Positions 1-64,000 of a stretch of 64,000 nucleotides of DNA are shown here, piece after piece; position 1 is the stretch's first letter, and each line of letters starts with the position of its first letter. The notes under the pieces are model-generated. The model was not told the origin of the DNA, searched no databases, and saw only the letters and a list, made by a program, of their open reading frames with translations. Made by a program: the position numbers and the translations under genes. Origin of the DNA: Candidatus Izemoplasmatales bacterium (GTDB lineage: Bacteria > Bacillota_I > Bacilli_A > Izemoplasmatales > Hujiaoplasmataceae); NCBI GenBank assembly GCA_028691315.1, contig JAQUZN010000002.1:1-64000 (forward strand), given 5' to 3'.

Positions 1-705
1 TTATGGAATTCGATTAAGTTTTCGACTATTCTAGCGGTATTACAAACATTTATCTCTGCAATTACTGGTTTTGCATTTGCTAGATATGAATTTAGAGGAA
101 AGAAATTCTTATATACCGTTTTATTACTATCCTTTATTATTCCTGTTCCAATTCTACTTATTACGCAATATAATATGTTTTCAACTGTCTATACTTCCAT
201 GGGATGGATTGGCGCTGGAAAAGGTCTAAATACTTATGATTCACAACTAATCATGGCATTTTTCGGACAAGGAGTTAATTCAGCAATTTTGATTTTGATT
301 TTTGTTAACTTCTTTAAGATGATTCCAACAGATTTATATGAAGCTGGTAAAATTGACGGAGCGAATCCGCTTCAATTATTTTGGCACATAACAATCAAAT
401 TATCGTTATCCACAATCATTGTTGTATTCCTCTTTTCATTTGTTTGGAATTGGAATGAATCATATGTTACAGAATTCTTCGTTGGCGATGGAGTCGATTT
501 ATTTACCAACCAACTAGGAAAGTTTGACTCTTTATTTGGCTCACGAATTTCTGATGCTAGACAAGAAGGCGATTCTGTTCAATTAGTGGAGTCTTATAAA
601 ATGGCGGCGACAGTTGTGTCGATTATTCCACTTTTAATTCTTTATTTCTTAGGACAAAAATCGTTCGTTGAAGGAATCGAAAAGACAGGTATTACTGGAG
701 AGTAG
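1..705 (+). CDS. Carbohydrate ABC transporter permease (MalG type), 5' partial
   Basis: The frame is open from base 1, so the N-terminus lies outside the window; 234 codons plus a stop are visible. It is an inner-membrane subunit of a CUT1 sugar importer. Hydrophobic segments alternate with short loops, and the cytoplasmic EAA loop that docks on the ATPase is seen as EAGKIDGANPLQLFWHI in the middle of the fragment. The next gene, a secreted GH16 glucanase, begins directly at its stop codon, which suggests the imported sugar is a beta-glucan oligosaccharide (inference). The matching ATPase is probably the MsmK-type gene at 3723. Family assignment is confident; substrate is not established. Confidence 0.88.
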   Translation, partial: LWNSIKFSTILAVLQTFISAITGFAFARYEFRGKKFLYTVLLLSFIIPVPILLITQYNMFSTVYTSMGWIGAGKGLNTYDSQLIMAFFGQGVNSAILILIFVNFFKMIPTDLYEAGKIDGANPLQLFWHITIKLSLSTIIVVFLFSFVWNWNESYVTEFFVGDGVDLFTNQLGKFDSLFGSRISDARQEGDSVQLVESYKMAATVVSIIPLLILYFLGQKSFVEGIEKTGITGE

Positions 706-706
706 A

Positions 707-1618
707 ATGTTTAAAAAAATAATCGTAACAATGCTTTTCTTGGTTTTATCATTAGTGCTTTTTGCTTGTGATAAAATAAGCAATACGGAAACATTGATTA
801 CAACTGGTTTAACTGAAAGTTCTTTGGAGACAACGACAACTTTAGACGCATGTAAAGCATTGCACGTATCATATGTGTATGATGAGCTTGACTATAGACT
901 TGTTTTCGCCGATGAATTTGAAAACCCAAGTGGCATCCCTTCAATTCTGAAATGGAAGTATCAAACTGGTGATGGCGGTTGGGGAAATGATGAATTACAA
1001 TATTATACAGATGGATTAAATTCAACCGTAGTAGATGGTTCTTTGGTTATTAGTGCAAGAAAAGAATCTTTAGGTGATTCACAATACACTTCATCAAGAA
1101 TGAATTCTGTCAAAAGTTTCCTCTATGGTAAATTTGAAATTAGAGCTATGTTGCCACAAGGGAGTGGAACTTGGCCTGCCATTTGGATGATGCCAGAAAA
1201 ATCAATGTATGGCAGTTGGCCAAACAGTGGTGAGATTGATATTATGGAACATATTGGAGTGGATATGAATAAAGTTCATTTCAGTATTCATACCGAAAAG
1301 TATTACTTCAAAATCAATACACAGAAGACGTTTGTTTCAATTATTCCCAGTGTAAGTACTGAGTACCATATCTATGGAATTGAGTGGCTACCAGATAAAA
1401 TTATTTTTTTCGTTGATGATGTGATAAAGTGGATTTACTCGCCTACAAATTATGTAGATTGTCCTAGTTCAGCTGAGTGGCCATTTGATAAACCATTCTA
1501 CTTAATTCTCAATTTAGCAATTGGTGGATGGGGTGGAACTCCTTATGCTTCATTTATCGAAGAACAGATGAAGGTAGATTATGTGAGAGTTTATCAAGCA
1601 AATAACCTTTTTCCATAA
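707..1618 (+). CDS. Secreted GH16 beta-glucanase (laminarinase/lichenase-like) lipoprotein
   Basis: A 303-aa protein with a lipoprotein signal peptide (lysines, hydrophobic stretch, lipobox LFAC, Cys near residue 21). The ATG at 707 is preferred over upstream alternatives because it begins the signal peptide and has a GGAG site in the last codons of the permease gene. The GH16 active-site signature is visible as GEIDIMEH (E-x-D-x-x-E, nucleophile and acid/base Glu). Other GH16 hallmarks are WPAIWMMP before it and LNLAIGGWGG near the C-terminus. Family members cleave beta-1,3 or mixed beta-1,3/1,4 glucans. Translation is probably coupled to the sugar permease, so polymer degradation and oligosaccharide uptake would be co-expressed. 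Exact specificity cannot be read from sequence. Confidence 0.9.
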   Translation: MFKKIIVTMLFLVLSLVLFACDKISNTETLITTGLTESSLETTTTLDACKALHVSYVYDELDYRLVFADEFENPSGIPSILKWKYQTGDGGWGNDELQYYTDGLNSTVVDGSLVISARKESLGDSQYTSSRMNSVKSFLYGKFEIRAMLPQGSGTWPAIWMMPEKSMYGSWPNSGEIDIMEHIGVDMNKVHFSIHTEKYYFKINTQKTFVSIIPSVSTEYHIYGIEWLPDKIIFFVDDVIKWIYSPTNYVDCPSSAEWPFDKPFYLILNLAIGGWGGTPYASFIEEQMKVDYVRVYQANNLFP

Positions 1619-1647
1619 AAGTTAGCATGAACTTATAATAATTATGA

Positions 1648-1684
1648 TATAATAAATGCTGACAAATTGTCGGCATTTATTATA
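1648..1684 (+). terminator. Stem-loop between GH16 and the VTC gene
   Basis: AATAAATGCTGACA pairs with TGTCGGCATTTATT (one G-U pair) around a very short loop. It follows the GH16 stop by about 30 bases and lies 20 bases before the VTC start. A TATGATATAAT stretch overlaps its left edge, so a promoter -10 may be embedded. No clean T-run follows; it could be a terminator or a 5' UTR stem. Confidence 0.5.
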
Positions 1685-1702
1685 TCCAAAGGATGATTCT
1701 AG

Positions 1703-2377
1703 ATGGATTTAAAACGAACTGAATTAAAATACATTATCACATTCGATGACTATTATAAACTAAAAAATGAATTACGTTTTTTAATGGATTTGGATGCTCA
1801 TTCATCAATAGAAACCAAAGATTATCATATTAAGTCACTCTATTTTGATGATGTTTACGATTCACATGTGATGGAAAAAGCAGATGGAGTTGAGTTTCAT
1901 CAAAAATTTCGGATTCGATCTTATGGAGATGAAAATGCTAGATTAGAGTATAAAACCAAAGTTGGTAATCTAACAAGCAAGCAATCTATGTGGCTATTAA
2001 ATGGACTTGAAAATGCAATTATGAATCAAAATTATGATTTTTTGTTTCGTTATATTAAAGAGCCACTCATTGAACAGTTGGTCGTTAGAATGAAAATGGA
2101 TCATTTGAAACCCGTCATATGGGTTGATTATGATCGAGAAGCATACACATATTCCGTTGGAGATGTTAGAATCACTTTTGATAAAAATATCGAAGCTTCT
2201 ATCTTTAACAGGGCATATCCATTTACTAGAAGAATTTTAGAACCTAAAACAATGATTTTAGAAGTGAAGTATACAGAAATACTTCCTGATTTTATAAATA
2301 AAGTTGTGATGCATCGTAATTTTCAAGTGTTGTCATACTCAAAGTATTATATGAGTTGGCTCTTGCTTGAATCATAA
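1703..2377 (+). CDS. VTC-domain protein (polyphosphate polymerase-like, CYTH fold)
   Basis: A 224-aa soluble protein that is all VTC domain (tunnel-fold triphosphate-binding superfamily). Basic and acidic residues expected to line the tunnel are visible: ELKYII at the N-terminus, KFRIRSYG, LEYKTK, and EVKYTE near the end. Eukaryotic VTC4 makes polyphosphate from ATP; bacterial homologues are usually annotated as polyphosphate polymerase domain proteins, but activity is untested here. It is followed 18 bases later by a DUF4956 membrane protein, a recurrent bacterial partner. The start ATG follows an AAAGGATGATT ribosome site. Confidence 0.85.
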   Translation: MDLKRTELKYIITFDDYYKLKNELRFLMDLDAHSSIETKDYHIKSLYFDDVYDSHVMEKADGVEFHQKFRIRSYGDENARLEYKTKVGNLTSKQSMWLLNGLENAIMNQNYDFLFRYIKEPLIEQLVVRMKMDHLKPVIWVDYDREAYTYSVGDVRITFDKNIEASIFNRAYPFTRRILEPKTMILEVKYTEILPDFINKVVMHRNFQVLSYSKYYMSWLLLES

Positions 2378-2395
2378 GGAAAAGAGGATAATTTT

Positions 2396-3073
2396 ATGAC
2401 AATGCTTTTTTTATCTATTATTGATGTGTTAGGAGAACTCGAGTCACTTGAGTTATCAATTCCAGAGATTATTTTAAATTTATTGATCGCATTACTTGTT
2501 AGTTTATGGGTTTTATGGATTTACAAACTAAGCTATCAAACGACAGTGTATAACAAAAGTTTTTCTATGACATTACCGATTTCAGCACTTGTAACGACGA
2601 TGGTCATCATGGCTGTGTCGACAAACGTTCTATTATCACTTGGAATGGTAGGAGCACTTTCTATTGTTCGGTTTAGAACTGCGATAAAAAACCCCCTAGA
2701 CACTATTTTTATGTTTTGGGCTATTGGTATTGGGATTACTGTGGGGGCAAATTCAAGTGTTCTAGCTATCATTGGCAGTATTGTTATTGGGCTAAGCATT
2801 CTGTTTGTTCAAACACTTGAAATTTTCACTACACCATATATATTAATTGTTTCAATAAATGGCGAATATGATGAAATGCTAATTATGGATGAAGTTAAAA
2901 AAATCTATGCGAAATATCAAGTAAGAAATAAATCCATTGAGAAAGATCACACTGAACTTACTTTTGAAGTGCGTGGGAAAAAGGGGATGGAAAAGCACAT
3001 TGATCCTTTAAAAACTCTTCCTGGAGTTTCTCAAGTTTTGTTATTAAGCTACAGAGGAGATTATGTTTTATAA
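2396..3073 (+). CDS. DUF4956 family membrane protein
   Basis: A 225-aa protein with four predicted membrane segments in the first about 145 residues (for example ILNLLIALLVSLWVLWIYKL and STNVLLSLGMVGALSIVRF) followed by a soluble about 80-residue tail. The motif SIVRFRTAIKNPLDTIFMFWAIG after the second or third helix is characteristic of DUF4956. Known bacterial DUF4956 genes often sit beside VTC-domain genes, as here. A plausible role is the membrane anchor or channel for polyphosphate made by the VTC protein, by analogy with yeast VTC (inference). An alternative start two codons downstream (Met3) is possible. Confidence 0.82.
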   Translation: MTMLFLSIIDVLGELESLELSIPEIILNLLIALLVSLWVLWIYKLSYQTTVYNKSFSMTLPISALVTTMVIMAVSTNVLLSLGMVGALSIVRFRTAIKNPLDTIFMFWAIGIGITVGANSSVLAIIGSIVIGLSILFVQTLEIFTTPYILIVSINGEYDEMLIMDEVKKIYAKYQVRNKSIEKDHTELTFEVRGKKGMEKHIDPLKTLPGVSQVLLLSYRGDYVL

Positions 3074-3081
3074 GAAGTGAA

Positions 3082-3642
3082 GTGACTATTTTGAAGCGAA
3101 AAGTGATTCTTTATCATAAGTCAAACGAAAGCGATAATTTAATCGCTTTTTTGTCTTTATCTGAATCAATAACTTTTGAGAAGAAGAAGGATCATTTTTT
3201 TGAAATAACAACTGACCTGTTTGAAGATGAGTTTGACTTGTCTAATTTACGAGGAATGGCATTACAAGAAATATACCAAGACTTTACAGCATTTATTTGT
3301 CCTAATTCCGGCGTATTTGATATGAAGTTAACTTATGAAGTGTTACCTCTTGTATCATTTGGCGTATACACACCTGAATCTTTGATTAAGGCCATTTGTT
3401 TCTTAAATCAAGGAGAATACATTACTAGACTAAAAAGCTTCTACAATAATCATTTTGGGCATGAAACCATTGATTCGATACTTGGTTTTATTAAAAATGA
3501 TATGAACGCCACAAAAGCATCAAAAGAGTTATATATGCACCGTAATACCATGAATTACCGACTAGATCACTTTGTTGAAAAAAGTGAAGTAAATGTCAGA
3601 CATTTTACTGGTGCGTTTGCATTTTACTTGCTGTTTAGTTAG
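3082..3642 (+). CDS. PucR/CdaR-type C-terminal HTH protein
   Basis: A 186-aa protein starting with GTG (a TTG three codons later is an alternative). The last about 60 residues match the PucR C-terminal helix-turn-helix: a long helix, then TKASKELYMHRNTMNYRLDHF, where the HRNTxxYRL core is diagnostic. The first 120 residues are not recognised and are too short for the usual GGDEF-like or sugar-diacid sensor domain. It is 80 bases upstream of the sugar ATPase gene and just after the VTC/DUF4956 pair. Regulation of the neighbouring transport genes is an inference from position. Confidence 0.7.
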   Translation: MTILKRKVILYHKSNESDNLIAFLSLSESITFEKKKDHFFEITTDLFEDEFDLSNLRGMALQEIYQDFTAFICPNSGVFDMKLTYEVLPLVSFGVYTPESLIKAICFLNQGEYITRLKSFYNNHFGHETIDSILGFIKNDMNATKASKELYMHRNTMNYRLDHFVEKSEVNVRHFTGAFAFYLLFS

Positions 3643-3677
3643 CATTTGTGCACTTTGCATATATGCTTTTTTTGATG
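3641..3677 (+). terminator. Possible weak terminator after the PucR-type gene
   Basis: AGCAT at 3642 can pair with ATGCT before a run of seven T. The stem is short and AT-rich. It is followed by a TATAAT hexamer at 3685-3690 that may be the -10 of the ATPase gene; no convincing -35 is seen. Confidence 0.35.
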
Positions 3678-3722
3678 ATTTTTATATAATATAAGCGAAT
3701 CTAAAATATATAGGAGGAAATT

Positions 3723-4841
3723 ATGTCTACATTAACATTTAAACATCTCGACAAGGTTTATGATAATGGTGTTCAAGCAGTTTTTGACTTTTCTTTAGAA
3801 GTTAAGAACAGAGAATTCATCGTTTTCGTAGGGCCTTCTGGTTGCGGAAAATCTACAACCTTAAGAATGATTGCTGGTCTTGAAGAAATTACTGCTGGAG
3901 AACTTTATATTGACGATGTTTTGGTCAACGATGTTGCGCCAAAAGATAGAAACATTGCCATGGTATTCCAATCTTATGCTTTATATCCACATATGACTGT
4001 TTATGATAACATGGCATTTGGATTAAAACTAAGAAAAATGCCTAAAGATGAAATTGAAAGAAGAGTAAAAAATGCCGCTGATATTCTTGGATTAACTGGT
4101 TATCTTGACCGTAAACCAAAAGCATTATCAGGTGGACAAAGACAACGTGTTGCTTTAGGTAGAGCTATCGTTCGTGATGCAAAAGTATTCTTGATGGATG
4201 AGCCATTATCAAATCTTGATGCTAAATTACGTGTTGCGATGAGAGCCGAATTAATTAAATTACACGAAAGACTTGAAACAACAACAATCTATGTAACCCA
4301 TGACCAAATTGAAGCCATGACAATGGCAACAAGAATCGTTGTTATGAAAGATGGATACATTCAACAAATTGGTGCTCCAAAAGAAATTTATGACAATCCT
4401 AATAATATGTTTGTTGGTGGATTTATTGGAACTCCTGCCATGAACTTTTTAACTGGTGAAGTTCAAGCAGATGGATATTTCTATTCTGATAGTTTGAAAT
4501 TAAAAGTTCCAGAACCTAAATTTGCTTTATTAAAAGAGAAAAACTATTTGGATCGTCAAATTGTTTTAGGAACTCGTCCTGAAGATTTACATGATGAATT
4601 AGTAGCTCTTGAAACATACAAAGATTCAAAAGCAAAATTCTTAGTTGACGTTGCCGAGTTACTTGGTGCTGAAACGAACATTCATATCGCTGTTGGAAAT
4701 ACGAATATTATTGCTAAAGTTAACGCGAGAAGCGATGTTCATATCGGTGATACAATTGAACTTGCATTCAATATGAATAAATGCCATTTCTTTGATATGG
4801 AAAATGAACAAAGAATTATGAAATCTTCAGCTGTGAAGTAA
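3723..4841 (+). CDS. msmK: Multiple-sugar ABC transporter ATP-binding protein (MsmK/UgpC family)
   Basis: A 372-aa ATPase that powers CUT1 sugar importers and is often shared among several permeases. Visible motifs in order: Walker A GPSGCGKST (about residue 38), Q-loop FQSYALYPHM, signature LSGGQRQR, Walker B VFLMDEPLSNLDA, switch His in YVTHDQIEAM. A C-terminal MalK-like TOBE/regulatory domain follows (about 235-372). The start follows a strong TAGGAGG site. It stands alone between a weak upstream hairpin and a clear terminator, consistent with a shared ATPase gene serving the permease at the window start. Confidence 0.93.
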   Translation: MSTLTFKHLDKVYDNGVQAVFDFSLEVKNREFIVFVGPSGCGKSTTLRMIAGLEEITAGELYIDDVLVNDVAPKDRNIAMVFQSYALYPHMTVYDNMAFGLKLRKMPKDEIERRVKNAADILGLTGYLDRKPKALSGGQRQRVALGRAIVRDAKVFLMDEPLSNLDAKLRVAMRAELIKLHERLETTTIYVTHDQIEAMTMATRIVVMKDGYIQQIGAPKEIYDNPNNMFVGGFIGTPAMNFLTGEVQADGYFYSDSLKLKVPEPKFALLKEKNYLDRQIVLGTRPEDLHDELVALETYKDSKAKFLVDVAELLGAETNIHIAVGNTNIIAKVNARSDVHIGDTIELAFNMNKCHFFDMENEQRIMKSSAVK

Positions 4842-4857
4842 TCTAACTAAATTATAT

Positions 4858-4887
4858 AAAAAGTCACCTTGCGGTGGCTTTTTTTCT
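4858..4887 (+). terminator. Rho-independent terminator of the ATPase gene
   Basis: AAGTCACC (4862-4868 core) pairs with GGTGGCTT with one G-U pair around a TTGC loop and is followed by seven T. Confidence 0.85.
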
Positions 4888-4943
4888 TGATTTTTTCAAA
4901 AACAAAAACAAAAAATTATGATATATTGATTATGGGTGAGAAT

Positions 4944-5354
4944 ATGATTCACTATATATATAAATCTTCATATTTGGATGTTTGGATTTGCGAAGACCAT
5001 TCTTATAAAACGACACATAAATCCCTCAATAAGGTACTAGATGAGCTTTGTATTCTCCGTTTATCAACACTTGAAGGGATGCAAACTTCAATCAAAAACC
5101 TTTTTGACTTTCATTCAAAAATTCCTTTATATTTAGGCGATTCACTCTTTCTTTTTCCATTAAAGGGACTCAGGGGGAAAGAAAGTCTTTATATTAACTA
5201 CTTTAGTATTAAAGAAATTATCCCTATAACAAAGAAGATATGCTATATCCAGTTTATTGATTATCACGAATTGAAGTGCGACATATTTCATATATTAAAT
5301 AAACAAATTGAGAAATGTGAAAAAATCCTCGCTTATGTGAATAATCAATTTTAA
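4944..5354 (+). CDS. ComK-like competence transcription factor
   Basis: A 136-aa protein. The ATG at 4944 follows GGTGAG; upstream in-frame codons overlap a TATGATATAT stretch and were not used. The sequence resembles ComK: a central [19 protein letters not shown] segment (compare the STxEGR region), then [18 protein letters not shown] and YINYFSI, matching the ComK order of a pathway through a conserved FP and an aromatic-rich strand. ComK activates DNA-uptake genes in Bacillus by binding paired AT-boxes. A comFA homologue is present at 42691 in this window. Similarity is moderate, so assignment is to the family and not to proven function. Confidence 0.65.
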
Positions 5355-5428
5355 AATAAGAAAATGTTTTCATTTTTATAAAACCGATACTTTACTGTGG
5401 TATTTTAGTAGTTTAAATAGTATAATGG

Positions 5429-5447
5429 GTATTGTTATAAGCAATAC
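5429..5447. promoter_or_regulatory. Palindrome at the probable pgk transcription start
   Basis: GTATTG and CAATAC arms flank seven bases (5429-5434 and 5442-5447). It sits three bases after a TATAAT (5421-5426) and just before the TAGGAGGAG ribosome site of pgk. It could be an operator for the XRE-cupin regulator encoded downstream, or a short 5' UTR hairpin. Regulator identity is unproven. Confidence 0.4.
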
Positions 5448-5463
5448 TTATAGGAGGAGCAAT

Positions 5464-6690
5464 ATGAAAAAGAAGACAGTTGAAGACATACAAGTATTAG
5501 GAAAGAAAGTACTTGTTAGAGTTGATTTTAATGTTCCTATGCAAGATGGAGAAATTACTGATGATAATCGTATTCGACAAGCATTACCAACAATCGAGTA
5601 CCTTTTAGATGAAGGCGGGAAAGTAATTTTATTCAGTCATTTAGGACGTGTCAAAAGCGAAGCTGATAAAGCTTCCGCAACGTTAGCACCCGTTGCTAAA
5701 AAGCTAGAAGAACTATTAGGAAAAAAAGTGAAATTTATTCCTGAAACACGTGGAAAAGTATTAGAAGATGCGATTAATCAATTGAAGAACGGCGAAGTAT
5801 TAATGTTTGAAAACACACGTTTTGAAGATATCGTTGGCAAAAAAGAGTCTGGTAATGACCCTGATTTAGGTGCGTACTGGGCAAGCCTTGGAGATGTATT
5901 CGTTAATGATGCATTTGGTACTGCTCACCGTGCGCATGCAAGCAACGTAGGTATTGCAAGTCACTTAGAAAGTGTTGCTGGATTCTTAGTTGAAAAAGAA
6001 CTTCGATATATTGGCGATGCAGTGGATAATCCTGTAAGACCATTTGTCGCAATTCTTGGTGGAGCAAAAGTATCTGATAAAATTGCTGTTATTGAAAACT
6101 TATTAAAAAAAGCTGATAAGATTTTAATTGGTGGTGGAATGGCTTATACTTTTATGAAAGCTTTAGGATTCAATATTGGAACTTCAATTTGTGAGTTAGA
6201 TAAAGTTGAATTAGCTAAAAGTTTACTTGAAAAAGCAAGTGGAAAAATCATTCTTCCTGTTGATTTAGTTGTGACAGAAGAGTTTAAAGCTGATGCACCG
6301 TTTAGAGTAACTACTTATAAAAATATCAAAGATAATGAAATGGGACTTGATGTTGGTCCAAAGACAATTGAACTTTTCGCTAAAGAATTAAAAGGAGCGA
6401 AAACCGTAGTATGGAATGGACCATTAGGTGTTTTTGAATTTGAAAACTTTGCAAAAGGCACACGTGCAATATGTGAAATTCTTGCGAACCTTAAAGAAGC
6501 TAAAACGATTATCGGTGGAGGCGATTCCGCTGCAGCTGCGATTCAAATGGGATTTGAAAAACAATTCACTCACATTTCAACTGGTGGTGGAGCATCTCTT
6601 GAGTACCTTGAGGGCAAAGCACTTCCTGGAGTTGAAGCATTAACTGATCAAGAACCATGTGATTGTGGAAGCAATTGCGAGTGCAAATAA
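5464..6690 (+). CDS. pgk: Phosphoglycerate kinase with a cysteine-rich C-terminal tail
   Basis: A 408-aa glycolytic enzyme converting 1,3-bisphosphoglycerate and ADP to 3-phosphoglycerate and ATP in the cytosol. The start at 5464 gives the usual N-terminus and follows TAGGAGGAG. Diagnostic pieces: [15 protein letters not shown], the ENTRF strand, [16 protein letters not shown] and GGGDSAAA near the nucleotide site. The normal C-terminus (about LPGVEAL) is extended by about 12 residues holding Cys399, 401, 405 and 407 in a CDC-x3-CEC pattern, unusual for the family and possibly metal-binding. It leads a cluster with a regulator, an HPr-like protein and tpiA. Confidence 0.97.
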
Positions 6691-6693
6691 AAA

Positions 6694-7236
6694 ATGCTTC
6701 AAATTGGAACTAAACTTCGCGAATTACGTCTCGAGAACGGATTAACTCAAGAAGAATTAGCTGATCGAAGTGAACTTTCAAAAGGATTTATTTCTCAAGT
6801 AGAAAGAGATTTGACAAGTCCTTCAATCCAAACTCTTCAAAATATGCTTGAAGTTCTTGGCTCTTCACTTGCTGATTTTTTTTCTTCAAGTGAGGAAGAA
6901 AATTACGTATTCACAGAAGATCAGTTTTTCGAAAAGATTGATCACGAAAAACTGACTAAAATCAGTTGGATTGTACCAAATGCACAAAAGTATGAAATGG
7001 AACCAATTTTATTAGAAATAGAACCTTTTGGAATTGCATACGATGATGAGCCTCATGCGGGTGAAGAATTTGGATATGTTCTTGAAGGCGAAATATCCTT
7101 GAAAATTGGGAAGAAAAAGTATAGAATAGAAAAGGGTCAAACATTTTATTATATTTCTAATAAATCACATACCCTTGAAAATCTATCAAAAAGAAAAGCG
7201 GTTGTGCTTTGGGTTTCAACACCACCGATGTTTTAA
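6694..7236 (+). CDS. XRE-family regulator with C-terminal cupin domain
   Basis: A 180-aa cytosolic DNA-binding protein. Residues about 5-62 form an XRE/Cro helix-turn-helix (GLTQEELADRSELSKGFISQ, then VERDLTSPS). Residues about 105-178 form a cupin_2 beta-barrel (PHAGEEFGYVLEGEI, then YYISNKSHTLEN), the usual small-ligand sensor of the PuuR-like group. The start is only three bases after the pgk stop and no strong ribosome site is seen, so translation may be coupled. Location between pgk and an HPr-like gene makes control of glycolytic genes by a metabolite a reasonable inference; ligand unknown. Confidence 0.85.
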   Translation: MLQIGTKLRELRLENGLTQEELADRSELSKGFISQVERDLTSPSIQTLQNMLEVLGSSLADFFSSSEEENYVFTEDQFFEKIDHEKLTKISWIVPNAQKYEMEPILLEIEPFGIAYDDEPHAGEEFGYVLEGEISLKIGKKKYRIEKGQTFYYISNKSHTLENLSKRKAVVLWVSTPPMF

Positions 7237-7258
7237 ATATGAAAAGAGGAGAATTATA

Positions 7259-7504
7259 ATGGAAAAAACAATCACAATTAAGTCAACAGCTGGAATACAT
7301 GCAGAACTTGCCGCAAAAATTGTACAAACTGCTAGTAAATATGATGTTGATATTCGATTAGTATATGCTCATGTAACAATCGACGCAAAATCAATTTTAG
7401 GATTGATGAGCCTTGCAGTACCTCAAGGTGAAAATGTTAAGTTAGTTGCTATAGGCGATAAGGCTCAAGAAGCAATTAATGATATTGAGAAAATTATTGG
7501 GTAA
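7259..7504 (+). CDS. HPr-like phosphocarrier protein with altered active site
   Basis: An 81-aa protein; ATG 7259 follows AGAGGAG. It has the HPr fold signature: the His of GIHAELA at residue 14 corresponds to HPr His15, and DAKSILGLMSL at 42-52 corresponds to the regulatory Ser46 region (here Ser45). The normal GIHARPA is changed so that Arg17 becomes Glu16 and Pro18 becomes Leu17. In canonical HPr this Arg stabilises the phospho-histidine, so phosphotransfer may be altered or lost while the seryl-phosphorylation face is kept. It lies between the XRE-cupin gene and tpiA (5 bases). A regulatory, Crh-like role is inferred. Confidence 0.85.
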   Translation: MEKTITIKSTAGIHAELAAKIVQTASKYDVDIRLVYAHVTIDAKSILGLMSLAVPQGENVKLVAIGDKAQEAINDIEKIIG

Positions 7505-7509
7505 ATAAA

Positions 7510-8274
7510 ATGAGAAAACCAATTATTGCCGGAAACTGGAAAATGTTTAAAACCAGAGATGAAGCTTTATACTTTATCTTAAAAGTTTCGACAATGATGC
7601 CAGATATCGATAAAGTTGACTCTGTTATTTTAGCCCAATCACCATTAATGCGTGATCTTGTCAAACGCCAAGGAGAAAATCTTCGTATTGGAGCTCAAAA
7701 TCTTTATTATGAAGATGAAGGAGCATTTACAGGCGAAGTATCAGGACAATTACTAGCAAGTTATAATGTCGATTATGTTGTCATTGGACATAGCGAAAGA
7801 AGAAACATTTTTGGTGAAACCGACCAAGAAGTAAACAAGAAAATTAAAGCCGCTTTGAAACACAATATTTTACCAATATTATGTGTTGGTGAACATTTAG
7901 AAGAACGCGAAAACTTACAAACGAATCAAGTATTATCAACGCAAATTACTGCTGCTTTAGATGGCATTTCAAAAGAACAAATGGCAAATATTGTCATTGC
8001 TTATGAACCAATCTGGGCCATCGGAACCGGAAAAACTGCTACATCTGATATGGCTGATGAATCTTGTGGATTTATTCGAGATCTTGTTAAAACGTTATAT
8101 GATGACATTGTTTCAGATACAATTAGAATTCAATATGGTGGTTCTGTTAAACCTGAAAATATTGATGAACTCTTATCTAAACCAAATATCGATGGTGCTT
8201 TAATTGGTGGAGCATCACTTGATCCAGATAAGTTTATCTATATGGCCAATGCTGCTTTAAAAAGAGTAGAGTAA
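7510..8274 (+). CDS. tpiA: Triosephosphate isomerase
   Basis: A 254-aa TIM-barrel enzyme interconverting dihydroxyacetone phosphate and glyceraldehyde 3-phosphate. The catalytic elements are all visible: GNWKM (Lys), IGHSERR (His about 95), AYEPIWAIGTGK (Glu plus flexible loop 6), and the phosphate-binding YGGSVKPEN and GGASL. It starts five bases after the HPr-like gene and ends at a strong terminator, closing the glycolytic cluster. Confidence 0.97.
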   Translation: MRKPIIAGNWKMFKTRDEALYFILKVSTMMPDIDKVDSVILAQSPLMRDLVKRQGENLRIGAQNLYYEDEGAFTGEVSGQLLASYNVDYVVIGHSERRNIFGETDQEVNKKIKAALKHNILPILCVGEHLEERENLQTNQVLSTQITAALDGISKEQMANIVIAYEPIWAIGTGKTATSDMADESCGFIRDLVKTLYDDIVSDTIRIQYGGSVKPENIDELLSKPNIDGALIGGASLDPDKFIYMANAALKRVE

Positions 8275-8281
8275 ATTATTT

Positions 8282-8310
8282 AAGACAACGAAAGTTGTCT
8301 TTTTTTTTTA
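8282..8310 (+). terminator. Terminator of the pgk-tpiA cluster
   Basis: AGACAAC and GTTGTCT pair around a GAAA tetraloop and are followed by ten T. Confidence 0.92.
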
Positions 8311-8321
8311 GAAAAACAGCA

Positions 8322-8351
8322 CAAAAAAAAGTGCATCCAACTGGATGCACT
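8322..8351 (-). terminator. Terminator of rpsD
   Basis: Read on the minus strand, GTGCATCC and GGATGCAC pair around AGTT and are followed by eight T, seven bases after the rpsD stop. Confidence 0.92.
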
Positions 8352-8357
8352 ATATTT

Positions 8358-8957
8358 TTACTTGTTATAAAGTTCAACGATTAAGTTTTCTTTAATTTCT
8401 GGTAAAATTTCGCTTCTTTCAGGTAAACGTAAGTAAGTAGAACTATTAGTATTGTCATCAAATGAAATGAATTCAAGACGGCTGATAACACCCTCTAAAG
8501 CTGCTTTAATTACGACTAAATCCTTAGAAGTTTCTTTTATTGAAATTACTTGACCTGGTTTAACTCTCATGGATGGAATTGAAGCTTTTCTTCCATCTAA
8601 TAAGATATGACCATGGTTTACAAGTTGTCTTGCTTGTTGTCTTGTTTTAGCAAATCCAGAACGGTATACAAGATTATCGATTCTTGATTCTAGTAAGAAC
8701 AAGAAGTTTGCACCTTGTTTTCCTTCCATTTTCTTTGCTTCATTAAATGTTTTGCGGAATTGTTTTTCGTTTACGCCATAAGTATATCTTACGCGTTGTT
8801 TTTCTTGTAACTGAACACCATACTCAGATTGTTTTGAACGTTTTTGCCCGTGTTGACCAGGAGCATAAGGACGTTTGTTTAATTCTTTTCCTGTTTCAGA
8901 TACTGAGTAGCCTAAACGACGGCTAACTTTCCAATCTGATCCTGTAAATCTTGACAT
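8358..8957 (-). CDS. rpsD: 30S ribosomal protein S4
   Basis: A 199-aa primary 16S rRNA-binding protein. N-terminal MSRFTGSDWKVSRRLG and PYAPGQHG and the S4 RNA-binding domain (ESRIDNLVYRSGFAKTRQQARQLVNHGHI) are clear. As in many Firmicutes the gene stands alone with a long 5' leader, where S4 represses its own translation. A TAGGAGGATTAT-type ribosome site precedes the ATG. Confidence 0.97.
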   Translation of the reverse strand: MSRFTGSDWKVSRRLGYSVSETGKELNKRPYAPGQHGQKRSKQSEYGVQLQEKQRVRYTYGVNEKQFRKTFNEAKKMEGKQGANFLFLLESRIDNLVYRSGFAKTRQQARQLVNHGHILLDGRKASIPSMRVKPGQVISIKETSKDLVVIKAALEGVISRLEFISFDDNTNSSTYLRLPERSEILPEIKENLIVELYNK

Positions 8958-9123
8958 ATATAATCCTCCTATATATTATTACGTGTAACAATGAGGAGCT
9001 TCTAAATTCGATAACGTGATTGTTTAAATGGTTTCTTGTTAAGCAGTTAACAATACTACCAAACCTTATAGGAACAATCGCTATCTAACGATTTAAAAAC
9101 AACTGCTTTTTATTACATGCGCA
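8958..9123 (-). promoter_or_regulatory. rpsD leader (S4 autoregulatory leader candidate)
   Basis: About 165 untranslated bases lie between the strong promoter at 9130 and rpsD. Length and position match the Firmicutes S4 leader, a structured mRNA element bound by S4. Complementary stretches are present (for example GGAGC/GCTCC-like and AACAATC/GATTGTT-like arms), but I have not derived the full fold. Confidence 0.6.
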
Positions 9124-9129
9124 CAGAAT

Positions 9130-9158
9130 ATTATACCTTACTACCTAAAGAATGTCAA
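9130..9158 (-). promoter_or_regulatory. Promoter of rpsD
   Basis: On the minus strand TTGACA (9158-9153), 17 bases, TATAAT (9135-9130): a consensus sigma-A promoter. The -35 lies inside the last codons of the upstream fRMsr gene. Confidence 0.9.
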
Positions 9159-9624
9159 CTAAAAGATTTACAGCCGATTCAAGCGTTTTTTGATCAGTTT
9201 CATCAAATCGATTTAAGCTGTGGCTGTCAATATCTAAGACACCAAATAACTTGTTATTTTTATAGATAGGTACAACAATTTCTGACATCGTTTTGGACTC
9301 ACAGGCAATGTGTCCTTCAAATTCGAGAACATTCGGCACGAGGATGGTTTGATTTTTGGTGGCGCTTGTCCCACAAACCCCTTTTCCGAGTTCAATTTCA
9401 ACACAAGCTGGTTTTCCTTGAAATGGGCCTAAATATAATTTTTTACCGTCATAAAGATAAAAGCCAACCCAAGAAATATCATCAAAAAAGTCATGAATGA
9501 TAGCTGCCATATTTGATATATTTGAGATGTAATGAAGTTTTAAATCTAGATAACCACGAACATAGTCTAAAAATAATTTGTTGTTTTCTTCCCGACTAGT
9601 ATCTGTAATAATTCTTTCGTACAT
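9145..9624 (-). CDS. msrC: GAF-domain free methionine-(R)-sulfoxide reductase
   Basis: A 159-aa single GAF domain that reduces free methionine-R-sulfoxide. The three cysteines that mark the fRMsr family are present: one in GKPAC, one in GVCG and one in HIAC. WVGFYL and LDIDSHSLNRF are also typical. The ATG at 9624 is chosen because the upstream in-frame GTG lies within the GGGTGA ribosome site. Its 3' end carries the -35 of the rpsD promoter. Function is supported by the full cysteine set. Confidence 0.88.
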   Translation of the reverse strand: MYERIITDTSREENNKLFLDYVRGYLDLKLHYISNISNMAAIIHDFFDDISWVGFYLYDGKKLYLGPFQGKPACVEIELGKGVCGTSATKNQTILVPNVLEFEGHIACESKTMSEIVVPIYKNNKLFGVLDIDSHSLNRFDETDQKTLESAVNLLVDIL

Positions 9625-9711
9625 ATAAATCACCCGGATTATTATAAAATAATTTCACGAAATAAACAACATTTATGATAAAATATCTATAAGATATCAG
9701 TGAGGGAACAT

Positions 9712-10938
9712 ATGTTTGAAGGAATTTTGGTGCGTTATGGGGATTTAACTTTAAAAGGAAAAAATCAAAAATATTTTATTCGTGCTGTCAATGAACTATT
9801 GTTAGAGAAATTAGCGGGCCTTGATGTCATTTTTGATTTAAAGCATGATCGCGCATATATCTACTTACAAGACGTTCCATATGAAAAAGTAGTAGAAAGA
9901 CTCCATTATGTGACAGGAGTATACTCATTTAGCCTAATCTCAAAATGTGCAAAAGATTTAGATGAAATTAGTCAAATAGCAATCAAGATGATTGAAATGG
10001 AGACAAAAAAAGTTGTCACTTCGTTTAAAGTTGAGACAAAACGCGCAGATAAAAACTTCCCATCGACTTCGATGGAAATATCTCGTAAAATATCAGTCCT
10101 TATTTTACGACAGGCTCCATTCCTAACAGTTGATGTTCATAATCCTGAATTTACATTAAATGTTGAAATAAGACAAGAGGCTGCTTACATATATACACAT
10201 CAAATTAAAGGCTTAGGTGGTTATCCAACCCCAATGGGAGGGAAAGCACTTGTACTGTTAAGCGGAGGAATTGATTCGCCTGTCGCAACATTTTTAGCAA
10301 TAAAAAAAGGATTACAGGTCGAATGTATTCATTTTGAATCAACACCAATGACACCAATTGAATCTGCTCAGAAAGTGATAGATTTAGTAAAAGTATTGTC
10401 TAAATATGCACTTCACAATCAAATTAAAGTTCATTTTGTTCCTTTTACAAAAATCCATGAATCAATCTTACAGTATATTCCTGAACCATATACAATAACG
10501 ATTATGCGTAGAATGATGATTCGCATTGCAACGCACCTAAAGAACCGTCGAGATGCTGATGCAATTATTACTGGAGATTCAATTGGACAAGTTGCTTCAC
10601 AAACATTAGAAAGCATGTCTTGTATTACGGAAGTCACTAATTCTCTAATTATTAGGCCGCTTGCAACCTATGACAAATTGGATATTATGAATATTGCAAG
10701 AAATATTGGTACGCTAGATATTTCTAATCGTCCTTTTTCTGATTGTTGCACGATCTATGTGCCTATTTCTCCAGCGATTAGACCACAAACCAAAACTGCT
10801 AGAAGATACGAAGAAGCTTTTGACTATGAAACGTTAGTCAATGAAGCAGTTGCTAACACCGTTATGTTAACAGTGCATAGTGATGATGAAATCGATTTAG
10901 CTTCAAAAGGATTTACGATTAAAGAGGTGTTAGGTTGA
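9712..10938 (+). CDS. thiI: tRNA 4-thiouridine synthetase ThiI
   Basis: A 408-aa enzyme that adenylates U8 of tRNA and transfers sulfur; in some bacteria it also supplies sulfur for thiamine. Domain order: N-terminal ferredoxin-like region, THUMP (about 60-165), PP-loop ATP pyrophosphatase with SGGIDSPVA (about 183). The conserved Cys of DCCTIYVP (about 345) is present, but the C-terminal rhodanese domain of the E. coli protein is absent, as in Bacillus-type short ThiI, so sulfur must come from a separate cysteine desulfurase. ATG 9712 follows GAGGGA. Its TGA overlaps the TTG start of the next frame. Confidence 0.95.
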   Translation: MFEGILVRYGDLTLKGKNQKYFIRAVNELLLEKLAGLDVIFDLKHDRAYIYLQDVPYEKVVERLHYVTGVYSFSLISKCAKDLDEISQIAIKMIEMETKKVVTSFKVETKRADKNFPSTSMEISRKISVLILRQAPFLTVDVHNPEFTLNVEIRQEAAYIYTHQIKGLGGYPTPMGGKALVLLSGGIDSPVATFLAIKKGLQVECIHFESTPMTPIESAQKVIDLVKVLSKYALHNQIKVHFVPFTKIHESILQYIPEPYTITIMRRMMIRIATHLKNRRDADAIITGDSIGQVASQTLESMSCITEVTNSLIIRPLATYDKLDIMNIARNIGTLDISNRPFSDCCTIYVPISPAIRPQTKTARRYEEAFDYETLVNEAVANTVMLTVHSDDEIDLASKGFTIKEVLG

Positions 10939-13229
10939 AAACACTTAAGTCCGAAAGACTTCTTCTACGTTCTTGGGTAAAAGAAGATGTCAACGATTTG
11001 TTTGACTACGCAAAACTAGATACTGTAGGGCCTTTTGCTGGATGGAAGCCGCATGAATCTATAGCGGAATCAATGGAAGTCATCGACAAATTTATTGTTT
11101 CAGATGATGTTTGGGCAATTGAACTCAAAGAAACAAGGAAAGTGATTGGATCAATTGGGCTTCATCAGCGAATATCAGTACAAGGTGAAATCGTATATGA
11201 AATGGGTTACGTCCTTTCTACCCCCTATGAAGGAAAAGGGCTGATGACTGAAGCGGTAAAGAAAGTGATGGCTTATGCTTTTCTCGAAAAAGACATTGCA
11301 TTAATTAAAGTTGCTCATTTTCTTGGAAATGATAAATCAAGAAGAGTAATCGAAAAATGTGGATTTGTTTACGAAAAGGATGGAAGTCATCAATCACACG
11401 CGTATGGTCCAAAACTATCAAAAGTATATTTTTTAACACAATCACAATATATAAAAAACGGAGGAATTAATATGTACACATGGGACTTATCACCACTCTA
11501 TAAGGGTTTTGAAGACGAGTTATATTTACATGATTTAAAAAAATTCGATTTATTTATCGAGGAATTAGTTAAAGAAGAAAGTTCTCTTGATTCGACAGAA
11601 AACGCTGAAGTAAAATTAGTTCATTTTTTACGCAAGGAAATCGAATTTAATACGCTAGCAGATAGGCTGATTGTTTTCATTTCTTTAACTGAAGCAACTG
11701 ACTCTACCAATCAAGTTGCGATTAAAGCACTTAACCATTTACAAAACAAGTTTACAGAGCTAACAAAACTAGGAACTTTGTTTAAAAAATGGCTAGTTCA
11801 AGTGAAAGACTTAGATCAAATTATCGAACACAATGCATTTTTAAAAGAACATGAATTTTATATAAAAGAAAACAGAACATATGCAACTCACTTACTAGAT
11901 GATAAATCAGAAATATTAATTTCGAAACTAAGACAAACTGGTTCAACTTCTTGGACCAGACTTCAATCGTTATTAACATCGACAGTAGCAGTCAATTATG
12001 ATGGCAAAGAAATAACATTATCTGAAGTAAGAAATCTTGCATATGAAAAAGACGCTGAAGTTCGAAAAAATGCGTATTTTGCAGAACTTGCTGCATATAA
12101 GAAAATTGAACAATCCATTTCATTTTCACTAAACTCAATTAAAGGTGAAGTGAATACATTATCAGAAATAAGAGGATTCGCGTCACCTTTAGATCAAGCT
12201 TTAGAGCAATCAAGAATGAAAAGAGCAACTCTAGACGTGATGATTTCGACGATGGAAGAATATTTACCTATTTTTCGTCAATACTTAAAACGAAAAGGAG
12301 AATTATTAGGGCACAAAAATGGTCTCCCTTTTTATGATTTATTTGCCCCTATTGGTTCTGTAGATAAATCTTTTACAGTTGAAGAAGCCAATCTTTACAT
12401 TCTTCAAAACTTTAAAACATTTAGTAATCGCTTATACGAAATGGCCAATACAGCATTTAAAGATCACTGGGTTGATTACTATCCCAAAAAGGGAAAAGTT
12501 GGTGGAGCATTTTGTGCAAATATCCATTCAATAAAGGCTTCTAGAGTTCTCCATAATTTTACAGGTGTCTTTGGAGATGTCATTACACTAGCCCATGAAC
12601 TTGGTCATGCTTATCATGGAGAAGCAATTTTCACTGAATCACTGTTAAACGCTGAATATACAATGCCTGTTGCCGAAACAGCTTCGACTTTCTGTGAAAC
12701 AATTGTCAATAAAGCCGCTTTAGGTGATGCTTCAACAGTAGAAGAGAAAATCTATTTATTAGAGTCATCTATTCAAGATTACACACAAGTAATTGTTGAC
12801 ATAATGAGTCGTTTCTTATTTGAAAAAAGTGTTTTTGAAGGAAGAAAAGAAACGGTATTTGATGAAAACGAATTAAAAGAAATGATGCTTGACGCACAGA
12901 AAAAAACCTATGGAGATGGCTTGGATAATGAATTCCTTCATCCGTATATGTGGGCATGTAAATCACATTATTACAGCGGAAGTTTAAGTTATTATAATTT
13001 TCCATATGCATTTGGACTTTTATTTGCAAAAGGCTTATATGCAAAATATCTTCAAAACAAAGAAACATTTGTTCCTTTATACGATAAATTACTTAGTGCA
13101 ACTGGCAAAAACACAGTAGAAGACGCTGCTATGATTGCTGGAATCGATGTTACAGATAAAGCATTTTGGAAAGGCTCCTTAGATTTAATTAAAGAGGATA
13201 TTGATTTATTTCTTGAATTGACAAAATAA
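10935..13229 (+). CDS. GNAT acetyltransferase frame continuous with oligoendopeptidase F
   Basis: One uninterrupted 764-codon frame joins two families. Residues 1 to about 175 form a RimJ/RimL-type GNAT acetyltransferase (ERLLLRSW start, YVLSTPYEGKGLMTEAV acetyl-CoA site, NDKSRRVIEKCGF). Residues 180-764 are a full-length PepF. The TTG start follows AGAGGTG and overlaps thiI by four bases. The linker SQYIKNGGIN is encoded by bases that include a good GGAGG ribosome site placed before an internal ATG at 11472. Either a fused protein is made, or a lost GNAT stop codon leaves PepF also translated from its own start. GNAT-PepF fusions are not a usual architecture. Confidence 0.7.
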   Translation: MKTLKSERLLLRSWVKEDVNDLFDYAKLDTVGPFAGWKPHESIAESMEVIDKFIVSDDVWAIELKETRKVIGSIGLHQRISVQGEIVYEMGYVLSTPYEGKGLMTEAVKKVMAYAFLEKDIALIKVAHFLGNDKSRRVIEKCGFVYEKDGSHQSHAYGPKLSKVYFLTQSQYIKNGGINMYTWDLSPLYKGFEDELYLHDLKKFDLFIEELVKEESSLDSTENAEVKLVHFLRKEIEFNTLADRLIVFISLTEATDSTNQVAIKALNHLQNKFTELTKLGTLFKKWLVQVKDLDQIIEHNAFLKEHEFYIKENRTYATHLLDDKSEILISKLRQTGSTSWTRLQSLLTSTVAVNYDGKEITLSEVRNLAYEKDAEVRKNAYFAELAAYKKIEQSISFSLNSIKGEVNTLSEIRGFASPLDQALEQSRMKRATLDVMISTMEEYLPIFRQYLKRKGELLGHKNGLPFYDLFAPIGSVDKSFTVEEANLYILQNFKTFSNRLYEMANTAFKDHWVDYYPKKGKVGGAFCANIHSIKASRVLHNFTGVFGDVITLAHELGHAYHGEAIFTESLLNAEYTMPVAETASTFCETIVNKAALGDASTVEEKIYLLESSIQDYTQVIVDIMSRFLFEKSVFEGRKETVFDENELKEMMLDAQKKTYGDGLDNEFLHPYMWACKSHYYSGSLSYYNFPYAFGLLFAKGLYAKYLQNKETFVPLYDKLLSATGKNTVEDAAMIAGIDVTDKAFWKGSLDLIKEDIDLFLELTK
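11459..11474 (+). promoter_or_regulatory. Internal ribosome-binding site and ATG for PepF
   Basis: CGGAGGAATTAATATG: a near-ideal Shine-Dalgarno seven bases before an ATG, inside the continuous GNAT-PepF frame. It is the normal N-terminus of PepF (MYTWDLSPLYKG). Confidence 0.75.
11472..13229 (+). CDS. pepF: Oligoendopeptidase F (M3B metallopeptidase)
   Basis: Starting from the internal ATG this is a 585-aa protein, close to the usual 600 of PepF, a cytosolic zinc oligopeptidase acting on peptides of about 7-17 residues. The zinc motif HELGH is seen in TLAHELGHAYHGE, with the downstream Glu region NAEYTMPVAETASTF; the C-terminal YYSGSLSYYNFPYAFGLLFAKGL is conserved in the family. The N-terminal WDLSPLYKGF is the standard PepF start, which supports independent initiation although the frame is open to the GNAT domain upstream. 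Confidence 0.88.
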   Translation: MYTWDLSPLYKGFEDELYLHDLKKFDLFIEELVKEESSLDSTENAEVKLVHFLRKEIEFNTLADRLIVFISLTEATDSTNQVAIKALNHLQNKFTELTKLGTLFKKWLVQVKDLDQIIEHNAFLKEHEFYIKENRTYATHLLDDKSEILISKLRQTGSTSWTRLQSLLTSTVAVNYDGKEITLSEVRNLAYEKDAEVRKNAYFAELAAYKKIEQSISFSLNSIKGEVNTLSEIRGFASPLDQALEQSRMKRATLDVMISTMEEYLPIFRQYLKRKGELLGHKNGLPFYDLFAPIGSVDKSFTVEEANLYILQNFKTFSNRLYEMANTAFKDHWVDYYPKKGKVGGAFCANIHSIKASRVLHNFTGVFGDVITLAHELGHAYHGEAIFTESLLNAEYTMPVAETASTFCETIVNKAALGDASTVEEKIYLLESSIQDYTQVIVDIMSRFLFEKSVFEGRKETVFDENELKEMMLDAQKKTYGDGLDNEFLHPYMWACKSHYYSGSLSYYNFPYAFGLLFAKGLYAKYLQNKETFVPLYDKLLSATGKNTVEDAAMIAGIDVTDKAFWKGSLDLIKEDIDLFLELTK

Positions 13230-13300
13230 TTTTGTAAATCTCCAACAAAACCTATTGCTCATTTGTTTACATTAATGAATAAGTAGGAGGATACTAAAAT

Positions 13301-15304
13301 ATGAAATTAACCATTTCTTTAAAACGTTTTATTACATTAGCTTTATTAGTGTTTTTATCACTAGGTTTATCTGCGTGTCAAAATTCTACTATAACAACAC
13401 AACTTCCTAGTCCTGATAGTGTTGGGAATTTTAGTAGTTATGATGAATTAAAGACTTATCTATCGAGTTACTATGAAAAACAATCATCAACTGGGCAATT
13501 CCTTTACCGAAATTCTGGTTTGCTTTATTCTGATGCAGCTGTTAATGAAGGTATCACAGCCACAATGTCAACTGGATCAGCTGAAGTTAGTACAACTGAG
13601 AAATCTCACAGTGAAACAAATAATCAGGTGGATGGGGTAGCAGAAAGTGATACAATCTTAACGGATGGGAATTATATTTATGTTACATCCAATACTCATT
13701 TTTATATTATTGATGCAGAATCCTTACAAATCGTATTTTCATACACTTATGAAAATGGATACTTAGTTGGCATGTATCTATATAATAACAAAGTCGTTGT
13801 CATTTCTAGCGAATACCAATATGCTGATACAAATGATGATACATTGGAAAAAAATAGTTACTGGTACTCATATAGCTATGGATTAAGAGTTAATGTATTT
13901 GATATAGCTGATATAGAGCATGTTACTATTTCTAAATCCTTATATTTTGATAGTTCATCATTAGTGGATTCAAGAATGATTGATGGTAATTTATATTTAG
14001 TACTTGATAATTACGAAATTTATTATGGGTTTACTGAAAACCATTTTGTTCCAGAATATAAAGATTCAACTATTTGTGATGAGACAATTCAATTAAGTGC
14101 ACAAAACATCTACTACATGCCAAATGATAACGATTCTTTTGGATATTTATTGCTTGTATCTTTAAATGTAGAAGATCAAGAAGCTGCGAATGTGAAAGCA
14201 TACTTAGGTAGTTCATATCAGATTTATATGAGCGCAAACAATTTATACACAATTATCTACCGTTATTACTATGATGAAGAAACATTATCATATAATCAAG
14301 ATACATATATTTTACGTTTCGCAGTTACTGATAGCGGTCTAGAGTATCAAGCTTGTGGTAAAATATCGGGTAGTCCTTTAAATCAATTTTCAATGGACGA
14401 ATACGATGGTGTTTTCCGAATTGCAACAACAGAGTATATTTGGAATTATAATACAGTTACAATTCAAGATGCTTCAAATACAACCTCTACAGTTGATTCT
14501 GCGACTGTAGAAGCGAATGATACAGTAATTAACAAAGTATTTTTACTAGACTGTACTTCAATTGATTCAATGACTCTTCTAGGACAAACTGCAAATCTTG
14601 GAAAACCTGGAGAAAGAATTTATGCAGTTCGATATGACAATGGAATTGCTTATGTAGTTACATTCGTTAATACCGATCCGTTATATAAACTTGATTTAAG
14701 TGATCCAACGAACCCCGTTGTTGTCGGAGAATTATATGAAGAAGGAGTATCTGATTACTTACATATCATTAACGACTCCTTATTACTAGGAATTGGTCGA
14801 CAAGCTGAAACTAACGTTGAAGGCCGAACATCTTTTACTGGTGTAAAAGTGTCATTATACAATACATCTGGTGAAGTAATGGAATCGATAGCTACTTATT
14901 TTGTCGAAGGTGTTTATTCTTATTCACCAGTAACTTATGACTCCAAAGCATTTGTCAGTTATCAACCAGTAGGGGAAGATTTCATGTATGTTGTGATCCC
15001 AATCTATGAATGGTCTTATAACTATGAATCTTATTCACAAAGCGCTTATGTATTTAAAGTATATTTAAGTGGAGATTTAGAATTAGTCACGAAATTAACA
15101 AACTATGTTGAAGATTCTGAAAATCCTGATTACTACGGTTATGATTCTATTGAAAGAACAATTATTATCGAAAATTACATTTATACTGTTTCTTATTCTA
15201 AGATTCAAATGTATGATATGAACGATAATTTTAGTGTTCAAGAATCGACGGCTTTGGAAGCTGATTACTATATTTATTTTTATGGTACAGGGCTTGCTGA
15301 CTAA
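13301..15304 (+). CDS. Beta-propeller domain lipoprotein
   Basis: A 667-aa lipoprotein: lysines, hydrophobic segment and lipobox LSAC near residue 26, then a Ser/Thr/Gln-rich linker. The body matches the secreted beta-propeller family (Beta_propel): NNQVDGVAESDTILTDGNYIY at the start of the propeller, repeated blades with VYVTSNTHFYIID, RVNVFDIAD, GERIYAVRYDNGIAYVVTF and the TDPLYKLDLSDPTNPVVVGEL blade. It is exposed on the outer face of the membrane. Function of this family is unknown; a scaffold or binding role is likely. It follows TAGGAGGAT and ends before a strong terminator, so it is a single-gene unit. Confidence 0.85.
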   Translation: MKLTISLKRFITLALLVFLSLGLSACQNSTITTQLPSPDSVGNFSSYDELKTYLSSYYEKQSSTGQFLYRNSGLLYSDAAVNEGITATMSTGSAEVSTTEKSHSETNNQVDGVAESDTILTDGNYIYVTSNTHFYIIDAESLQIVFSYTYENGYLVGMYLYNNKVVVISSEYQYADTNDDTLEKNSYWYSYSYGLRVNVFDIADIEHVTISKSLYFDSSSLVDSRMIDGNLYLVLDNYEIYYGFTENHFVPEYKDSTICDETIQLSAQNIYYMPNDNDSFGYLLLVSLNVEDQEAANVKAYLGSSYQIYMSANNLYTIIYRYYYDEETLSYNQDTYILRFAVTDSGLEYQACGKISGSPLNQFSMDEYDGVFRIATTEYIWNYNTVTIQDASNTTSTVDSATVEANDTVINKVFLLDCTSIDSMTLLGQTANLGKPGERIYAVRYDNGIAYVVTFVNTDPLYKLDLSDPTNPVVVGELYEEGVSDYLHIINDSLLLGIGRQAETNVEGRTSFTGVKVSLYNTSGEVMESIATYFVEGVYSYSPVTYDSKAFVSYQPVGEDFMYVVIPIYEWSYNYESYSQSAYVFKVYLSGDLELVTKLTNYVEDSENPDYYGYDSIERTIIIENYIYTVSYSKIQMYDMNDNFSVQESTALEADYYIYFYGTGLAD

Positions 15305-15360
15305 TAATTAAAATTTCGAAAGAATATAATGATTCCCTAATAGATATTTCCCTTATATCA

Positions 15361-15397
15361 AGAAGTGAAGGCTAAATCCTTCACTTCTTTTTTTTGA
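15361..15397 (+). terminator. Terminator of the beta-propeller gene
   Basis: AGAAGTGAAGG and CCTTCACTTCT (11 bp) pair around CTAAAT, followed by eight T. A TATAAT at 15404-15409 just after it may serve the next gene. Confidence 0.93.
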
Positions 15398-15425
15398 ATA
15401 TGATATAATTATAGTAGGTGATAAA

Positions 15426-16148
15426 GTGATTAGATCTCTAACAAACGAAAAAATAAAACATGTGCTTAAATTAAAAGATAAAAAATATCGCCAAGAATAT
15501 GGTGAATTCGTTGTCGAAGGAACGCATCTAATTGAGGAGGCGATTGCTTTTGGGTTATGTAAATTCATATTTTCATTAACAGAAAATTCACCTTATCCTG
15601 TGGAAACATTACAGGTATCTATTGAAGTAATGAAAAAAATGAGTAACTTAACAACTTCACCAGGAATGATTGCGATTTGCTCGATTCAAGTATCAAATGC
15701 ATTAACAGATAAAATTTTAATTTTAGATGGGGTTCAAGACCCCGGAAATTTAGGTACTTTAATTCGAAGCGCTTCTGCATTTGGATTCCGAACAATTCTA
15801 GTTCAAAATAGTGTTGACCTATACAATCCTAAAGTGTTAAGAAGTACTCAAGGCGGAATTTTTAAAATTAATTACAGAGAAATTGATATTGAAAAATTTA
15901 TGAATGAACACCAAGAAATTCATTTTATTGGAACCGACTTAGCTTCAGGCATTCCATTTTCAAATGTTCATGCTACCCCCGCCAAAATTGCTTTAATTCT
16001 AGGCAACGAAGGAAGCGGTGTCCAGACTACGATATTAAATAAAACAGCATACAACATAAAAATTGAGATGCAAGATATGGAATCGATAAACGTTGGCGCT
16101 GCTGGGAGTATTTTAATGTATGCTTTTAGTCAGATGAAAGGAATATAA
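15426..16148 (+). CDS. TrmH/SpoU-family RNA 2'-O-methyltransferase
   Basis: A 240-aa SPOUT methyltransferase acting on rRNA or tRNA riboses using SAM. The N-terminal substrate-binding domain (KYRQEYGEFVVEGTHLIEEA) is followed by the three knot motifs: DGVQDPGNLGTLIRSASAFG, LGNEGSGV and MESINVGAAGSILMY. GTG start at 15426 after TAGGTGATA. It overlaps the next gene by one base. It resembles 23S rRNA G2251-type enzymes (RlmB/YsgA group), but the exact target cannot be fixed. Confidence 0.9.
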   Translation: MIRSLTNEKIKHVLKLKDKKYRQEYGEFVVEGTHLIEEAIAFGLCKFIFSLTENSPYPVETLQVSIEVMKKMSNLTTSPGMIAICSIQVSNALTDKILILDGVQDPGNLGTLIRSASAFGFRTILVQNSVDLYNPKVLRSTQGGIFKINYREIDIEKFMNEHQEIHFIGTDLASGIPFSNVHATPAKIALILGNEGSGVQTTILNKTAYNIKIEMQDMESINVGAAGSILMYAFSQMKGI

Positions 16149-16444
16149 TGATGGATTACATTACCGAAGAGAACCGCATCTTTTCTGAAGATGAGTATAA
16201 AAAAATAATAGCAGAAATTACGTTTCCTACTCGAGATTCATCCAGAATGGATATTGATCACGTGTATGTCGACGAATCACATCGTGGGCAAGGCATTGCA
16301 TCACATCTTATGGAACTTGCCTATGCAGAAATTAAATTAAGAGGCAAGAAAATCGTCGCAAAGTGTCCTTATGCAATAAGCTGGTTTAAGAAACATGAAG
16401 AGTATCAAGATATCGTAATTAATGTTAAAACCAAGAAACTCTAG
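16148..16444 (+). CDS. Small GNAT-like N-acetyltransferase (YjdJ/Gcn5-related type)
   Basis: A 98-aa minimal GNAT domain. The acetyl-CoA-binding motif is visible as VYVDESHRGQGIASHLMELA followed by GKKIVAKCPYAISWFKKHEEY, typical of the short YjdJ/YidJ class. The ATG at 16148 overlaps the methyltransferase stop; a second ATG follows directly at 16151. Substrate unknown. Confidence 0.82.
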   Translation: MMDYITEENRIFSEDEYKKIIAEITFPTRDSSRMDIDHVYVDESHRGQGIASHLMELAYAEIKLRGKKIVAKCPYAISWFKKHEEYQDIVINVKTKKL

Positions 16445-16465
16445 CTTATTTTGTGATTTTCTCTC

Positions 16466-16494
16466 TTGAAATGTGCTTCTTATTATGTTATAAT
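16466..16494 (+). promoter_or_regulatory. Promoter of the rimP-nusA-infB operon
   Basis: TTGAAA (16466-16471), 17 bases, TATAAT (16489-16494). Transcription would begin near 16501. Confidence 0.85.
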
Positions 16495-16517
16495 ATCAAT
16501 GCATAAAAAGTTACTTT

Positions 16518-16542
16518 AGAGAGGGTCGGACCCTCTCTTTTT
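16518..16542 (+). terminator. Leader terminator-like hairpin before rimP
   Basis: AGAGAGGG and CCCTCTCT pair around TCGGA and run into five T, only about 20 bases after the predicted start of the operon mRNA. A weak intrinsic terminator in the leader of the Bacillus rimP(ylxS)-nusA operon is known to give NusA autoregulation; this hairpin is placed to do the same. Confidence 0.75.
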
Positions 16543-16562
16543 GATACCTTGAGGTGAAATGA

Positions 16563-16997
16563 ATGAATATAGCACAATTAAAACCACTAATTTTGGCCAA
16601 AGTTGAAGAAACTGGATACATTTTTTACGGGATTGAATTTGTCAAAGAACAAAAAATTGATATTTTAAGAGTTTATATTGATTCAGAAAAAGATATTGTC
16701 GTGGATGATTGTCAAATTGTATCTCAAGCACTGTCAGCTTATCTAGATGAAATTGATCCAATCCCTACTGAATACTATTTGGAAGTTTCATCACCTGGTG
16801 CAGAACGAGAGTTAAGAACAGATAAAGATATTTTAAAGGCAAAAGGGAAATACGTTCATTTAGAAACTTTTGAACAAATGTTAGAAGGCGTTTTATTTGA
16901 AGTATATCCAGAATCCATTATTATTCAGATTAAAGGAAAGAACATTTCAGTAAGTAAAATCGATATTCAAAAAATAAGATTAGCGATAAAATTTTAG
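16563..16997 (+). CDS. rimP: Ribosome maturation factor RimP
   Basis: A 144-aa protein needed for 30S subunit maturation. N-terminal alpha/beta domain (LRVYIDSEKDIVVDDCQIVSQALSAYLDE), then the motif YYLEVSSPGAERELRT that defines the family, then an SH3-like C-terminal barrel. The start follows GAGGTGAAATGA. First gene of the conserved rimP-nusA-ylxR-ylxQ-infB-rbfA operon. Confidence 0.95.
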   Translation: MNIAQLKPLILAKVEETGYIFYGIEFVKEQKIDILRVYIDSEKDIVVDDCQIVSQALSAYLDEIDPIPTEYYLEVSSPGAERELRTDKDILKAKGKYVHLETFEQMLEGVLFEVYPESIIIQIKGKNISVSKIDIQKIRLAIKF

Positions 16998-17011
16998 GAG
17001 AAAATAAGACG

Positions 17012-18076
17012 ATGATTAGCAAAGAATTTTTTAGAGCACTAGAGCAAGTAGCAGATGAAAGAGGTATTTCCAAAGAAAAGATTCTTGATATTTTTGGAAA
17101 GGGATTACTCAATGCTTACAAGAAAGATTTCAACGGACAACAAAATGCCAAAGTTTTGTTTAATGAAGAAAAGTCTGAAATCTTGATTGTAGCAACTTAC
17201 CTTGTGGTTGAGGAAATTGATCCAGAAGCCGAAAAAGGTACCCAACTCACTTTAGAAGAAGCGTTAGAGCTAAAGAAAACAGCAAAACTTGGTGACTTAA
17301 TCGAACAAAGGATTACGCCAAAAGATTTTGGGCGAATTGCTGCATCGAGCGCAAAACAAATTTTGACGCAAGGACTAAAACAACTTGAAAGAGAACGTAA
17401 TTTTGAAATTTTCACCAAGAAAACTGGTGAAATGATTATTGCTGAAGTTGTTCAAATCAACGATGATTTTGTTACGCTAAATTGTGGTTATGAGACAGAA
17501 ACATCAATTCCCGCAAAAGATTTATTAGTTACTGATTTATTTGTTGGAAATCAAGTTCGTGTGTATATCACAAAAGTAGAACAGACGACAAAAGGCCCAA
17601 AAGTATATGTATCTAGAACAGATCGTAACCTTGTCAAGCGTTTGATGGAACATGCTATTCCTGAACTTCAAGAAGGCATCGTTGAAATTATGGGACTTGC
17701 AAGAGACCCTGGCGATCGTTGTAAAGTATGTGTTTCATCTAACAATCCTAAGGTTGATCCTGTAGGTGCTTGTTTAGGAAAAAATGGAAACCGAATCAAG
17801 GAAGTCATTGATCAATTAAACGGTGAGAAAATTGATATCTACAAACACAGTACTGAACCAAGTGAATTAGTGTCTAATGCTATTCAACCCGCAAAGACAG
17901 TTGCCGTTATTATAAATCATAAAGATAAAAGTGCCATCGCGATTGTCCCAGATGATCAGTTATCACTTGCTATTGGTAAAAAAGGTCAAAATGCTAGACT
18001 TGCTGTACAATCAAGTGGTTGGAAAATTGATATTAAATCAGAAACAGATGCTTCAATTCAAAACATCGAATTTTAG
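17012..18076 (+). CDS. nusA: Transcription termination/antitermination factor NusA
   Basis: A 354-aa RNA polymerase-associated factor. Domains in order: RNAP-binding N-terminal domain (1-125), S1 (about 130-200, GEMIIAEVVQINDDFVTLNCG), KH1 (DPGDRCKVCVSSNNPKVDPVGACLGKNGNRI) and KH2 (PDDQLSLAIGKKGQNARLA). It lacks the acidic repeats of proteobacterial NusA, as is normal in Firmicutes. It begins 14 bases after rimP and may control its own operon through the leader hairpin at 16518. Confidence 0.97.
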   Translation: MISKEFFRALEQVADERGISKEKILDIFGKGLLNAYKKDFNGQQNAKVLFNEEKSEILIVATYLVVEEIDPEAEKGTQLTLEEALELKKTAKLGDLIEQRITPKDFGRIAASSAKQILTQGLKQLERERNFEIFTKKTGEMIIAEVVQINDDFVTLNCGYETETSIPAKDLLVTDLFVGNQVRVYITKVEQTTKGPKVYVSRTDRNLVKRLMEHAIPELQEGIVEIMGLARDPGDRCKVCVSSNNPKVDPVGACLGKNGNRIKEVIDQLNGEKIDIYKHSTEPSELVSNAIQPAKTVAVIINHKDKSAIAIVPDDQLSLAIGKKGQNARLAVQSSGWKIDIKSETDASIQNIEF

Positions 18077-18093
18077 TTATTTCGGGGTGAACT

Positions 18094-18363
18094 ATGAATA
18101 AAATAAAAAAAATACCTATGCGTAAGTGCGTTGTTACTGGTGAACGTTTTGAAAAAAAAGCACTTTTAAGAGTTGTAAAAACGCCAGAAGGTGTAGTCAT
18201 AGTTGATCCTTCGGGAAAAGCTAACGGCAGAGGAGCTTATGTGTGCAAAAACACTGAAGTCATTTTAAAAGCACAAAAAACAAAAATCTTAGAACGTCAT
18301 CTAGAAACTGTAATTCCAAATGAAGTTTATACGGTACTTCTAAGTCTTGTTAGTCATGAATAA
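18094..18363 (+). CDS. ylxR: YlxR family RNA-binding protein (RnpM)
   Basis: An 89-aa basic protein with the family signature MRKCVVTGERFEKKALLRVVKTPEG and DPSGKANGRGAYVCK. YlxR/RnpM binds RNA and, in Bacillus, modulates RNase P. It lies in its standard place between nusA and ylxQ. Confidence 0.93.
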   Translation: MNKIKKIPMRKCVVTGERFEKKALLRVVKTPEGVVIVDPSGKANGRGAYVCKNTEVILKAQKTKILERHLETVIPNEVYTVLLSLVSHE

Positions 18364-18661
18364 AGAACGCATACTATCAACCCTAGGGTTAGCATATGTT
18401 GCTAGCGGACTTGTATCTGGAGAAGAATTCACTTTAAAAGAAATTAAGCGAGGAAGAGCATATTTAGTATTCCTGGCTAGTGATGCTGGTCCAAACACAA
18501 CCAAACGAGTTTCTGATAAATCGTTGTTTTATCATTCTCGTATTATTCATGATTTTACGTCTTTAGAACTTAGTAAAGCAATTGGAAAAGATAATCGAAA
18601 GGCACTTGCGATTACCAACCAAAAATTTGCTAAATTATTGAGAGACGCCCTCAACGAATAA
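18356..18661 (+). CDS. ylxQ: L7Ae-family ribosomal protein YlxQ
   Basis: A 101-aa L7Ae/L30e-type kink-turn RNA-binding protein. LGLAYVASGLVSGEE, KRGRAYLVFLASDAGPNTTKR and the C-terminal AIGKDNRKALAITN core are typical. The ATG at 18356 overlaps the ylxR end by eight bases; an upstream in-frame TTG is possible but adds no conserved sequence. Confidence 0.9.
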   Translation: MNKERILSTLGLAYVASGLVSGEEFTLKEIKRGRAYLVFLASDAGPNTTKRVSDKSLFYHSRIIHDFTSLELSKAIGKDNRKALAITNQKFAKLLRDALNE

Positions 18662-18680
18662 ATAAGAAAGAGGTAGTACT

Positions 18681-20549
18681 ATGGCCAAAAAATACGTACC
18701 AAAGAAAAAATCAAATGCTACTAATAAGAAGTCATTTGTTAATAACAACAACAATAATAATTTTAGTAGCAAACCTGTCGCTCCTGTAAAAGAAGTCATC
18801 GTTCTCGATAAAACAGTTTACTACAAAAATGGTTTTACTGTTCTTGACTTAGCTGATTCGCTAAGCAAGCCAGTATCAGAGGTTATTAAAAAAATGATGT
18901 TTATGCGCATTATGGCTTCACAAACTCAAGCTGTTGATCGTGAGACAGCAGAGCTTGTAGCAATGGATTTTGGTTATGAACTTAAAGACGAAGTGTTAAC
19001 CGACCTATCAAGAATTGAAGAAATCGAAGTAGTAGATGATCCTGCATCATTGATTGAAAGACCAGCAGTAGTAACTATTATGGGGCACGTTGATCATGGC
19101 AAAACAACATTATTAGATAATATTAGACATTCTCGCGTTGTTCAATCAGAGGCGGGCGGAATTACTCAACATATTGGTGCATACCAAGTGAAACGAAATA
19201 ACAAAGCGATTACTTTTATCGATACTCCTGGGCATGCTGCTTTTACAGAAATGCGTGCACGTGGAGCAAAAATTACGGATATAGTTGTCCTAGTTGTTGC
19301 TGCAGATGATGGCGTTATGCCTCAAACAAAAGAAGCTATTGATCATGCTCGCGCATCCAATTGTTCGATAATTATCGCAGTAAATAAAATGGACAAAGTT
19401 GGCGCAAACCCTGATAGAGTAAAACAAGAGTTAGCAGATCTGGGATTGCTTCCGGATGACTGGGGCGGAGAGGTTCCATATTGCTATATTTCTGCATTGA
19501 AAGGAACAGGTGTTGATACACTGTTAGACACTATCCAATTAGTTGCAGAGTTAATGGAATTAAAAGCCAATCCTAATCGCAACGCAATTGGTAGCGTTGT
19601 TGAAGCGAAACTTGACAAGGGAAGAGGTCCTGTTGCCACAATCTTGATTTCAAACGGTAGTTTAAGAGTTGGGGATGTCTTTGTTGTAGGTAGTACTTAC
19701 GGTAAAGTAAGAGCAATGAGTGATGATCTTGGTAACAGTATGAATATTGCATCGCCAGGTGCAGCAGTTGAGATTATTGGATTAAATGATGTTCCTTTCG
19801 CAGGCGATCCTTTCATGGTGTTTGATGATGAAAAACAAACTCGTGATTTAGCCCAAAAAAGAACAAATAGAATGATTAAAGAAGAACATGCAGCGAAGAA
19901 AATGATTACCCTTGAAGAGTTCTTTGAAAAAGCTGAAGGCGGAGTTAAAGATTTGCGTTTGATTATCAAAGCAGATACTCAAGGTTCAATTGAAGCTTTC
20001 CGTGGTTCAATTGAAAAAATTAATGTTGAAGGCACAAAAATTGATATTGTTAGAACTGGTGTAGGCGCAATTACGGATACTGATGTATCACTTGCTGAAG
20101 CAAGTAATGCTATCATAATTGGTTTTGATGTTTTACAACCAGCTAATGTGAGAGAATCTGCAGAAATAAAAGGCGTTGAAATTAGAGAATACCGAATTAT
20201 TTATGAAGCATTAAATGACATTGAAGCTGCAATGAAAGGCTTGTTAGATCCTGTCTTTGAAAAGCAAGTTATTGGGTCAGCAGTTGTTAGAGAAACATTC
20301 GCAATTTCAAAGATTGGTACAATTGCTGGATGTATGGTTACATCTGGGCTCATAAAAAGAGATTCAATTGTCAAATTATTTAGAAATGGAGCAGTTATTT
20401 TCGAAGGTAAAATTTCTTCTTTAAAACGGTTTAAAGACGATGCTAAAGAAGTAAAACAAGGTTATGACTGTGGAATTATGATAGAAGGCTATAATGATTT
20501 GAAGGTTGATGATGTTATTGAAGCATCATTAATGAAAGAGGTGCTGTAA
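18681..20549 (+). CDS. infB: Translation initiation factor IF-2
   Basis: A 622-aa GTPase that places fMet-tRNA on the 30S subunit. A short Lys/Asn-rich N-terminus and one IF2_N domain ([21 protein letters not shown]) precede the G domain: G1 [10 protein letters not shown]2 GITQHIG, G3 DTPGHAAF, G4 NKMD. Domains II, III ([18 protein letters not shown]) and the C-terminal fMet-binding domain IV follow. The N-terminal part is shorter than in Bacillus or E. coli. Start after AAAGAGGTAG. Confidence 0.97.
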
Positions 20550-20550
20550 T

Positions 20551-20880
20551 ATGGTAAAAGTAGATCGTCTTGAAACCCTCGTCCAACGAGTTGTGGCGGA
20601 TGTAATTCAAAATGAAGTAAAGGAACCTATGGGATTTGTCACCATTACAGGTGTAAAAATGACCAATGAATTTTCATTTATGTATGTCTACTACACTGTG
20701 TTTGGCGATGAAAATGTTGTTGAAAAAACAAAGAAAGCATTGGACCATGCAAATGGATACATTAAAAATCAAATTGCTGCTCGGGTCAAGATGCGAAAAG
20801 TTCCAGAACTAATTTTTAAAATTGATGAGTCATATAACACTGGAAAAAAAGTTGACGACATCATACGTACAATTAAATAA
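20551..20880 (+). CDS. rbfA: Ribosome-binding factor A
   Basis: A 109-aa KH-type protein that binds immature 30S subunits. MVKVDRLETLVQRVVADVIQNEVKEP, VTITGVKMTNEFSFMYVYYTVFG, and ARVKMRKVPELIFKIDESYNTGKKVDDI match the family throughout. It starts one base after infB and ends the operon before a strong terminator. Confidence 0.94.
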   Translation: MVKVDRLETLVQRVVADVIQNEVKEPMGFVTITGVKMTNEFSFMYVYYTVFGDENVVEKTKKALDHANGYIKNQIAARVKMRKVPELIFKIDESYNTGKKVDDIIRTIK

Positions 20881-20890
20881 TTGCTCTATT

Positions 20891-20926
20891 AAAAAACTTT
20901 AGGAATACCTAAAGTTTTTTCTTTTA
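20891..20926 (+). terminator. Terminator of the nusA-infB-rbfA operon
   Basis: AAAAAACTTTAGG and CCTAAAGTTTTTT (13 bp) pair around AATA, followed by CTTTT. Confidence 0.93.
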
Positions 20927-20939
20927 AAAGCATTGTGTC

Positions 20940-20968
20940 TTGTAAGTATACAAGTCCTTTGTTATAAT
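20940..20968 (+). promoter_or_regulatory. Promoter of uvrC
   Basis: TTGTAA (20940-20945), 17 bases, TATAAT (20963-20968), 16 bases before the uvrC start. Confidence 0.75.
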
Positions 20969-20983
20969 GAAACAGGTGATAAA

Positions 20984-22750
20984 ATGAACCAAACAATTAA
21001 AAACAAGTTGGCTTCTTTGCCCGAAAACCCTGGAAGCTATCAAATGTTGGATGCATCTGGAAATATCATTTACGTTGGAAAAGCAAAAAACTTAAAAAGT
21101 CGCGTTCGATCCTATTTTGTTGGAAGTCACGACCAAAAAACACAAAATTTGATATCTAATACTGTCGATTTTACATATTTAGTTACTGCTTCTGAACTTG
21201 AAGCATTTTTACTTGAATTATCCCTTATCAAAGAACATTCTCCAAAGTATAATATTATGTTGATGGATGATAAAAGTTATCCTTACATTGAAATAACAAA
21301 TGAAAAGCATCCTAAACTAATCATCACCAGAAAACCATCCAAAAAGTCAAAAAATTCATTTGGGCCGTTTCCTGATGCATCTAGTGCAAGAGAAACGTTA
21401 TATTTACTAAATCGAATTTTCCCTTTACGTAAATGTGCAACATTACCAAAAAAAGTATGCCTTTATTACCATATGGGACAATGTCTTGGACCGTGTGTTT
21501 ATCCTGTTGAACAAGAAAACTATGATGAGATTATTCTAAAAATTCGTCATTTTCTTTCTGGTAACAATAAAGACTTAATTATAGAGCTTAAGGAAAAAAT
21601 GATGTCTTTTTCAGATAAATTAGAATTTGAAAAAGCCAAAGAGTATAAAGATATTTTATTCGCAATTGAAAGAACAACTCAGAAACAGCAAGTAATTTTT
21701 TCTGACCTTAAAAACCGAGATATTATACATTATCATATAATTGATCAATATATGGCTGTAACTACCTTATTCATGCGTCAAGGTAAGATTATTTTTAGTG
21801 AAACGCATATTTTCACTGTATATGATAATGTAGAGGAATCTTTCTTAAGTTATCTTGGTCAATTTTATGCATTACATCCGATTCCCCAAGAAGTACTTGT
21901 CCCAAGTGAATTTGATTATTCACTAGTTGAAGAACTTTTAGAAAAGAAAATTCACGCACCTATGCGGGGAGATAAAATGAAGCTTCTAGAGATGGCAAAA
22001 GAAAATGCGAAAATTCACCTTCAAAATAATCTTCAAGAATTTTTAAGAAAGCACGCAAAAACAATTGGTGCTCTTGATACTCTAGGAGAACTATTGCATT
22101 TAGAACCACCAAAAAGAATTGAGTCATTTGATAATTCAAATACAATGGGGAAAAACCCAGTTTCAGCGATGGTAGTCTTTACAAATGGGCTTCCAGATAA
22201 GAAACAGTATCGTAAATATTTAGTGAAAACCGTTGAAGGTGCCGATGATTTTCATACTATGAAAGAAGTATTATATCGTAGATACCAGCGGATGCTCTTT
22301 GAACAATCAATAGCCCCAGACTTAATTATTATGGATGGTGGAATTATTCAGGTACATGCGGCAAAGCAAATATTAGAGTCGCTTTACATTGATATTCCTG
22401 TCATCGGATTAAAAAAAGATGACAAACATCATACCGATTCTATTATTGATTTGAACGAAGAAGAAATTAAACTTGATAGACATTCAAATCTGTACATTTT
22501 ACTTACTAGAATTCAAGATGAAGTCCACCGATTTGCAATTACTTTTCATCGTTCAAAACAAAATAATCAAATCTATTCATCAATACTTGATGCTGTACCC
22601 GGTATTGGAAAAGTGACCAAAAATAAACTGCTAGAAAAGTATAAAACAATTGTAAATATTAAAAACGCTTCAACAGAAGACCTAAAAAGTATTGGATTGA
22701 CAAGTAAAATGATTGAAAATCTTCAAATTGCCCTTTTAAAAAGCATTTAG
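20984..22750 (+). CDS. uvrC: Excinuclease ABC subunit C
   Basis: A 588-aa nucleotide-excision-repair nuclease that makes both incisions. The GIY-YIG domain at the N-terminus (NPGSYQMLD, YVGKAKNLKSRVRSYF), the UVR motif (about 200-235, KLEFEKAKEYKDI), the RNase H-like catalytic domain (IESFDNSNTMG, IIMDGGIIQV) and a C-terminal helix-hairpin-helix (VPGIGKVTKNKLL) are all present. ATG 20984 follows ACAGGTGATAAA; the longer upstream frame would extend across the promoter. Confidence 0.96.
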   Translation: MNQTIKNKLASLPENPGSYQMLDASGNIIYVGKAKNLKSRVRSYFVGSHDQKTQNLISNTVDFTYLVTASELEAFLLELSLIKEHSPKYNIMLMDDKSYPYIEITNEKHPKLIITRKPSKKSKNSFGPFPDASSARETLYLLNRIFPLRKCATLPKKVCLYYHMGQCLGPCVYPVEQENYDEIILKIRHFLSGNNKDLIIELKEKMMSFSDKLEFEKAKEYKDILFAIERTTQKQQVIFSDLKNRDIIHYHIIDQYMAVTTLFMRQGKIIFSETHIFTVYDNVEESFLSYLGQFYALHPIPQEVLVPSEFDYSLVEELLEKKIHAPMRGDKMKLLEMAKENAKIHLQNNLQEFLRKHAKTIGALDTLGELLHLEPPKRIESFDNSNTMGKNPVSAMVVFTNGLPDKKQYRKYLVKTVEGADDFHTMKEVLYRRYQRMLFEQSIAPDLIIMDGGIIQVHAAKQILESLYIDIPVIGLKKDDKHHTDSIIDLNEEEIKLDRHSNLYILLTRIQDEVHRFAITFHRSKQNNQIYSSILDAVPGIGKVTKNKLLEKYKTIVNIKNASTEDLKSIGLTSKMIENLQIALLKSI

Positions 22751-22774
22751 TCTTTGCTATTTGCTTTTTTTTTC
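22738..22774 (+). terminator. Probable terminator of uvrC
   Basis: AAAAGCA (last uvrC codons) pairs with TGCTTTT across a 15-base loop, followed by a long T-run. The stem is short. Confidence 0.5.
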
Positions 22775-22817
22775 TTTAAAGTTGTGCATTTGTGATAAAA
22801 TATATAAAGGTGATGTT

Positions 22818-23732
22818 ATGGCTCAATATGTTTATGGCCTCTTACATGGAGTAGATGAAAAGAAACGTGTCATTGCGATAAAAGACAAATTTCGAGTAAT
22901 ATATTACTACATGGCAAAGGGAATATTTCAAAGTTTTATGCAGTATTTCAATCAAGGAATATTTGTTTTTATGTTTGTTGAAGAAGATTCCAGACGATAT
23001 CGTGGATTGACTGTCCAAAATGTCGTTAATGTTGAAAAGGTTCTTTCTCCGAACAAACAAAATCCAACTATATTTTATGATATTTCAATCATAAAATCGG
23101 GAATTGAATCTATTATGAACACGAAAAAGCCAAAATTGTTTTTGGATTTTGAAATGTCAATGCCACCATATCGAAACTACAACACTTTCATTTCAGAAAT
23201 TATCCAAGTAGGATATATTTTGACCAATGATGAAGGAAAAATTATCGAAAAAAGGACGACCTTTATTCTTCCAACGTTTTTTAGAGAAATTAGCGAAAGA
23301 ACCAAAAGGTTTTTACATATTGACCAAAGTGATATTGAAACAGGAATATCATATCTTGACTTTTATCACACGTTTTCACAAATGCTTTCTACATACAAGC
23401 CAATGGTTATCGTATGGGGACAAAATGATCATCTTGAGTTAAAAAAAATGAATAAATTACATAATTTACTAGATTTTACACCGAGAACACAATTTATTGA
23501 CTTATTGAAACTTCACAAACTGTATTTTAGCCTAAAAAATGATTTGGGATTATTTAATGCGTACAATTTGTATCAAGAAGTAGATTTGAACACACAAATG
23601 CATGATGCCTATGAAGATGCCTACATTACGAAAATAGTATTTGACTCGTTCCTTAAGGTTTGTAATGGTGAAATAACAGTTTCGATTGAAAAACACTCCG
23701 AGCAGCGGACAAACGAGGACCTTTCAGAATGA
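22818..23732 (+). CDS. DEDDh 3'-5' exonuclease domain protein
   Basis: A 304-aa protein; ATG 22818 follows AAAGGTGATG. The first about 95 residues are not recognised. Residues about 103-285 form a DnaQ-like exonuclease: FLDFEMS (first D and E), WGQNDHLELKKM (middle D), and MHDAYEDAYIT (H and final D), the DEDDh set. Such proteins degrade or trim RNA or DNA from the 3' end; no polymerase partner is nearby. It overlaps the next gene by four bases. Similar stand-alone exonucleases occur in Firmicutes; the natural substrate is unknown. Confidence 0.75.
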   Translation: MAQYVYGLLHGVDEKKRVIAIKDKFRVIYYYMAKGIFQSFMQYFNQGIFVFMFVEEDSRRYRGLTVQNVVNVEKVLSPNKQNPTIFYDISIIKSGIESIMNTKKPKLFLDFEMSMPPYRNYNTFISEIIQVGYILTNDEGKIIEKRTTFILPTFFREISERTKRFLHIDQSDIETGISYLDFYHTFSQMLSTYKPMVIVWGQNDHLELKKMNKLHNLLDFTPRTQFIDLLKLHKLYFSLKNDLGLFNAYNLYQEVDLNTQMHDAYEDAYITKIVFDSFLKVCNGEITVSIEKHSEQRTNEDLSE

Positions 23733-25243
23733 AAAAATCGACAAAAATCCCGATCATATCCAAAGTAGCATATGGGATGGGTGATGCTACTTTTACATTT
23801 GGAACGGCAATTACTGGTTTTTATTTATTAATATTTTTAACAAACGTTGTAGGTCTAAAAGGCTATTTAGCTTCTTTAATTATTTTTATTGGATTTTTAT
23901 GGGATGCAGTTACCGATCCAATTGTAGGACATTTTTCGGATAAAATAAAATCTAAATTTGGCAAAAGACGCAAATTAATGTTGTTAGCGGTTGTTCCCCT
24001 TGCATTAACTTTCTTTGGGGTATTTGGGTTGTCAAGTTTAGTAGCTACTATGTCTCCGTCGACATTTGGTCTTGGTCAAAATTCTGCTAACTTAATTATG
24101 TTTATCAAGGCATTTATCGTATTAATTATTTATTTGTTGTTTTACTTATGTTATACTTTAGCATATATCCCGTATATATCATTGATAAATGACATGACTA
24201 AAGATTATAACGAAAGAACCACATTAACTGGTTTTCGAATGATTGCAACTATTATAGCGACAATTATTGCTGTAGCTGTTCCTGATTTGATTATGGGAGA
24301 CATTACAATTACAAATTCCGGCGAAAAATTTATTTTAATATCAGCTATATTTGGTGTTTTAATGGTTGTGATTTTACTAATTACTATTTTTGGAACACGT
24401 GAAATGGACCAAGAACCAGTAGAAGATGAGTATAAATTTCATATCTACAAAAGTTTTCTATCCTGTTTTAAGGATCCTAATTTTCGAAAAGCATCGCTTG
24501 CCTTTATGTTTAGTTTATCAGCAATATTTGTTTTACAAGACACGATTCAATATTATGTAAACTATTGGTTAAAATCTCCTGAATTATTTTTGCCTCTTGC
24601 GGGTGGTGTACTTGTTCTTGGGTTCTTATCTGTTCCAATATGGATGATAGTCGCATCGAAAATTGGAAAACGAAATACGTTGTTTTTAGGATCTTTATGC
24701 TGGATTATTGCATTTTCAATTCTATTCTTTTTACCCGAGCAAACAGTACATTCGGTTGCATTAGACTTTCAAAATGAAATATATGTAATTCCTTTATCTA
24801 TGAGAGAAGCTATTCAGACATTTCCAATATATGGATGGGTTGCCGTGTTTATTTTAGGAGTAGGGATGGGTAACATCCATTTAACGGCTTACGGAATGTA
24901 TCCTGATGCGATTGCTCATGTTAAAAATCCACTTGAAAAAGAAGGCAGTTATTTCGGAGCAGTATCCTTTTTACAAAAACTTGGGATCGGGTTTGCAACA
25001 TTATTAATTGGACCTATTTTAGATATAAGTGGGTATACTGCACAGCCATCTTCTATGTGGTTTTCTGACTTAGAAAGTGCTGGAAAAAGTGTTGAACACA
25101 CATGGCTTTATCTTCAAAACAGTGATTTTGCACCACTTGCAATTAAGATTGTCTTTTGTCTATTGCCCATTATTTTGATGGTGTTTGCTTCTATAGCAGT
25201 TAAAGGTTATGATTTAGATCATCAATTAATACAAAAAAAATAG
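23729..25243 (+). CDS. GPH-family sugar:cation symporter (MelB-like MFS)
   Basis: A 504-aa membrane carrier with about 12 helices. The N-terminus KVAYGMGDATFTFGTAI and the loop DAVTDPIVGHFSDKIKSKFGKRR (with the conserved Asp residues of helix 2 and basic loop 2-3) are the GPH signature; this family imports glycosides, pentosides or hexuronides with Na+ or H+. Translation is coupled to the exonuclease gene by an ATGA overlap, with no obvious functional link. A bidirectional terminator separates it from the RNase J gene. Substrate not predictable. Confidence 0.88.
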   Translation: MKKSTKIPIISKVAYGMGDATFTFGTAITGFYLLIFLTNVVGLKGYLASLIIFIGFLWDAVTDPIVGHFSDKIKSKFGKRRKLMLLAVVPLALTFFGVFGLSSLVATMSPSTFGLGQNSANLIMFIKAFIVLIIYLLFYLCYTLAYIPYISLINDMTKDYNERTTLTGFRMIATIIATIIAVAVPDLIMGDITITNSGEKFILISAIFGVLMVVILLITIFGTREMDQEPVEDEYKFHIYKSFLSCFKDPNFRKASLAFMFSLSAIFVLQDTIQYYVNYWLKSPELFLPLAGGVLVLGFLSVPIWMIVASKIGKRNTLFLGSLCWIIAFSILFFLPEQTVHSVALDFQNEIYVIPLSMREAIQTFPIYGWVAVFILGVGMGNIHLTAYGMYPDAIAHVKNPLEKEGSYFGAVSFLQKLGIGFATLLIGPILDISGYTAQPSSMWFSDLESAGKSVEHTWLYLQNSDFAPLAIKIVFCLLPIILMVFASIAVKGYDLDHQLIQKK

Positions 25244-25272
25244 GTGAACGAAACTCGTTCACCTTGTATTTT
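25232..25272. terminator. Bidirectional terminator between the symporter and RNase J genes
   Basis: GGTGAACGA and TCGTTCACC pair around AAC. T-rich sequence follows on the plus side and an eight-T run follows on the minus side, so it can serve both convergent genes. Confidence 0.88.
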
Positions 25273-26952
25273 TTATAAGACCATAATGACTGGCATAACC
25301 ATTGGTTCTCTACTTGTTTTTTGAAAAATGTATTTCGACATTGTTTTTGATAAATCATTTTTCATACCATTAATGTTTAATTTCTTATTTTGAATAAGAT
25401 ATTTATCCGTAACATCTAGGGCAATCTCTTGAAGATCTTTAATCATTTGTTCATTATCTTTCATAAAGATAAATCCTTTTGAAATAATTGTTGGTGTACA
25501 GATAACTTCTTTTCTGATTTGATTGATTGTCATAACGACACTTAACAATCCGTCTTCTGAGAGCTCTCTTCGATCTTTAATAACTTGGGAGCCAATCTCA
25601 CCTATTGCAGAACCATCAACGTATACATCTGCAGTTTGAACTTGCCCGGCAACTCTAGCGCCTTCTTTTGAAATAGCAAGAACTTGTCCGTTGTCCATGA
25701 TAAATGTGTGACTTGGATCTACGCCAGTATCAATTCCAAGTTTGGCATGCATTTTTAGCATTCTAAATTCACCATGAATAGGCATGAAATAATAAGGCTT
25801 CATTAGTTTTAACATTAATTTTAATTCGTTTTGACCTCCATGGCCAGATGCATGTACATCGGCAAAAGGTGACTGAGTAATAACAGAAGTTCCATTTTTA
25901 TATAACAAGTTGATTGTTTTATTGACACTTTCTTGATTTCCGGGAATAGGAGAAGAAGAAAGAATGACAGTATCTCCAGGGATTAATGATATTTGTTTAT
26001 GGGTTCCTGAGGCAATTCTTGTAAGAGCGGCCATCGGTTCACCTTGAGAACCTGTACATAAGATTGTTAAGTTTTTACCTGACATTCCAATGACGTTTTT
26101 AGAGTATAGAAAAGTGCCTTGAGGGGCTTTAATATATCCCAGTTTAAGTCCAACCTCAATATTTTTTTCCATACTACGTCCGTAAACAGCAATTTTACGA
26201 TTTGTCTTAATGGAAGCTTCGACCATTTGTTAAACACGGTGTACATTTGAAGCAAATGTTGCAATGATGATTCTTCCATTAATCGAAGTGAATAAATCCT
26301 TTATTGTTTCAGAAACAACCATTTCAGATGTAGTAAAATCTTCTAACTCAGAGTTTGTGGAGTCAGAAAGAAGACATAATACTCCTTCTTGTCCAATTTG
26401 AGCCATTTTATGAAAATTTGCTTCAGTTCCAGTTGGAGAAAAATCAAACTTGAAGTCTCCAGTATGAACAATAACTCCAACTGGAGTAGTCATTTTTATT
26501 CCGAATGAATCTGGTATAGAATGATTTGTTCTAAAAAATTCGATTTTGAATTCGCCTAGTTTTAAGACGGATGTTTCTGTGTACTCTTGTAGATTAGCAT
26601 ATAATCCATGATAGTCTTCCAGCTTATTTTTTATGAGTCCTAAACTTAACCCAGATGCATATATAACTGGAATCCGAACTTGTTTTAACAAAAACGGAAT
26701 TGCTCCAATATGATCCTCATGTCCATGACTTATAACTAACGCTTTAATCTTTTCTTGATTTTCGATTAGATATGTATAATCGGGAATAACATAATCGATA
26801 CCCATTAAATATTCATCTGGAAATAATAATCCAGAATCAACGATAATGAGATCGTTTTGATATTCGATACAATACATATTTTTGCCGACTTCTCCTAATC
26901 CACCCAGCGCAAAAATCCCGATTTCACTAGAATTTATTAATTGATTTTGCAT
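25273..26952 (-). pseudogene. rnj: Ribonuclease J interrupted by an in-frame TAA
   Basis: Both halves are in one frame totalling about 558 residues, the normal RNase J length. The N-terminal half (26952-26230, 240 aa) has the metallo-beta-lactamase motif SHGHEDHIG and ends at ASNVHRV. A TAA at 26232-26230 follows, where homologues have Gln (VHRVQQ). The next codons are CAA and ATG, and the second half (from 26226, 317 aa) continues with VEASIKTNRK, TGSQGEP and the metal-site PIHGEFRM. One C-to-T change (CAA to TAA) explains the break, inside the beta-CASP domain. RNase J is a central mRNA-decay nuclease. Possibilities: recent nonsense mutation, sequencing error, readthrough, or reinitiation at the nearby ATG, which lacks a ribosome site. 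Confidence 0.9.
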
Positions 26953-27002
26953 GGTGAATAATCCTTTCTCTCATGTTTTGAATGGTTTAATATCTAACTT
27001 GT

Positions 27003-27031
27003 ATTATACATAAAAAAGGAAGATTTTGCAA
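27003..27031 (-). promoter_or_regulatory. Promoter of the RNase J gene
   Basis: On the minus strand TTGCAA (27031-27026), 17 bases, TATAAT (27008-27003), 50 bases before the ATG. An intact promoter and a GAAAGGAT ribosome site remain in front of the broken gene. Confidence 0.8.
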
Positions 27032-27060
27032 ATACATCGAAAAATATCTTTTAGATTATC

Positions 27061-27089
27061 TTGATTTTTATGAGAATTCAATATAAAAT
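27061..27089 (+). promoter_or_regulatory. Promoter of tRNA-Leu
   Basis: TTGATT (27061-27066), 17 bases, TAAAAT (27084-27089), 11 bases before the mature tRNA 5' end. Confidence 0.7.
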
Positions 27090-27100
27090 ATACTAGATAT

Positions 27101-27187
27101 GCCCGAGTGGCGGAATAGGTAGACGCGCTGGACTTAAAATCCAGTGTCAGCAATGACGTGTCGGTTCAAGTCCGACCCCGGGTACCA
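27101..27187 (+). tRNA. tRNA-Leu (anticodon UAA)
   Basis: An 87-base class II tRNA with encoded CCA. Anticodon stem CTGGA/TCCAG encloses loop CTTAAAA with anticodon TAA at 27135-27137, reading UUA. A long variable arm (GTGTCAGCAATGACGTG region) precedes the T arm GTCGG-TTCAAGT-CCGAC. The acceptor stem has a G1-U72 wobble and one A6-C67 mismatch. The discriminator is A, matching the T-box bulge of leuS in this window. Confidence 0.95.
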
Positions 27188-27190
27188 TAC

Positions 27191-27236
27191 AATAACTTAC
27201 GATGATTTTTTTAAGTTATCGTTTTTTATTTTTTTG
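27191..27236 (+). terminator. Terminator of tRNA-Leu
   Basis: AATAACTTA and TAAGTTAT pair across a 12-base loop, followed by a CG and then two long T-runs. Confidence 0.75.
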
Positions 27237-27332
27237 TGAAGTCATTATTTTTTATCTAAGTTCAGTTTATTTAATGATATAATATGAATTGTTACGTATT
27301 TAAAGATTACTAACTAGAAAGAAGAGTGGCCT

Positions 27333-28367
27333 ATGGACATCTCACAATTAAGAGAAAAATATCGTCGCATCGAATATTTACTTTCAACGATTGATTTTAG
27401 TTTGTTGTGGCCAAACTTCATCAAATACCCATTTGCTTTATATGATGATACTAATGTGGTTTTTGAAGATGCTATTTTCGCTAAAACAAATGATTTTATT
27501 GGAAACACTTCGATTATGTTTCAAAATCGTAATACTGCAATTTGGAATATGAATGAAGACATAGATGAAGAGGTTCTAACTTCAAAGATTGTTCATGAAA
27601 TGTTTCATGCATTTCAAAACGATAATCATGAGAATCGTTATCCAAAAGAAATTGAGGCTTTGTATAAGTATCAATATGATATTCATAATTTATCGAATAA
27701 ATTCAATGAGAATAAGTTAATTGTATCGCTTTCGCATCATTTTACGACTGAAAATTTCACTAATTTGTTAAATATGAAATCTCAAAGGAATAAAATAAAT
27801 CCTTATGAGTTTTCGTATGAAGCCAAGGTAGAGCAAATTGAAGGAACAGCACAATATGTGGAATTAAAAGCGCTTGAAAGTTTGAATATAGTCAAAGCAG
27901 AAAAACTTTTTGAAAGACTATGTAATAATGTTGTAAATCCGAAAAACTTGTTTCCAATTCGAATCATTAGTTATGACTGTGGTGCTTTATACATCAAATT
28001 GCTGATAGATAATAGGGTTCCTTTTGAGAGTGGTTTTTCAAACACGACAATCAATGAACAGTTAGTTGCTTCATTAAAACCTATTTTAACTGAAGTTATT
28101 GACAATCCCGAAATTAAAATGATATATGATAGTTATTCTGAAGAGACGAAAAGACTCATTAAAGATGCACTAACTTTGGGGAAGGTAGTTGCCAAAGGAA
28201 ATTATAAATTAATTGGAGTGAATGTATATTCTGCTAGATATGATAATAACTGCATTTATTCAGAATATTTTGTTGCCTATGAAGATGAAGTAAAAGACAA
28301 TGTATTGTATGGAAACTATGTGATCAAAATGCATAAAGATAGAATCACAGAAATCTATCAAGTATAA
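27333..28367 (+). CDS. Uncharacterised protein with HExxH zinc-protease motif
   Basis: A 344-aa protein without signal peptide or membrane segment. HEMFH at residues 88-92, preceded by hydrophobic residues (SKIVHEMFHAFQND), is a zincin motif. About 75 residues on, KVEQIEGTAQYVE offers Glu167 or Glu170 as a third zinc ligand, in the gluzincin arrangement. The remainder (CIYSEYFVAYEDEV, NYVIKMHKDRI near the end) suggests a small beta domain. No family name is recognised. It precedes a DUF2500-like membrane protein by 40 bases, in the same direction. Peptidase activity is inferred from the motif only. Confidence 0.65.
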   Translation: MDISQLREKYRRIEYLLSTIDFSLLWPNFIKYPFALYDDTNVVFEDAIFAKTNDFIGNTSIMFQNRNTAIWNMNEDIDEEVLTSKIVHEMFHAFQNDNHENRYPKEIEALYKYQYDIHNLSNKFNENKLIVSLSHHFTTENFTNLLNMKSQRNKINPYEFSYEAKVEQIEGTAQYVELKALESLNIVKAEKLFERLCNNVVNPKNLFPIRIISYDCGALYIKLLIDNRVPFESGFSNTTINEQLVASLKPILTEVIDNPEIKMIYDSYSEETKRLIKDALTLGKVVAKGNYKLIGVNVYSARYDNNCIYSEYFVAYEDEVKDNVLYGNYVIKMHKDRITEIYQV

Positions 28368-28407
28368 CAATTTTTACCAAAACAAAAAATATTAGAGGTG
28401 ATTCTTT

Positions 28408-29142
28408 ATGGATTTCGTTTTCATTCTCTTTATTAGTTTATTTTCTTTATCTATTTTAGCCATTATTTTTGCATTCATTATTATTTCGCATAATATTCGA
28501 GTTCGAAAATATATTGATTCTCACAAAGAAAAAGCTCTTGTTTTGCGAAAAGATATAAAAAATACTGAACTATCTAATGTTGATAAAAATTCAAAACATA
28601 GATTCATAAAATATTTTCTAGTGGTTCAACTTGCAAATAGTTCAGTCTTAACCTTTGAAATTTCAGAAAAGCAATTTTCATCTGTTCTCACAGGCGAAAC
28701 AGCTATTCTCGCCTTTAGAGGTGAAAAGCTCTTGTTTTATGAGTCAAAACATAAAATTAGTACAGTGTTTCTTGACCAACTAACAGATAGATATCCATTT
28801 TATCACCGTCAAAAACAAGGACCACAAGTATTGTTTTATGCTAATTTTCCAAGTATAAATATCATCATTAATTCTTATGAATCAATATCTTTAGATTATA
28901 GTGAAATTAAAGAAGCATTTTCACTAATCAAGAAAATTCCTGAAGAATTTTTCTGCTTAGTCAATAAGGATGACGATTCTTTAGAAATTATATGTGTTGA
29001 AAATCAATTTGAAATACAGATGACGTTAGGTTCAAATCTCTTTACTACTTTTGTTGAAGAAGAAAAAAACCTTCTAGACTTAATTGGGTTGTGGATGAAT
29101 GAAAAACATATTATTGATGATTACAAATTTACTCAAGTTTAA
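28408..29142 (+). CDS. Membrane-anchored protein with DUF2500-like domain
   Basis: A 244-aa protein with one N-terminal membrane helix (residues 3-28), then a DUF2500-like beta domain (ALVLRKDIKN, FLVVQLANSSVLTFEIS, LTGETAILAFRGEKLLFYE; about 45-112). The last about 125 residues are unrecognised. ATG follows AGAGGTGATTC. It is followed by a strong terminator, and probably shares a transcript with the HExxH protein upstream. Function unknown. Confidence 0.6.
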   Translation: MDFVFILFISLFSLSILAIIFAFIIISHNIRVRKYIDSHKEKALVLRKDIKNTELSNVDKNSKHRFIKYFLVVQLANSSVLTFEISEKQFSSVLTGETAILAFRGEKLLFYESKHKISTVFLDQLTDRYPFYHRQKQGPQVLFYANFPSINIIINSYESISLDYSEIKEAFSLIKKIPEEFFCLVNKDDDSLEIICVENQFEIQMTLGSNLFTTFVEEEKNLLDLIGLWMNEKHIIDDYKFTQV

Positions 29143-29150
29143 TATGGATT

Positions 29151-29190
29151 AAATGTTGTTTTTTCCTCAAAAAAAACAACATTTTTTTTA
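29151..29190 (+). terminator. Terminator after the DUF2500-like gene
   Basis: AAATGTTGTTTTTT pairs with AAAAAACAACATTT around CCTCAA, followed by a T-run. Confidence 0.85.
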
Positions 29191-29229
29191 TTTTAGATTA
29201 TGTTATAATATATATATCGAGGTGGTAAT

Positions 29230-31578
29230 TTGGTCGCAAAAGTCTTAGTAGATGTGAAAGCTAAAGCAGTGAATAAACTTTATGATTATGCTGTCGGCCA
29301 AGACTTCGAAAACATATTAGAACTTGGTATGCGTGTTATTGTCTCGTTTGGTTCAAGAGAAGTCATGGGGTACGTGTTAGACATTGTCTTAGAGAAAGAA
29401 ACAAACGCTCTGTTGAAACCCATAATAAGGCTTCTTGATTTGGAATCATATATCACAAAAGAACTCATTGATTTAGCGTATCAAATTGAAGAAGATACAT
29501 CCACTGTGCTAATTAAGGTATTAGAAACAATGCTGCCAAGTGCTTTAAAAGCAGTCTATAAGACATCCTTTGAAGTGATTGATGAAAATCTGCTACCTGA
29601 TTCACTTAAAAAGGTTTTTAGTGGTGGAATTGAGATACCTTTCACTGAAGAATTTTTTCCATATGCAAAGGAAATAAAATCAAGTCTTCAAAAAGGAGCT
29701 ATCAAACAAATATATGATATCTCTTCAAAAAGTAATCCTAGAACCAAAAAGATTGTTCGTTTTTTGAAAGAGCTTGATTCATATAAAAATGATAAACAAA
29801 AAAAAGTTATCGAATATATAAAAAACCATCAAAACGAATCTTTAGTTCTTACTGATTTACTTCGAAATTTACAAGTGACGTCTTCTGTCATCACAACTTT
29901 ACAAAAACATGGAGCTTTAGAATTACTTAATCAAGAACAGTATCGGGAGATCTTGTCAATTCAAAAGCCAAATCATAAAGAAGTAACATTGAATGACGAA
30001 CAAGAAACTGCATTTATAAAAATTAATCAAAAAATTAACCAATATGTTACGTTCTTGCTTCATGGAGTGACTGGATCAGGAAAAACAGAGATTTACATTA
30101 AATCAATTGAAGAAGTATTGAAGAGTGGTAAAGAAGTGCTTTTTTTAGTGCCCGAGATTGCTCTCACGCCAATGATGGTGAACAGATTTAAATCTCATTT
30201 TCAAAACCAAGTTGCTATTTTACATTCTGGATTATCGATCGGCGAAAAATACGATGAATGGCGAAAAATCATTCGCAAAGAAGTATCAATTGTTATTGGA
30301 GCAAGAAGTGCTTCTTTTGCCCCATTTGAGAACTTAGGGCTTATCATCGTTGATGAATGTCATGAATCTACTTACAAACAAGAAGAAATGCCAGCTTATT
30401 ATGCAGTTGATGTGTTAAACCACAGGGCAAAGCATTATCAGATTCCTTTAATATTAGGATCAGCTACTCCAAACATTGAGTCTTATGCTAGATATAAACG
30501 TGGATATTATGAACTATTAACACTTAATCACAGGGCGCTTAATTCATATGAACCAGACATTGAGATAATTGACATGAAAAAAGAGTTTTTGTCTGGGAAT
30601 TCAGAATTATTTTCTAGAACTCTAGTTCAAGAGATAAATTATCGACTAGAAAAGAAAGAGCAAGTGATTCTTTTGCTGAATCGTAGAGGGTATTCAAATT
30701 TTGTTATTTGCCGAAACTGTGGATATGTTTTTTCATGTAAAGATTGTGATATCTCACTAACTTATCATGATACGGATCACACTTTAAAATGTCACTATTG
30801 TGGACACAAAGAAGAAGTTCCCCATGAATGTCCTAAATGTAAATCAAAAGACCTTCGTTTCATGGGAGTGGGAACTCAAAAAATTGAGACAGAACTCGCA
30901 AAACTATTTCCGAACTCTAAAGTAATACGAATGGATAACGATACAACAAGGACAAAAAATGCCCATGAGAAATTACTAGATGAATTTGAAAAAACAGGGG
31001 ATATATTATTAGGAACACAGATGATTGCTAAAGGACTTGACTTTCCACATGTGACTTTAGTAGGTATCTTACAAGCGGATGGTAATTTATATTCGCCAGA
31101 TTTTAGAGCGCCAGAAAAGACATTCCAGTTAATCACTCAAGTTGCTGGACGTGCTGGAAGGCATGATTTAAAGGGTAAGGTTGTAGTTCAAGCTTTTAAT
31201 CCGGATCATTATGCTATACGTTTTGCGATTAACCATGATTACTTAGGTTTTTATGAGTACGAAATGCAATTGCGAAAAATCGCTAAATATAGTCCTTTTT
31301 ATTATATTAATCAGATTATGCTGTCTAGTGAAAACGTTCGAGATATCTTTTTATGTGCACGAGAAATCATCAAGTATTTAAGGAAAGAATTATCAAAAGA
31401 AGTAATAATTTTGGGGCCTACTTTGCCCGTTATTTCTAGAATAAAAAATAAATATCGTTGTTTGATATTGCTTAAGTACAAAAACGAACCTAACTTGAAC
31501 CAATCTTTGGCATATATAAAAAATCAATTCGACACGGACTTAATCTACATAAGTATAGATAAATTCCCAACAATATAG
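29230..31578 (+). CDS. priA: Primosomal helicase PriA
   Basis: A 782-aa replication-restart helicase. N-terminal DNA-binding domains (about 1-240), then Walker A GVTGSGKTE, DEAH-like VDECHES, the eight-cysteine zinc cluster (CRNCGYVFSCKDC, then CHYCGHKEEVPHECPKC) and the motif VI region TQVAGRAGRHD. TTG start at 29230 after GAGGTGGT. In Firmicutes priA usually runs into def and fmt; here an IS110 element separates it from fmt and no def is seen. Confidence 0.96.
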   Translation: MVAKVLVDVKAKAVNKLYDYAVGQDFENILELGMRVIVSFGSREVMGYVLDIVLEKETNALLKPIIRLLDLESYITKELIDLAYQIEEDTSTVLIKVLETMLPSALKAVYKTSFEVIDENLLPDSLKKVFSGGIEIPFTEEFFPYAKEIKSSLQKGAIKQIYDISSKSNPRTKKIVRFLKELDSYKNDKQKKVIEYIKNHQNESLVLTDLLRNLQVTSSVITTLQKHGALELLNQEQYREILSIQKPNHKEVTLNDEQETAFIKINQKINQYVTFLLHGVTGSGKTEIYIKSIEEVLKSGKEVLFLVPEIALTPMMVNRFKSHFQNQVAILHSGLSIGEKYDEWRKIIRKEVSIVIGARSASFAPFENLGLIIVDECHESTYKQEEMPAYYAVDVLNHRAKHYQIPLILGSATPNIESYARYKRGYYELLTLNHRALNSYEPDIEIIDMKKEFLSGNSELFSRTLVQEINYRLEKKEQVILLLNRRGYSNFVICRNCGYVFSCKDCDISLTYHDTDHTLKCHYCGHKEEVPHECPKCKSKDLRFMGVGTQKIETELAKLFPNSKVIRMDNDTTRTKNAHEKLLDEFEKTGDILLGTQMIAKGLDFPHVTLVGILQADGNLYSPDFRAPEKTFQLITQVAGRAGRHDLKGKVVVQAFNPDHYAIRFAINHDYLGFYEYEMQLRKIAKYSPFYYINQIMLSSENVRDIFLCAREIIKYLRKELSKEVIILGPTLPVISRIKNKYRCLILLKYKNEPNLNQSLAYIKNQFDTDLIYISIDKFPTI

Positions 31579-31642
31579 AAATGGGTGACTAACTATCTTT
31601 AGTCAATAAAAAAATATAATAAAATAATAGTTTATGACAAAA

Positions 31643-31664
31643 CACCTAATTTTAAGGATTAGGT
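31643..31664. repeat. Small inverted repeat in the IS right end
   Basis: ACCTAAT (31644-31650) and ATTAGGT (31658-31664) flank seven bases, downstream of the transposase stop. It could form a hairpin on either strand; no T-run follows. Confidence 0.5.
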
Positions 31665-31719
31665 AAAATAATATAGAGAAGAAATGGATAACTGATTGCG
31701 CTACACAATCAAAAGTTAA

Positions 31720-32870
31720 CTAGCGTAGAAGAGTTTGGTCGTAATTCATATGTTTAGTTTCAAGCGTAAAGATTAGACGGACAAGTTTACGAGCAAGATG
31801 CGATAAGGCAACAAGATGAGATTTACCCTCAGAGCGTTTTTTCTTATAGTAGTCATAGAAAACAGGGTTCCAAATTAAAGAATATTCAGCGACCCTAAAA
31901 AGCGTAGCACGAAGATATCCAGAACCACGTTTCACCATTCTACCCTTTTTCGATTCTGTACCGGATTGATAAATAGCAGGATCCATCCCAGCGAAAGAAA
32001 GCATTTGAGCAGGAGAATCAAAACGAAGAATATAACCAAACTCAGATAGAATCGAAGCGGCTGATAAGGGACCGATACCAGGGATTGAAAGAATCGGCGA
32101 AGAGATATACGTAATCAAGGTTTGAATCTGAAGTTCGAGCTTACAAATTTGAGTATTGACCGCTCTAAATAACTCAAGGATAGAAGAAAATTCTAGTAAA
32201 AGAATGGGATCAGAGGACCCAACTGTGTTAATAGCCAAAGATTTCAGCTGAATGAATTTAGCATAGCTGAAATGACCGCGTGAAAGTGAGCGGAATTCAT
32301 TTTGGATATCTTAGATGGAGACACAAATTTATACAAGATATAGAGCGCAGTTTTGCCTAATTTATGGTGAAAGAACGGCTTAAACTCTGGGAACAGATAC
32401 TCTAAAATATTTGTCAGTTGAACAAGGTGCTTAGAGCGTTGTAAAACAAAGGAGCTCCTTAGACGAGAAAGTGATTTTAGAAAGAACATGTGGTATGATT
32501 GAGGTGGATAGGTCTTGTACTCCACTGAGAGTAATAATCTAGCGATGGATTTGGCATCAAGAGGATCGGTTTTCGTTTTTTTTAACGATTGAGCCTGTGA
32601 GAACTTATGCGTTAAGAGCGGATTAAATTCCATGAATGAAAAACCATTCTTTTCCAAAAACATCTTGAGATTAAAACCGTAATGACCAGTGGCTTCAAGG
32701 CCTATTCGCATGATTTGTGAAGCATCAAGTGATTGAAGCAATTTTAATAATTGATCAAAACCCGCTTTTGAATTGTGAAACGAGAAATTCTTTTGAATCA
32801 CACAACCTGTTTCAGTAGCGATGAAACAGTCGTGCTTGTATTTGGAAATATCAATACCGACCAAATACAT
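31720..32870 (-). pseudogene. IS110-family transposase, broken by a frameshift
   Basis: N-terminal part (32870-32244) is the DEDD RuvC-like domain: GIDISKYKHD, GLEATGHYG, and TDPLDAKSIAR supply the D-E-D-D residues. ATG 32870 follows GGTAGGTG. The C-terminal part (32238-31720, open further upstream in its frame) is the Transposase_20 domain with SIPGIGPLSAASILSEFG and the catalytic Ser in YQSGTESKKG. The two lie in different frames; the switch falls between NSAHF and RGHFSYAKF near 32280, consistent with loss of one base. IS110 enzymes are not known to use programmed frameshifting, so the copy is probably inactive. Confidence 0.85.
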
Positions 32871-32901
32871 ATCAAACACCTACCTTTATAAAAAGAATAT
32901 C

Positions 32902-33057
32902 GCACTGATGGTCTGCACAGTCATTTTACGGGTGTATTCATGTTTTAGATAAAGCGTCAAGCGCTATCCAACTGATAAACACTAAAAATAAAAGACTGTG
33001 GTAAGTGTCACCCAAAATAGTCTAAGCTATCATAAAACAGAGACAAATCCACAGTGC
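32902..33057 (-). ncRNA. Candidate IS110 bridge RNA
   Basis: Read on the minus strand, a TGATATAAT extended -10 (33072-33064) would start RNA near 33057. The first bases GCACTG pair with CAGTGC at 32907-32902, closing an about 156-base domain. Inside are at least two hairpins: AGACT...AGTCT with an inner TGG/CCA, and GATAGCG...CGCTTTATC around CTTGA. Known IS110-group bridge RNAs are of similar size and lie in this position upstream of the transposase. The guide loops were not matched to target, so this is a structural and positional proposal. Confidence 0.5.
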
Positions 33058-33121
33058 ATTCATATTATATCACTGTCAAAAAAGACAATGAAACAACCAA
33101 AGATAAAAACAAGGAAGGAGA

Positions 33122-33159
33122 TATAATCAAACCATCTAAATAAAGATAATTTGATTATA
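33122..33159. repeat. Inverted repeat just before fmt
   Basis: TATAATCAAA (33122-33131) and TTTGATTATA (33150-33159) flank 18 bases, directly upstream of fmt and near the presumed IS left end. An AAGGAAGGAG purine stretch lies just before it, too far from the fmt start to act as its ribosome site unless the hairpin brings them together. Confidence 0.55.
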
Positions 33160-33168
33160 CATGATTAT

Positions 33169-34104
33169 ATGAATATAATTTTTATGGGCACTATGGAATT
33201 CGCCGTCCCTATTCTCGAGGGGTTAATTGAAACAGAGAATGTGCTATTGGTTGTAACACAACCTGACAGACCATTCGGAAGGAAACATATTTTAAAACCA
33301 TCTTCGGTCAAGTTGAAGGCTTTAGAACATGGGATTACTGTGTTTCAACCAGAAAAAATAAAAGAAAATGTTAACCCTATATTAGAACTCCATCCAGATG
33401 TCATTATCGTTGCAGCATACGGTCAAATGATTCCTAATATTATCTTAACTACACCGCCATTCAGATGCATCAATGTACATGCTTCTTTGCTTCCAAAGTA
33501 TCGAGGAGGTGCGCCAATGCACAAGTCGATTCAAAATGGGGAAGCCTACACGGGCGTTACGATCATGAATATGGCGATGAAAATGGACTCTGGTGATATT
33601 TTAACGCAAAGAGCAATTCCAATACTAGATACTGATGATGTTGGCTCTATGCAGGAAAAACTCGGCTTATTAGGCAGGGATTTGCTACTAGAGACATTGC
33701 CAAAAGTGTTTTCAGGCGAAATCGTTCCTGTGAAACAAGATGAATCACAAATCACTTTTGCTTATAACATCAAACCTAGTGAAGAACACATCAATTTTAA
33801 TCAAACGGCTAGACAAGTCTTTAATCATGTTCGAGGTTACCATCCTTGGCCATTAACATACACTTTAATTGATGATCAAATGTTAAAATTATACCAAGTT
33901 AAAATTAGTGATGAAACAGCAGTAATTTCAAGTATTCCTGGTGAAATATTGGAAGTTACTAAAAACTCTTGTATCGTTCAAACCGAAAAAGGGACAATAT
34001 CGTTAGTAAATATCCAACTTCAGGGAAAAACACCGATGGATATCTCTACTTTCCTAAATGGAGTAGGAAAAACACTACTTGTTCCAGGGAAGATACTGAA
34101 ATAG
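33169..34104 (+). CDS. fmt: Methionyl-tRNA formyltransferase
   Basis: A 311-aa enzyme that formylates initiator Met-tRNA. NIIFMGTMEFAVPIL is the standard start, with THF-binding and catalytic pieces PFRCINVHASLLPKYRGGAP (Asn, His) and MDSGDIL (Asp). A C-terminal OB-like domain follows (about 205-311). The ATG at 33169 is chosen by homology; there is no good ribosome site directly before it, probably because of the IS insertion. In Bacilli fmt normally follows priA and def. Confidence 0.95.
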   Translation: MNIIFMGTMEFAVPILEGLIETENVLLVVTQPDRPFGRKHILKPSSVKLKALEHGITVFQPEKIKENVNPILELHPDVIIVAAYGQMIPNIILTTPPFRCINVHASLLPKYRGGAPMHKSIQNGEAYTGVTIMNMAMKMDSGDILTQRAIPILDTDDVGSMQEKLGLLGRDLLLETLPKVFSGEIVPVKQDESQITFAYNIKPSEEHINFNQTARQVFNHVRGYHPWPLTYTLIDDQMLKLYQVKISDETAVISSIPGEILEVTKNSCIVQTEKGTISLVNIQLQGKTPMDISTFLNGVGKTLLVPGKILK

Positions 34105-34176
34105 AGTGCCATTTAATTTAAAATATGGTATAATATCTAGTTAGATAAAAATATAATTGAAAGGTGATGTTTCGAA

Positions 34177-34737
34177 ATGAACCGTCAAAAAAATTTATTT
34201 TCAAGAGATGAAATGTATCATATGAATGTTGAGAAACTGCTAGAACGTGGAGTCGATGTGAATGAGATAGCTGAAGTAGCATTTCGTCAACAATCTAAAT
34301 GGAATCCCAATATCTCTTTTCAAGAATGCGTGGATTCAGTAAATAAAATATTGTCTTTAAGAGATGTTTTTCATTTACTTCAATTAGGTGCTGAAATAGA
34401 TCGTTTGACTGAAGACCATGCTTTTCATGGGCCAATTCAATCAATCCTCGAGAGCGATCTAGGAATGTTTGGAATTGATGAATTGTTTGGATTAGAACTT
34501 GCAGGACTCTATGGAACCATAGGAAAAACAAATTTTGGTGATATTGATGTTAATAAACCCGGAATTGTATCAAAACTTAATGAACTAGGAAAAGCAGAAA
34601 ATCATGCTTGCCATACTTTCTTAGATGATATTGTTGGCGCTATTGCTGCGGCAGCTTCGACAAGAGTTGCTCAAATTGAAAATGAAATTGAAGCGAATAA
34701 AGACCCAAGAATTATTGAAGAACCTAAACTATTTTAA
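34177..34737 (+). CDS. Phosphatidylglycerophosphatase A-like protein (YutG type)
   Basis: A 186-aa protein resembling the PgpA superfamily: LLERGVDVNEIAEVAFRQQ at the N-terminus, GMFGIDELFGLELAGLYGTIG, and the C-terminal HTFLDDIVGAIAAAASTRVAQ. The N-terminal half is a soluble helical extension found in Firmicutes YutG. Family members dephosphorylate phosphatidylglycerophosphate or are regulatory; the Bacillus-type activity is less certain. ATG follows AAAGGTGATG; a TATAAT at about 34129 is a likely -10. Confidence 0.8.
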   Translation: MNRQKNLFSRDEMYHMNVEKLLERGVDVNEIAEVAFRQQSKWNPNISFQECVDSVNKILSLRDVFHLLQLGAEIDRLTEDHAFHGPIQSILESDLGMFGIDELFGLELAGLYGTIGKTNFGDIDVNKPGIVSKLNELGKAENHACHTFLDDIVGAIAAAASTRVAQIENEIEANKDPRIIEEPKLF

Positions 34738-34778
34738 ATAGCGACATGTTCATATAGATATGCAAAGGAGGTGTGGGG

Positions 34779-36383
34779 TTGGATAATAGGGAAAAAGCTT
34801 TAGATGAATTTTTTAAGAAAAATGATGGATCTGTAAAGAAAAAGCCACTTAAAGATACCAATCAAGATGAATCCGAAAAAATAAATTCCTATTTTGAAAC
34901 TGTCTCAAGTCAAAAAACCCTTAAAAAGAGATCTGGTTTAGACAAACTAGTTGATTTCTTTCGAATCACTTCGTTCAAAAATAAGTTTGATGAAAAGAAG
35001 GTCTCTGCTAATTTAAAACAAATAGAAGTTGAAGGGAAAGATAGAACTTCAAATCTATGGAAGAAAATTACTCTTCAGTTTCTAAATTGGTTTAGTTTTG
35101 AAGCTGGTGTTGATATCTTAGATGAAACCAGTGTTTTGTATCGAAGAAACCTTGTCATTAAACATATCATTTATATTACCAATATTGTTTTTATTATATT
35201 CACTTTTATTGGTTCAAAGAGTAACGGGTTTAATATCAACTTAATCGTTGCCTTTGCATTTTCTTTGATTATGTTTTTTACCAATTTGTCGATAAAAAAA
35301 ATCATATTTGAAGAGCCAAGAACCCTTCAAAAACAAATAATGGGAGAATATTTCTCTGGTATATATATTTTAATGATGGCAATGATTGTCTATATAAAAC
35401 TTAAATGGACTTTATCTAGTAGCACAGCAGAAGGATATCTAAGCATTACTCAAGCAGGATACTCCTTAATTTATTTTGCACTTGTCGTGCTTGCACTATA
35501 CCAAGATTCTAAACTTCTTAAAACTGTTTTTAAAATTGCCATTGTATTGATGACAATTATTCATGTAACAGTCTTATATCCAGTTTATTTATATGGAGAT
35601 AATGGTATTTTTTCAGTTTGGACTTATGTCAAAGGGCCAATTTTAACTGATATTGTCTTAAGAACGCTTGTCTTGGCAATTTTTATGATTGCACTTTATT
35701 CCACGGCGAAAATATCCGAAGATATGAATAATAAGCGAAAAGAAGAACTAATAAAACGACGAGCAATGGAAAAAGACTTTAAAGAAGTTGTCAATGATGT
35801 TTTTGATGTTATTGGTGTGTACAAGCATAGAGGTCATGATAATGATGAAGTTAAACAATTAGAAGTAGCACATCGTGTAGCAGAAATCGCCAGTAAACTC
35901 GGAAACTTTTTAGGGTACTCTCCAAAGCTATGCAAAGAAATTTTTGACTTTTCAACGATTCATATCGATAAAAAAGATGTATTATCTTTAACGGATTATG
36001 ATGAAAAAGAAGTTCTTGACGAGCAAGATTTCAAAAAAATCAGAGATAAAACGATTATTGGATCAATCATAATTAAACGTCTCCAACTTGAAAAAAAGGG
36101 TGAAGATATTGTTAGAGCTCATTTTGAAAAAACGGCTGATGCAGATTTTATTAGTGAAATGAATAGCATTCAAAACAATCGCGAATCTCAAGTTATTTTG
36201 CTCGCGGAGATTTATGACATTTTAAGACAAACAAGAAATTACAAGAAAGAAATTAAACATGCAAGAGCAATTGATTTGATTCAGCTTGAGTTTTATCCAT
36301 ATTTTGATCCGCAAATCATTGACAGATTTGTGAAATATAGTGATGATTTTGAATCAATCTATTATAAATTGACACTAGAATAG
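34779..36383 (+). CDS. Multi-pass membrane protein with degenerate HD-GYP-like domain
   Basis: A 534-aa protein. TTG 34779 is preferred: AAAGGAGG lies seven bases upstream, whereas the GTG at 34773 is too close. Layout: charged cytosolic N-terminus (about 115 residues), six or seven helices (about 125-320), then a cytosolic domain of about 200 residues. That domain follows the HD-GYP pattern (HRVAEIASKLGNFLGYSPKLCKEIFDFSTIHIDKKDV, AHFEKTADA, LLAEIYDIL), but the HD pair and the HHE...GYP motif are lost. It may be a binding rather than a hydrolytic domain, for example for a cyclic dinucleotide or as a protein partner. It ends 12 bases before metK. Confidence 0.65.
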   Translation: MDNREKALDEFFKKNDGSVKKKPLKDTNQDESEKINSYFETVSSQKTLKKRSGLDKLVDFFRITSFKNKFDEKKVSANLKQIEVEGKDRTSNLWKKITLQFLNWFSFEAGVDILDETSVLYRRNLVIKHIIYITNIVFIIFTFIGSKSNGFNINLIVAFAFSLIMFFTNLSIKKIIFEEPRTLQKQIMGEYFSGIYILMMAMIVYIKLKWTLSSSTAEGYLSITQAGYSLIYFALVVLALYQDSKLLKTVFKIAIVLMTIIHVTVLYPVYLYGDNGIFSVWTYVKGPILTDIVLRTLVLAIFMIALYSTAKISEDMNNKRKEELIKRRAMEKDFKEVVNDVFDVIGVYKHRGHDNDEVKQLEVAHRVAEIASKLGNFLGYSPKLCKEIFDFSTIHIDKKDVLSLTDYDEKEVLDEQDFKKIRDKTIIGSIIIKRLQLEKKGEDIVRAHFEKTADADFISEMNSIQNNRESQVILLAEIYDILRQTRNYKKEIKHARAIDLIQLEFYPYFDPQIIDRFVKYSDDFESIYYKLTLE

Positions 36384-36395
36384 GAGAACAAGACA

Positions 36396-37550
36396 ATGTA
36401 CCGATTTTTTACATCAGAATCTGTTACTGAAGGCCATCCAGATAAAATTTGTGACCAAATCAGTGATGCAATTTTAGACGCAATATTAGAAAAAGACCCA
36501 AATGCAAGAGTGGCTTGCGAAACGCTTGTTACTACTGGACTTGTATTGGTCGCAGGCGAAATAACAACAGAAATGTATGCTGATATCCAAAAAATTGTTC
36601 GAGATACCGTCAAAGAGATTGGTTATGATCGTGGTAAATATGGTTTTGATTCAGAAAATTTAGCTGTAATGGTGTCAATAAATAACCAATCAACAGATAT
36701 CGCACTTGGCGTGGATGAAACCAACAGTCATGAACAGGGTGCAGGCGATCAAGGAATGATGTTTGGGTATGCTACTTCAGAAACAGATTGTTATATGCCA
36801 ATTTCTCATCTTTATGCAAGCCTGCTTGCGAAAAGACTATCAGAAGTAAGGAAACTTAGGATTGTTGATTATTTAAGACCAGATGGAAAAACCCAAGTTA
36901 CGGCAGAATTCAATGATGATGGTACATTTAAACGTTTTGACAAAATTTTGATTTCCTCTCAACACTCGCCGAAAGTATCACAAGAGACAATCAGGAAAGA
37001 TATCATAAAACATGTGATTGAACCAATAATTCCTTCAAATATGATAGATTGTCATACAGAAATCTTAGTAAATCCTACAGGTAGATTTGTGATTGGCGGA
37101 CCTGCAGGTGATTCAGGATTAACTGGCAGAAAAATCATTGTTGACACATATGGAGGAAAAGCTCATCATGGTGGTGGTGCTTTTTCTGGAAAAGATCCAT
37201 CAAAAGTTGACAGAAGTGCCGCTTATGCATTAAGATATGTCGCAAAGAATATTGTCGCAAGTGGACTTGCGAAGGAAATAGAAGTTCAAGTATCATATGC
37301 AATCGGTATTTCTAAACCAACAAGCATTGGTGTAAATACTTTTGGAACTGGGATTATATCAGATGATCAACTTGTAGAAATTATCAAAAAGCATTTTGAT
37401 CTTCGACCTCGTGCAATTATTGATGCATTCCAACTAAAACGTCCAATTTACAAACAAGTTGCTGCATATGGACACTTTGGTCGAGACGATTTAGATTTGC
37501 CTTGGGAAAAATTAGATAAAGTAGAATTGTTAAGCCAATATAAGAAATAG
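36396..37550 (+). CDS. metK: S-adenosylmethionine synthetase
   Basis: A 384-aa enzyme making SAM from methionine and [23 protein letters not shown], the flexible loop, [12 protein letters not shown], and [20 protein letters not shown] are all conserved, covering the methionine and ATP/phosphate sites. The start follows AGGAGAACAAGACA. No S-box (SAM riboswitch) is present upstream; the gene follows the membrane protein closely and is probably co-transcribed with it. Confidence 0.97.
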
Positions 37551-37559
37551 GGTGAAATT

Positions 37560-38030
37560 ATGTTAATAATCGACTGGAAATCTGTATTAGAAATATCATT
37601 TTTAGTTATATTTATACTTGCAGTAATCATTGTCTCATCCTTTTTCATCATGAGGTCATTACATGCTTCTTATAAAGAAGTTTATAAGTATCAGTCAAAA
37701 TTTGATATTGAGCTAAGAAAGTCATTAAATCTTCTATCTAAAGTTACTGAAGATGATCAAATTGAAACGTATATAAATTTGAATATCAAGGAATTATCAA
37801 GTGCAGAAAAGAAAAAGATTATTCAATTAGTTGATGGTCTTTATAGACAAATAGATATCACTTTAGTAGAAAACGTCTACTTAGTGGAAACTTATGAAAA
37901 CCTACAAGAAGTAAGAAGAACTAGAGATAGTTTGGCACTTATTTTCAATCAGAAAATATTAATGTTCCCGTTTAATCTAGCTGCGAAAATTGTAAAACTA
38001 GAAAAATGGGATATTTATACTGAAAAATAA
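37560..38030 (+). CDS. Hypothetical single-helix membrane protein
   Basis: A 156-aa protein with an N-terminal membrane helix (about residues 10-32, ISFLVIFILAVIIVSSFFI) and a charged, mostly helical cytosolic region with coiled-coil character (KYQSKFDIELRKSLNLLSKV). No family recognised. It begins nine bases after metK with GGGTGAAAT and ends at a terminator, so it is the last gene of that unit. Confidence 0.6.
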   Translation: MLIIDWKSVLEISFLVIFILAVIIVSSFFIMRSLHASYKEVYKYQSKFDIELRKSLNLLSKVTEDDQIETYINLNIKELSSAEKKKIIQLVDGLYRQIDITLVENVYLVETYENLQEVRRTRDSLALIFNQKILMFPFNLAAKIVKLEKWDIYTEK

Positions 38031-38035
38031 TAAAA

Positions 38036-38070
38036 ATAAGAATTCGGTGGAAGCCGAATTCTTTTAATTT
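38036..38070. terminator. Terminator, probably bidirectional, between the metK unit and ytqA
   Basis: AAGAATTCGG and CCGAATTCTT pair around TGGAAG, followed by TTAATTTT on the plus side and ATTTTTATTATTTTT on the minus side. Confidence 0.85.
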
Positions 38071-38083
38071 TAGCATTCAAATA

Positions 38084-39013
38084 TTAGTTATAATGATACC
38101 CTTGATACGTATTTCTTTTTCGCAAAATTTTATCAATTTCGTTTGTTACTACGAATTTCTTCAAACTCCAAAGAGGCTCAATTAAGTCTTCTTTCATGGC
38201 ATCTCCAGTTAAGCGATGCAAGACAATGTCCGTTCTTAGATGTTCTATTTGCTCAGCAACTAGCTCAGTGTATTCAGAAAGGGTTAATATTGGATAAGGA
38301 TGTTCTAGATAGTATCTTTCAAGTGGAGTGTTTTTTATTATGTAAAGCATGTGAATCTTTAAACCTTGTATATCCTGTTTATTTACAAAATTCAAAGTGT
38401 CCATCATCATTTCTTTGGATTCCCCTGGTAGTCCATTGATTATATGGCAAACCACATGGATGTTTTTTTTTCTTAGTTTCAAAACTGCCTCTTCAAAATC
38501 TTTGAGTGTGTGGCCTCTATTAATCAATTTTGCAGTAGACTCATGAATTGTTTGGAGTCCAATCTCGATTGTTAAGAATGTTCTTAGATTCAAATCCGCC
38601 AAATATTCAATAATTTCGTCGTTAAGACAATCTGGTCTTGTCGCAATACTTAAACCAATAATGTTCTCATTCAAAGTTAAAGCTTCTTCAAATAAAGACT
38701 TTAATTTGCTCAAAGGACCATATGTGTTTGTATTTGCTTGAAAATAGGCAATATATTTTCCGCTTTTCCATTTTTTTTGCATCATTTTAAGCACTTCTTC
38801 AAACTGTTTTTTTAATGGTAGTAACTTATTGCCACCAAATTCGGCACTTCCCGATTCTGAACAATATATGCAGCCATCTTTTGATAGTGTACCATCTCTG
38901 TTTGGACAAGTAAAGTCACCATTTAGTGATATTTTGTACACTTTATCATGGAATTTTTCTAAATAGAAATCATTTACCGTATAATACGGCCTTTCCTTAC
39001 CCACAAAAATCAT
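38084..39013 (-). CDS. Radical SAM protein, TIGR01212 family (YtqA-like)
   Basis: A 309-aa radical SAM enzyme. The cluster cysteines are in the family-specific spacing FTCPNRDGTLSKDGCIYC. YFQANTNTYGPL, IGLSIATRPDCL, and EIGLQTIHESTAKLINRGH complete the barrel. ATG 39013 follows AAGGTGAG; the GTG three codons upstream lies inside that site. A TTGAGA-17-TATGAT promoter is seen on the minus strand near 39050. Reaction unknown; the family is widespread in Firmicutes. Confidence 0.88.
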   Translation of the reverse strand: MIFVGKERPYYTVNDFYLEKFHDKVYKISLNGDFTCPNRDGTLSKDGCIYCSESGSAEFGGNKLLPLKKQFEEVLKMMQKKWKSGKYIAYFQANTNTYGPLSKLKSLFEEALTLNENIIGLSIATRPDCLNDEIIEYLADLNLRTFLTIEIGLQTIHESTAKLINRGHTLKDFEEAVLKLRKKNIHVVCHIINGLPGESKEMMMDTLNFVNKQDIQGLKIHMLYIIKNTPLERYYLEHPYPILTLSEYTELVAEQIEHLRTDIVLHRLTGDAMKEDLIEPLWSLKKFVVTNEIDKILRKRNTYQGYHYN

Positions 39014-39107
39014 ATTTCTCACCTTGGTTTATTATATCATAATTTGGTATTTCTTGTTTCTCAAAAACTAGTTGTTTGTGATATAATATACATGGTTGGT
39101 GATATAT

Positions 39108-39938
39108 ATGTATACAGTGATGAAAGATAGTTTGTTTGAACCTAAAAAAATTCCAAATCATCGCAATAAATCTATATGGTTTCTTGCGTTTTATTTTCTT
39201 GTGCTTTCCTCTGTTATGTCGATTGGATCCATTATTTATTTAGTAAGATACGCTGATAATTCGGTTATTACCTCTGAATCAACAGGCTGCGTAATCGCTA
39301 ATAGTTCTGTAGAATGCTCTGGGACATCTCATAATGCTTCAACTTTATATACTATATATGATAATTCTCTCTATTTTCTCAGCGAGACAGAATCGGTTGA
39401 TTCAATTGTGGGAATTGAAAAAGTAGCATACATCTTTCAAGGATCAGATATACTAATCTACGCAAATAGCAAAATAATCATTCAGACAAATATTTCATCT
39501 GTTATCAATCAGTATGGGAACTTTGATGAAATGATACAAGGATTTCAAACAACTTTTTTAGTATCGTTAATTTTCTTTAATATCCTTGTCAATTTTATTA
39601 CCTTGTTATTATTTTCTCTAATATCAATGATTACATTCCTTGATATTAAAAAATTCATTCCTTTCAAGAAACTATATATCATGGTTGCATTTTCAATGAC
39701 ACCAATTGCTATTTTAATGACTTTCAGTGGATTAGTCCAAATTGGACAGTTTATCTTTATTTTGTTATTACTTATTGGATATCGTTCTTTATTTGTTTTG
39801 CGAAAAGAATTAGCTATCGAGGTTTATCAAAACATTATGCGTTCACCAGTTTCAAAAGGACCAGATTCTGAAGAACTATTAGACATCAAAGAAAATGAAG
39901 AATCTGAGGATCAAAAAGAAGAGACGGATAAAGATTAG
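39108..39938 (+). CDS. DUF1189-like membrane protein
   Basis: A 276-aa protein. The N-terminus (KDSLFEPKKIPNHRNKSIWFLAFYFLV) resembles DUF1189, with one helix at about 25-48, an extracellular stretch of about 100 residues containing two cysteines, then four helices clustered at about 145-245 and an acidic tail. ATG 39108 is chosen because a GGTTGGTGAT site precedes it; upstream TTG and GTG codons fall in that site. Function unknown. Confidence 0.6.
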   Translation: MYTVMKDSLFEPKKIPNHRNKSIWFLAFYFLVLSSVMSIGSIIYLVRYADNSVITSESTGCVIANSSVECSGTSHNASTLYTIYDNSLYFLSETESVDSIVGIEKVAYIFQGSDILIYANSKIIIQTNISSVINQYGNFDEMIQGFQTTFLVSLIFFNILVNFITLLLFSLISMITFLDIKKFIPFKKLYIMVAFSMTPIAILMTFSGLVQIGQFIFILLLLIGYRSLFVLRKELAIEVYQNIMRSPVSKGPDSEELLDIKENEESEDQKEETDKD

Positions 39939-39950
39939 TTTATTTTGTTC

Positions 39951-39979
39951 TTGAATTTTATGTGTACTTATGATAAGAT
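39951..39979 (+). promoter_or_regulatory. Promoter of the leuS T-box transcript
   Basis: TTGAAT (39951-39956), 17 bases, TAAGAT (39974-39979). Confidence 0.65.
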
Positions 39980-39987
39980 ATCTTTAA

Positions 39988-40203
39988 ATGCAAAGAACTA
40001 GAAATAGTACTGAAATCTTCCTTCAAAAAGAGACCTAGGGTTTGGTGAAACCTAGGATGGAATTTCACGAATTAGTCTAGTGAGCAAGTGAAACGCAACA
40101 CGTGAGTTTCATTCGTTTTCCGCGTTAAGGAATGAAGTGCTAGCATTGCTAGAACAAAGGTGGTACCGCGATTAAATCGTCCTTTATTTAGGGCGTTTTT
40201 TTT
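39988..40203 (+). promoter_or_regulatory. T-box riboswitch (leucine) controlling leuS
   Basis: The T-box sequence AAAGGTGGTACCGCG (40156-40170) is unmistakable. Stem I has an AGTA bulge on the 5' side (near 40007) and GAA followed by the specifier TTA (40072-40074) and a purine on the 3' side. The bulge TGGT fits a tRNA ending ACCA. Both match tRNA-Leu(UAA) at 27101. Antiterminator: AAAGG (40156-40160) with CCTTT (40181-40185), and CGAT with ATCG inside. Uncharged tRNA-Leu should therefore switch leuS on. Confidence 0.93.
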
Positions 40204-40204
40204 A
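40178..40204 (+). terminator. T-box regulated terminator before leuS
   Basis: CGTCCT and AGGGCG pair (one G-U) around TTATTT, followed by eight T. The left arm overlaps the antiterminator, making the two folds exclusive. Confidence 0.9.
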
Positions 40205-40224
40205 TTTTTTAAGGAGGAATTACG

Positions 40225-42645
40225 ATGAGTGCATTTGTGCCTAGTTTTGATCACTTAGTCATTGAACCTAAATGGCAAAATAAGTGGTATGAATCAAAAG
40301 TGTTTCAAGCTAAGGATTTTGATGATTTACCTAAGTATTACAATTTAGTTGAATATCCTTATCCTAGTGGACATGGTATGCATGTAGGACATATTCGTGC
40401 ATATGCTTCCTTGGAAGTCATCTCTAGGAAGAGAAGAATGGAAGGATATAATGTCTTATTCCCCATTGGTTTTGATGCTTTTGGGCTTCCTACAGAAAAC
40501 TTTGCCATCAAAAATCAAATCCATCCTCGAATTGTGACAGATGGAAATATTGAGTTATATATTAGGCAATTAAAAACTGCTGGTTTTTCCTTTGATTTTG
40601 ATCGCCTTATTGACACAACAGATGAAGAATATTATAAATGGACACAATGGATTTTTTTGAAAATGTATGAACATGGGTTAGTTTATAAAAGTAAAACATA
40701 TGTCAACTTTTGTCCGGATTGTAAGGTCGTTCTATCGAATGAAGAATCTCAAGGGGGAGAATGTGATCGTTGTGGAACACATGTTACTCAATTGGAAAAA
40801 GATGTTTGGTTCCTCAGAATAACTGAGTATGCGGATAAACTGCTTGATGGGCTTGATGTTTTAGAATCAAACAATCGAATCCGTACTGAACAAGAAAAGT
40901 GGATTGGAAGGTCAAAAGGTGCTTTCATCCAGTTTCAAATTGAAGGAAGTTCGGAGTTTTTAAAGGTTTTCACGACAAGACCAGATACAATTTATGGGAC
41001 TACTTTTATGGTTATTTCACCAGAACATCCAATACTAGAAACACTCCATGATCAAATCAAGAATCATCAAGAAATTCATGAGTATCAAGATAAAGCTAAA
41101 TTAAAATCCGAGTTTGAAAGAACACAGTTACTCAAAGATAAAACTGGAGTTCGAATTGAAGGGATTCATGCGATAAATCCACTAAATAACAAGCAAATTC
41201 CGGTCTTTATTTCGGACTATGTTATGATTACCTATGGAACAGGCGCTATAATGGCTGTTCCTGCACATGATGAAAGAGATTATGAGTTCGCTAAAAAATT
41301 TGATTTAGATATTATCGAAGTTATCGCTGGAGGAGATATCTCTCTTTCTCCTTACACATCGACAGAAACAGGAACTCTAGTGAACAGCGAGATTCTGAAT
41401 GGTTTGTCTGTTGATGAAGCTAAAAAGAAAATAATTGATTATTTAGTGAAACATAATATTGGTATGGAAACAAAGACTTATAAAATGAAAGACTGGGCAT
41501 TCAACAGACAACGATATTGGGGTGAACCGATTCCTATCGTTTATTGTGACGATTGTGGTACTGTTCCTGTTCCATACAAAGATTTACCTGTTAAGCTTCC
41601 TATGGTAGAAGCATTTCTGCCTACGGATACTGGAGAGTCTCCGCTAGCAAACATTCCAGAATTTGTCAATACAACCTGTCCAATTTGTGGGAAAAAAGCT
41701 CGAAGAGAAACGGACACCATGCCACAATGGGCTGGATCTAGCTGGTACTTTTTAAGATATCTTGATCCGCTCAATAAAGACGAGTTTTGCTCGAAAGAAA
41801 AGCAGAAGTATTGGGGTCAAGTTGATTGGTACAATGGTGGTATGGAGCATGTAACAAGACATTTAATTTACTCACGTTTTTGGAATCATTTTTTGTATGA
41901 TATTGGAGAAGTATTATATCCAGAACCATACTTGAAAAGAACTGCTCAAGGGCTAATTCTTGGTAGTGATGGCGAAAAAATGTCTAAGTCAAAAGGAAAT
42001 GTGATTAACCCTCTTGATATCATCAATGAGTATGGTGCTGATACGTTAAGATTATATACACTCTTTATAGGTGATTATGAAATGCCAACTCCATGGAACG
42101 AAAATGGAGTGAAGGGCTGCAGAAGATTTCTAGATAAAGTATGGCGTCTCTTTGAAAAAGTGAATGATGAACAAAAACATTCTTTATCAACTGAATCATT
42201 AGTTCATAAAACCATAAAAATGGTCAGCGAAGATTATGAAAATATGAAGTTTAATACAGCAATTGCTAAACTTATGACATTGTCTAATGAACTCACAAGT
42301 CTTGATCAAGTTACAAGCAAAGATTATGAGACACTTCTTATACTATTAAATCCAGTTGCACCACATATTTCAGAAGAACTTTGGGAGATGTTAGGACATA
42401 AGGAAGGCTTAGTTTTCGAAAAATGGCCAACATATAATGAAACTTTGTTAGTTGAAAAAGAAATCGAAATTGTAATTAGCATAAATGGGAAAATCCGAGA
42501 TAAAATGACAATGCCAGTAGATACAGATGTTAAAGTGATTGAACAAAAAGCATTGAATCTGCCAAGAATCATTGAATTAATTGGTGATTCATCAATTAAA
42601 AAAATAATTGTTATTCCGAATAAACTTGTTAATATTGTAATTTAA
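40225..42645 (+). CDS. leuS: Leucyl-tRNA synthetase
   Basis: An 806-aa class I synthetase. HIGH-type motif in PYPSGHGMHVGHIRAY, the editing CP1 domain (about 220-400, TTRPDTIYGTTF and the conserved GTGAIMAVPAHDERD), a zinc-type CPDC...CDRCG insert and the KMSKS loop (GEKMSKSKGNV). C-terminal anticodon and leucine-specific domains are present. The start follows TAAGGAGGAATT. Expression is under the T-box directly upstream. Confidence 0.98.
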   Translation: MSAFVPSFDHLVIEPKWQNKWYESKVFQAKDFDDLPKYYNLVEYPYPSGHGMHVGHIRAYASLEVISRKRRMEGYNVLFPIGFDAFGLPTENFAIKNQIHPRIVTDGNIELYIRQLKTAGFSFDFDRLIDTTDEEYYKWTQWIFLKMYEHGLVYKSKTYVNFCPDCKVVLSNEESQGGECDRCGTHVTQLEKDVWFLRITEYADKLLDGLDVLESNNRIRTEQEKWIGRSKGAFIQFQIEGSSEFLKVFTTRPDTIYGTTFMVISPEHPILETLHDQIKNHQEIHEYQDKAKLKSEFERTQLLKDKTGVRIEGIHAINPLNNKQIPVFISDYVMITYGTGAIMAVPAHDERDYEFAKKFDLDIIEVIAGGDISLSPYTSTETGTLVNSEILNGLSVDEAKKKIIDYLVKHNIGMETKTYKMKDWAFNRQRYWGEPIPIVYCDDCGTVPVPYKDLPVKLPMVEAFLPTDTGESPLANIPEFVNTTCPICGKKARRETDTMPQWAGSSWYFLRYLDPLNKDEFCSKEKQKYWGQVDWYNGGMEHVTRHLIYSRFWNHFLYDIGEVLYPEPYLKRTAQGLILGSDGEKMSKSKGNVINPLDIINEYGADTLRLYTLFIGDYEMPTPWNENGVKGCRRFLDKVWRLFEKVNDEQKHSLSTESLVHKTIKMVSEDYENMKFNTAIAKLMTLSNELTSLDQVTSKDYETLLILLNPVAPHISEELWEMLGHKEGLVFEKWPTYNETLLVEKEIEIVISINGKIRDKMTMPVDTDVKVIEQKALNLPRIIELIGDSSIKKIIVIPNKLVNIVI

Positions 42646-42651
42646 AGAAAT

Positions 42652-42690
42652 ACACCTACATGGTCGTAAGATTATGTAGGTGATTTTTTT
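42652..42690 (+). terminator. Terminator of leuS whose 3' arm holds the comFA ribosome site
   Basis: CACCTACAT (42653-42661) and ATGTAGGTG (42674-42682) pair, followed by seven T. TAGGTGA (42677-42683), the only ribosome site for comFA, lies in the 3' arm, and the comFA ATG immediately follows the T-run. Confidence 0.85.
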
Positions 42691-43947
42691 ATGAAAGAGA
42701 CTAATTATCCAACTAACAAACCAACTGAGATCAAAGTACACGCAATTCATGATGGTATCTGTGAACGATGTTTGTCAACAGATGTAAATCATCTACTAGA
42801 TAGCTATGGAGAAGTGTATTGTACAAGTTGTGAACATTACGGAAGATTATATGAATTTAATTATCTTTATAGACACAACCGGACTGTAAAGCCAACAATT
42901 CATATGCTCAGGTTTTCATTTGAACTTTCCGAAGCTCAAAAAAGAGGAAGCAACTTTTTTTTACAGTGCATTGATGAAAATAAAAATGGGTTTTTAGAGG
43001 CCGTATGTGGCGCAGGAAAAACTGAAATGTTATATGAAGGAATATTAAAATTATTAAATTCACAAATGCGGATTTGTTTAGCTATACCAAGAAAACAAGT
43101 GGTAATTGAACTTTCGAATAGACTTCAAGGTGTTTTTCCAAGTACGATTATCAAGCCATTGTATGATGAATTGAAAGATGATCAAAATGCCCATATCATT
43201 ATCTCAACGATACACCAACTTATTCATTACTACCACGAATTTGATGCTATTATCTTAGACGAAGTAGATGCATTTCCATTAGAAGGCAATCCTTTTTTAG
43301 AACAACTCATTTATAAAGCAATCAAAAGGGATGCACTCATATTCATGATGAGCGCAACGATATCTAAAAACAGACAAATAGATATAAAGAAAATGAACAT
43401 GAACACATGTCTGATTGCATCAAGGTTTCATGAACAGCCTTTAGATATCCCACAAACACTTCATATTCTAAATATGACAAGAGATTTATATCTTGGAAAA
43501 ATAAACAATAAAATAATAAAAACATTGCGATTATGGCGCCTACAAGAACATTTCGTTTTTATCTATGTTCCAACTATTAAAATTGGTACTCTAATCTACG
43601 AAATATTAAAGACTGTACTTAATAACGTATGTTTTCTCTCTTCGAAAACAAGGTTTAAAAATGTAATATTATCAGATTTTTCAAAAAAACGAGTTGACTA
43701 TTTAATTACAACATCGATTTTAGAAAGAGGAGTAACCTATCCTAATCTCAATGTAATGGTTTTGTTTGCGGATCACTTGATATATTCAAAAGAGATGCTG
43801 ATTCAGATATCTGGACGGGTTGGCAGAAAAAAATCACATCCACATGGTGAAATCCTATTTGTGTCAGAATACTTATCTAAAGAAATGACCAATGCAATAT
43901 TATCTATTAAATCAATGAATCTTCTCCATCAACAATCTGTCCAATGA
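42691..43947 (+). CDS. comFA: ComFA-like DNA-uptake helicase
   Basis: A 418-aa ATPase that drives DNA import through the competence channel. The N-terminal four-cysteine zinc finger (CERCLSTDVNHL...CTSCEHYG) is the ComFA hallmark. Then Walker A EAVCGAGKTEM, DEVD box ILDEVDAFP, SATISK, and motif VI SGRVGRKKSHPHG. Its start abuts a terminator T-run and its ribosome site is inside the terminator stem. It overlaps a comFC-like gene by four bases. With the ComK-like gene at 4944 it hints at natural competence. Confidence 0.88.
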   Translation: MKETNYPTNKPTEIKVHAIHDGICERCLSTDVNHLLDSYGEVYCTSCEHYGRLYEFNYLYRHNRTVKPTIHMLRFSFELSEAQKRGSNFFLQCIDENKNGFLEAVCGAGKTEMLYEGILKLLNSQMRICLAIPRKQVVIELSNRLQGVFPSTIIKPLYDELKDDQNAHIIISTIHQLIHYYHEFDAIILDEVDAFPLEGNPFLEQLIYKAIKRDALIFMMSATISKNRQIDIKKMNMNTCLIASRFHEQPLDIPQTLHILNMTRDLYLGKINNKIIKTLRLWRLQEHFVFIYVPTIKIGTLIYEILKTVLNNVCFLSSKTRFKNVILSDFSKKRVDYLITTSILERGVTYPNLNVMVLFADHLIYSKEMLIQISGRVGRKKSHPHGEILFVSEYLSKEMTNAILSIKSMNLLHQQSVQ

Positions 43948-44336
43948 AATGTATCATATGTGGTAATTTATTTCCAAGTGAAACTTCTTTTTGTTCGTTA
44001 TTTTCTTTCGAGAGGTATTGTGCAAAATGCAAAGTAATACTAGCACAAAAAAGCACGTTTGAATCTATTCCCTTCGATAATGGATTACTTGATTATGTTA
44101 GTATTTATGGTCAACAATTTATTTCATTGGAAAAAGAAATCTATTTTTTTCAAGGATATGAAGAAACTCTTAAATTGGCGATTTTCGGTCCATACAAATA
44201 TGATGTTATATTATTCATAGATCAAATTGAGTATAATTTATTCTCAAATTGGTTTGAATATGTAAAGAAATTTGGACGGATACTTTTGATGTCACTAACA
44301 TATTTTGATTTCAGTTCGTATATGATGATATTTTGA
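43944..44336 (+). CDS. Shortened ComFC-like protein
   Basis: A 130-aa protein at the usual comFC place, coupled to comFA by an ATGA overlap. The N-terminal zinc-finger pairs CIICG and CAKCK match ComFC, followed by LLDYVSIYG and GYEETLKLAIFGPYKYDV, which correspond to the start of the family core (YEG...LK..KFKGD). The phosphoribosyltransferase part with its PRPP-binding loop is missing. No continuation is obvious in other frames in the 90 bases before hpf. It is either a truncated remnant or a degenerate form. Confidence 0.65.
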   Translation: MKCIICGNLFPSETSFCSLFSFERYCAKCKVILAQKSTFESIPFDNGLLDYVSIYGQQFISLEKEIYFFQGYEETLKLAIFGPYKYDVILFIDQIEYNLFSNWFEYVKKFGRILLMSLTYFDFSSYMMIF

Positions 44337-44363
44337 TTTTTTTGTAAAAAAAGAGTCATCCAG

Positions 44364-44392
44364 TTTACTTCATAAAATATTGGTGCTATAAT
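44364..44392 (+). promoter_or_regulatory. Promoter of hpf
   Basis: TTTACT (44364-44369), 17 bases, TATAAT (44387-44392). Confidence 0.75.
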
Positions 44393-44427
44393 GAAATTGG
44401 CTTTTAAAACAAAAAGGAGTGATTTAA

Positions 44428-44964
44428 ATGAAACTTGATGTGAGAGGCAAAAATGGTTTTGAAATTACCGAATCAATCAAACTCTATTTTGAAAAGAAAC
44501 TTCACAAGATTGAAAAGGTATTTTTACAAGAACTCGAAGCGTATGTAGTTTGCAAAATCTACAAAGATTTAACAAAAGTTGAAATCACTATTCCAATTAA
44601 ATTTATTACCATCAGGGCAGAAGTTGAAGACAAGGATTTATATGCGGCAATCGATCGTGCCGTTGATAAACTTGAAGCCCAAATTCGTAAAAACAAACAC
44701 AAAATGAATCGTAGTTTGCAAGAAAAAAGTGGAATTAAAGATGCTTTTAGAAGTGATGACTTAAATTTAGAGGAATTAGAGAAAGAGTTAATCAACCCAA
44801 TTAAGAAAAAGCGAATTCAATTAGATATATTATCCTTAGATGAAGCAATTACGCAAATGGATCTTTTGGGTCATGATTTCTTTATTTATCGTAACGAAGA
44901 TAAAGAAGTTAGCGTACTTTATTTAAGAGATGATGGGAAATATGGATTAATCGAAACAGAGTAG
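44428..44964 (+). CDS. hpf: Ribosome hibernation-promoting factor, long form
   Basis: A 178-aa protein that dimerises 70S ribosomes into inactive 100S particles. N-terminal S30AE domain (MKLDVRGKNGFEITESIKLYFEKKLHKIEK, AEVEDKDLYAAIDRAVDKLEAQIRKNKHK), basic linker, and C-terminal dimerisation domain (IKKKRIQLDILSLDEAITQMDLLGHDFFIYRNED). The long form is typical of Firmicutes. Strong AAAAGGAGTG site, own promoter and terminator. Confidence 0.96.
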   Translation: MKLDVRGKNGFEITESIKLYFEKKLHKIEKVFLQELEAYVVCKIYKDLTKVEITIPIKFITIRAEVEDKDLYAAIDRAVDKLEAQIRKNKHKMNRSLQEKSGIKDAFRSDDLNLEELEKELINPIKKKRIQLDILSLDEAITQMDLLGHDFFIYRNEDKEVSVLYLRDDGKYGLIETE

Positions 44965-44970
44965 TTCAAT

Positions 44971-44998
44971 TAGTGACCTGTAAGGTCACTTTTTTTTG
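44971..44998 (+). terminator. Terminator of hpf
   Basis: AGTGACC and GGTCACT pair around TGTAA, followed by eight T. Confidence 0.92.
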
Positions 44999-45015
44999 TC
45001 CAAACCCAAAATTAG

Positions 45016-45045
45016 TTGAAAAAACACCCTATTTTGTGATATCAT
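45016..45045 (+). promoter_or_regulatory. Promoter of secA
   Basis: TTGAAA (45016-45021), 18 bases, TATCAT (45040-45045). Confidence 0.65.
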
Positions 45046-45072
45046 TATAGGTGTTTATGAAGAGGTGAAAGC

Positions 45073-47559
45073 ATGTTTAATTTATTTGATCAAAACAAAA
45101 GAGAATTAAAAAAATTAGAAAAAACAGCAAATGCGGTTCTTGCTAAAGAAGCCGAATATAAATTATTATCTGATGAAGAACTAGTTCAAAAAACGGCTGA
45201 ATTTAAGGAAAGATATAAAAATGGTGAAACCCTTGATGACTTGCTTGTTGAAGCATTTGCAGTTGTGAGAGAAGGTTCTACTAGGTTCACAGGAATGACT
45301 CCTTTTAAAGTTCAGGTGATGGGCGCAATTGTTATCCATAATGGTAATATTGCTGAAATGAAAACTGGTGAAGGTAAAACCTTGACCGCTGTTATGCCAG
45401 CCTATTTAAACGCTATATCAGGAAACGGCGTTCATATCGTTACCGTCAATGAATACTTGGCTGCACGTGAAGCAACTGGTGAAATTGGTAATCTATTTCG
45501 CTTTTTAGGATTGACAGTTGGGTTAAATATTCGCGACTTGACGCCAGAGCAAAAACGAGAAGTTTATGGCTGTGATATATTATATTCGACAAACAATGAA
45601 CTTGGATTTGATTATTTAAGAGATCATATGGTTATTTACAAAGAAGCCATTGTTCAAAGACCTTTGAATTTTGCGATTATCGATGAGGTTGACTCAATTT
45701 TAGTCGATGAAGCTAGAACTCCGCTTATAATTTCTGGAGGAGAAAAAAACACTGTAGAACAGTATCAAAATGCAAATTATTTTGTAATTCGTTTACACGA
45801 AAATGAAGACTATCAAGTAGATGTCAAAGATAAAGCTATCAGTTTGACTGAAGAAGGAATAAAAAAAGCTGAAGAAAACTTTAATCTCGAAAATTTATAT
45901 GATGTATCTAACGTTTCATTGTTACATCATTTAAATAATGCTTTGAGAGCAAATTTCATTATGACTCGTGATGTTGACTATGTTGTTCAGGATGGAAAGG
46001 TCATTATCGTTGATTCCTTTACAGGGCGTTTAATGCATGGACGTCAATTCTCAGAAGGATTGCATCAAGCATTAGAAGCAAAAGAAGCAGTAGAGGTAAA
46101 AAAAGAAACAGCAACTTTGGCAACAATAACTTTCCAAAATTTCTTTAGAATGTATAAAAAACTTGCTGGTATGACAGGTACTGCAAAAACCGAGGAAGAA
46201 GAGTTCAGAAATATCTATAACATGTATGTTGTAGAAATCCCTACCAATATGCCAATTGTCAGAATTGATGATAATGATTTAATCTTCGCTTCAATGGAGG
46301 CAAAGTATAAGTCGTTAGCTGACGAAATCGCGAAAAGGCATGCACTTGGTCAGCCGATACTTGTTGGTACTATCTCGATTGAAAGTTCAGAACTCTTATC
46401 GTCACTTTTAAAAAGAAGAGGCGTTAAACATGACGTTTTAAATGCCAAGCAACATGAACGGGAAGCAGAAATTGTCGAAAAAGCCGGACAAAAAGGTGCA
46501 GTTACAATTGCAACCAACATGGCTGGACGTGGTACCGATATTAAACTTGGTGAAGGCGTAGTTGCTCTTGGTGGGCTTGCTGTATTAGGAACAGAAAGAC
46601 ATGAATCTAGACGTATTGATAACCAATTACGTGGACGCTCTGGTAGACAAGGGGACCCTGGGTACTCTCGTTTTTATCTTTCTGCAGACGATGAATTATT
46701 AAAACGATTTGGTGGAGATAGATTTAAAAAAATGATTACATTGGTCACAACCTCAAAAGGTTCTGACACTGAAGACCCACTAGATTATGGTATGTTTTCA
46801 AAACTAGTAATGCGTGCACAACATCAAATTGAGGGAAACAACTTTGATCGACGAAAAACAGTTTTACAATATGACGAAGTATTAAGAAAACAACGTGAAC
46901 TAATTTATAATCAAAGAACTGATGTTTTGTTCCACGATACGATTGAAGAATCTGTAAATGTGATGATTGAAGCATCTTTGAAAAGAGCATTAGATGCGCA
47001 CGCTGATTCTCCTGAAGAAACATGGAAACTATTAAACAAGTATTTCCCAAGAGATGTAATTGATCAAAAAATTCTTGAAAATCCAGAAATAAATACGACT
47101 GAATACGTGTTTGATATGTACAAACGCGAAGTAGAATCAAAGAAAACTTTGGCTACAGAAAAAGTATATAACGATTTCTTAAAGGCCATTACACTTCGCG
47201 TAGTAGACACTTACTGGGTTCAACATATAGATGCAATGTCCGAATTAAGACAATCAGTTAGTCTACAGAGTTATGGCCAAATAAACCCATTTAGAGAATT
47301 TCAAGAAGTTGGATTTGTTATGTTTGAGTCTATGGTTCATAATATCCAAGATGATGTCACTAAATTTGTTTTAAAAGCACAAGTACGACAAAATACAGAA
47401 CGTGTCCAAGTTGCTAAACCTATATCAACTTATTCTGGAAAAGAAGATGACACCCGCAAAAAACAGCCAAAGAAAGTTGTTCAAAAAGTAGGAAGAAATG
47501 ATCCTTGCCCTTGTGGAAGCGGAAAAAAATATAAATATTGTCATGGACAAAATGATTAA
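45073..47559 (+). CDS. secA: Preprotein translocase ATPase SecA
   Basis: An 828-aa motor for Sec export. Walker [29 protein letters not shown], the preprotein cross-linking domain, [24 protein letters not shown], and the helical wing are all present. The C-terminal zinc motif [17 protein letters not shown] for SecB/ribosome contact is retained. secA-prfB is the usual Firmicutes order. Start after AGAGGTGAAAGC. Confidence 0.98.
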
Positions 47560-47568
47560 GGTGAGGTT

Positions 47569-48669
47569 ATGACTTATCTTGAATTAAAAAACATTCATAC
47601 CACCGTCGTTGATAAATTTGATGACCTAAACAATGCGTTTGACATTGTCAAAGTTCAAAATAAACATGCGGTATTAGATCAAGAGACTCAATCTCTTGAT
47701 TTTTGGTCTATCCCAAAACACGCGCAAAAAATAATTTCCGAAATGAATCAAATGAAAAGTTTGATTGAACAGTATAATTTAATCAAAGATTTATATGATA
47801 CTATTGAACTGACATACCAGTTAACCTTAGAAGATGAATCTACTGATTTGACTGATATCGATGATGATGTTAAGAAGTTTTATCATCAAACAGATGATTT
47901 GAAAATAAAGACACTATTAAACAAGCCTTACGATAAACTAAATGCATTTCTTGAATTTCATCCCGGAGCTGGTGGCACTGAAAGCCAAGACTGGGCAGAG
48001 ATGTTATTTCGTTTATATACTAGGTATGCAGAAAATAAAAGCTACAAAGTAACTGTACTAGATTACCTTGATGGTGATGAAGCGGGCTTAAAATCCGCAA
48101 CTATCTTAATCTCTGGAGAATATGCGTATGGCTATTTAAAGGCTGAATCTGGTGTTCATCGCTTAGTTAGAATTTCTCCTTTTGATGCATCTGGTAGAAG
48201 ACACACCTCTTTCGCAAGCGTATCTGTGACACCAGAACTCGATGACTCGATTGATGTTGATATTGCTGAACAGGATTTAAAAATTGATACTTACCGTTCA
48301 AGTGGAAACGGCGGACAAGGTGTCAATACGACTGACTCAGCGGTGAGAATTACGCATTTACCGACTAAAATAGTTGTAACTTGTCAAAATCAAAGAAGTC
48401 AAATCCAAAATCGTGAATCTGCCATGAAAGTTTTAAAGGGTAAATTATATCAACTAGAACTAGAAAGAAAACGTGCCGAAATGGATGCTTTTTCAACATC
48501 AAATGTCAGTAATGCTTTTGGAAGTCAAATTCGATCGTATGTCTTTCACCCTTATTCAATGGTAAAAGACCATCGCACTAACTTTGAAACAGGAAATACC
48601 GATAAAGTGATGAATGGAGATTTAGATGATTTTATTCAGGCATATTTGTTAATGAATAGTGAAACTTAG
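47569..48669 (+). CDS. prfB: Peptide chain release factor 2
   Basis: A 366-aa class I release factor for UAA and UGA. SPF tripeptide in RISPFDASGRRHTSF and the GGQ motif in SSGNGGQGVNTTDSAVRITH identify RF2. The frame is continuous: there is no in-frame TGA or CTTTGA programmed-frameshift site near codon 25, unlike many bacteria. Its presence agrees with UGA being a stop codon in this genome. It begins ten bases after secA with AAGGTGAGGTT. Confidence 0.96.
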   Translation: MTYLELKNIHTTVVDKFDDLNNAFDIVKVQNKHAVLDQETQSLDFWSIPKHAQKIISEMNQMKSLIEQYNLIKDLYDTIELTYQLTLEDESTDLTDIDDDVKKFYHQTDDLKIKTLLNKPYDKLNAFLEFHPGAGGTESQDWAEMLFRLYTRYAENKSYKVTVLDYLDGDEAGLKSATILISGEYAYGYLKAESGVHRLVRISPFDASGRRHTSFASVSVTPELDDSIDVDIAEQDLKIDTYRSSGNGGQGVNTTDSAVRITHLPTKIVVTCQNQRSQIQNRESAMKVLKGKLYQLELERKRAEMDAFSTSNVSNAFGSQIRSYVFHPYSMVKDHRTNFETGNTDKVMNGDLDDFIQAYLLMNSET

Positions 48670-48681
48670 ATAAGGAGACAT

Positions 48682-49614
48682 ATGGCTAAGAAAATAGGAC
48701 TTCGTCCATTTGGTAAGTTAGAACAATATTTGTTATTGACGCTTGGTGTCTTAATTATGGCGTTCGCGTTTTATTTTTTTGTCATCCCTTCTGGAATAGT
48801 CGTTGGAGGCACAACAGGTTTAGCAATGATTGTCAGTAGGTATACTCAAGTGATACCCATTTCAGTTATTGCTTTTATTTTTAATGTCATTCTATTGTTA
48901 TTGGCACTTATTTTTCTAGGAAAGAAAGAGTTTATCAGAAGTATATATGGTTCTTTACTCTTTCCAGTGTTTTTAGCTTTATTTGAATTTATTATTCCAA
49001 ATCCTGTATTTGGCGAGAATGATTTATTATTAGTCTCACTTTATGCAGGTGGACTGATTGGTATTGGATTTGCTATTGTAATTCATTACGGTGGTACTAC
49101 TGGAGGAACAGATATAGCGATTCAAATCGTTAAAAAGTATACGAGGTTATCTTTATCCACAGCGATTTATTTAGTTGACGGAAGTATTATTGTTCTTGGC
49201 GCATTTACGGAGCCAAAAGGGTTAAGCGAAGGCTTTATAGTTGTTTTATATGCGATTGTCATTGTCTTTTTATCGGGAAAAGTATCTGATTCATTCTTAC
49301 TTGGTGTTGAATCAAAAAAAGCATTAAATATCATCACTGAAAAGCCAAAAGAATTGAAGGCGGCAATCTTTGCTTCATTTAGTAGGGGAATGACTGAAAT
49401 AAAAAGTCAAGGCGGCTTTACTGAACATCAAAAAACAATCTTGATTATGGTTATTCATAATTCTGAGTATCATTTTGTCAAACGAATTATTCAAGATACC
49501 GATCCTAGAGCATTTGTATACGTTACTCCAGCTTCTGAGATTCAAGGAGAATGGTCAAACAAAGATGAGGTGTTTATCCAAAATGGTCAAAGTACAATTA
49601 CTAAAAAAAGTTAA
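48682..49614 (+). CDS. YitT family membrane protein
   Basis: A 310-aa protein with five or six helices in the N-terminal YitT_membrane region (GVLIMAFAFYFFVIPSGIVVGGTTGLAMI, ALIGIG-type repeats, HYGGTTGGTDIAIQIV) and a C-terminal DUF2179 cytosolic domain (about 215-300, KAAIFASFSRGMTEIKSQGGFT, IIQDTDPRAFVYVTPASEIQGEW). The role is unknown; DUF2179 is a possible small-ligand sensor. It overlaps recX by 32 bases. Confidence 0.9.
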   Translation: MAKKIGLRPFGKLEQYLLLTLGVLIMAFAFYFFVIPSGIVVGGTTGLAMIVSRYTQVIPISVIAFIFNVILLLLALIFLGKKEFIRSIYGSLLFPVFLALFEFIIPNPVFGENDLLLVSLYAGGLIGIGFAIVIHYGGTTGGTDIAIQIVKKYTRLSLSTAIYLVDGSIIVLGAFTEPKGLSEGFIVVLYAIVIVFLSGKVSDSFLLGVESKKALNIITEKPKELKAAIFASFSRGMTEIKSQGGFTEHQKTILIMVIHNSEYHFVKRIIQDTDPRAFVYVTPASEIQGEWSNKDEVFIQNGQSTITKKS

Positions 49615-50398
49615 ATCCGAATACGAAGTTACTTTTTTGCTTGAAAATGAAACGTTAGAAAAATGTCTTGTTTCTGAAGATTTAGTTGTTAGTTACAGAC
49701 TCTTACAAGGTAAAGAGTTGCCTATAGAAACTTATTCTCAATTTCGCAAAGACTTGGCAATAGATGTGTTTTTTCATAAAGCAATTTCATATGTTCTTAA
49801 ATATCACAAAAGCGAATCTGAAACAAGCGATTATTTAGAAAAAAAAGAATGTACAAAAGAAGAAATTTCTCGTATTATTGAAAAGTTAAAAAAGATAAAC
49901 ATTATCAATGATGAAATCCTTATCCAAAGCATTTTTGATATTCAAATCCGTCAAAAACGTGTTGGGCCAGCTAAACTGGAATATTTATTAAAAGAGAAGG
50001 GTTTTGAAGAATCACTCATAAGAAGAACACTTTTTTCGATAAAAACAGAAGATATTAACTCTAATCTTGATGCGCTATTTCAAAAAAAACTTATTTCTTT
50101 GAAACATCAATCCATTAGCAATGCAAAAAGGCTCGCGGTAAGTTATTTATATCAAAAAGGCTATGATTTAAATATAGTTCAAGCATATATAATTAGTCAT
50201 CAAGATGCATTTTCTAAAGCAATCGATGAGGATAAAGGATTAAGGACTGAGTATTTTAGACTATTAAAAAGACTTGATAAGACTGAACTTTCCTCACCTC
50301 AAAAAAGTCAAAAAATTATTTCTTCACTGATGGCAAAAGGTTATCCATATAAAGCAATTTCAAAGATTCTTGAAAGGGGACAATTTGATGAACGCTAA
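49583..50398 (+). CDS. recX: Regulatory protein RecX
   Basis: A 271-aa helical protein that modulates RecA filaments. The three-helix repeats are seen as AISYVLKYHKSESETSDYLEKK, ILIQSIFDIQIRQKRVGPAKLEYLLKEKG and the C-terminal ISSLMAKGYPYKAISKIL. ATG 49583 follows GATGAGGTG inside the end of yitT. The overlap with glgB (11 bases) suggests one transcript yitT-recX-glgBCDAP, although the functions are unrelated. Confidence 0.87.
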   Translation: MVKVQLLKKVKSEYEVTFLLENETLEKCLVSEDLVVSYRLLQGKELPIETYSQFRKDLAIDVFFHKAISYVLKYHKSESETSDYLEKKECTKEEISRIIEKLKKINIINDEILIQSIFDIQIRQKRVGPAKLEYLLKEKGFEESLIRRTLFSIKTEDINSNLDALFQKKLISLKHQSISNAKRLAVSYLYQKGYDLNIVQAYIISHQDAFSKAIDEDKGLRTEYFRLLKRLDKTELSSPQKSQKIISSLMAKGYPYKAISKILERGQFDER

Positions 50399-52268
50399 CT
50401 TGACTGAACTCGAAATGTACTTATTTAATGAGGGTAAATTAAAAGAAGGATTTAAACATTTTGGAGCACATTTGATTAAGGATGAACTTAATCAAATATT
50501 AGGAGTGAAGTTTTCTGTCTATGCCCCACACGCAAAAATAGTCTCTGTGGTAGGAGATTTTAATGGTTGGGACTCTAGAACTCACACAATGCAAAAAATT
50601 GATGATGCAGGAGTATTTAATCTTTTTATTCCGGATATTGGTGAATGGACAAGATATAAATACTGTATTGTAACAAGTTATGGACAAACAATTTTCAAAG
50701 CTGACCCATACGCTTTTTTTTCGGATAATAGACCAGATACATCTTCAAAAGTATATGATATTGATGGTTACTATTGGAATGATTCTTCTTACATCGAAAA
50801 CAGAAAAGAAATCAATCCATTTGAAACTAAAATGGCCATCTATGAAGTTCATCTAGGCTCATGGATGACAAAACCAGATGGTACCTTTCATAAATATAAT
50901 GAAATGGTTGATTACTTAATTCCATATGTAAAAGCTCATGGATTTTCACATATAGAGTTAATGCCAATTGTTGAACATCCATTAGACGAGTCTTGGGGAT
51001 ATCAAGGTACTGGATACTATAGTGCTACGGCTAGATACGGAGTTCCAAAAGACCTAATGTACTTAATAGATAAATGCCATCAAGAAAATATAGGAGTTAT
51101 TTTTGACTGGGTTCCAGGACATATATGCAAAGATGCACACGGATTATATATGTTTGATGGTGAACCTCTATATGAATATTCTGATTTCCAAATTCGAGAA
51201 AATGTCGTATGGGGAACTGTAAACCTTGATTTAGGAAAAGGCGTGACGAAGAGTTTCTTGATTTCGAATGCAATGTTTTGGATGGACTATTTTCATGTGG
51301 ATGGATTCAGAATTGACGCTGTTTCTAATATTCTATATTATTTAGGAAATTCAGGGGTGGGAACCAATTATCCTGCCATCGAATTCTTAAAAAATCTCAG
51401 TTATGCTATTAAAGAAAAAGATCATTCAGTGTTATTATTTGCTGAAGATTCAACGACATATCCAAACCTTACTGTTCCTGTTTTAGATGGTGGACTAGGT
51501 TTTGACTTTAAATGGAACATGGGTTGGATGAATGATACTTTAAAATACTTTGAGAAAGATCCAATTCATCGTAAATTCCATCATGATTTGATTACCTTTG
51601 GGCTAGTATATACTTATTCAGAACGATTCATATTACCTCTATCTCATGATGAAGTTGTACATGGTAAGAACTCGTTGGTTTCTAAAATGCCTGGGGATTA
51701 CTGGCAAAAGTTTGCAAATTATCGAACACTAATTGGCCTACAATTTGTTCATCCCGGGAAAAAACTTTTGTTCATGGGTGATGAATTCGCACAAATGCAC
51801 GAATGGAAAGATAAAGAAGAACTTGATTGGTTTTTACTTGAGTACCCTCTTCACGAAAGAAGTAATCGCTTTGTTCGTGATTTGATTCATGTTTATAATT
51901 ATCACAAACCTATGTTTGAACTAGACCACGCTCCTGAAGGATTTCGTTGGATAGATCAAACAAACCGGGATCAATCAATCTTTATCTTCGCAAGATTTGC
52001 GAAAGATCCACGTAATTTCTTAGTAGTAGTGATTAATATGACGCCTATAGCTTACGAGCATTATCAAGTTGGAGTTCCTGAAGAAGGCGTTTACGAGGAA
52101 ATACTAAATAGTGATAAAGATATTTATGGTGGTTCTAATATGTATAATGGTGTTCCGTTAAATACATTTGAAGGTCAAAATCATGGATATCCACATTCAA
52201 TTGATATGAAAGTTGCTCCATTATCAATTTCTATTTTGCGGTTTGTAATGGAGGATACTTTATTTTAA
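50388..52268 (+). CDS. glgB: 1,4-alpha-glucan branching enzyme
   Basis: A 626-aa GH13 enzyme introducing alpha-1,6 branches in glycogen. N-terminal CBM48 (KFSVYAPHAKIVSVVGDFNGW), then the catalytic barrel: EVHLGSW, HVDGFRIDAVSN (Asp nucleophile), LLFAEDSTTYP (Glu acid/base kept; the next residue is Asp where Glu is usual), and LSHDEVVHGK. ATG 50388 follows AAGGGGAC. First gene of the glycogen cluster. Confidence 0.95.
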   Translation: MNANLTELEMYLFNEGKLKEGFKHFGAHLIKDELNQILGVKFSVYAPHAKIVSVVGDFNGWDSRTHTMQKIDDAGVFNLFIPDIGEWTRYKYCIVTSYGQTIFKADPYAFFSDNRPDTSSKVYDIDGYYWNDSSYIENRKEINPFETKMAIYEVHLGSWMTKPDGTFHKYNEMVDYLIPYVKAHGFSHIELMPIVEHPLDESWGYQGTGYYSATARYGVPKDLMYLIDKCHQENIGVIFDWVPGHICKDAHGLYMFDGEPLYEYSDFQIRENVVWGTVNLDLGKGVTKSFLISNAMFWMDYFHVDGFRIDAVSNILYYLGNSGVGTNYPAIEFLKNLSYAIKEKDHSVLLFAEDSTTYPNLTVPVLDGGLGFDFKWNMGWMNDTLKYFEKDPIHRKFHHDLITFGLVYTYSERFILPLSHDEVVHGKNSLVSKMPGDYWQKFANYRTLIGLQFVHPGKKLLFMGDEFAQMHEWKDKEELDWFLLEYPLHERSNRFVRDLIHVYNYHKPMFELDHAPEGFRWIDQTNRDQSIFIFARFAKDPRNFLVVVINMTPIAYEHYQVGVPEEGVYEEILNSDKDIYGGSNMYNGVPLNTFEGQNHGYPHSIDMKVAPLSISILRFVMEDTLF

Positions 52269-52292
52269 TAAGAAAATAGGTGTCATAATTTT

Positions 52293-53429
52293 ATGAAAAA
52301 AACGATAGTAGCAATGATTTTAGTAGGTGGAAAAGGATCAAGACTTAAAGAAATTACTAAAGACACGGCAAAACCAGCAGTGTCTTTTGGTGCGAAATAT
52401 CGTTTAATTGATTTTACACTAAGTAACATAACGAATAGTAATATTGATGTTGTAGGTGTGGTAACACAGTATGAACCGTATGATTTAATGAATTATATTG
52501 GATCTGGAGCCTCCTGGGATTTAGATGTGATTGATGGGGGAATTCATTTTCTTACACCATTCGCTAAACATGGTGATGTGATGTGGCAAAAAGGAACAGC
52601 ACATGCAATCAAACAATATTTTCAGTTTATTAAAGAGTATCGCGCTGATTATGTTCTTATCTTATCAGGCGATCAAATCTATAAAATGGATTATCAAAAA
52701 ATGTTAGAACATCATTTAACTCACAATGCAGAAGTTTCAATCGCTTGCACGAATGTTCCACTTAAAGATGCATCTCGTTTTGGAATACTTTCTATTGATG
52801 AGTTTGATATTGTGACTGACTTTGATGAAAAACCAATGAATCCAAAATCAACCTTGGCTTCAATGGGTTTATACCTATTCAATACTGATGTTTTAGAAAA
52901 ACTATTAATGGATGATGATGGAACAGAAACCATCGATTTTGGAAAAGATATCGTACCGAGGAGCCTTCGTGAAGGCTATTTAGTGACTGCTTACACATTT
53001 CATGGATATTGGAAAGATGTAGGAACAGTTGAGTCTTTGTTTGAAGCACATATGGATTTGATTGATAACGCGGATTTTCTTACTCTTAATACATCCAAAA
53101 ATCTTCCTGTGTATTCTAAGTCTTTGAATCTGCCGCCACATATGATTTTAAAAAATGCAAAAGTTGAACAATCCATTATTGCAGATGGATGCTTAATCGA
53201 TGGGCATGTAAAGCATTCAATAGTTGGTTATGAATCAGTGATAAAAAAAGGCTCAATCACAGAAGATTGTGTTATTTTTCCAAATGTTATCATTAATCAA
53301 GGGGCAATACTACGAAATGTAATTGTTAATAAAGGGTTTATCGTTCCCAAAAATTATCATCTAGAAAGCGAAGAAATAGTCCTTCTTGACTTTGATAATT
53401 ATGAAAAGTTAGGTGACATTCATGAATAA
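52293..53429 (+). CDS. glgC: Glucose-1-phosphate adenylyltransferase, catalytic subunit
   Basis: A 378-aa enzyme making ADP-glucose from glucose-1-phosphate and ATP, the committed step of glycogen synthesis. MILVGGKGSRLKEITKDTAKPAVSFGAKYRLIDF holds the nucleotide and regulatory loop; LSGDQIYKMDY and FDEKP are catalytic and sugar-binding. A C-terminal left-handed beta-helix follows (about 285-370). It overlaps the glgD-glgA gene by eight bases, so the two adenylyltransferase-type subunits are made together. Confidence 0.95.
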   Translation: MKKTIVAMILVGGKGSRLKEITKDTAKPAVSFGAKYRLIDFTLSNITNSNIDVVGVVTQYEPYDLMNYIGSGASWDLDVIDGGIHFLTPFAKHGDVMWQKGTAHAIKQYFQFIKEYRADYVLILSGDQIYKMDYQKMLEHHLTHNAEVSIACTNVPLKDASRFGILSIDEFDIVTDFDEKPMNPKSTLASMGLYLFNTDVLEKLLMDDDGTETIDFGKDIVPRSLREGYLVTAYTFHGYWKDVGTVESLFEAHMDLIDNADFLTLNTSKNLPVYSKSLNLPPHMILKNAKVEQSIIADGCLIDGHVKHSIVGYESVIKKGSITEDCVIFPNVIINQGAILRNVIVNKGFIVPKNYHLESEEIVLLDFDNYEKLGDIHE

Positions 53430-55857
53430 CCTATTTATGGTTGTCGATGCGACAATTAAGGGCAATTTTAATAAATTAACAAGACATCGGATGCCAGGAG
53501 CACTTCCTTTTGGTGCGAAGTATCGACTAATCGACTTTACATTATCAAACTGTAAAAACTCGCATATTACAAATGTTGCGATTTTTCCTTATGGAAATTA
53601 CCGTAGTTTAGCAGATCATATTGGATCAGGTGATAGATGGGATTTAAATCGACGTCGAGATGGGATTTTTATCTTACCTCCTAAAAATTTGAACTTGACT
53701 TTCGATGATTCAATCAGTTTTCAAAGAATGTATGAACATCTTGAGTACTTCCTTAGAAGTTCGCAAGAATATGTGATTGTTTCACCGGCAAATATTGTTT
53801 GGAATATTGATTATCAAGTTCTACTTCATAACCATCTAGTTGAGAATGCGGACATCACTGAAGTATTATCTGCAGATCATAAAAGATTAAAGACATATAT
53901 TCTTTCGAAAAAGCTTTTGTTAGAATATATTTATAACTATGATTCGATTCAGTTTAGAAATTTGTCTGATGTTTTTGATTATGCGCCTAAGCTAAAAAGA
54001 AATCCTTATATTTTCGAATCAGCATGTTTTTACGTAGAAAGCCCTTATGAACTTTATTCGGCAAATATGCAGCTTTTGTTGCCTGAAATTAGAATCCAAT
54101 TATTCCATAAAGAAAGAAGTATCTTGTCAAAAGAAACGATGTCAGCTGCTTCAAGATATGGTGACGAATCAAGAGTTAAAAACAGTATCATTGCATCTGG
54201 TGCTATTATTGATGGTGTTGTAGAAAACTCAGTAATTGGTCGTAAAGTCCATATTAAAGAGGGCGCTACAGTTATAAATTCAGTCATTATGAATCAATGT
54301 ATTATTGAAAGTGATGCATATGTTCAGTATGCTATATTAGATAAAGAAACTAGAGTGTTGAGTCACGCCGAAGTAAAAGGTGATTTTCAGCATTTATTTG
54401 TTTCTGAAAAAAAGCAAAATGTAGTAAGCAATGAAGAACTAAATATCTTACAAATTGCTGCTGAATGTTGGCCGTTTATAAAAACAGGCGGTTTAGCAGA
54501 TGTTGTTGGTTCATTAGCTGAAAATTTTGCTCTACAAGGAATCGTCTCTTCAGTTATGATGCCGCTTTATCCAAGGGTTAAAGAAAAATATAGTTTATTT
54601 ATTGAAAATAAAGCAGAACAAATTATCGAATATGATAAAGAATTATACAAAGTTACCTTATTTGCATATACTGATAAAACGACTAAATACTATTTTATTG
54701 AGTCTTATGATTTCTTTGACAGAGAAAATGTATATGGATATGAAGATGATGGGGACCGATTTGCTTTCTTCTCAAAAGCAGCTCTTGCATTTCTAAATGT
54801 TCTTGAAGCAATGCCAGATGTAATTCACGTCCATGATTGGCATGCCGGACTCATACCATTATTATTAAAGGAAAAACCCGAAACGAAGAATATCCTTACT
54901 TTAATGACCATTCATAATATCGAGTATCAAGGCGTATATAATAGTGATATTTTAGGAAAGCTTAAAATTGAATCCTTTTCGACGACGTTACCTCAAATCA
55001 ACTTTATGGAAATCGGGTTAACATTCGCAACAAATATTTCTACTGTATCAGAAACATATCGAGATGAACTACGTTATGAATATTATTCGAAAAATCTAGT
55101 TGATATCATTAACAAACGCGATCGTGATTTTTATGGAATTTTAAATGGTCTAAGCGAAGATTTTAATCCGAAAAAAGATTTGGTCATTTTCCAAAACTAT
55201 AATTTAGTAAATGTTTTTGATGCGAAGAAATTAAATAAAGAAGATATGCAAAAAAAACTATCTTTGGAAGTCGGAAATGACTTTTTTATACTAGGAATGG
55301 TTTCAAGAATAGTAGAACAAAAAGGCTTTGATATCTTATTACATGCCTTAGAAGAATTTCTAGCAAATCCAAACACCGAGTTTGTAATTTTAGGAACTGG
55401 TGAGACAAGATATAATGACTGGTTAAAATTTATAGCCAGTAAGTTTCCTGGAAGAGTCAGTCTAAACTTAGAATACGATGCAACCGAACCAAATTATATT
55501 TATGCTGGTGCAGACGTCTTTTTGATGCCTTCAAGATATGAACCTTGTGGAATTGGACAAATGATTGCTTTAAAATATGGAACCATTCCAATTGTTCGTC
55601 AAACCGGGGGTTTGAATGACACGGTAGATCATTTTGATTTTATTACCAAAAGAGGAAATGGTTTTAAATTTTACAACTATGATTCTAGAGATTTATTATT
55701 TCAAATGAACAATGCATACCAATTATTTATGAACCATTCACATGAGTGGAAGCAATTAATTATAAATGCAATGAACTCACGTTTTTCACTCGAAGAGAGT
55801 GCGAAGGCTTATATTGAGTTGTATCGAATGATGTTGTCAAATCAGATAAAACCGTAA
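53422..55857 (+). CDS. GlgD-GlgA fusion: adenylyltransferase-like subunit joined to glycogen synthase
   Basis: An 811-aa protein in one uninterrupted frame. Residues 1 to about 335 are GlgD (MVVDATIKGNFNKLTRHRMPGALPFGAKYRLIDF, beta-helix at about 240-330), the non-catalytic partner of GlgC in Firmicutes; its nucleotide loop lacks the GGxGxRL of GlgC. Residues about 340-811 are a GT5 glycogen synthase: FIKTGGLADVVGSL (ADP-glucose site), HVHDWHAGLIP, SRIVEQKGFDILL, and SRYEPCGIGQMIALKYG. ATG 53422 follows AGGTGA. In Bacillus these are two adjacent genes. Fusion could tie ADP-glucose supply to its use. Confidence 0.93.
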   Translation: MNNLFMVVDATIKGNFNKLTRHRMPGALPFGAKYRLIDFTLSNCKNSHITNVAIFPYGNYRSLADHIGSGDRWDLNRRRDGIFILPPKNLNLTFDDSISFQRMYEHLEYFLRSSQEYVIVSPANIVWNIDYQVLLHNHLVENADITEVLSADHKRLKTYILSKKLLLEYIYNYDSIQFRNLSDVFDYAPKLKRNPYIFESACFYVESPYELYSANMQLLLPEIRIQLFHKERSILSKETMSAASRYGDESRVKNSIIASGAIIDGVVENSVIGRKVHIKEGATVINSVIMNQCIIESDAYVQYAILDKETRVLSHAEVKGDFQHLFVSEKKQNVVSNEELNILQIAAECWPFIKTGGLADVVGSLAENFALQGIVSSVMMPLYPRVKEKYSLFIENKAEQIIEYDKELYKVTLFAYTDKTTKYYFIESYDFFDRENVYGYEDDGDRFAFFSKAALAFLNVLEAMPDVIHVHDWHAGLIPLLLKEKPETKNILTLMTIHNIEYQGVYNSDILGKLKIESFSTTLPQINFMEIGLTFATNISTVSETYRDELRYEYYSKNLVDIINKRDRDFYGILNGLSEDFNPKKDLVIFQNYNLVNVFDAKKLNKEDMQKKLSLEVGNDFFILGMVSRIVEQKGFDILLHALEEFLANPNTEFVILGTGETRYNDWLKFIASKFPGRVSLNLEYDATEPNYIYAGADVFLMPSRYEPCGIGQMIALKYGTIPIVRQTGGLNDTVDHFDFITKRGNGFKFYNYDSRDLLFQMNNAYQLFMNHSHEWKQLIINAMNSRFSLEESAKAYIELYRMMLSNQIKP

Positions 55858-55900
55858 ACGGTACCATGAGTTTCAAAAAAAAGAAAAAAATGATTTATGT

Positions 55901-55906
55901 TATAAT
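55901..55906 (+). promoter_or_regulatory. Possible -10 box before glgP
   Basis: TATAAT in the 69-base gap before glgP; the -35 position is only A-rich, so an internal promoter is possible but weak. Confidence 0.35.
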
Positions 55907-55926
55907 GGCTTAGTGAGGTGTTAAGT

Positions 55927-58332
55927 ATGAATAAAAGCATTTTTAACTCGACTGAAAGTTTAAAAAAAGCATTCATTGATAGATTAGAAAAAACATATCT
56001 TACGAAACTTGAAAATTCGAGTGTTCGTGAACGATATAATGTTCTCGGTATATTGGTGAAAGAAGCTTTTGCTTTAGACTGGATGAAAACAAACCAACGA
56101 ATAGACAAAACTGATGCAAGACAAGTATATTATTTTTCTATGGAATTTTTGATGGGAAGACTTATCACAAATAATTTGATGAACTATGGAATTAGTGATA
56201 TAGCTGAACAAGCATTTACAGAAATGGGCTTTGATATTAACGAAACAGAAGACTACGAGCCAGATCCGGGACTTGGTAATGGTGGCTTAGGACGTCTTGC
56301 TGCATGTTATCTTGATTCTATGGCTTCTTTAGGAATCCCTGGTTTTGGTAACTGTATTCGATATAGATATGGCTTATTTAGACAAAAAATCAAAAATGGT
56401 TATCAAGAGGAACGTCCTGATAACTGGCTAGCTGATGGATATGTATGGGAAATTAGGAAAGAAGAGGAAGCAGAAGACATTCCTTTCTTTGGTTATGTTG
56501 AATACCAACAAGGAATGGTTTATCATCCTGCTGAGTATATTCGAGCAGTACCTTATGATGTTCCGATTGTTGGAGATGGAAACAAAGTAGTCACTCATCT
56601 TCGATTATGGAACGCTGAGCCTTCAAGAAAATACCCAAAAAATATTTCAGCGTTCGAGTATGAAGCTAGACTTCAACGAATTTCTGGGTTTTTATATCCT
56701 GATGATACTACTGAAGATGGTAAAAGATTACGATTAATGCAACAATACTTTTTTAGTTCAGCTGGAGTTAAGAGTGTTTGTCGTAAACACAAAGAAAAAT
56801 ATGGTACTTTAATAAATCTTCATGAAAAAGTTGTTTTTCATATCAATGATACTCACCCAACTTTGATTATTCCAGAACTAATGCGTATATTTCTTGATGA
56901 AGAACATATGGAATGGGATGAAGCATGGAAGATTACTACCCATACAGTAGCATATACCAACCACACTATTCTTGCTGAAGCTTTAGAAAAATGGCAAGCA
57001 TCAATCATGCAACCGTTGCTTCCAAGAATATATCAACTAATTGAAGAAATTAACAGAAGATTTTGTCTGGAATTATTAGAAAAACATGGTTATAAAAATA
57101 TTGATTTAATCAATAGTTTATCTATCATTCATGATGGAATGGTCCGAATGGCACATCTTTGTATTGTAGCTTCATTCTCAGTCAATGGAGTCGCAAAATT
57201 ACATACTGAAATTCTTAAAAATATCGAGATGAAGGATTTTTATGCCTTGTATCCTGATAAATTTAGAAATGTGACGAATGGAATCACTCATCGTAGATGG
57301 TTAATTCAATCGAACAAAGAACTAACAAAAATTTTAAATGACACGATTGGGACCTCTTGGGTTCATCGCCCTGAAGACTTGTCTAAACTACTAAAGTTTT
57401 CAAATGACTCAAATGTTCAAAAATCAATTCAACAGATGAAATTCGAAAAGAAAAAAGCACTTTCTGAACGTATTTTTAAAGAACAGGGCATTGTTTTGGA
57501 TCCAAATTCTATCTTTGACATTCAAGTTAAACGTCTTCATGAATATAAAAGACAATTACTAAATGCCTTACATATTATGTATGTGTATCACGAATTAAAA
57601 ACAAATTTGGAGTTCAAGAAGAATTATGCACCACATTCATTCATCTTTGGTGCAAAAGCTGCTGGCTCTTATTACTTTGCTAAAAAGGTCATTAAGTTAA
57701 TCAACACCATTGCAAAAAAAGTGAATGATGATGTCGAAACAAATTCATTCTTGAAAGTTATATTTGTTGAAAATTATAATGTATCATATGCAGAAATTAT
57801 AATGCCGGCTTGTGATATTTCTGAACAAATTTCAACCGCATCTAAAGAAGCGAGTGGAACAGGTAATATGAAATTCATGATGAATGGTGCGATTACATTA
57901 GGAACCGAAGATGGCGCAAATGTTGAAATCCATGAACTGGTTGGAGACGATTGTATTTTTATCTTTGGAATGAATGCTTCTGAAGTTACTTCCTTAATGG
58001 GGAAAAAAACATACCGTCCTAATGACATCTATCTTCAAGATCCTTTGATTCATGAAATTCTAGATAACTTAGTCAACGGATTCTTTGAAAATGAAGATCC
58101 AAATGAATTTAAAGATATCTTTGACCGCCTTGTAAATGAAGATACTTATTTTGTGTTAAAAGACTTTGAAGCATATAAACAAGCTCATCAAGCAGCTAAT
58201 GAAGCATATAAGAACCAACAAGAATGGACTAGAAAAGCAATAGTTAATATTGGAAAAAGCGGTATTTTTTCAAGTGATCGTTCCATTCAAGAATATGCAG
58301 ATAATATTTGGCATATAAAAAGTATTCTCTAA
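55927..58332 (+). CDS. glgP: Glycogen/starch phosphorylase
   Basis: An 801-aa GT35 enzyme that releases glucose-1-phosphate from glycogen. YYFSMEFLMGR, DPGLGNGGLGRLAACYLDSMA, FHINDTHPTL, and the pyridoxal-phosphate site EASGTGNMKFMMNGAITLGTEDGANVEI (PLP-Lys after Asn-Met) are all intact. ATG 55927 follows GAGGTG by six bases. With glgB, glgC and glgD-glgA it gives a complete make-and-use glycogen set; no debranching enzyme (glgX/pulA) is visible here. Confidence 0.97.
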   Translation: MNKSIFNSTESLKKAFIDRLEKTYLTKLENSSVRERYNVLGILVKEAFALDWMKTNQRIDKTDARQVYYFSMEFLMGRLITNNLMNYGISDIAEQAFTEMGFDINETEDYEPDPGLGNGGLGRLAACYLDSMASLGIPGFGNCIRYRYGLFRQKIKNGYQEERPDNWLADGYVWEIRKEEEAEDIPFFGYVEYQQGMVYHPAEYIRAVPYDVPIVGDGNKVVTHLRLWNAEPSRKYPKNISAFEYEARLQRISGFLYPDDTTEDGKRLRLMQQYFFSSAGVKSVCRKHKEKYGTLINLHEKVVFHINDTHPTLIIPELMRIFLDEEHMEWDEAWKITTHTVAYTNHTILAEALEKWQASIMQPLLPRIYQLIEEINRRFCLELLEKHGYKNIDLINSLSIIHDGMVRMAHLCIVASFSVNGVAKLHTEILKNIEMKDFYALYPDKFRNVTNGITHRRWLIQSNKELTKILNDTIGTSWVHRPEDLSKLLKFSNDSNVQKSIQQMKFEKKKALSERIFKEQGIVLDPNSIFDIQVKRLHEYKRQLLNALHIMYVYHELKTNLEFKKNYAPHSFIFGAKAAGSYYFAKKVIKLINTIAKKVNDDVETNSFLKVIFVENYNVSYAEIIMPACDISEQISTASKEASGTGNMKFMMNGAITLGTEDGANVEIHELVGDDCIFIFGMNASEVTSLMGKKTYRPNDIYLQDPLIHEILDNLVNGFFENEDPNEFKDIFDRLVNEDTYFVLKDFEAYKQAHQAANEAYKNQQEWTRKAIVNIGKSGIFSSDRSIQEYADNIWHIKSIL

Positions 58333-58337
58333 TTTAT

Positions 58338-58368
58338 AAATGACTAACATTGTTAGTCATTTTTTTTG
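58338..58368 (+). terminator. Terminator of the glycogen cluster
   Basis: AATGACTAAC and GTTAGTCATT pair around ATT, followed by eight T. Confidence 0.92.
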
Positions 58369-58375
58369 ATATGTT

Positions 58376-58403
58376 TTGAATTTACGATTCTTTTTGATAT
58401 AAT
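58376..58403 (+). promoter_or_regulatory. Promoter of the lipoprotein-cyclase pair
   Basis: TTGAAT (58376-58381), 16 bases, TATAAT (58398-58403). Confidence 0.7.
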
Positions 58404-58422
58404 CTATATGAGGTGCATCTAA

Positions 58423-59172
58423 ATGAGAAAATGGATTTTAGTATTTCTTGGAGCAATAACGACTTTTGGTATGATTAGTTGTAATCAAGCCATACCTGAT
58501 TACTCTATTGATGAAGCTTTTGTTTTGATGAATCAAGCAATTGTTTCATATCTTGAAGCGGATAGTCTTTCACTTGAGTATACAGGAAATTATGTTTCAA
58601 CAAACTATAATAATGATGAAGTCATGACGGTTAAAATGAAAAAAATGAATTCAGATAATTTAATTGGACAAGTTAGTATGACAATAACTGAAAACAATAG
58701 TTCATTTGATAGTAAGGTTAATTTTATTGATGGAATAGTTTATACAGCGAATTATATATCAGGTAACAACCCTGAGTATTTAAAAAAGACTTTGGATAGT
58801 GCTGAATATCAGCGATTATATCAATCATTTTTGAAAGCTGAAATCAAACAAGATTCCACAAGAAGTTCCCAAATTGAAGTTGATAAAGACAATTTAACAA
58901 TTCAATTTGAGTTGAAATCTGAAGATGTTGAGCCAACTTTTTTTGTTAGTTCTGTTCTTCAAACTGTTCGCTTTGCAATTGTAAAAATCGTTGTTTCTCA
59001 TCAAGGAGTACTTCGTTCTTTATCTGTAGAGTATGAGGGAACAATTGATGGGGTTGTAGGAGTACAAACTTATTCCTTATTTGTTTTAAAACTGAATCAA
59101 TATGTGATTATTAAACAATTATCTTCAACTGAAAAAGCAATATATCAGGAATCCACAGATGAAACTGCATAA
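58423..59172 (+). CDS. Uncharacterised lipoprotein
   Basis: A 249-aa protein with a lipoprotein signal (MRKWILVFLGAITTFGMISC; Cys at about 20). The mature part is beta-rich, with alternating charged strands (SLEYTGNYVSTNYNNDEVMTVKMKKM) resembling LppX/LolA-like half-barrels, but no family is recognised. It overlaps the cyclase-family gene by 14 bases, so the two are co-translated. Confidence 0.65.
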   Translation: MRKWILVFLGAITTFGMISCNQAIPDYSIDEAFVLMNQAIVSYLEADSLSLEYTGNYVSTNYNNDEVMTVKMKKMNSDNLIGQVSMTITENNSSFDSKVNFIDGIVYTANYISGNNPEYLKKTLDSAEYQRLYQSFLKAEIKQDSTRSSQIEVDKDNLTIQFELKSEDVEPTFFVSSVLQTVRFAIVKIVVSHQGVLRSLSVEYEGTIDGVVGVQTYSLFVLKLNQYVIIKQLSSTEKAIYQESTDETA

Positions 59173-59803
59173 TTGGATTGATTTAACGCACTTAATTTCT
59201 CCAGAGACGATTGTATATCCTGGGGATCCAGCTTTAATAATAGTGAATAAAAATGATTATCCTAAGTCGGATTTTCATATTGATGAGATTACTTCGGCTA
59301 TGCATGTAGGAACTCACCTTGACAGTCCATTTCATTTTATTAAAGATGGAAATAGTATTGATGATATTGACATAAACCAAGTTGTTGGAGATGCATCTGT
59401 TGTAAAAGTTACAGTGGTTGATAACGTAATTGCAACTGCATCTATTGAGAAACAATATAATTCTCTTGAACATAAGCATCCGATTTTACTAATATCGACA
59501 AATCACTCAGAATTATTTAATAAGAATGAATATTTTTTAGAATGTCCTAGTTTTGAAAAAAGTATTTTTGATTTTGTAATCAAGTATCGCATCACTTGTA
59601 TCGGGCTTGATTTACCGACAATTCAGTATGCATCTGAATCCCCTAAAAACGCTCATCTAGATTTTTTAGGAAATAACATTATTATTATTGAGGGTTTAAA
59701 TCTTTTAGAAACTTTGAGTAGTGAAGTTTTTTTTATTGGATTACCATTAAAGATTAAAGGCATTGACGGCTCTTTAATTAGAGCTATCGCAAAGAATATA
59801 TAA
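59159..59803 (+). CDS. Cyclase family protein (kynurenine formamidase-like hydrolase)
   Basis: A 214-aa cytosolic metal hydrolase. WIDLTHLISPETIVYPGDP at the start and the metal-binding motif HVGTHLDSPFHF (H-x-G-T-H-x-D-x-P-x-H) are diagnostic of the PF04199 family; GLDLPTIQYA is the second conserved block. Homologues hydrolyse N-formylkynurenine or close polyketide rings; no tryptophan-degradation genes are nearby, so the substrate is unknown. Start inside the lipoprotein gene; no separate promoter. Confidence 0.87.
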   Translation: MKLHNWIDLTHLISPETIVYPGDPALIIVNKNDYPKSDFHIDEITSAMHVGTHLDSPFHFIKDGNSIDDIDINQVVGDASVVKVTVVDNVIATASIEKQYNSLEHKHPILLISTNHSELFNKNEYFLECPSFEKSIFDFVIKYRITCIGLDLPTIQYASESPKNAHLDFLGNNIIIIEGLNLLETLSSEVFFIGLPLKIKGIDGSLIRAIAKNI

Positions 59804-59828
59804 AAAAACGTTTTCTATATTGTTCAAA

Positions 59829-59857
59829 TTGACTATTATATAGAAATGAAGTATAAT
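59829..59857 (+). promoter_or_regulatory. Promoter of the ribU riboswitch transcript
   Basis: TTGACT (59829-59834), 17 bases, TATAAT (59852-59857), about 20 bases before the aptamer. Confidence 0.85.
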
Positions 59858-59875
59858 AATAATATAATTGAATAA

Positions 59876-59981
59876 CACTTCAGGGCAGGGCGTAAATCCC
59901 TACCGGCGGTATAGTCCGCGAGCTCTTTGCATGATTAGGTGAGATTCCTAAACCGACAGTATAGTCTGGATGAAAGAAGTG
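59876..59981 (+). promoter_or_regulatory. FMN riboswitch (RFN element)
   Basis: All conserved blocks are present: CAGGGCAGGG, TCCCTACCGGCGGTATAGTC, CGCGAGC, GGTGAGATTCC, AACCGACAGTATAGTC and GGATGAAAGAAG. P1 is CACTTC (59876-59881) with GAAGTG (59976-59981). FMN binding should stabilise P1. Confidence 0.96.
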
Positions 59982-60011
59982 AATATTGTCATTTTCTTGT
60001 GATTCTAATTC

Positions 60012-60036
60012 ATGCCTGAAGTTTTGGGCATTTTTA
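60012..60036 (+). terminator. FMN-controlled terminator before ribU
   Basis: ATGCCT and GGGCAT-type arms (60012-60017, 60026-60031) close an eight-base loop, followed by five T. GCCTGAAG (60014-60021) can instead pair with CTTCAGGGC at 59878-59886, one G bulged, forming an antiterminator that also dissolves P1. High FMN should therefore switch ribU off by termination. Confidence 0.8.
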
Positions 60037-60050
60037 ATTAGGAGGAACTG

Positions 60051-60683
60051 ATGAATCGTACAATGAAAAAAAGAAATATTAAGTGGCTTTCGACTGTGGC
60101 AATTTTAGGTGCCATGTCTGCAGTAATTATGCTTGTGAAAATTCCATTATGGTTCGCTCCCGATTTTTACACGCTTGATTTCAGTGAAATTCCAGTCTTA
60201 ATTGGCGCGTTTGCTCTTGGCCCTTTCGCAGGAATTGCAATTGAGGCAATTAAGGTATTATTAAATGTTGTATTAAATGGATCTTATACGATGGGGGTTG
60301 GCGAGCTCGCTAATTTTCTAATCGGAGTTTCTTTAGTTTTACCAGCAAGTATAGTCTATTTTAAGCATAAAACAAAAAAGTCAGCTATTGTTGGTCTTGC
60401 CCTTGGAGTATTATTTATGATTTTAGTAGGATCCATCTTAAATGCGTATTTATTACTTCCATTTTATGCTTTTGCTTATCATATGAATGTTTCCGATTTG
60501 GTCGCTATAGGAACACTTGTGAATCCAAACATTACAAGTTTGACTAGTTTTATTATGCTTGCAGTTGCTCCTTTTAATTTAGTAAAGGGAACTTTAGTGA
60601 GTATTATAGTTATTTTAATTTATAAAAGAGTGTCCTTTTTAATTAAAGGAAAAGATGATGAAGGATTGGAGTCATATGAGTAA
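60051..60683 (+). CDS. ribU: Riboflavin ECF transporter S component
   Basis: A 210-aa membrane protein with about six helices that captures riboflavin for an energy-coupling-factor importer. LPFxDxSEIPVLIGAFALGPFAG-type sequence here reads DFYTLDFSEIPVLIGAF..., followed by the EAIKVLLN helix and a terminal LVKGTLVSIIVILIYKRV, matching RibU. Location under an FMN riboswitch makes the substrate assignment strong. The ECF ATPases and T component are not in this window. GGAGGAACTG precedes the ATG. Confidence 0.95.
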   Translation: MNRTMKKRNIKWLSTVAILGAMSAVIMLVKIPLWFAPDFYTLDFSEIPVLIGAFALGPFAGIAIEAIKVLLNVVLNGSYTMGVGELANFLIGVSLVLPASIVYFKHKTKKSAIVGLALGVLFMILVGSILNAYLLLPFYAFAYHMNVSDLVAIGTLVNPNITSLTSFIMLAVAPFNLVKGTLVSIIVILIYKRVSFLIKGKDDEGLESYE

Positions 60684-61089
60684 AAGATTATTAACGATTT
60701 TGATGGTATTAATGGCAGGACTTCTCTTTTTGTCATGTGAACAAACGACGACAACAACTTCATTTGCTGGGTATAATTATTCTGATTTTCCTGAGCTTCT
60801 AATCTCTGATCCGTATACACAATTAAATGTTCTTGATCAAGATTACTATGTATATTATTATGGGTTAACTTGTGCACATTGTATTGCAATAAAACAAGAA
60901 GTGTTGACAAAAATTGCTTTGTTAACACAAGATCACGTGTTTTTAGTTCAAGTATCTTCTTTAAGTGATATTATGCCTGGAATTGGTGTCACGAAAACCC
61001 CTACAATCATTAAAGTAGTAAATCACCAACTTGTATCCTTAGATGTTGGAGATACAGATGTTTTAGCAGTATTTGATTCATTAAAATAA
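60676..61089 (+). CDS. Thioredoxin-like lipoprotein with CAHC motif
   Basis: A 137-aa lipoprotein: lipobox FLSC at about residue 21, a Thr-rich linker, then a thioredoxin-like core with YYVYYYGLTCAHCIAIKQEV and a cis-Pro region KTPTIIKV. The CxxC sits outside the membrane, so a disulfide reductase or oxidase role at the cell surface is likely. ATG 60676 is chosen because it begins the signal peptide and follows GGATTGGAG; upstream ATGs lie earlier in the ribU end. It overlaps ribU by eight bases and so comes under the FMN riboswitch. Confidence 0.72.
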   Translation: MSKRLLTILMVLMAGLLFLSCEQTTTTTSFAGYNYSDFPELLISDPYTQLNVLDQDYYVYYYGLTCAHCIAIKQEVLTKIALLTQDHVFLVQVSSLSDIMPGIGVTKTPTIIKVVNHQLVSLDVGDTDVLAVFDSLK

Positions 61090-61120
61090 AAAAAAGGTCC
61101 CATAAAATTGGGGCCTTTTA
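61090..61120. terminator. Bidirectional terminator after the thioredoxin-like gene
   Basis: AAAAGGTCCC and GGGGCCTTTT pair (one G-U) around ATAAAATT, with A/T runs on both sides; it can serve the convergent gene on the minus strand as well. Confidence 0.85.
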
Positions 61121-61876
61121 TTATAATGATTTTGCTATCTCATTTTGAATAAGAGGATGAATGTGAATGAAGGAGCTGCCATTAATGTCGATAAAATTAA
61201 ATTTACTATAGGATTGAAAGTTGTTATTTCCATAAGTAGAAGTTGATATTATTTCAGTAAATTTAATGATTCTTTCACTATCATCAAAATAAACGCTATA
61301 AAATTTTGTGAGTTTTGATTTTCTTACTTGTGAAGTAATACGGATAGAAGTAACGTTTTTTTTAGACTTTATTCTTATGTTGTCTTCGGCTTTGAGTTGA
61401 AACCAAAAGAGCGTTTTTTCAATTTCTTCTTTTAATCTTTGTGTATTCTTTTCTGTATAGACTGTTTGATTTTTAGTATTATAAGTGTACATTATCTTAT
61501 CAGTTAGGTATACTTCTTTCGATTTAGAAACAATATAGATTACTTTATCTAAATTTACTGTTTCAGACAAATAAATCGTTGATATACCGATTGTTTTACT
61601 CAAAATTAAGATCAAAATTAGTAAGACTAAAATAATGCCACCAGTGATAATTAAAAATCCAAGAAAGAAAGAATCATAGCCTGTTTCACCAGGGCGCAAA
61701 ACAACTCCATGATTTTCCATTGGTACACTTAATAAATATAGAGTTAAAAAAACGATAAAAAGGATTAGTGGTGTAACTAAAATAATGAATAGGACAAAGG
61801 GGACAACTTGATTATTTTTTTCAATTGTTGCGGTTCGAATTTTTTTAAAAGCGGCTATTATTTTTTCAAAATCCAT
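61121..61876 (-). CDS. Hypothetical two-helix membrane protein
   Basis: A 251-aa protein with a short cytosolic N-terminus and two helices (about 25-48 and 70-95) separated by an extracellular loop. The remaining about 155 residues are a cytosolic beta-rich domain (VYLTDKIMYTYNTKNQTVYTEKN, FHIHPLIQNEIAKSL end). No family recognised. It follows AGGTGAAGCTC on the minus strand and is a single-gene unit. Confidence 0.6.
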   Translation of the reverse strand: MDFEKIIAAFKKIRTATIEKNNQVVPFVLFIILVTPLILFIVFLTLYLLSVPMENHGVVLRPGETGYDSFFLGFLIITGGIILVLLILILILSKTIGISTIYLSETVNLDKVIYIVSKSKEVYLTDKIMYTYNTKNQTVYTEKNTQRLKEEIEKTLFWFQLKAEDNIRIKSKKNVTSIRITSQVRKSKLTKFYSVYFDDSERIIKFTEIISTSTYGNNNFQSYSKFNFIDINGSSFIHIHPLIQNEIAKSL

Positions 61877-62021
61877 AGAGCTTCACCTCACATACAAATA
61901 TTATATACGATTTGTGAACTTTTTTACAATTCTTCTGAATTTTTATTTTAATAGTATTCAAAAAAAACGAAAATAATGTTAAAATAAAGTGTTCTAATTA
62001 TTTGAAAGAAAGCGTGGTACA

Positions 62022-62741
62022 ATGAATACAGTAAAAATCGATAAGTACTTTCGAGGAATGATTGCACACCGTGGACTCAGTGGAATCGAAACGGAAAACA
62101 CCATTAACGCTTTTGTTGCTGCAGGAAATCGTAGTTACTTTGGGATAGAATGTGATATTAGAGCATCAAAAGACAACAAATTAATGGTAATCCATGACGA
62201 TACTTTGCTTCGACTAGGGTTGCTTAATTTATATGTTCCAAGTTTTAAATACGATGAAATCCGCAAGTTTACATTAGTGGATAGAAAGAGTGGAAATTTA
62301 AGTGATTCAGTAACAATCCCTTTGCTTTCAGAGTATTTAACAATATGTAAAACATATCAGAAAATAGCTTTTATTGAGTGCAAAAACACTTTGTCATTTG
62401 AACATTTGGATATGCTCTTAGGTGAAATTGACAAGTATTATGATATTTCAAATGTCGTAGTAATTAGTTTTCATGAAAAATATTTAACTTATTTAAGAAA
62501 ACAAAGACCAGAAATAGTGCTTTACTATTTGACTTGGACAATGGATGATCATGTTTTTGAATTATGTGAGAATAATCAAATAAACCTAGATATCGATTAT
62601 AAACAAATTGATGAAGCAACGATTAAGAAGTACCACTTAATTGGCTTAAAAGTTGCAGTTTACACTGTTGATGATAAGGAAATTGCTGAAAAGTTGATTA
62701 AGTTAGGCGTAGATTTTATTACGACTAACATACTAGAGTAA
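62022..62741 (+). CDS. Glycerophosphodiester phosphodiesterase
   Basis: A 239-aa cytosolic GDPD enzyme (UgpQ-like) releasing glycerol-3-phosphate from deacylated phospholipids. IAHRGLSGIETENTINAF (His-Arg and Glu), GIECDIRASKDNKLMVIHDD (Glu, Asp, second His), and IECKN are the metal and catalytic residues. No signal peptide. It is followed by a PfkB kinase gene two bases later. Confidence 0.92.
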   Translation: MNTVKIDKYFRGMIAHRGLSGIETENTINAFVAAGNRSYFGIECDIRASKDNKLMVIHDDTLLRLGLLNLYVPSFKYDEIRKFTLVDRKSGNLSDSVTIPLLSEYLTICKTYQKIAFIECKNTLSFEHLDMLLGEIDKYYDISNVVVISFHEKYLTYLRKQRPEIVLYYLTWTMDDHVFELCENNQINLDIDYKQIDEATIKKYHLIGLKVAVYTVDDKEIAEKLIKLGVDFITTNILE

Positions 62742-62742
62742 T

Positions 62743-63642
62743 ATGAAAAAAATATTAGTCATAGGCGCAACCAACATTGATATCATAGGTATTTCTCATT
62801 TAGAAGTAATCTCACAAGATTCAAATCCGGGAACAGTTCAAATAGAGTTTGGTGGCGTTGGAAAAAATATTTGTGAAAATTTAAACCGCTTAGGTGAAGA
62901 GGTTGAGCTTGTAACTTTCATTGGTGGAGGAAATTTCGGAAAAACAATTCAAGAGTATTTAACCAAAATTCACATTAAATATGATCATTCTTATATTGAT
63001 GAATCCAAAGAGTGCGGAAAATACGTGGCTATTCATGATGCAAACGGAGTTATTATTTCCGGAATCAATGATTTTTCACTGATTGAAAGTGTAGGACTTC
63101 CGTTTTTTGAACAGTTGCATGATTATATAAATAGTTTTGAAACTTTAGTTTTCGATACAAATTTAAGTCAAAGTGTTCTTACTTACCTTATTCAAACTTA
63201 CCAACATAAAATGATAATCGTTGATGGTGTATCGCAAACGAAGGTGAAGCGTGTTCAATCGGTTTTACAACATATAGATTTATTAAAAGTTAATCTGCAT
63301 GAATTGTCTTCGTTAATCGAAAAACCAGTTAATGATGTTATACTGGGTGTAAGAGAATTGATTACTCTAGGATTAAAATATGCTATAGTGACAAACGGTA
63401 AAGAACCTATTACGTATAATATTGAAAAACGGATTTATCAGACCTTCATTTTCGAACCGGCTAGTATTCAATCAAGTGTTGGCGCTGGAGACGCCTTATT
63501 ATCAGGAATCATCTTTGGACTTAATCATGGGAAAAGTGTTCATGAAGCTTTGAATTACGGAAAGAAAGCTGCTAGCTTCACAATGGAAGTTGGGCAAGCA
63601 TGTAATCCATTATTGACAAGTTTGGTCATAGAAGAAGAATAA
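62743..63642 (+). CDS. PfkB-family carbohydrate/nucleoside kinase
   Basis: A 299-aa ribokinase-fold kinase. GATNIDIIG and FGGVGKNICENLNRLG at the N-terminus, and the ATP/catalytic motif SSVGAGDALLSGIIFGL (catalytic Asp of GAGD) near the C-terminus. The DSNPG and GGVGKN pattern resembles pseudouridine kinases as much as ribokinase, so the substrate is left open. It lies two bases after the GDPD gene and is probably co-transcribed. Confidence 0.87.
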   Translation: MKKILVIGATNIDIIGISHLEVISQDSNPGTVQIEFGGVGKNICENLNRLGEEVELVTFIGGGNFGKTIQEYLTKIHIKYDHSYIDESKECGKYVAIHDANGVIISGINDFSLIESVGLPFFEQLHDYINSFETLVFDTNLSQSVLTYLIQTYQHKMIIVDGVSQTKVKRVQSVLQHIDLLKVNLHELSSLIEKPVNDVILGVRELITLGLKYAIVTNGKEPITYNIEKRIYQTFIFEPASIQSSVGAGDALLSGIIFGLNHGKSVHEALNYGKKAASFTMEVGQACNPLLTSLVIEEE

Positions 63643-63660
63643 TAAGAAGAGGTGTTTTGA

Positions 63661-64000
63661 TTGAAAAATTCTACTATTGAACTTATTTTAGAAAGAAGAA
63701 GTGTAAGACATTTTCAAAATAAACCAATTAGTGATGATTTAATTATGCAAATTGTTAATTGTGGTATGTTTGCGCCAAGCGCAAGGGATAGACAAAATTG
63801 GCATTTCACAGTTGTTACTAATCCAAATACCATTGAAGAAATTAATCGCTTAACACTTCTTGGAATGGAACGTTTAGGAATCGAAAAAGAGGAAGGCTAT
63901 CATGTGTTTTACCATGCTCCTCTTGTGATTGTTTTATCAAGCATTATCGAAGGATATAGCGAGATTAATGCAGGATGTGCAATCGAGAATATGGCGCTAG
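63661..64000 (+). CDS. Nitroreductase family protein, 3' partial
   Basis: A TTG start at 63661 after AGAGGTG opens a frame that runs past the window end (113 codons seen). ELILERRSVRHFQNKPISDDLIMQIV and MFAPSARDRQNWHFTVV are the FMN-binding start of the nitroreductase family, and the last visible residues (NAGCAIENMAL) belong to its second conserved block. It is an FMN-dependent NAD(P)H oxidoreductase; the cofactor would come from riboflavin imported by RibU. Confidence 0.9.
   Translation, partial: MKNSTIELILERRSVRHFQNKPISDDLIMQIVNCGMFAPSARDRQNWHFTVVTNPNTIEEINRLTLLGMERLGIEKEEGYHVFYHAPLVIVLSSIIEGYSEINAGCAIENMAL

What the first reader, a model, noticed from the sequence alone, without database searches (positions are those of the whole stretch)
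32880..33160. Structured non-coding end of the IS110 element: candidate bridge RNA
The long non-coding end lies upstream of the transposase, as in the IS110 group. It has an extended -10 (TGATATAAT), a closing helix GCACTG/CAGTGC 156 bases apart and internal hairpins. IS110 recombinases are now known to use a bispecific bridge RNA from this place, so a natural guide-target pair may be readable from the priA-fmt junction.
Basis: partly seen in the sequence, partly recalled or inferred. Interest (0 to 1): 0.68.

Follow-up and report, generated by a model that had tools for sequence, protein, structure and literature searches.

The report
Bridge RNA aiming at start codons
This is a real guide RNA (bridge RNA) of an IS110 jumping element; its relatives use it to insert just in front of host genes' start codons, and they appear to carry a spare ribosome-binding site so that the gene behind the insertion can still be translated.

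Summary
Window 31586-33161 (- strand) is a 1576-bp IS110 element inserted in the 14-nt priA-fmt gap; a same-genus genome has the empty site. Its transposase is broken: about 19 nt are missing. The non-coding end encodes a 156-nt RNA (33057-32902). A covariance model built from 53 relatives without the window finds it at 132 bits. Helices, both guide loops and handshake bases covary with targets and donor ends (0 of 500 or 5000 shuffles reach the observed values). In the window the right-target guide matches 6 of 6 bases; the left-target guide is only suggestive.

LT holds CAT (reverse ATG), RT the reverse Shine-Dalgarno (SD), as known for IS900. 59 of about 85 insertions lie 3-12 nt before an ATG ORF (null 7%). 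The hit genes include the only ileS, GAPDH and glnS found in their genomes.

The left end also carries, facing the host gene, an SD-like AAAGGAG beside a covarying hairpin. It is nearly universal where insertion strips the host SD (55 of 56) and often lost where the SD stays (11 of 19 lack it; Fisher 2e-7, post hoc). I infer a replacement ribosome-binding site. No published description was found, but the library searched is limited.

The parts
31586..33161 (-). IS110 element (one core copy included); second core copy at 33162-33163
   Evidence: Ends set by relatives: the core dinucleotide is identical at both ends in 59 of 62 elements; empty site in same-genus genome G001.
33162..33163 (.). 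core dinucleotide at the left end (CA on - strand, TG on +)
31586..31587 (.). core dinucleotide at the right end (CA on - strand, TG on +)
32244..32870 (-). transposase N-terminal part (RuvC-like DEDD domain), ends in a frameshift
   Evidence: PF01548 6.3e-35; DEDD residues kept.
31720..32238 (-). transposase C-terminal part (Transposase_20 domain, KRGSGYLR serine kept)
   Evidence: PF02371 1.8e-22; about 19 nt missing at the junction relative to relatives.
33064..33072 (-). internal extended -10 (TGATATAAT), about 7 nt upstream of the bridge RNA 5' end
   Evidence: Sequence; inward TATAAT with 0-1 mismatch in 71 of 74 relatives.
32902..33057 (-). bridge RNA, 156 nt, GCACTG...CAGTGC
   Evidence: Model R1 hit at 32899-33060, 132 bits; covariation.
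33029..33037 (-). left target guide (TTTTATGAT), pairs LT TCATATAAT 8 of 9 with wobbles
   Evidence: Clade-wide permutation z 7.2; not significant for this copy alone.
33018..33029 (-). hairpin of the target-binding loop (TAG...CTA); its first base overlaps the left target guide
   Evidence: 3 of 3 pairs covary, 98.7% of cells paired.
33009..33014 (-). right target guide (TGGGTG), pairs RT CACCCA 6 of 6 including the core
   Evidence: Clade-wide permutation z 11, 0 of 5000; register.
33007..33008 (-). handshake guide (AC), pairs GT of the element's right end
   Evidence: 0.92 paired versus 0.77 expected at both positions.
32965..32974 (-). left donor guide (CAGTTGGATA), pairs right end TAGTTAGTCA
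   Evidence: Unique register, summed z 24.6.
32953..32965 (-). hairpin of the donor-binding loop (AGCG...CGCT)
   Evidence: 4 of 4 pairs covary, 99% of cells paired.
32939..32943 (-). right donor guide (ACATG), pairs CATGT of core plus left end
   Evidence: Unique register, summed z 25.6.
31601..31606 (-). -35 box TTGACT of the promoter formed in the circular form
   Evidence: 57 of 60 right-left end junctions have the pair at one position with 17-bp spacing.
33154..33159 (-). -10 box TATAAT of the junction promoter; also inside the left-end hairpin
33115..33120 (+). outward SD-like sequence AAGGAG facing fmt (SD')
   Evidence: Anti-SD energy -12.9; in relatives median -10.3 versus -2.6 in flanks.
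33122..33159 (+). left-end hairpin TATAATCAAA...TTTGATTATA between SD' and the fmt start
   Evidence: -10.3 kcal/mol, z -6; arm complementarity versus permuted z 14.8; also in the fold of the fmt leader.
33169..34104 (+). fmt, host gene whose SD was displaced; ATG 5 nt after the core
29230..31578 (+). priA, host gene on the other side; stop codon 7 nt before the core

Best explanation
The region is the left end of an IS110-group insertion sequence and encodes its bridge RNA. Shown by comparative sequence: the RNA has a target loop and a donor loop; each has a left guide that pairs the bottom strand and a right guide that pairs the top strand, both aligned on a CA or CT core; the donor loop reads the element's own joined ends; those joined ends form a TTGACT-17-TATAAT promoter. 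Shown: the target read by this clade is the translation start of host genes (reverse ATG on the left, reverse Shine-Dalgarno on the right), so the element lands between SD and AUG; here it separated fmt from its SD. Inferred (about 0.65): the SD-like AAAGGAG next to a hairpin at the left end, facing the host gene, is a replacement ribosome-binding site, and the hairpin shortens its distance to the AUG from about 33-60 nt to about 9-17 nt. Not shown: which promoter transcribes the host gene, and any expression. This copy cannot make an intact transposase.
For: Model without the window finds it at 132 bits; helices covary; guides pair targets and donor; cores identical at both ends in 59 of 62; junction promoter in 57 of 60; empty site; ATG ORF 3-12 nt from the core in 59 of about 85 versus 7% null, and AGG in 45 of 53 right flanks; closest solved proteins IS621 and ISCro4. 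For the replacement RBS: SD' energy at or below -9 in 69% versus 4% in flanks and 0% on the other strand; hairpin; SD' absent in 1 of 56 when SD is lost versus 11 of 19 when it is kept; the only ileS, GAPDH and glnS found in their genomes sit behind such insertions.
Against: No expression data. The window's left target guide is weak and its register differs by 1-2 nt from other clades. For the replacement RBS: the hairpin is also present in elements that lack SD', so it must have another role too; collapsed spacing (mode 12) is longer than native (6-10); an earlier rank correlation on fewer clades was not significant (rho -0.14, p 0.29); the source of outward transcription is unknown.
Confidence: 0.9

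Rival explanations
1. The left-end hairpin plus CTCCTTTC is not for the host gene but for the element: read inward it is a terminator or insulator, or CUCCUUUC is an anti-SD that holds back transposase translation or the right target guide.
For: The hairpin exists also where SD' is missing, and in L102 and L124 it is followed by a T-rich run. The inward motif is pyrimidine-rich.
Against: No terminator-like site at the window's left end. The motif matches canonical anti-SD rather than the transposase SD by eye, and its presence tracks whether the host gene lost its SD. The neighbouring gene is transcribed away from the element, so little inward readthrough is expected.
Confidence: 0.22
2. The 156-nt region is only the transposase 5' leader (an attenuator or riboswitch-like element), not a guide RNA.
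For: It lies directly upstream of the transposase start and folds well.
Against: Variable loop positions track the flanking host DNA of each copy and the element's own ends in strand-specific registers; a leader would not.
Confidence: 0.02
3. Landing at ribosome-binding sites serves to express an antisense gene of the element from the host SD, as proposed for hed of IS900.
For: Same target type as IS900 (PMC8141618).
Against: No such ORF here: the stop-free run from the right end has a median of 9 codons, maximum 30.
Confidence: 0.03
4. Insertions survive simply because host genes tolerate loss of the SD or a second gene copy exists; the SD-like motif is incidental.
For: Some hit genes are not essential. 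Many relatives are metagenome bins.
Against: Single copies of ileS, GAPDH and glnS are hit. The motif is strand-specific, as strong as native SDs (median -10.3 versus -10.8) and conditional on SD loss.
Confidence: 0.12

Closest known systems
IS621 and its bridge RNA (IS110 group; PMC11208160, PMC11208158)
   Same: RNA upstream of the transposase, target and donor loops, left guide to bottom and right guide to top strand, core in the guides, handshake guides, discontiguous right donor guide, promoter formed at the right-left end junction.
   Different: Core is CA or CT (IS621 CT, second base T almost invariant); target is the translation start, not REP; extra internal -10 before the RNA; left-end hairpin and outward SD.
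IS900 (IS110 family, Mycobacterium avium subsp. paratuberculosis; PMC8141618)
   Same: Target motif CATGNNNNNNTCTCCTT, i.e. between start codon and SD.
   Different: IS900 carries an antisense hed ORF said to use the host RBS; none here. Whether IS900 has the left-end SD and hairpin was not tested.
IS1111 group with seekRNA (PMC11187229)
   Same: DEDD transposase family and RNA-guided targeting.
   Different: IS1111 has subterminal inverted repeats and the non-coding region downstream of the transposase; here it is upstream and both arms of the inverted repeat lie in the left end.
T4-type mRNA hairpins that bring a distant SD near the AUG (gene 25; from memory, not checked here)
   Same: Hairpin between SD and AUG would shorten the functional spacing.
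   Different: Here carried by a mobile element and delivered in front of other genes.

Membership tests
IS110 family | DEDD (RuvC-like) domain plus Transposase_20 domain with conserved serine | tested here: met
   PF01548 and PF02371 hits; residues aligned; frame broken in this copy.
IS110 family | Insertion at a short core without terminal inverted repeats or long target duplication | tested here: met
   Only the 2-nt core is repeated; empty site.
IS110 group | Long non-coding region upstream of the transposase | tested here: met
   32871-33161 upstream, same in relatives.
IS110 bridge RNA | Conserved structured RNA with two loops, supported by covariation | tested here: met
IS110 bridge RNA | Target loop: left guide pairs bottom strand, right guide pairs top strand | tested here: met
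   Clade z 7.2 and 11; in the window right guide 6 of 6, left guide suggestive only.
IS110 bridge RNA | Donor loop pairs the joined right and left ends, core included | tested here: met
IS110 bridge RNA | Promoter reconstituted at the right-left end junction | tested here: met
   57 of 60 junctions.
IS110 bridge RNA | RNA expressed and bound by the recombinase; guides reprogrammable | not testable with these tools
   Needs RNA sequencing and recombination assays.
IS621-type core | CT core with near-invariant second T | tested here: not met
   Window core is CA; clade is 28 CA and 31 CT among elements with matching cores at both ends.
IS1111 group | Non-coding region downstream of the transposase and subterminal inverted repeats | tested here: not met
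   Upstream region; hairpin arms are both in the left end.
IS900-type targeting | Target CAT-N-reverse SD at gene starts | tested here: met
   IS900 motif from PMC8141618.
Rfam 15 families | Match to a described RNA family | tested here: not met
   No credible match in 31000-34000.

The most novel reading that the evidence does not exclude
A clade of RNA-guided IS110 elements aims its bridge RNA at the Shine-Dalgarno/start-codon region of host genes and brings its own replacement ribosome-binding site on a foldable spacer, so that even essential genes survive the insertion; clades that land so as to leave the host SD in place have often lost it.
Probability: 0.62. Interest if true: 0.75.

Novelty: new variant of a known kind. 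Interest (0 to 1): 0.62.

Why it matters
It gives a natural guide-target-donor set in a low-GC clade related to Izemoplasmatales and Acholeplasmataceae, with a CA core that IS621 does not use and a right guide that is essentially an SD sequence. It offers a bridge-RNA account of the long-known RBS targeting of IS900-like elements. If the replacement ribosome-binding site is real, it shows how a mobile element can use every gene start as a landing site at low cost to the host, and it is testable in a single reporter experiment.

Tried and rejected
Rfam search: nothing. Plasmid collection by DNA: no match. The same-genus search for further copies of this exact element found only two left ends of a related element at contig ends. 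First automatic left-end registration was wrong for about ten elements and was corrected; L002 and L003 stayed misregistered in the later scripts until. First left-guide scan with a regex hairpin anchor was uninformative and was replaced by an alignment anchor. Rank correlation of retained SD versus SD' not significant on the first set; only after adding outgroup clades did the 2x2 test become clear, so that test is post hoc, though stable over thresholds -6 to -9. IS900 hed-like antisense ORF: rejected. Outward -10 in the left end is only mildly enriched over shuffles, so an outward promoter is not claimed.

Full report
OBSERVATION. The protein halves hit PF01548 and PF02371. The nearest solved proteins are ISCro4 and IS621. 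The reading frame is broken near 32240: the halves are 8 nt apart where relatives have 27. DEDD and serine residues are kept, but this copy cannot make a whole enzyme.

RELATIVES. A protein scan of genome contigs gave 80 loci of the same clade, and genomes of the host's family gave more. Upstream of almost every transposase lies the same region, GCACTGTGGATTTGT-variable-TACAGC..GACTGT-variable-GAGGTGAC..CCACAG-..-AGTTAGTTAACGC..GACGTT..CACGTGATTACA..TGTGG..CAGTGC. One same-family genome carries the element found in an Izemoplasmatales bin (L087 and L007 have identical upstream sequence), so the host is probably near Izemoplasmatales.

STRUCTURE. A covariance model from 53 relatives, window excluded, hits window 32899-33060 with 132 bits, E 1.4e-22. 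RNAalifold finds 14 consensus pairs, 11 with changes on both sides. For the structure I named (closing helix GCACTG/CAGTGC, target-loop hairpin, donor-loop helix and hairpin), 17 of 24 pairs have double changes; 0 of 500 shuffles reach the observed value, and sliding partners by 1-3 columns lowers paired cells from 88% to 25-43%. The helix CTGTGG/CCACAG and the closing helix share bases, so one may replace the other; this is not resolved.

ENDS, TARGET AND DONOR. The core dinucleotide is identical at both ends in 59 of 62 elements (CT 31, CA 28). The window has CA at 33162-33163 and 31586-31587. A same-genus genome holds the empty site: priA stop-AAACGAG-TG-ATGCAG-fmt ATG, against the joined window flanks stop-AAATGGG-TG-ATTAT-ATG. 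The right target guide pairs the right target (first five non-core positions 4.40 versus 3.30 permuted, z 11, 0 of 5000; within core classes z 8.3 and 6.6). The left target guide pairs the left target (z 7.2, 0 of 5000). Left and right donor guides and both handshake contacts show one clear register each, matching the IS621 scheme in PMC11208160 and PMC11208158. In the window the right target guide pairs CACCCA completely. The left target guide reaches 8 of 9 with wobbles but is not significant alone (2 better and 6 other ties among 84 left targets). Joined right and left ends give TTGACT-17 bp-TATAAT in 57 of 60 cases, as in IS621.

WHAT IS TARGETED. Left targets contain CAT and right targets the reverse of an SD. 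Of 87 elements, 62 have an ATG ORF within 25 nt of the core, 59 of them at 3-12 nt; random positions give 7%. AGG occurs in 45 of 53 right targets and AGGAG in 29. So the clade inserts between SD and AUG, with the transposase pointing away from the hit gene. The same target type is reported for IS900, CATGNNNNNNTCTCCTT (PMC8141618). No hed-like antisense ORF exists here. Hit genes include ileS, type I GAPDH, D-Ala-D-Ala ligase, glnS, secDF, hemW and here fmt; for ileS, GAPDH and glnS the copy behind the element is the only full match found in its genome or bin.

REPLACEMENT RIBOSOME-BINDING SITE. Read outward, the left end has an SD-like AAAGGAG, 0-6 nt later a hairpin, then 2-9 nt to the end of the core, then the host spacer and ATG. 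Hairpin MFE z averages -4.6. The arms are complementary beyond permuted left ends (z 14.8). The 17 nt next to the hairpin, chosen without regard to SD, have a median anti-SD energy of -10.3, against -0.2 on the other strand and -2.6 in host flanks; native sites have -10.8. Linear SD'-AUG distances are 33-60 nt; with the hairpin collapsed mostly 9-17 (mode 12), against 6-10 natively. In the window it is AAGGAG (33115-33120), 1 nt, a 38-nt hairpin (33122-33159), 9 nt, and the fmt ATG at 33169, i.e. 10 nt when collapsed. Natural control: adding outgroup elements, SD' is missing in 1 of 56 distinct elements whose insertion removes the host SD but in 11 of 19 whose insertion leaves one (Fisher 1.6e-7; significant at cut-offs -6 to -9). 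These fall in about six clades by my reading, so they are not fully independent, and the test was framed after seeing examples. Since the hairpin persists in elements without SD', it must do something else as well.

LIMITS. Everything is comparative sequence. Expression, RNA ends, recombinase binding, outward transcription and translation were not measured. Many relatives are metagenome bins. The literature search covered open-access papers only; nothing there describes an IS110 element that supplies a ribosome-binding site.

Noticed in passing
window 32207-32260 (- strand): Transposase frame broken by about 19 missing nt relative to relatives; DEDD and serine residues otherwise intact.
   Followed up: yes
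L002 1500-1639 and L003 1510-1638 (same genome, contigs C140 and C76): Two left ends of a second, related IS110 element stop at contig ends, which suggests a multicopy element collapsed in the assembly; both sit 6-8 nt upstream of start codons, one of them of an ABC transporter ATPase-like ORF.
   Followed up: partly
window 33151-33168: The ORF list starts fmt at a TTG inside the insertion sequence; the true start is probably ATG 33169, so automatic annotation may misplace start codons next to these elements.
   Followed up: yes
L030, L035, L038, L047, L077 left ends: The internal promoter before the bridge RNA is a near-perfect palindrome (TTATTATA..TATAATAA), which could be a divergent promoter or an operator.
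   Followed up: partly
L126, L141, L146, L148 and L102, L124, L127: Outgroup clades whose core lies at the 5' edge of the SD keep the SD on the gene side and lack the outward SD, but keep a left-end hairpin of unknown role.
   Followed up: partly
CP076021 loci L059, L062, L063, L081: Complete Mycoplasmatota strain zrk7 chromosome with several copies, including two close together (L059) and broken ones; a good cultured host for tests.
   Followed up: no
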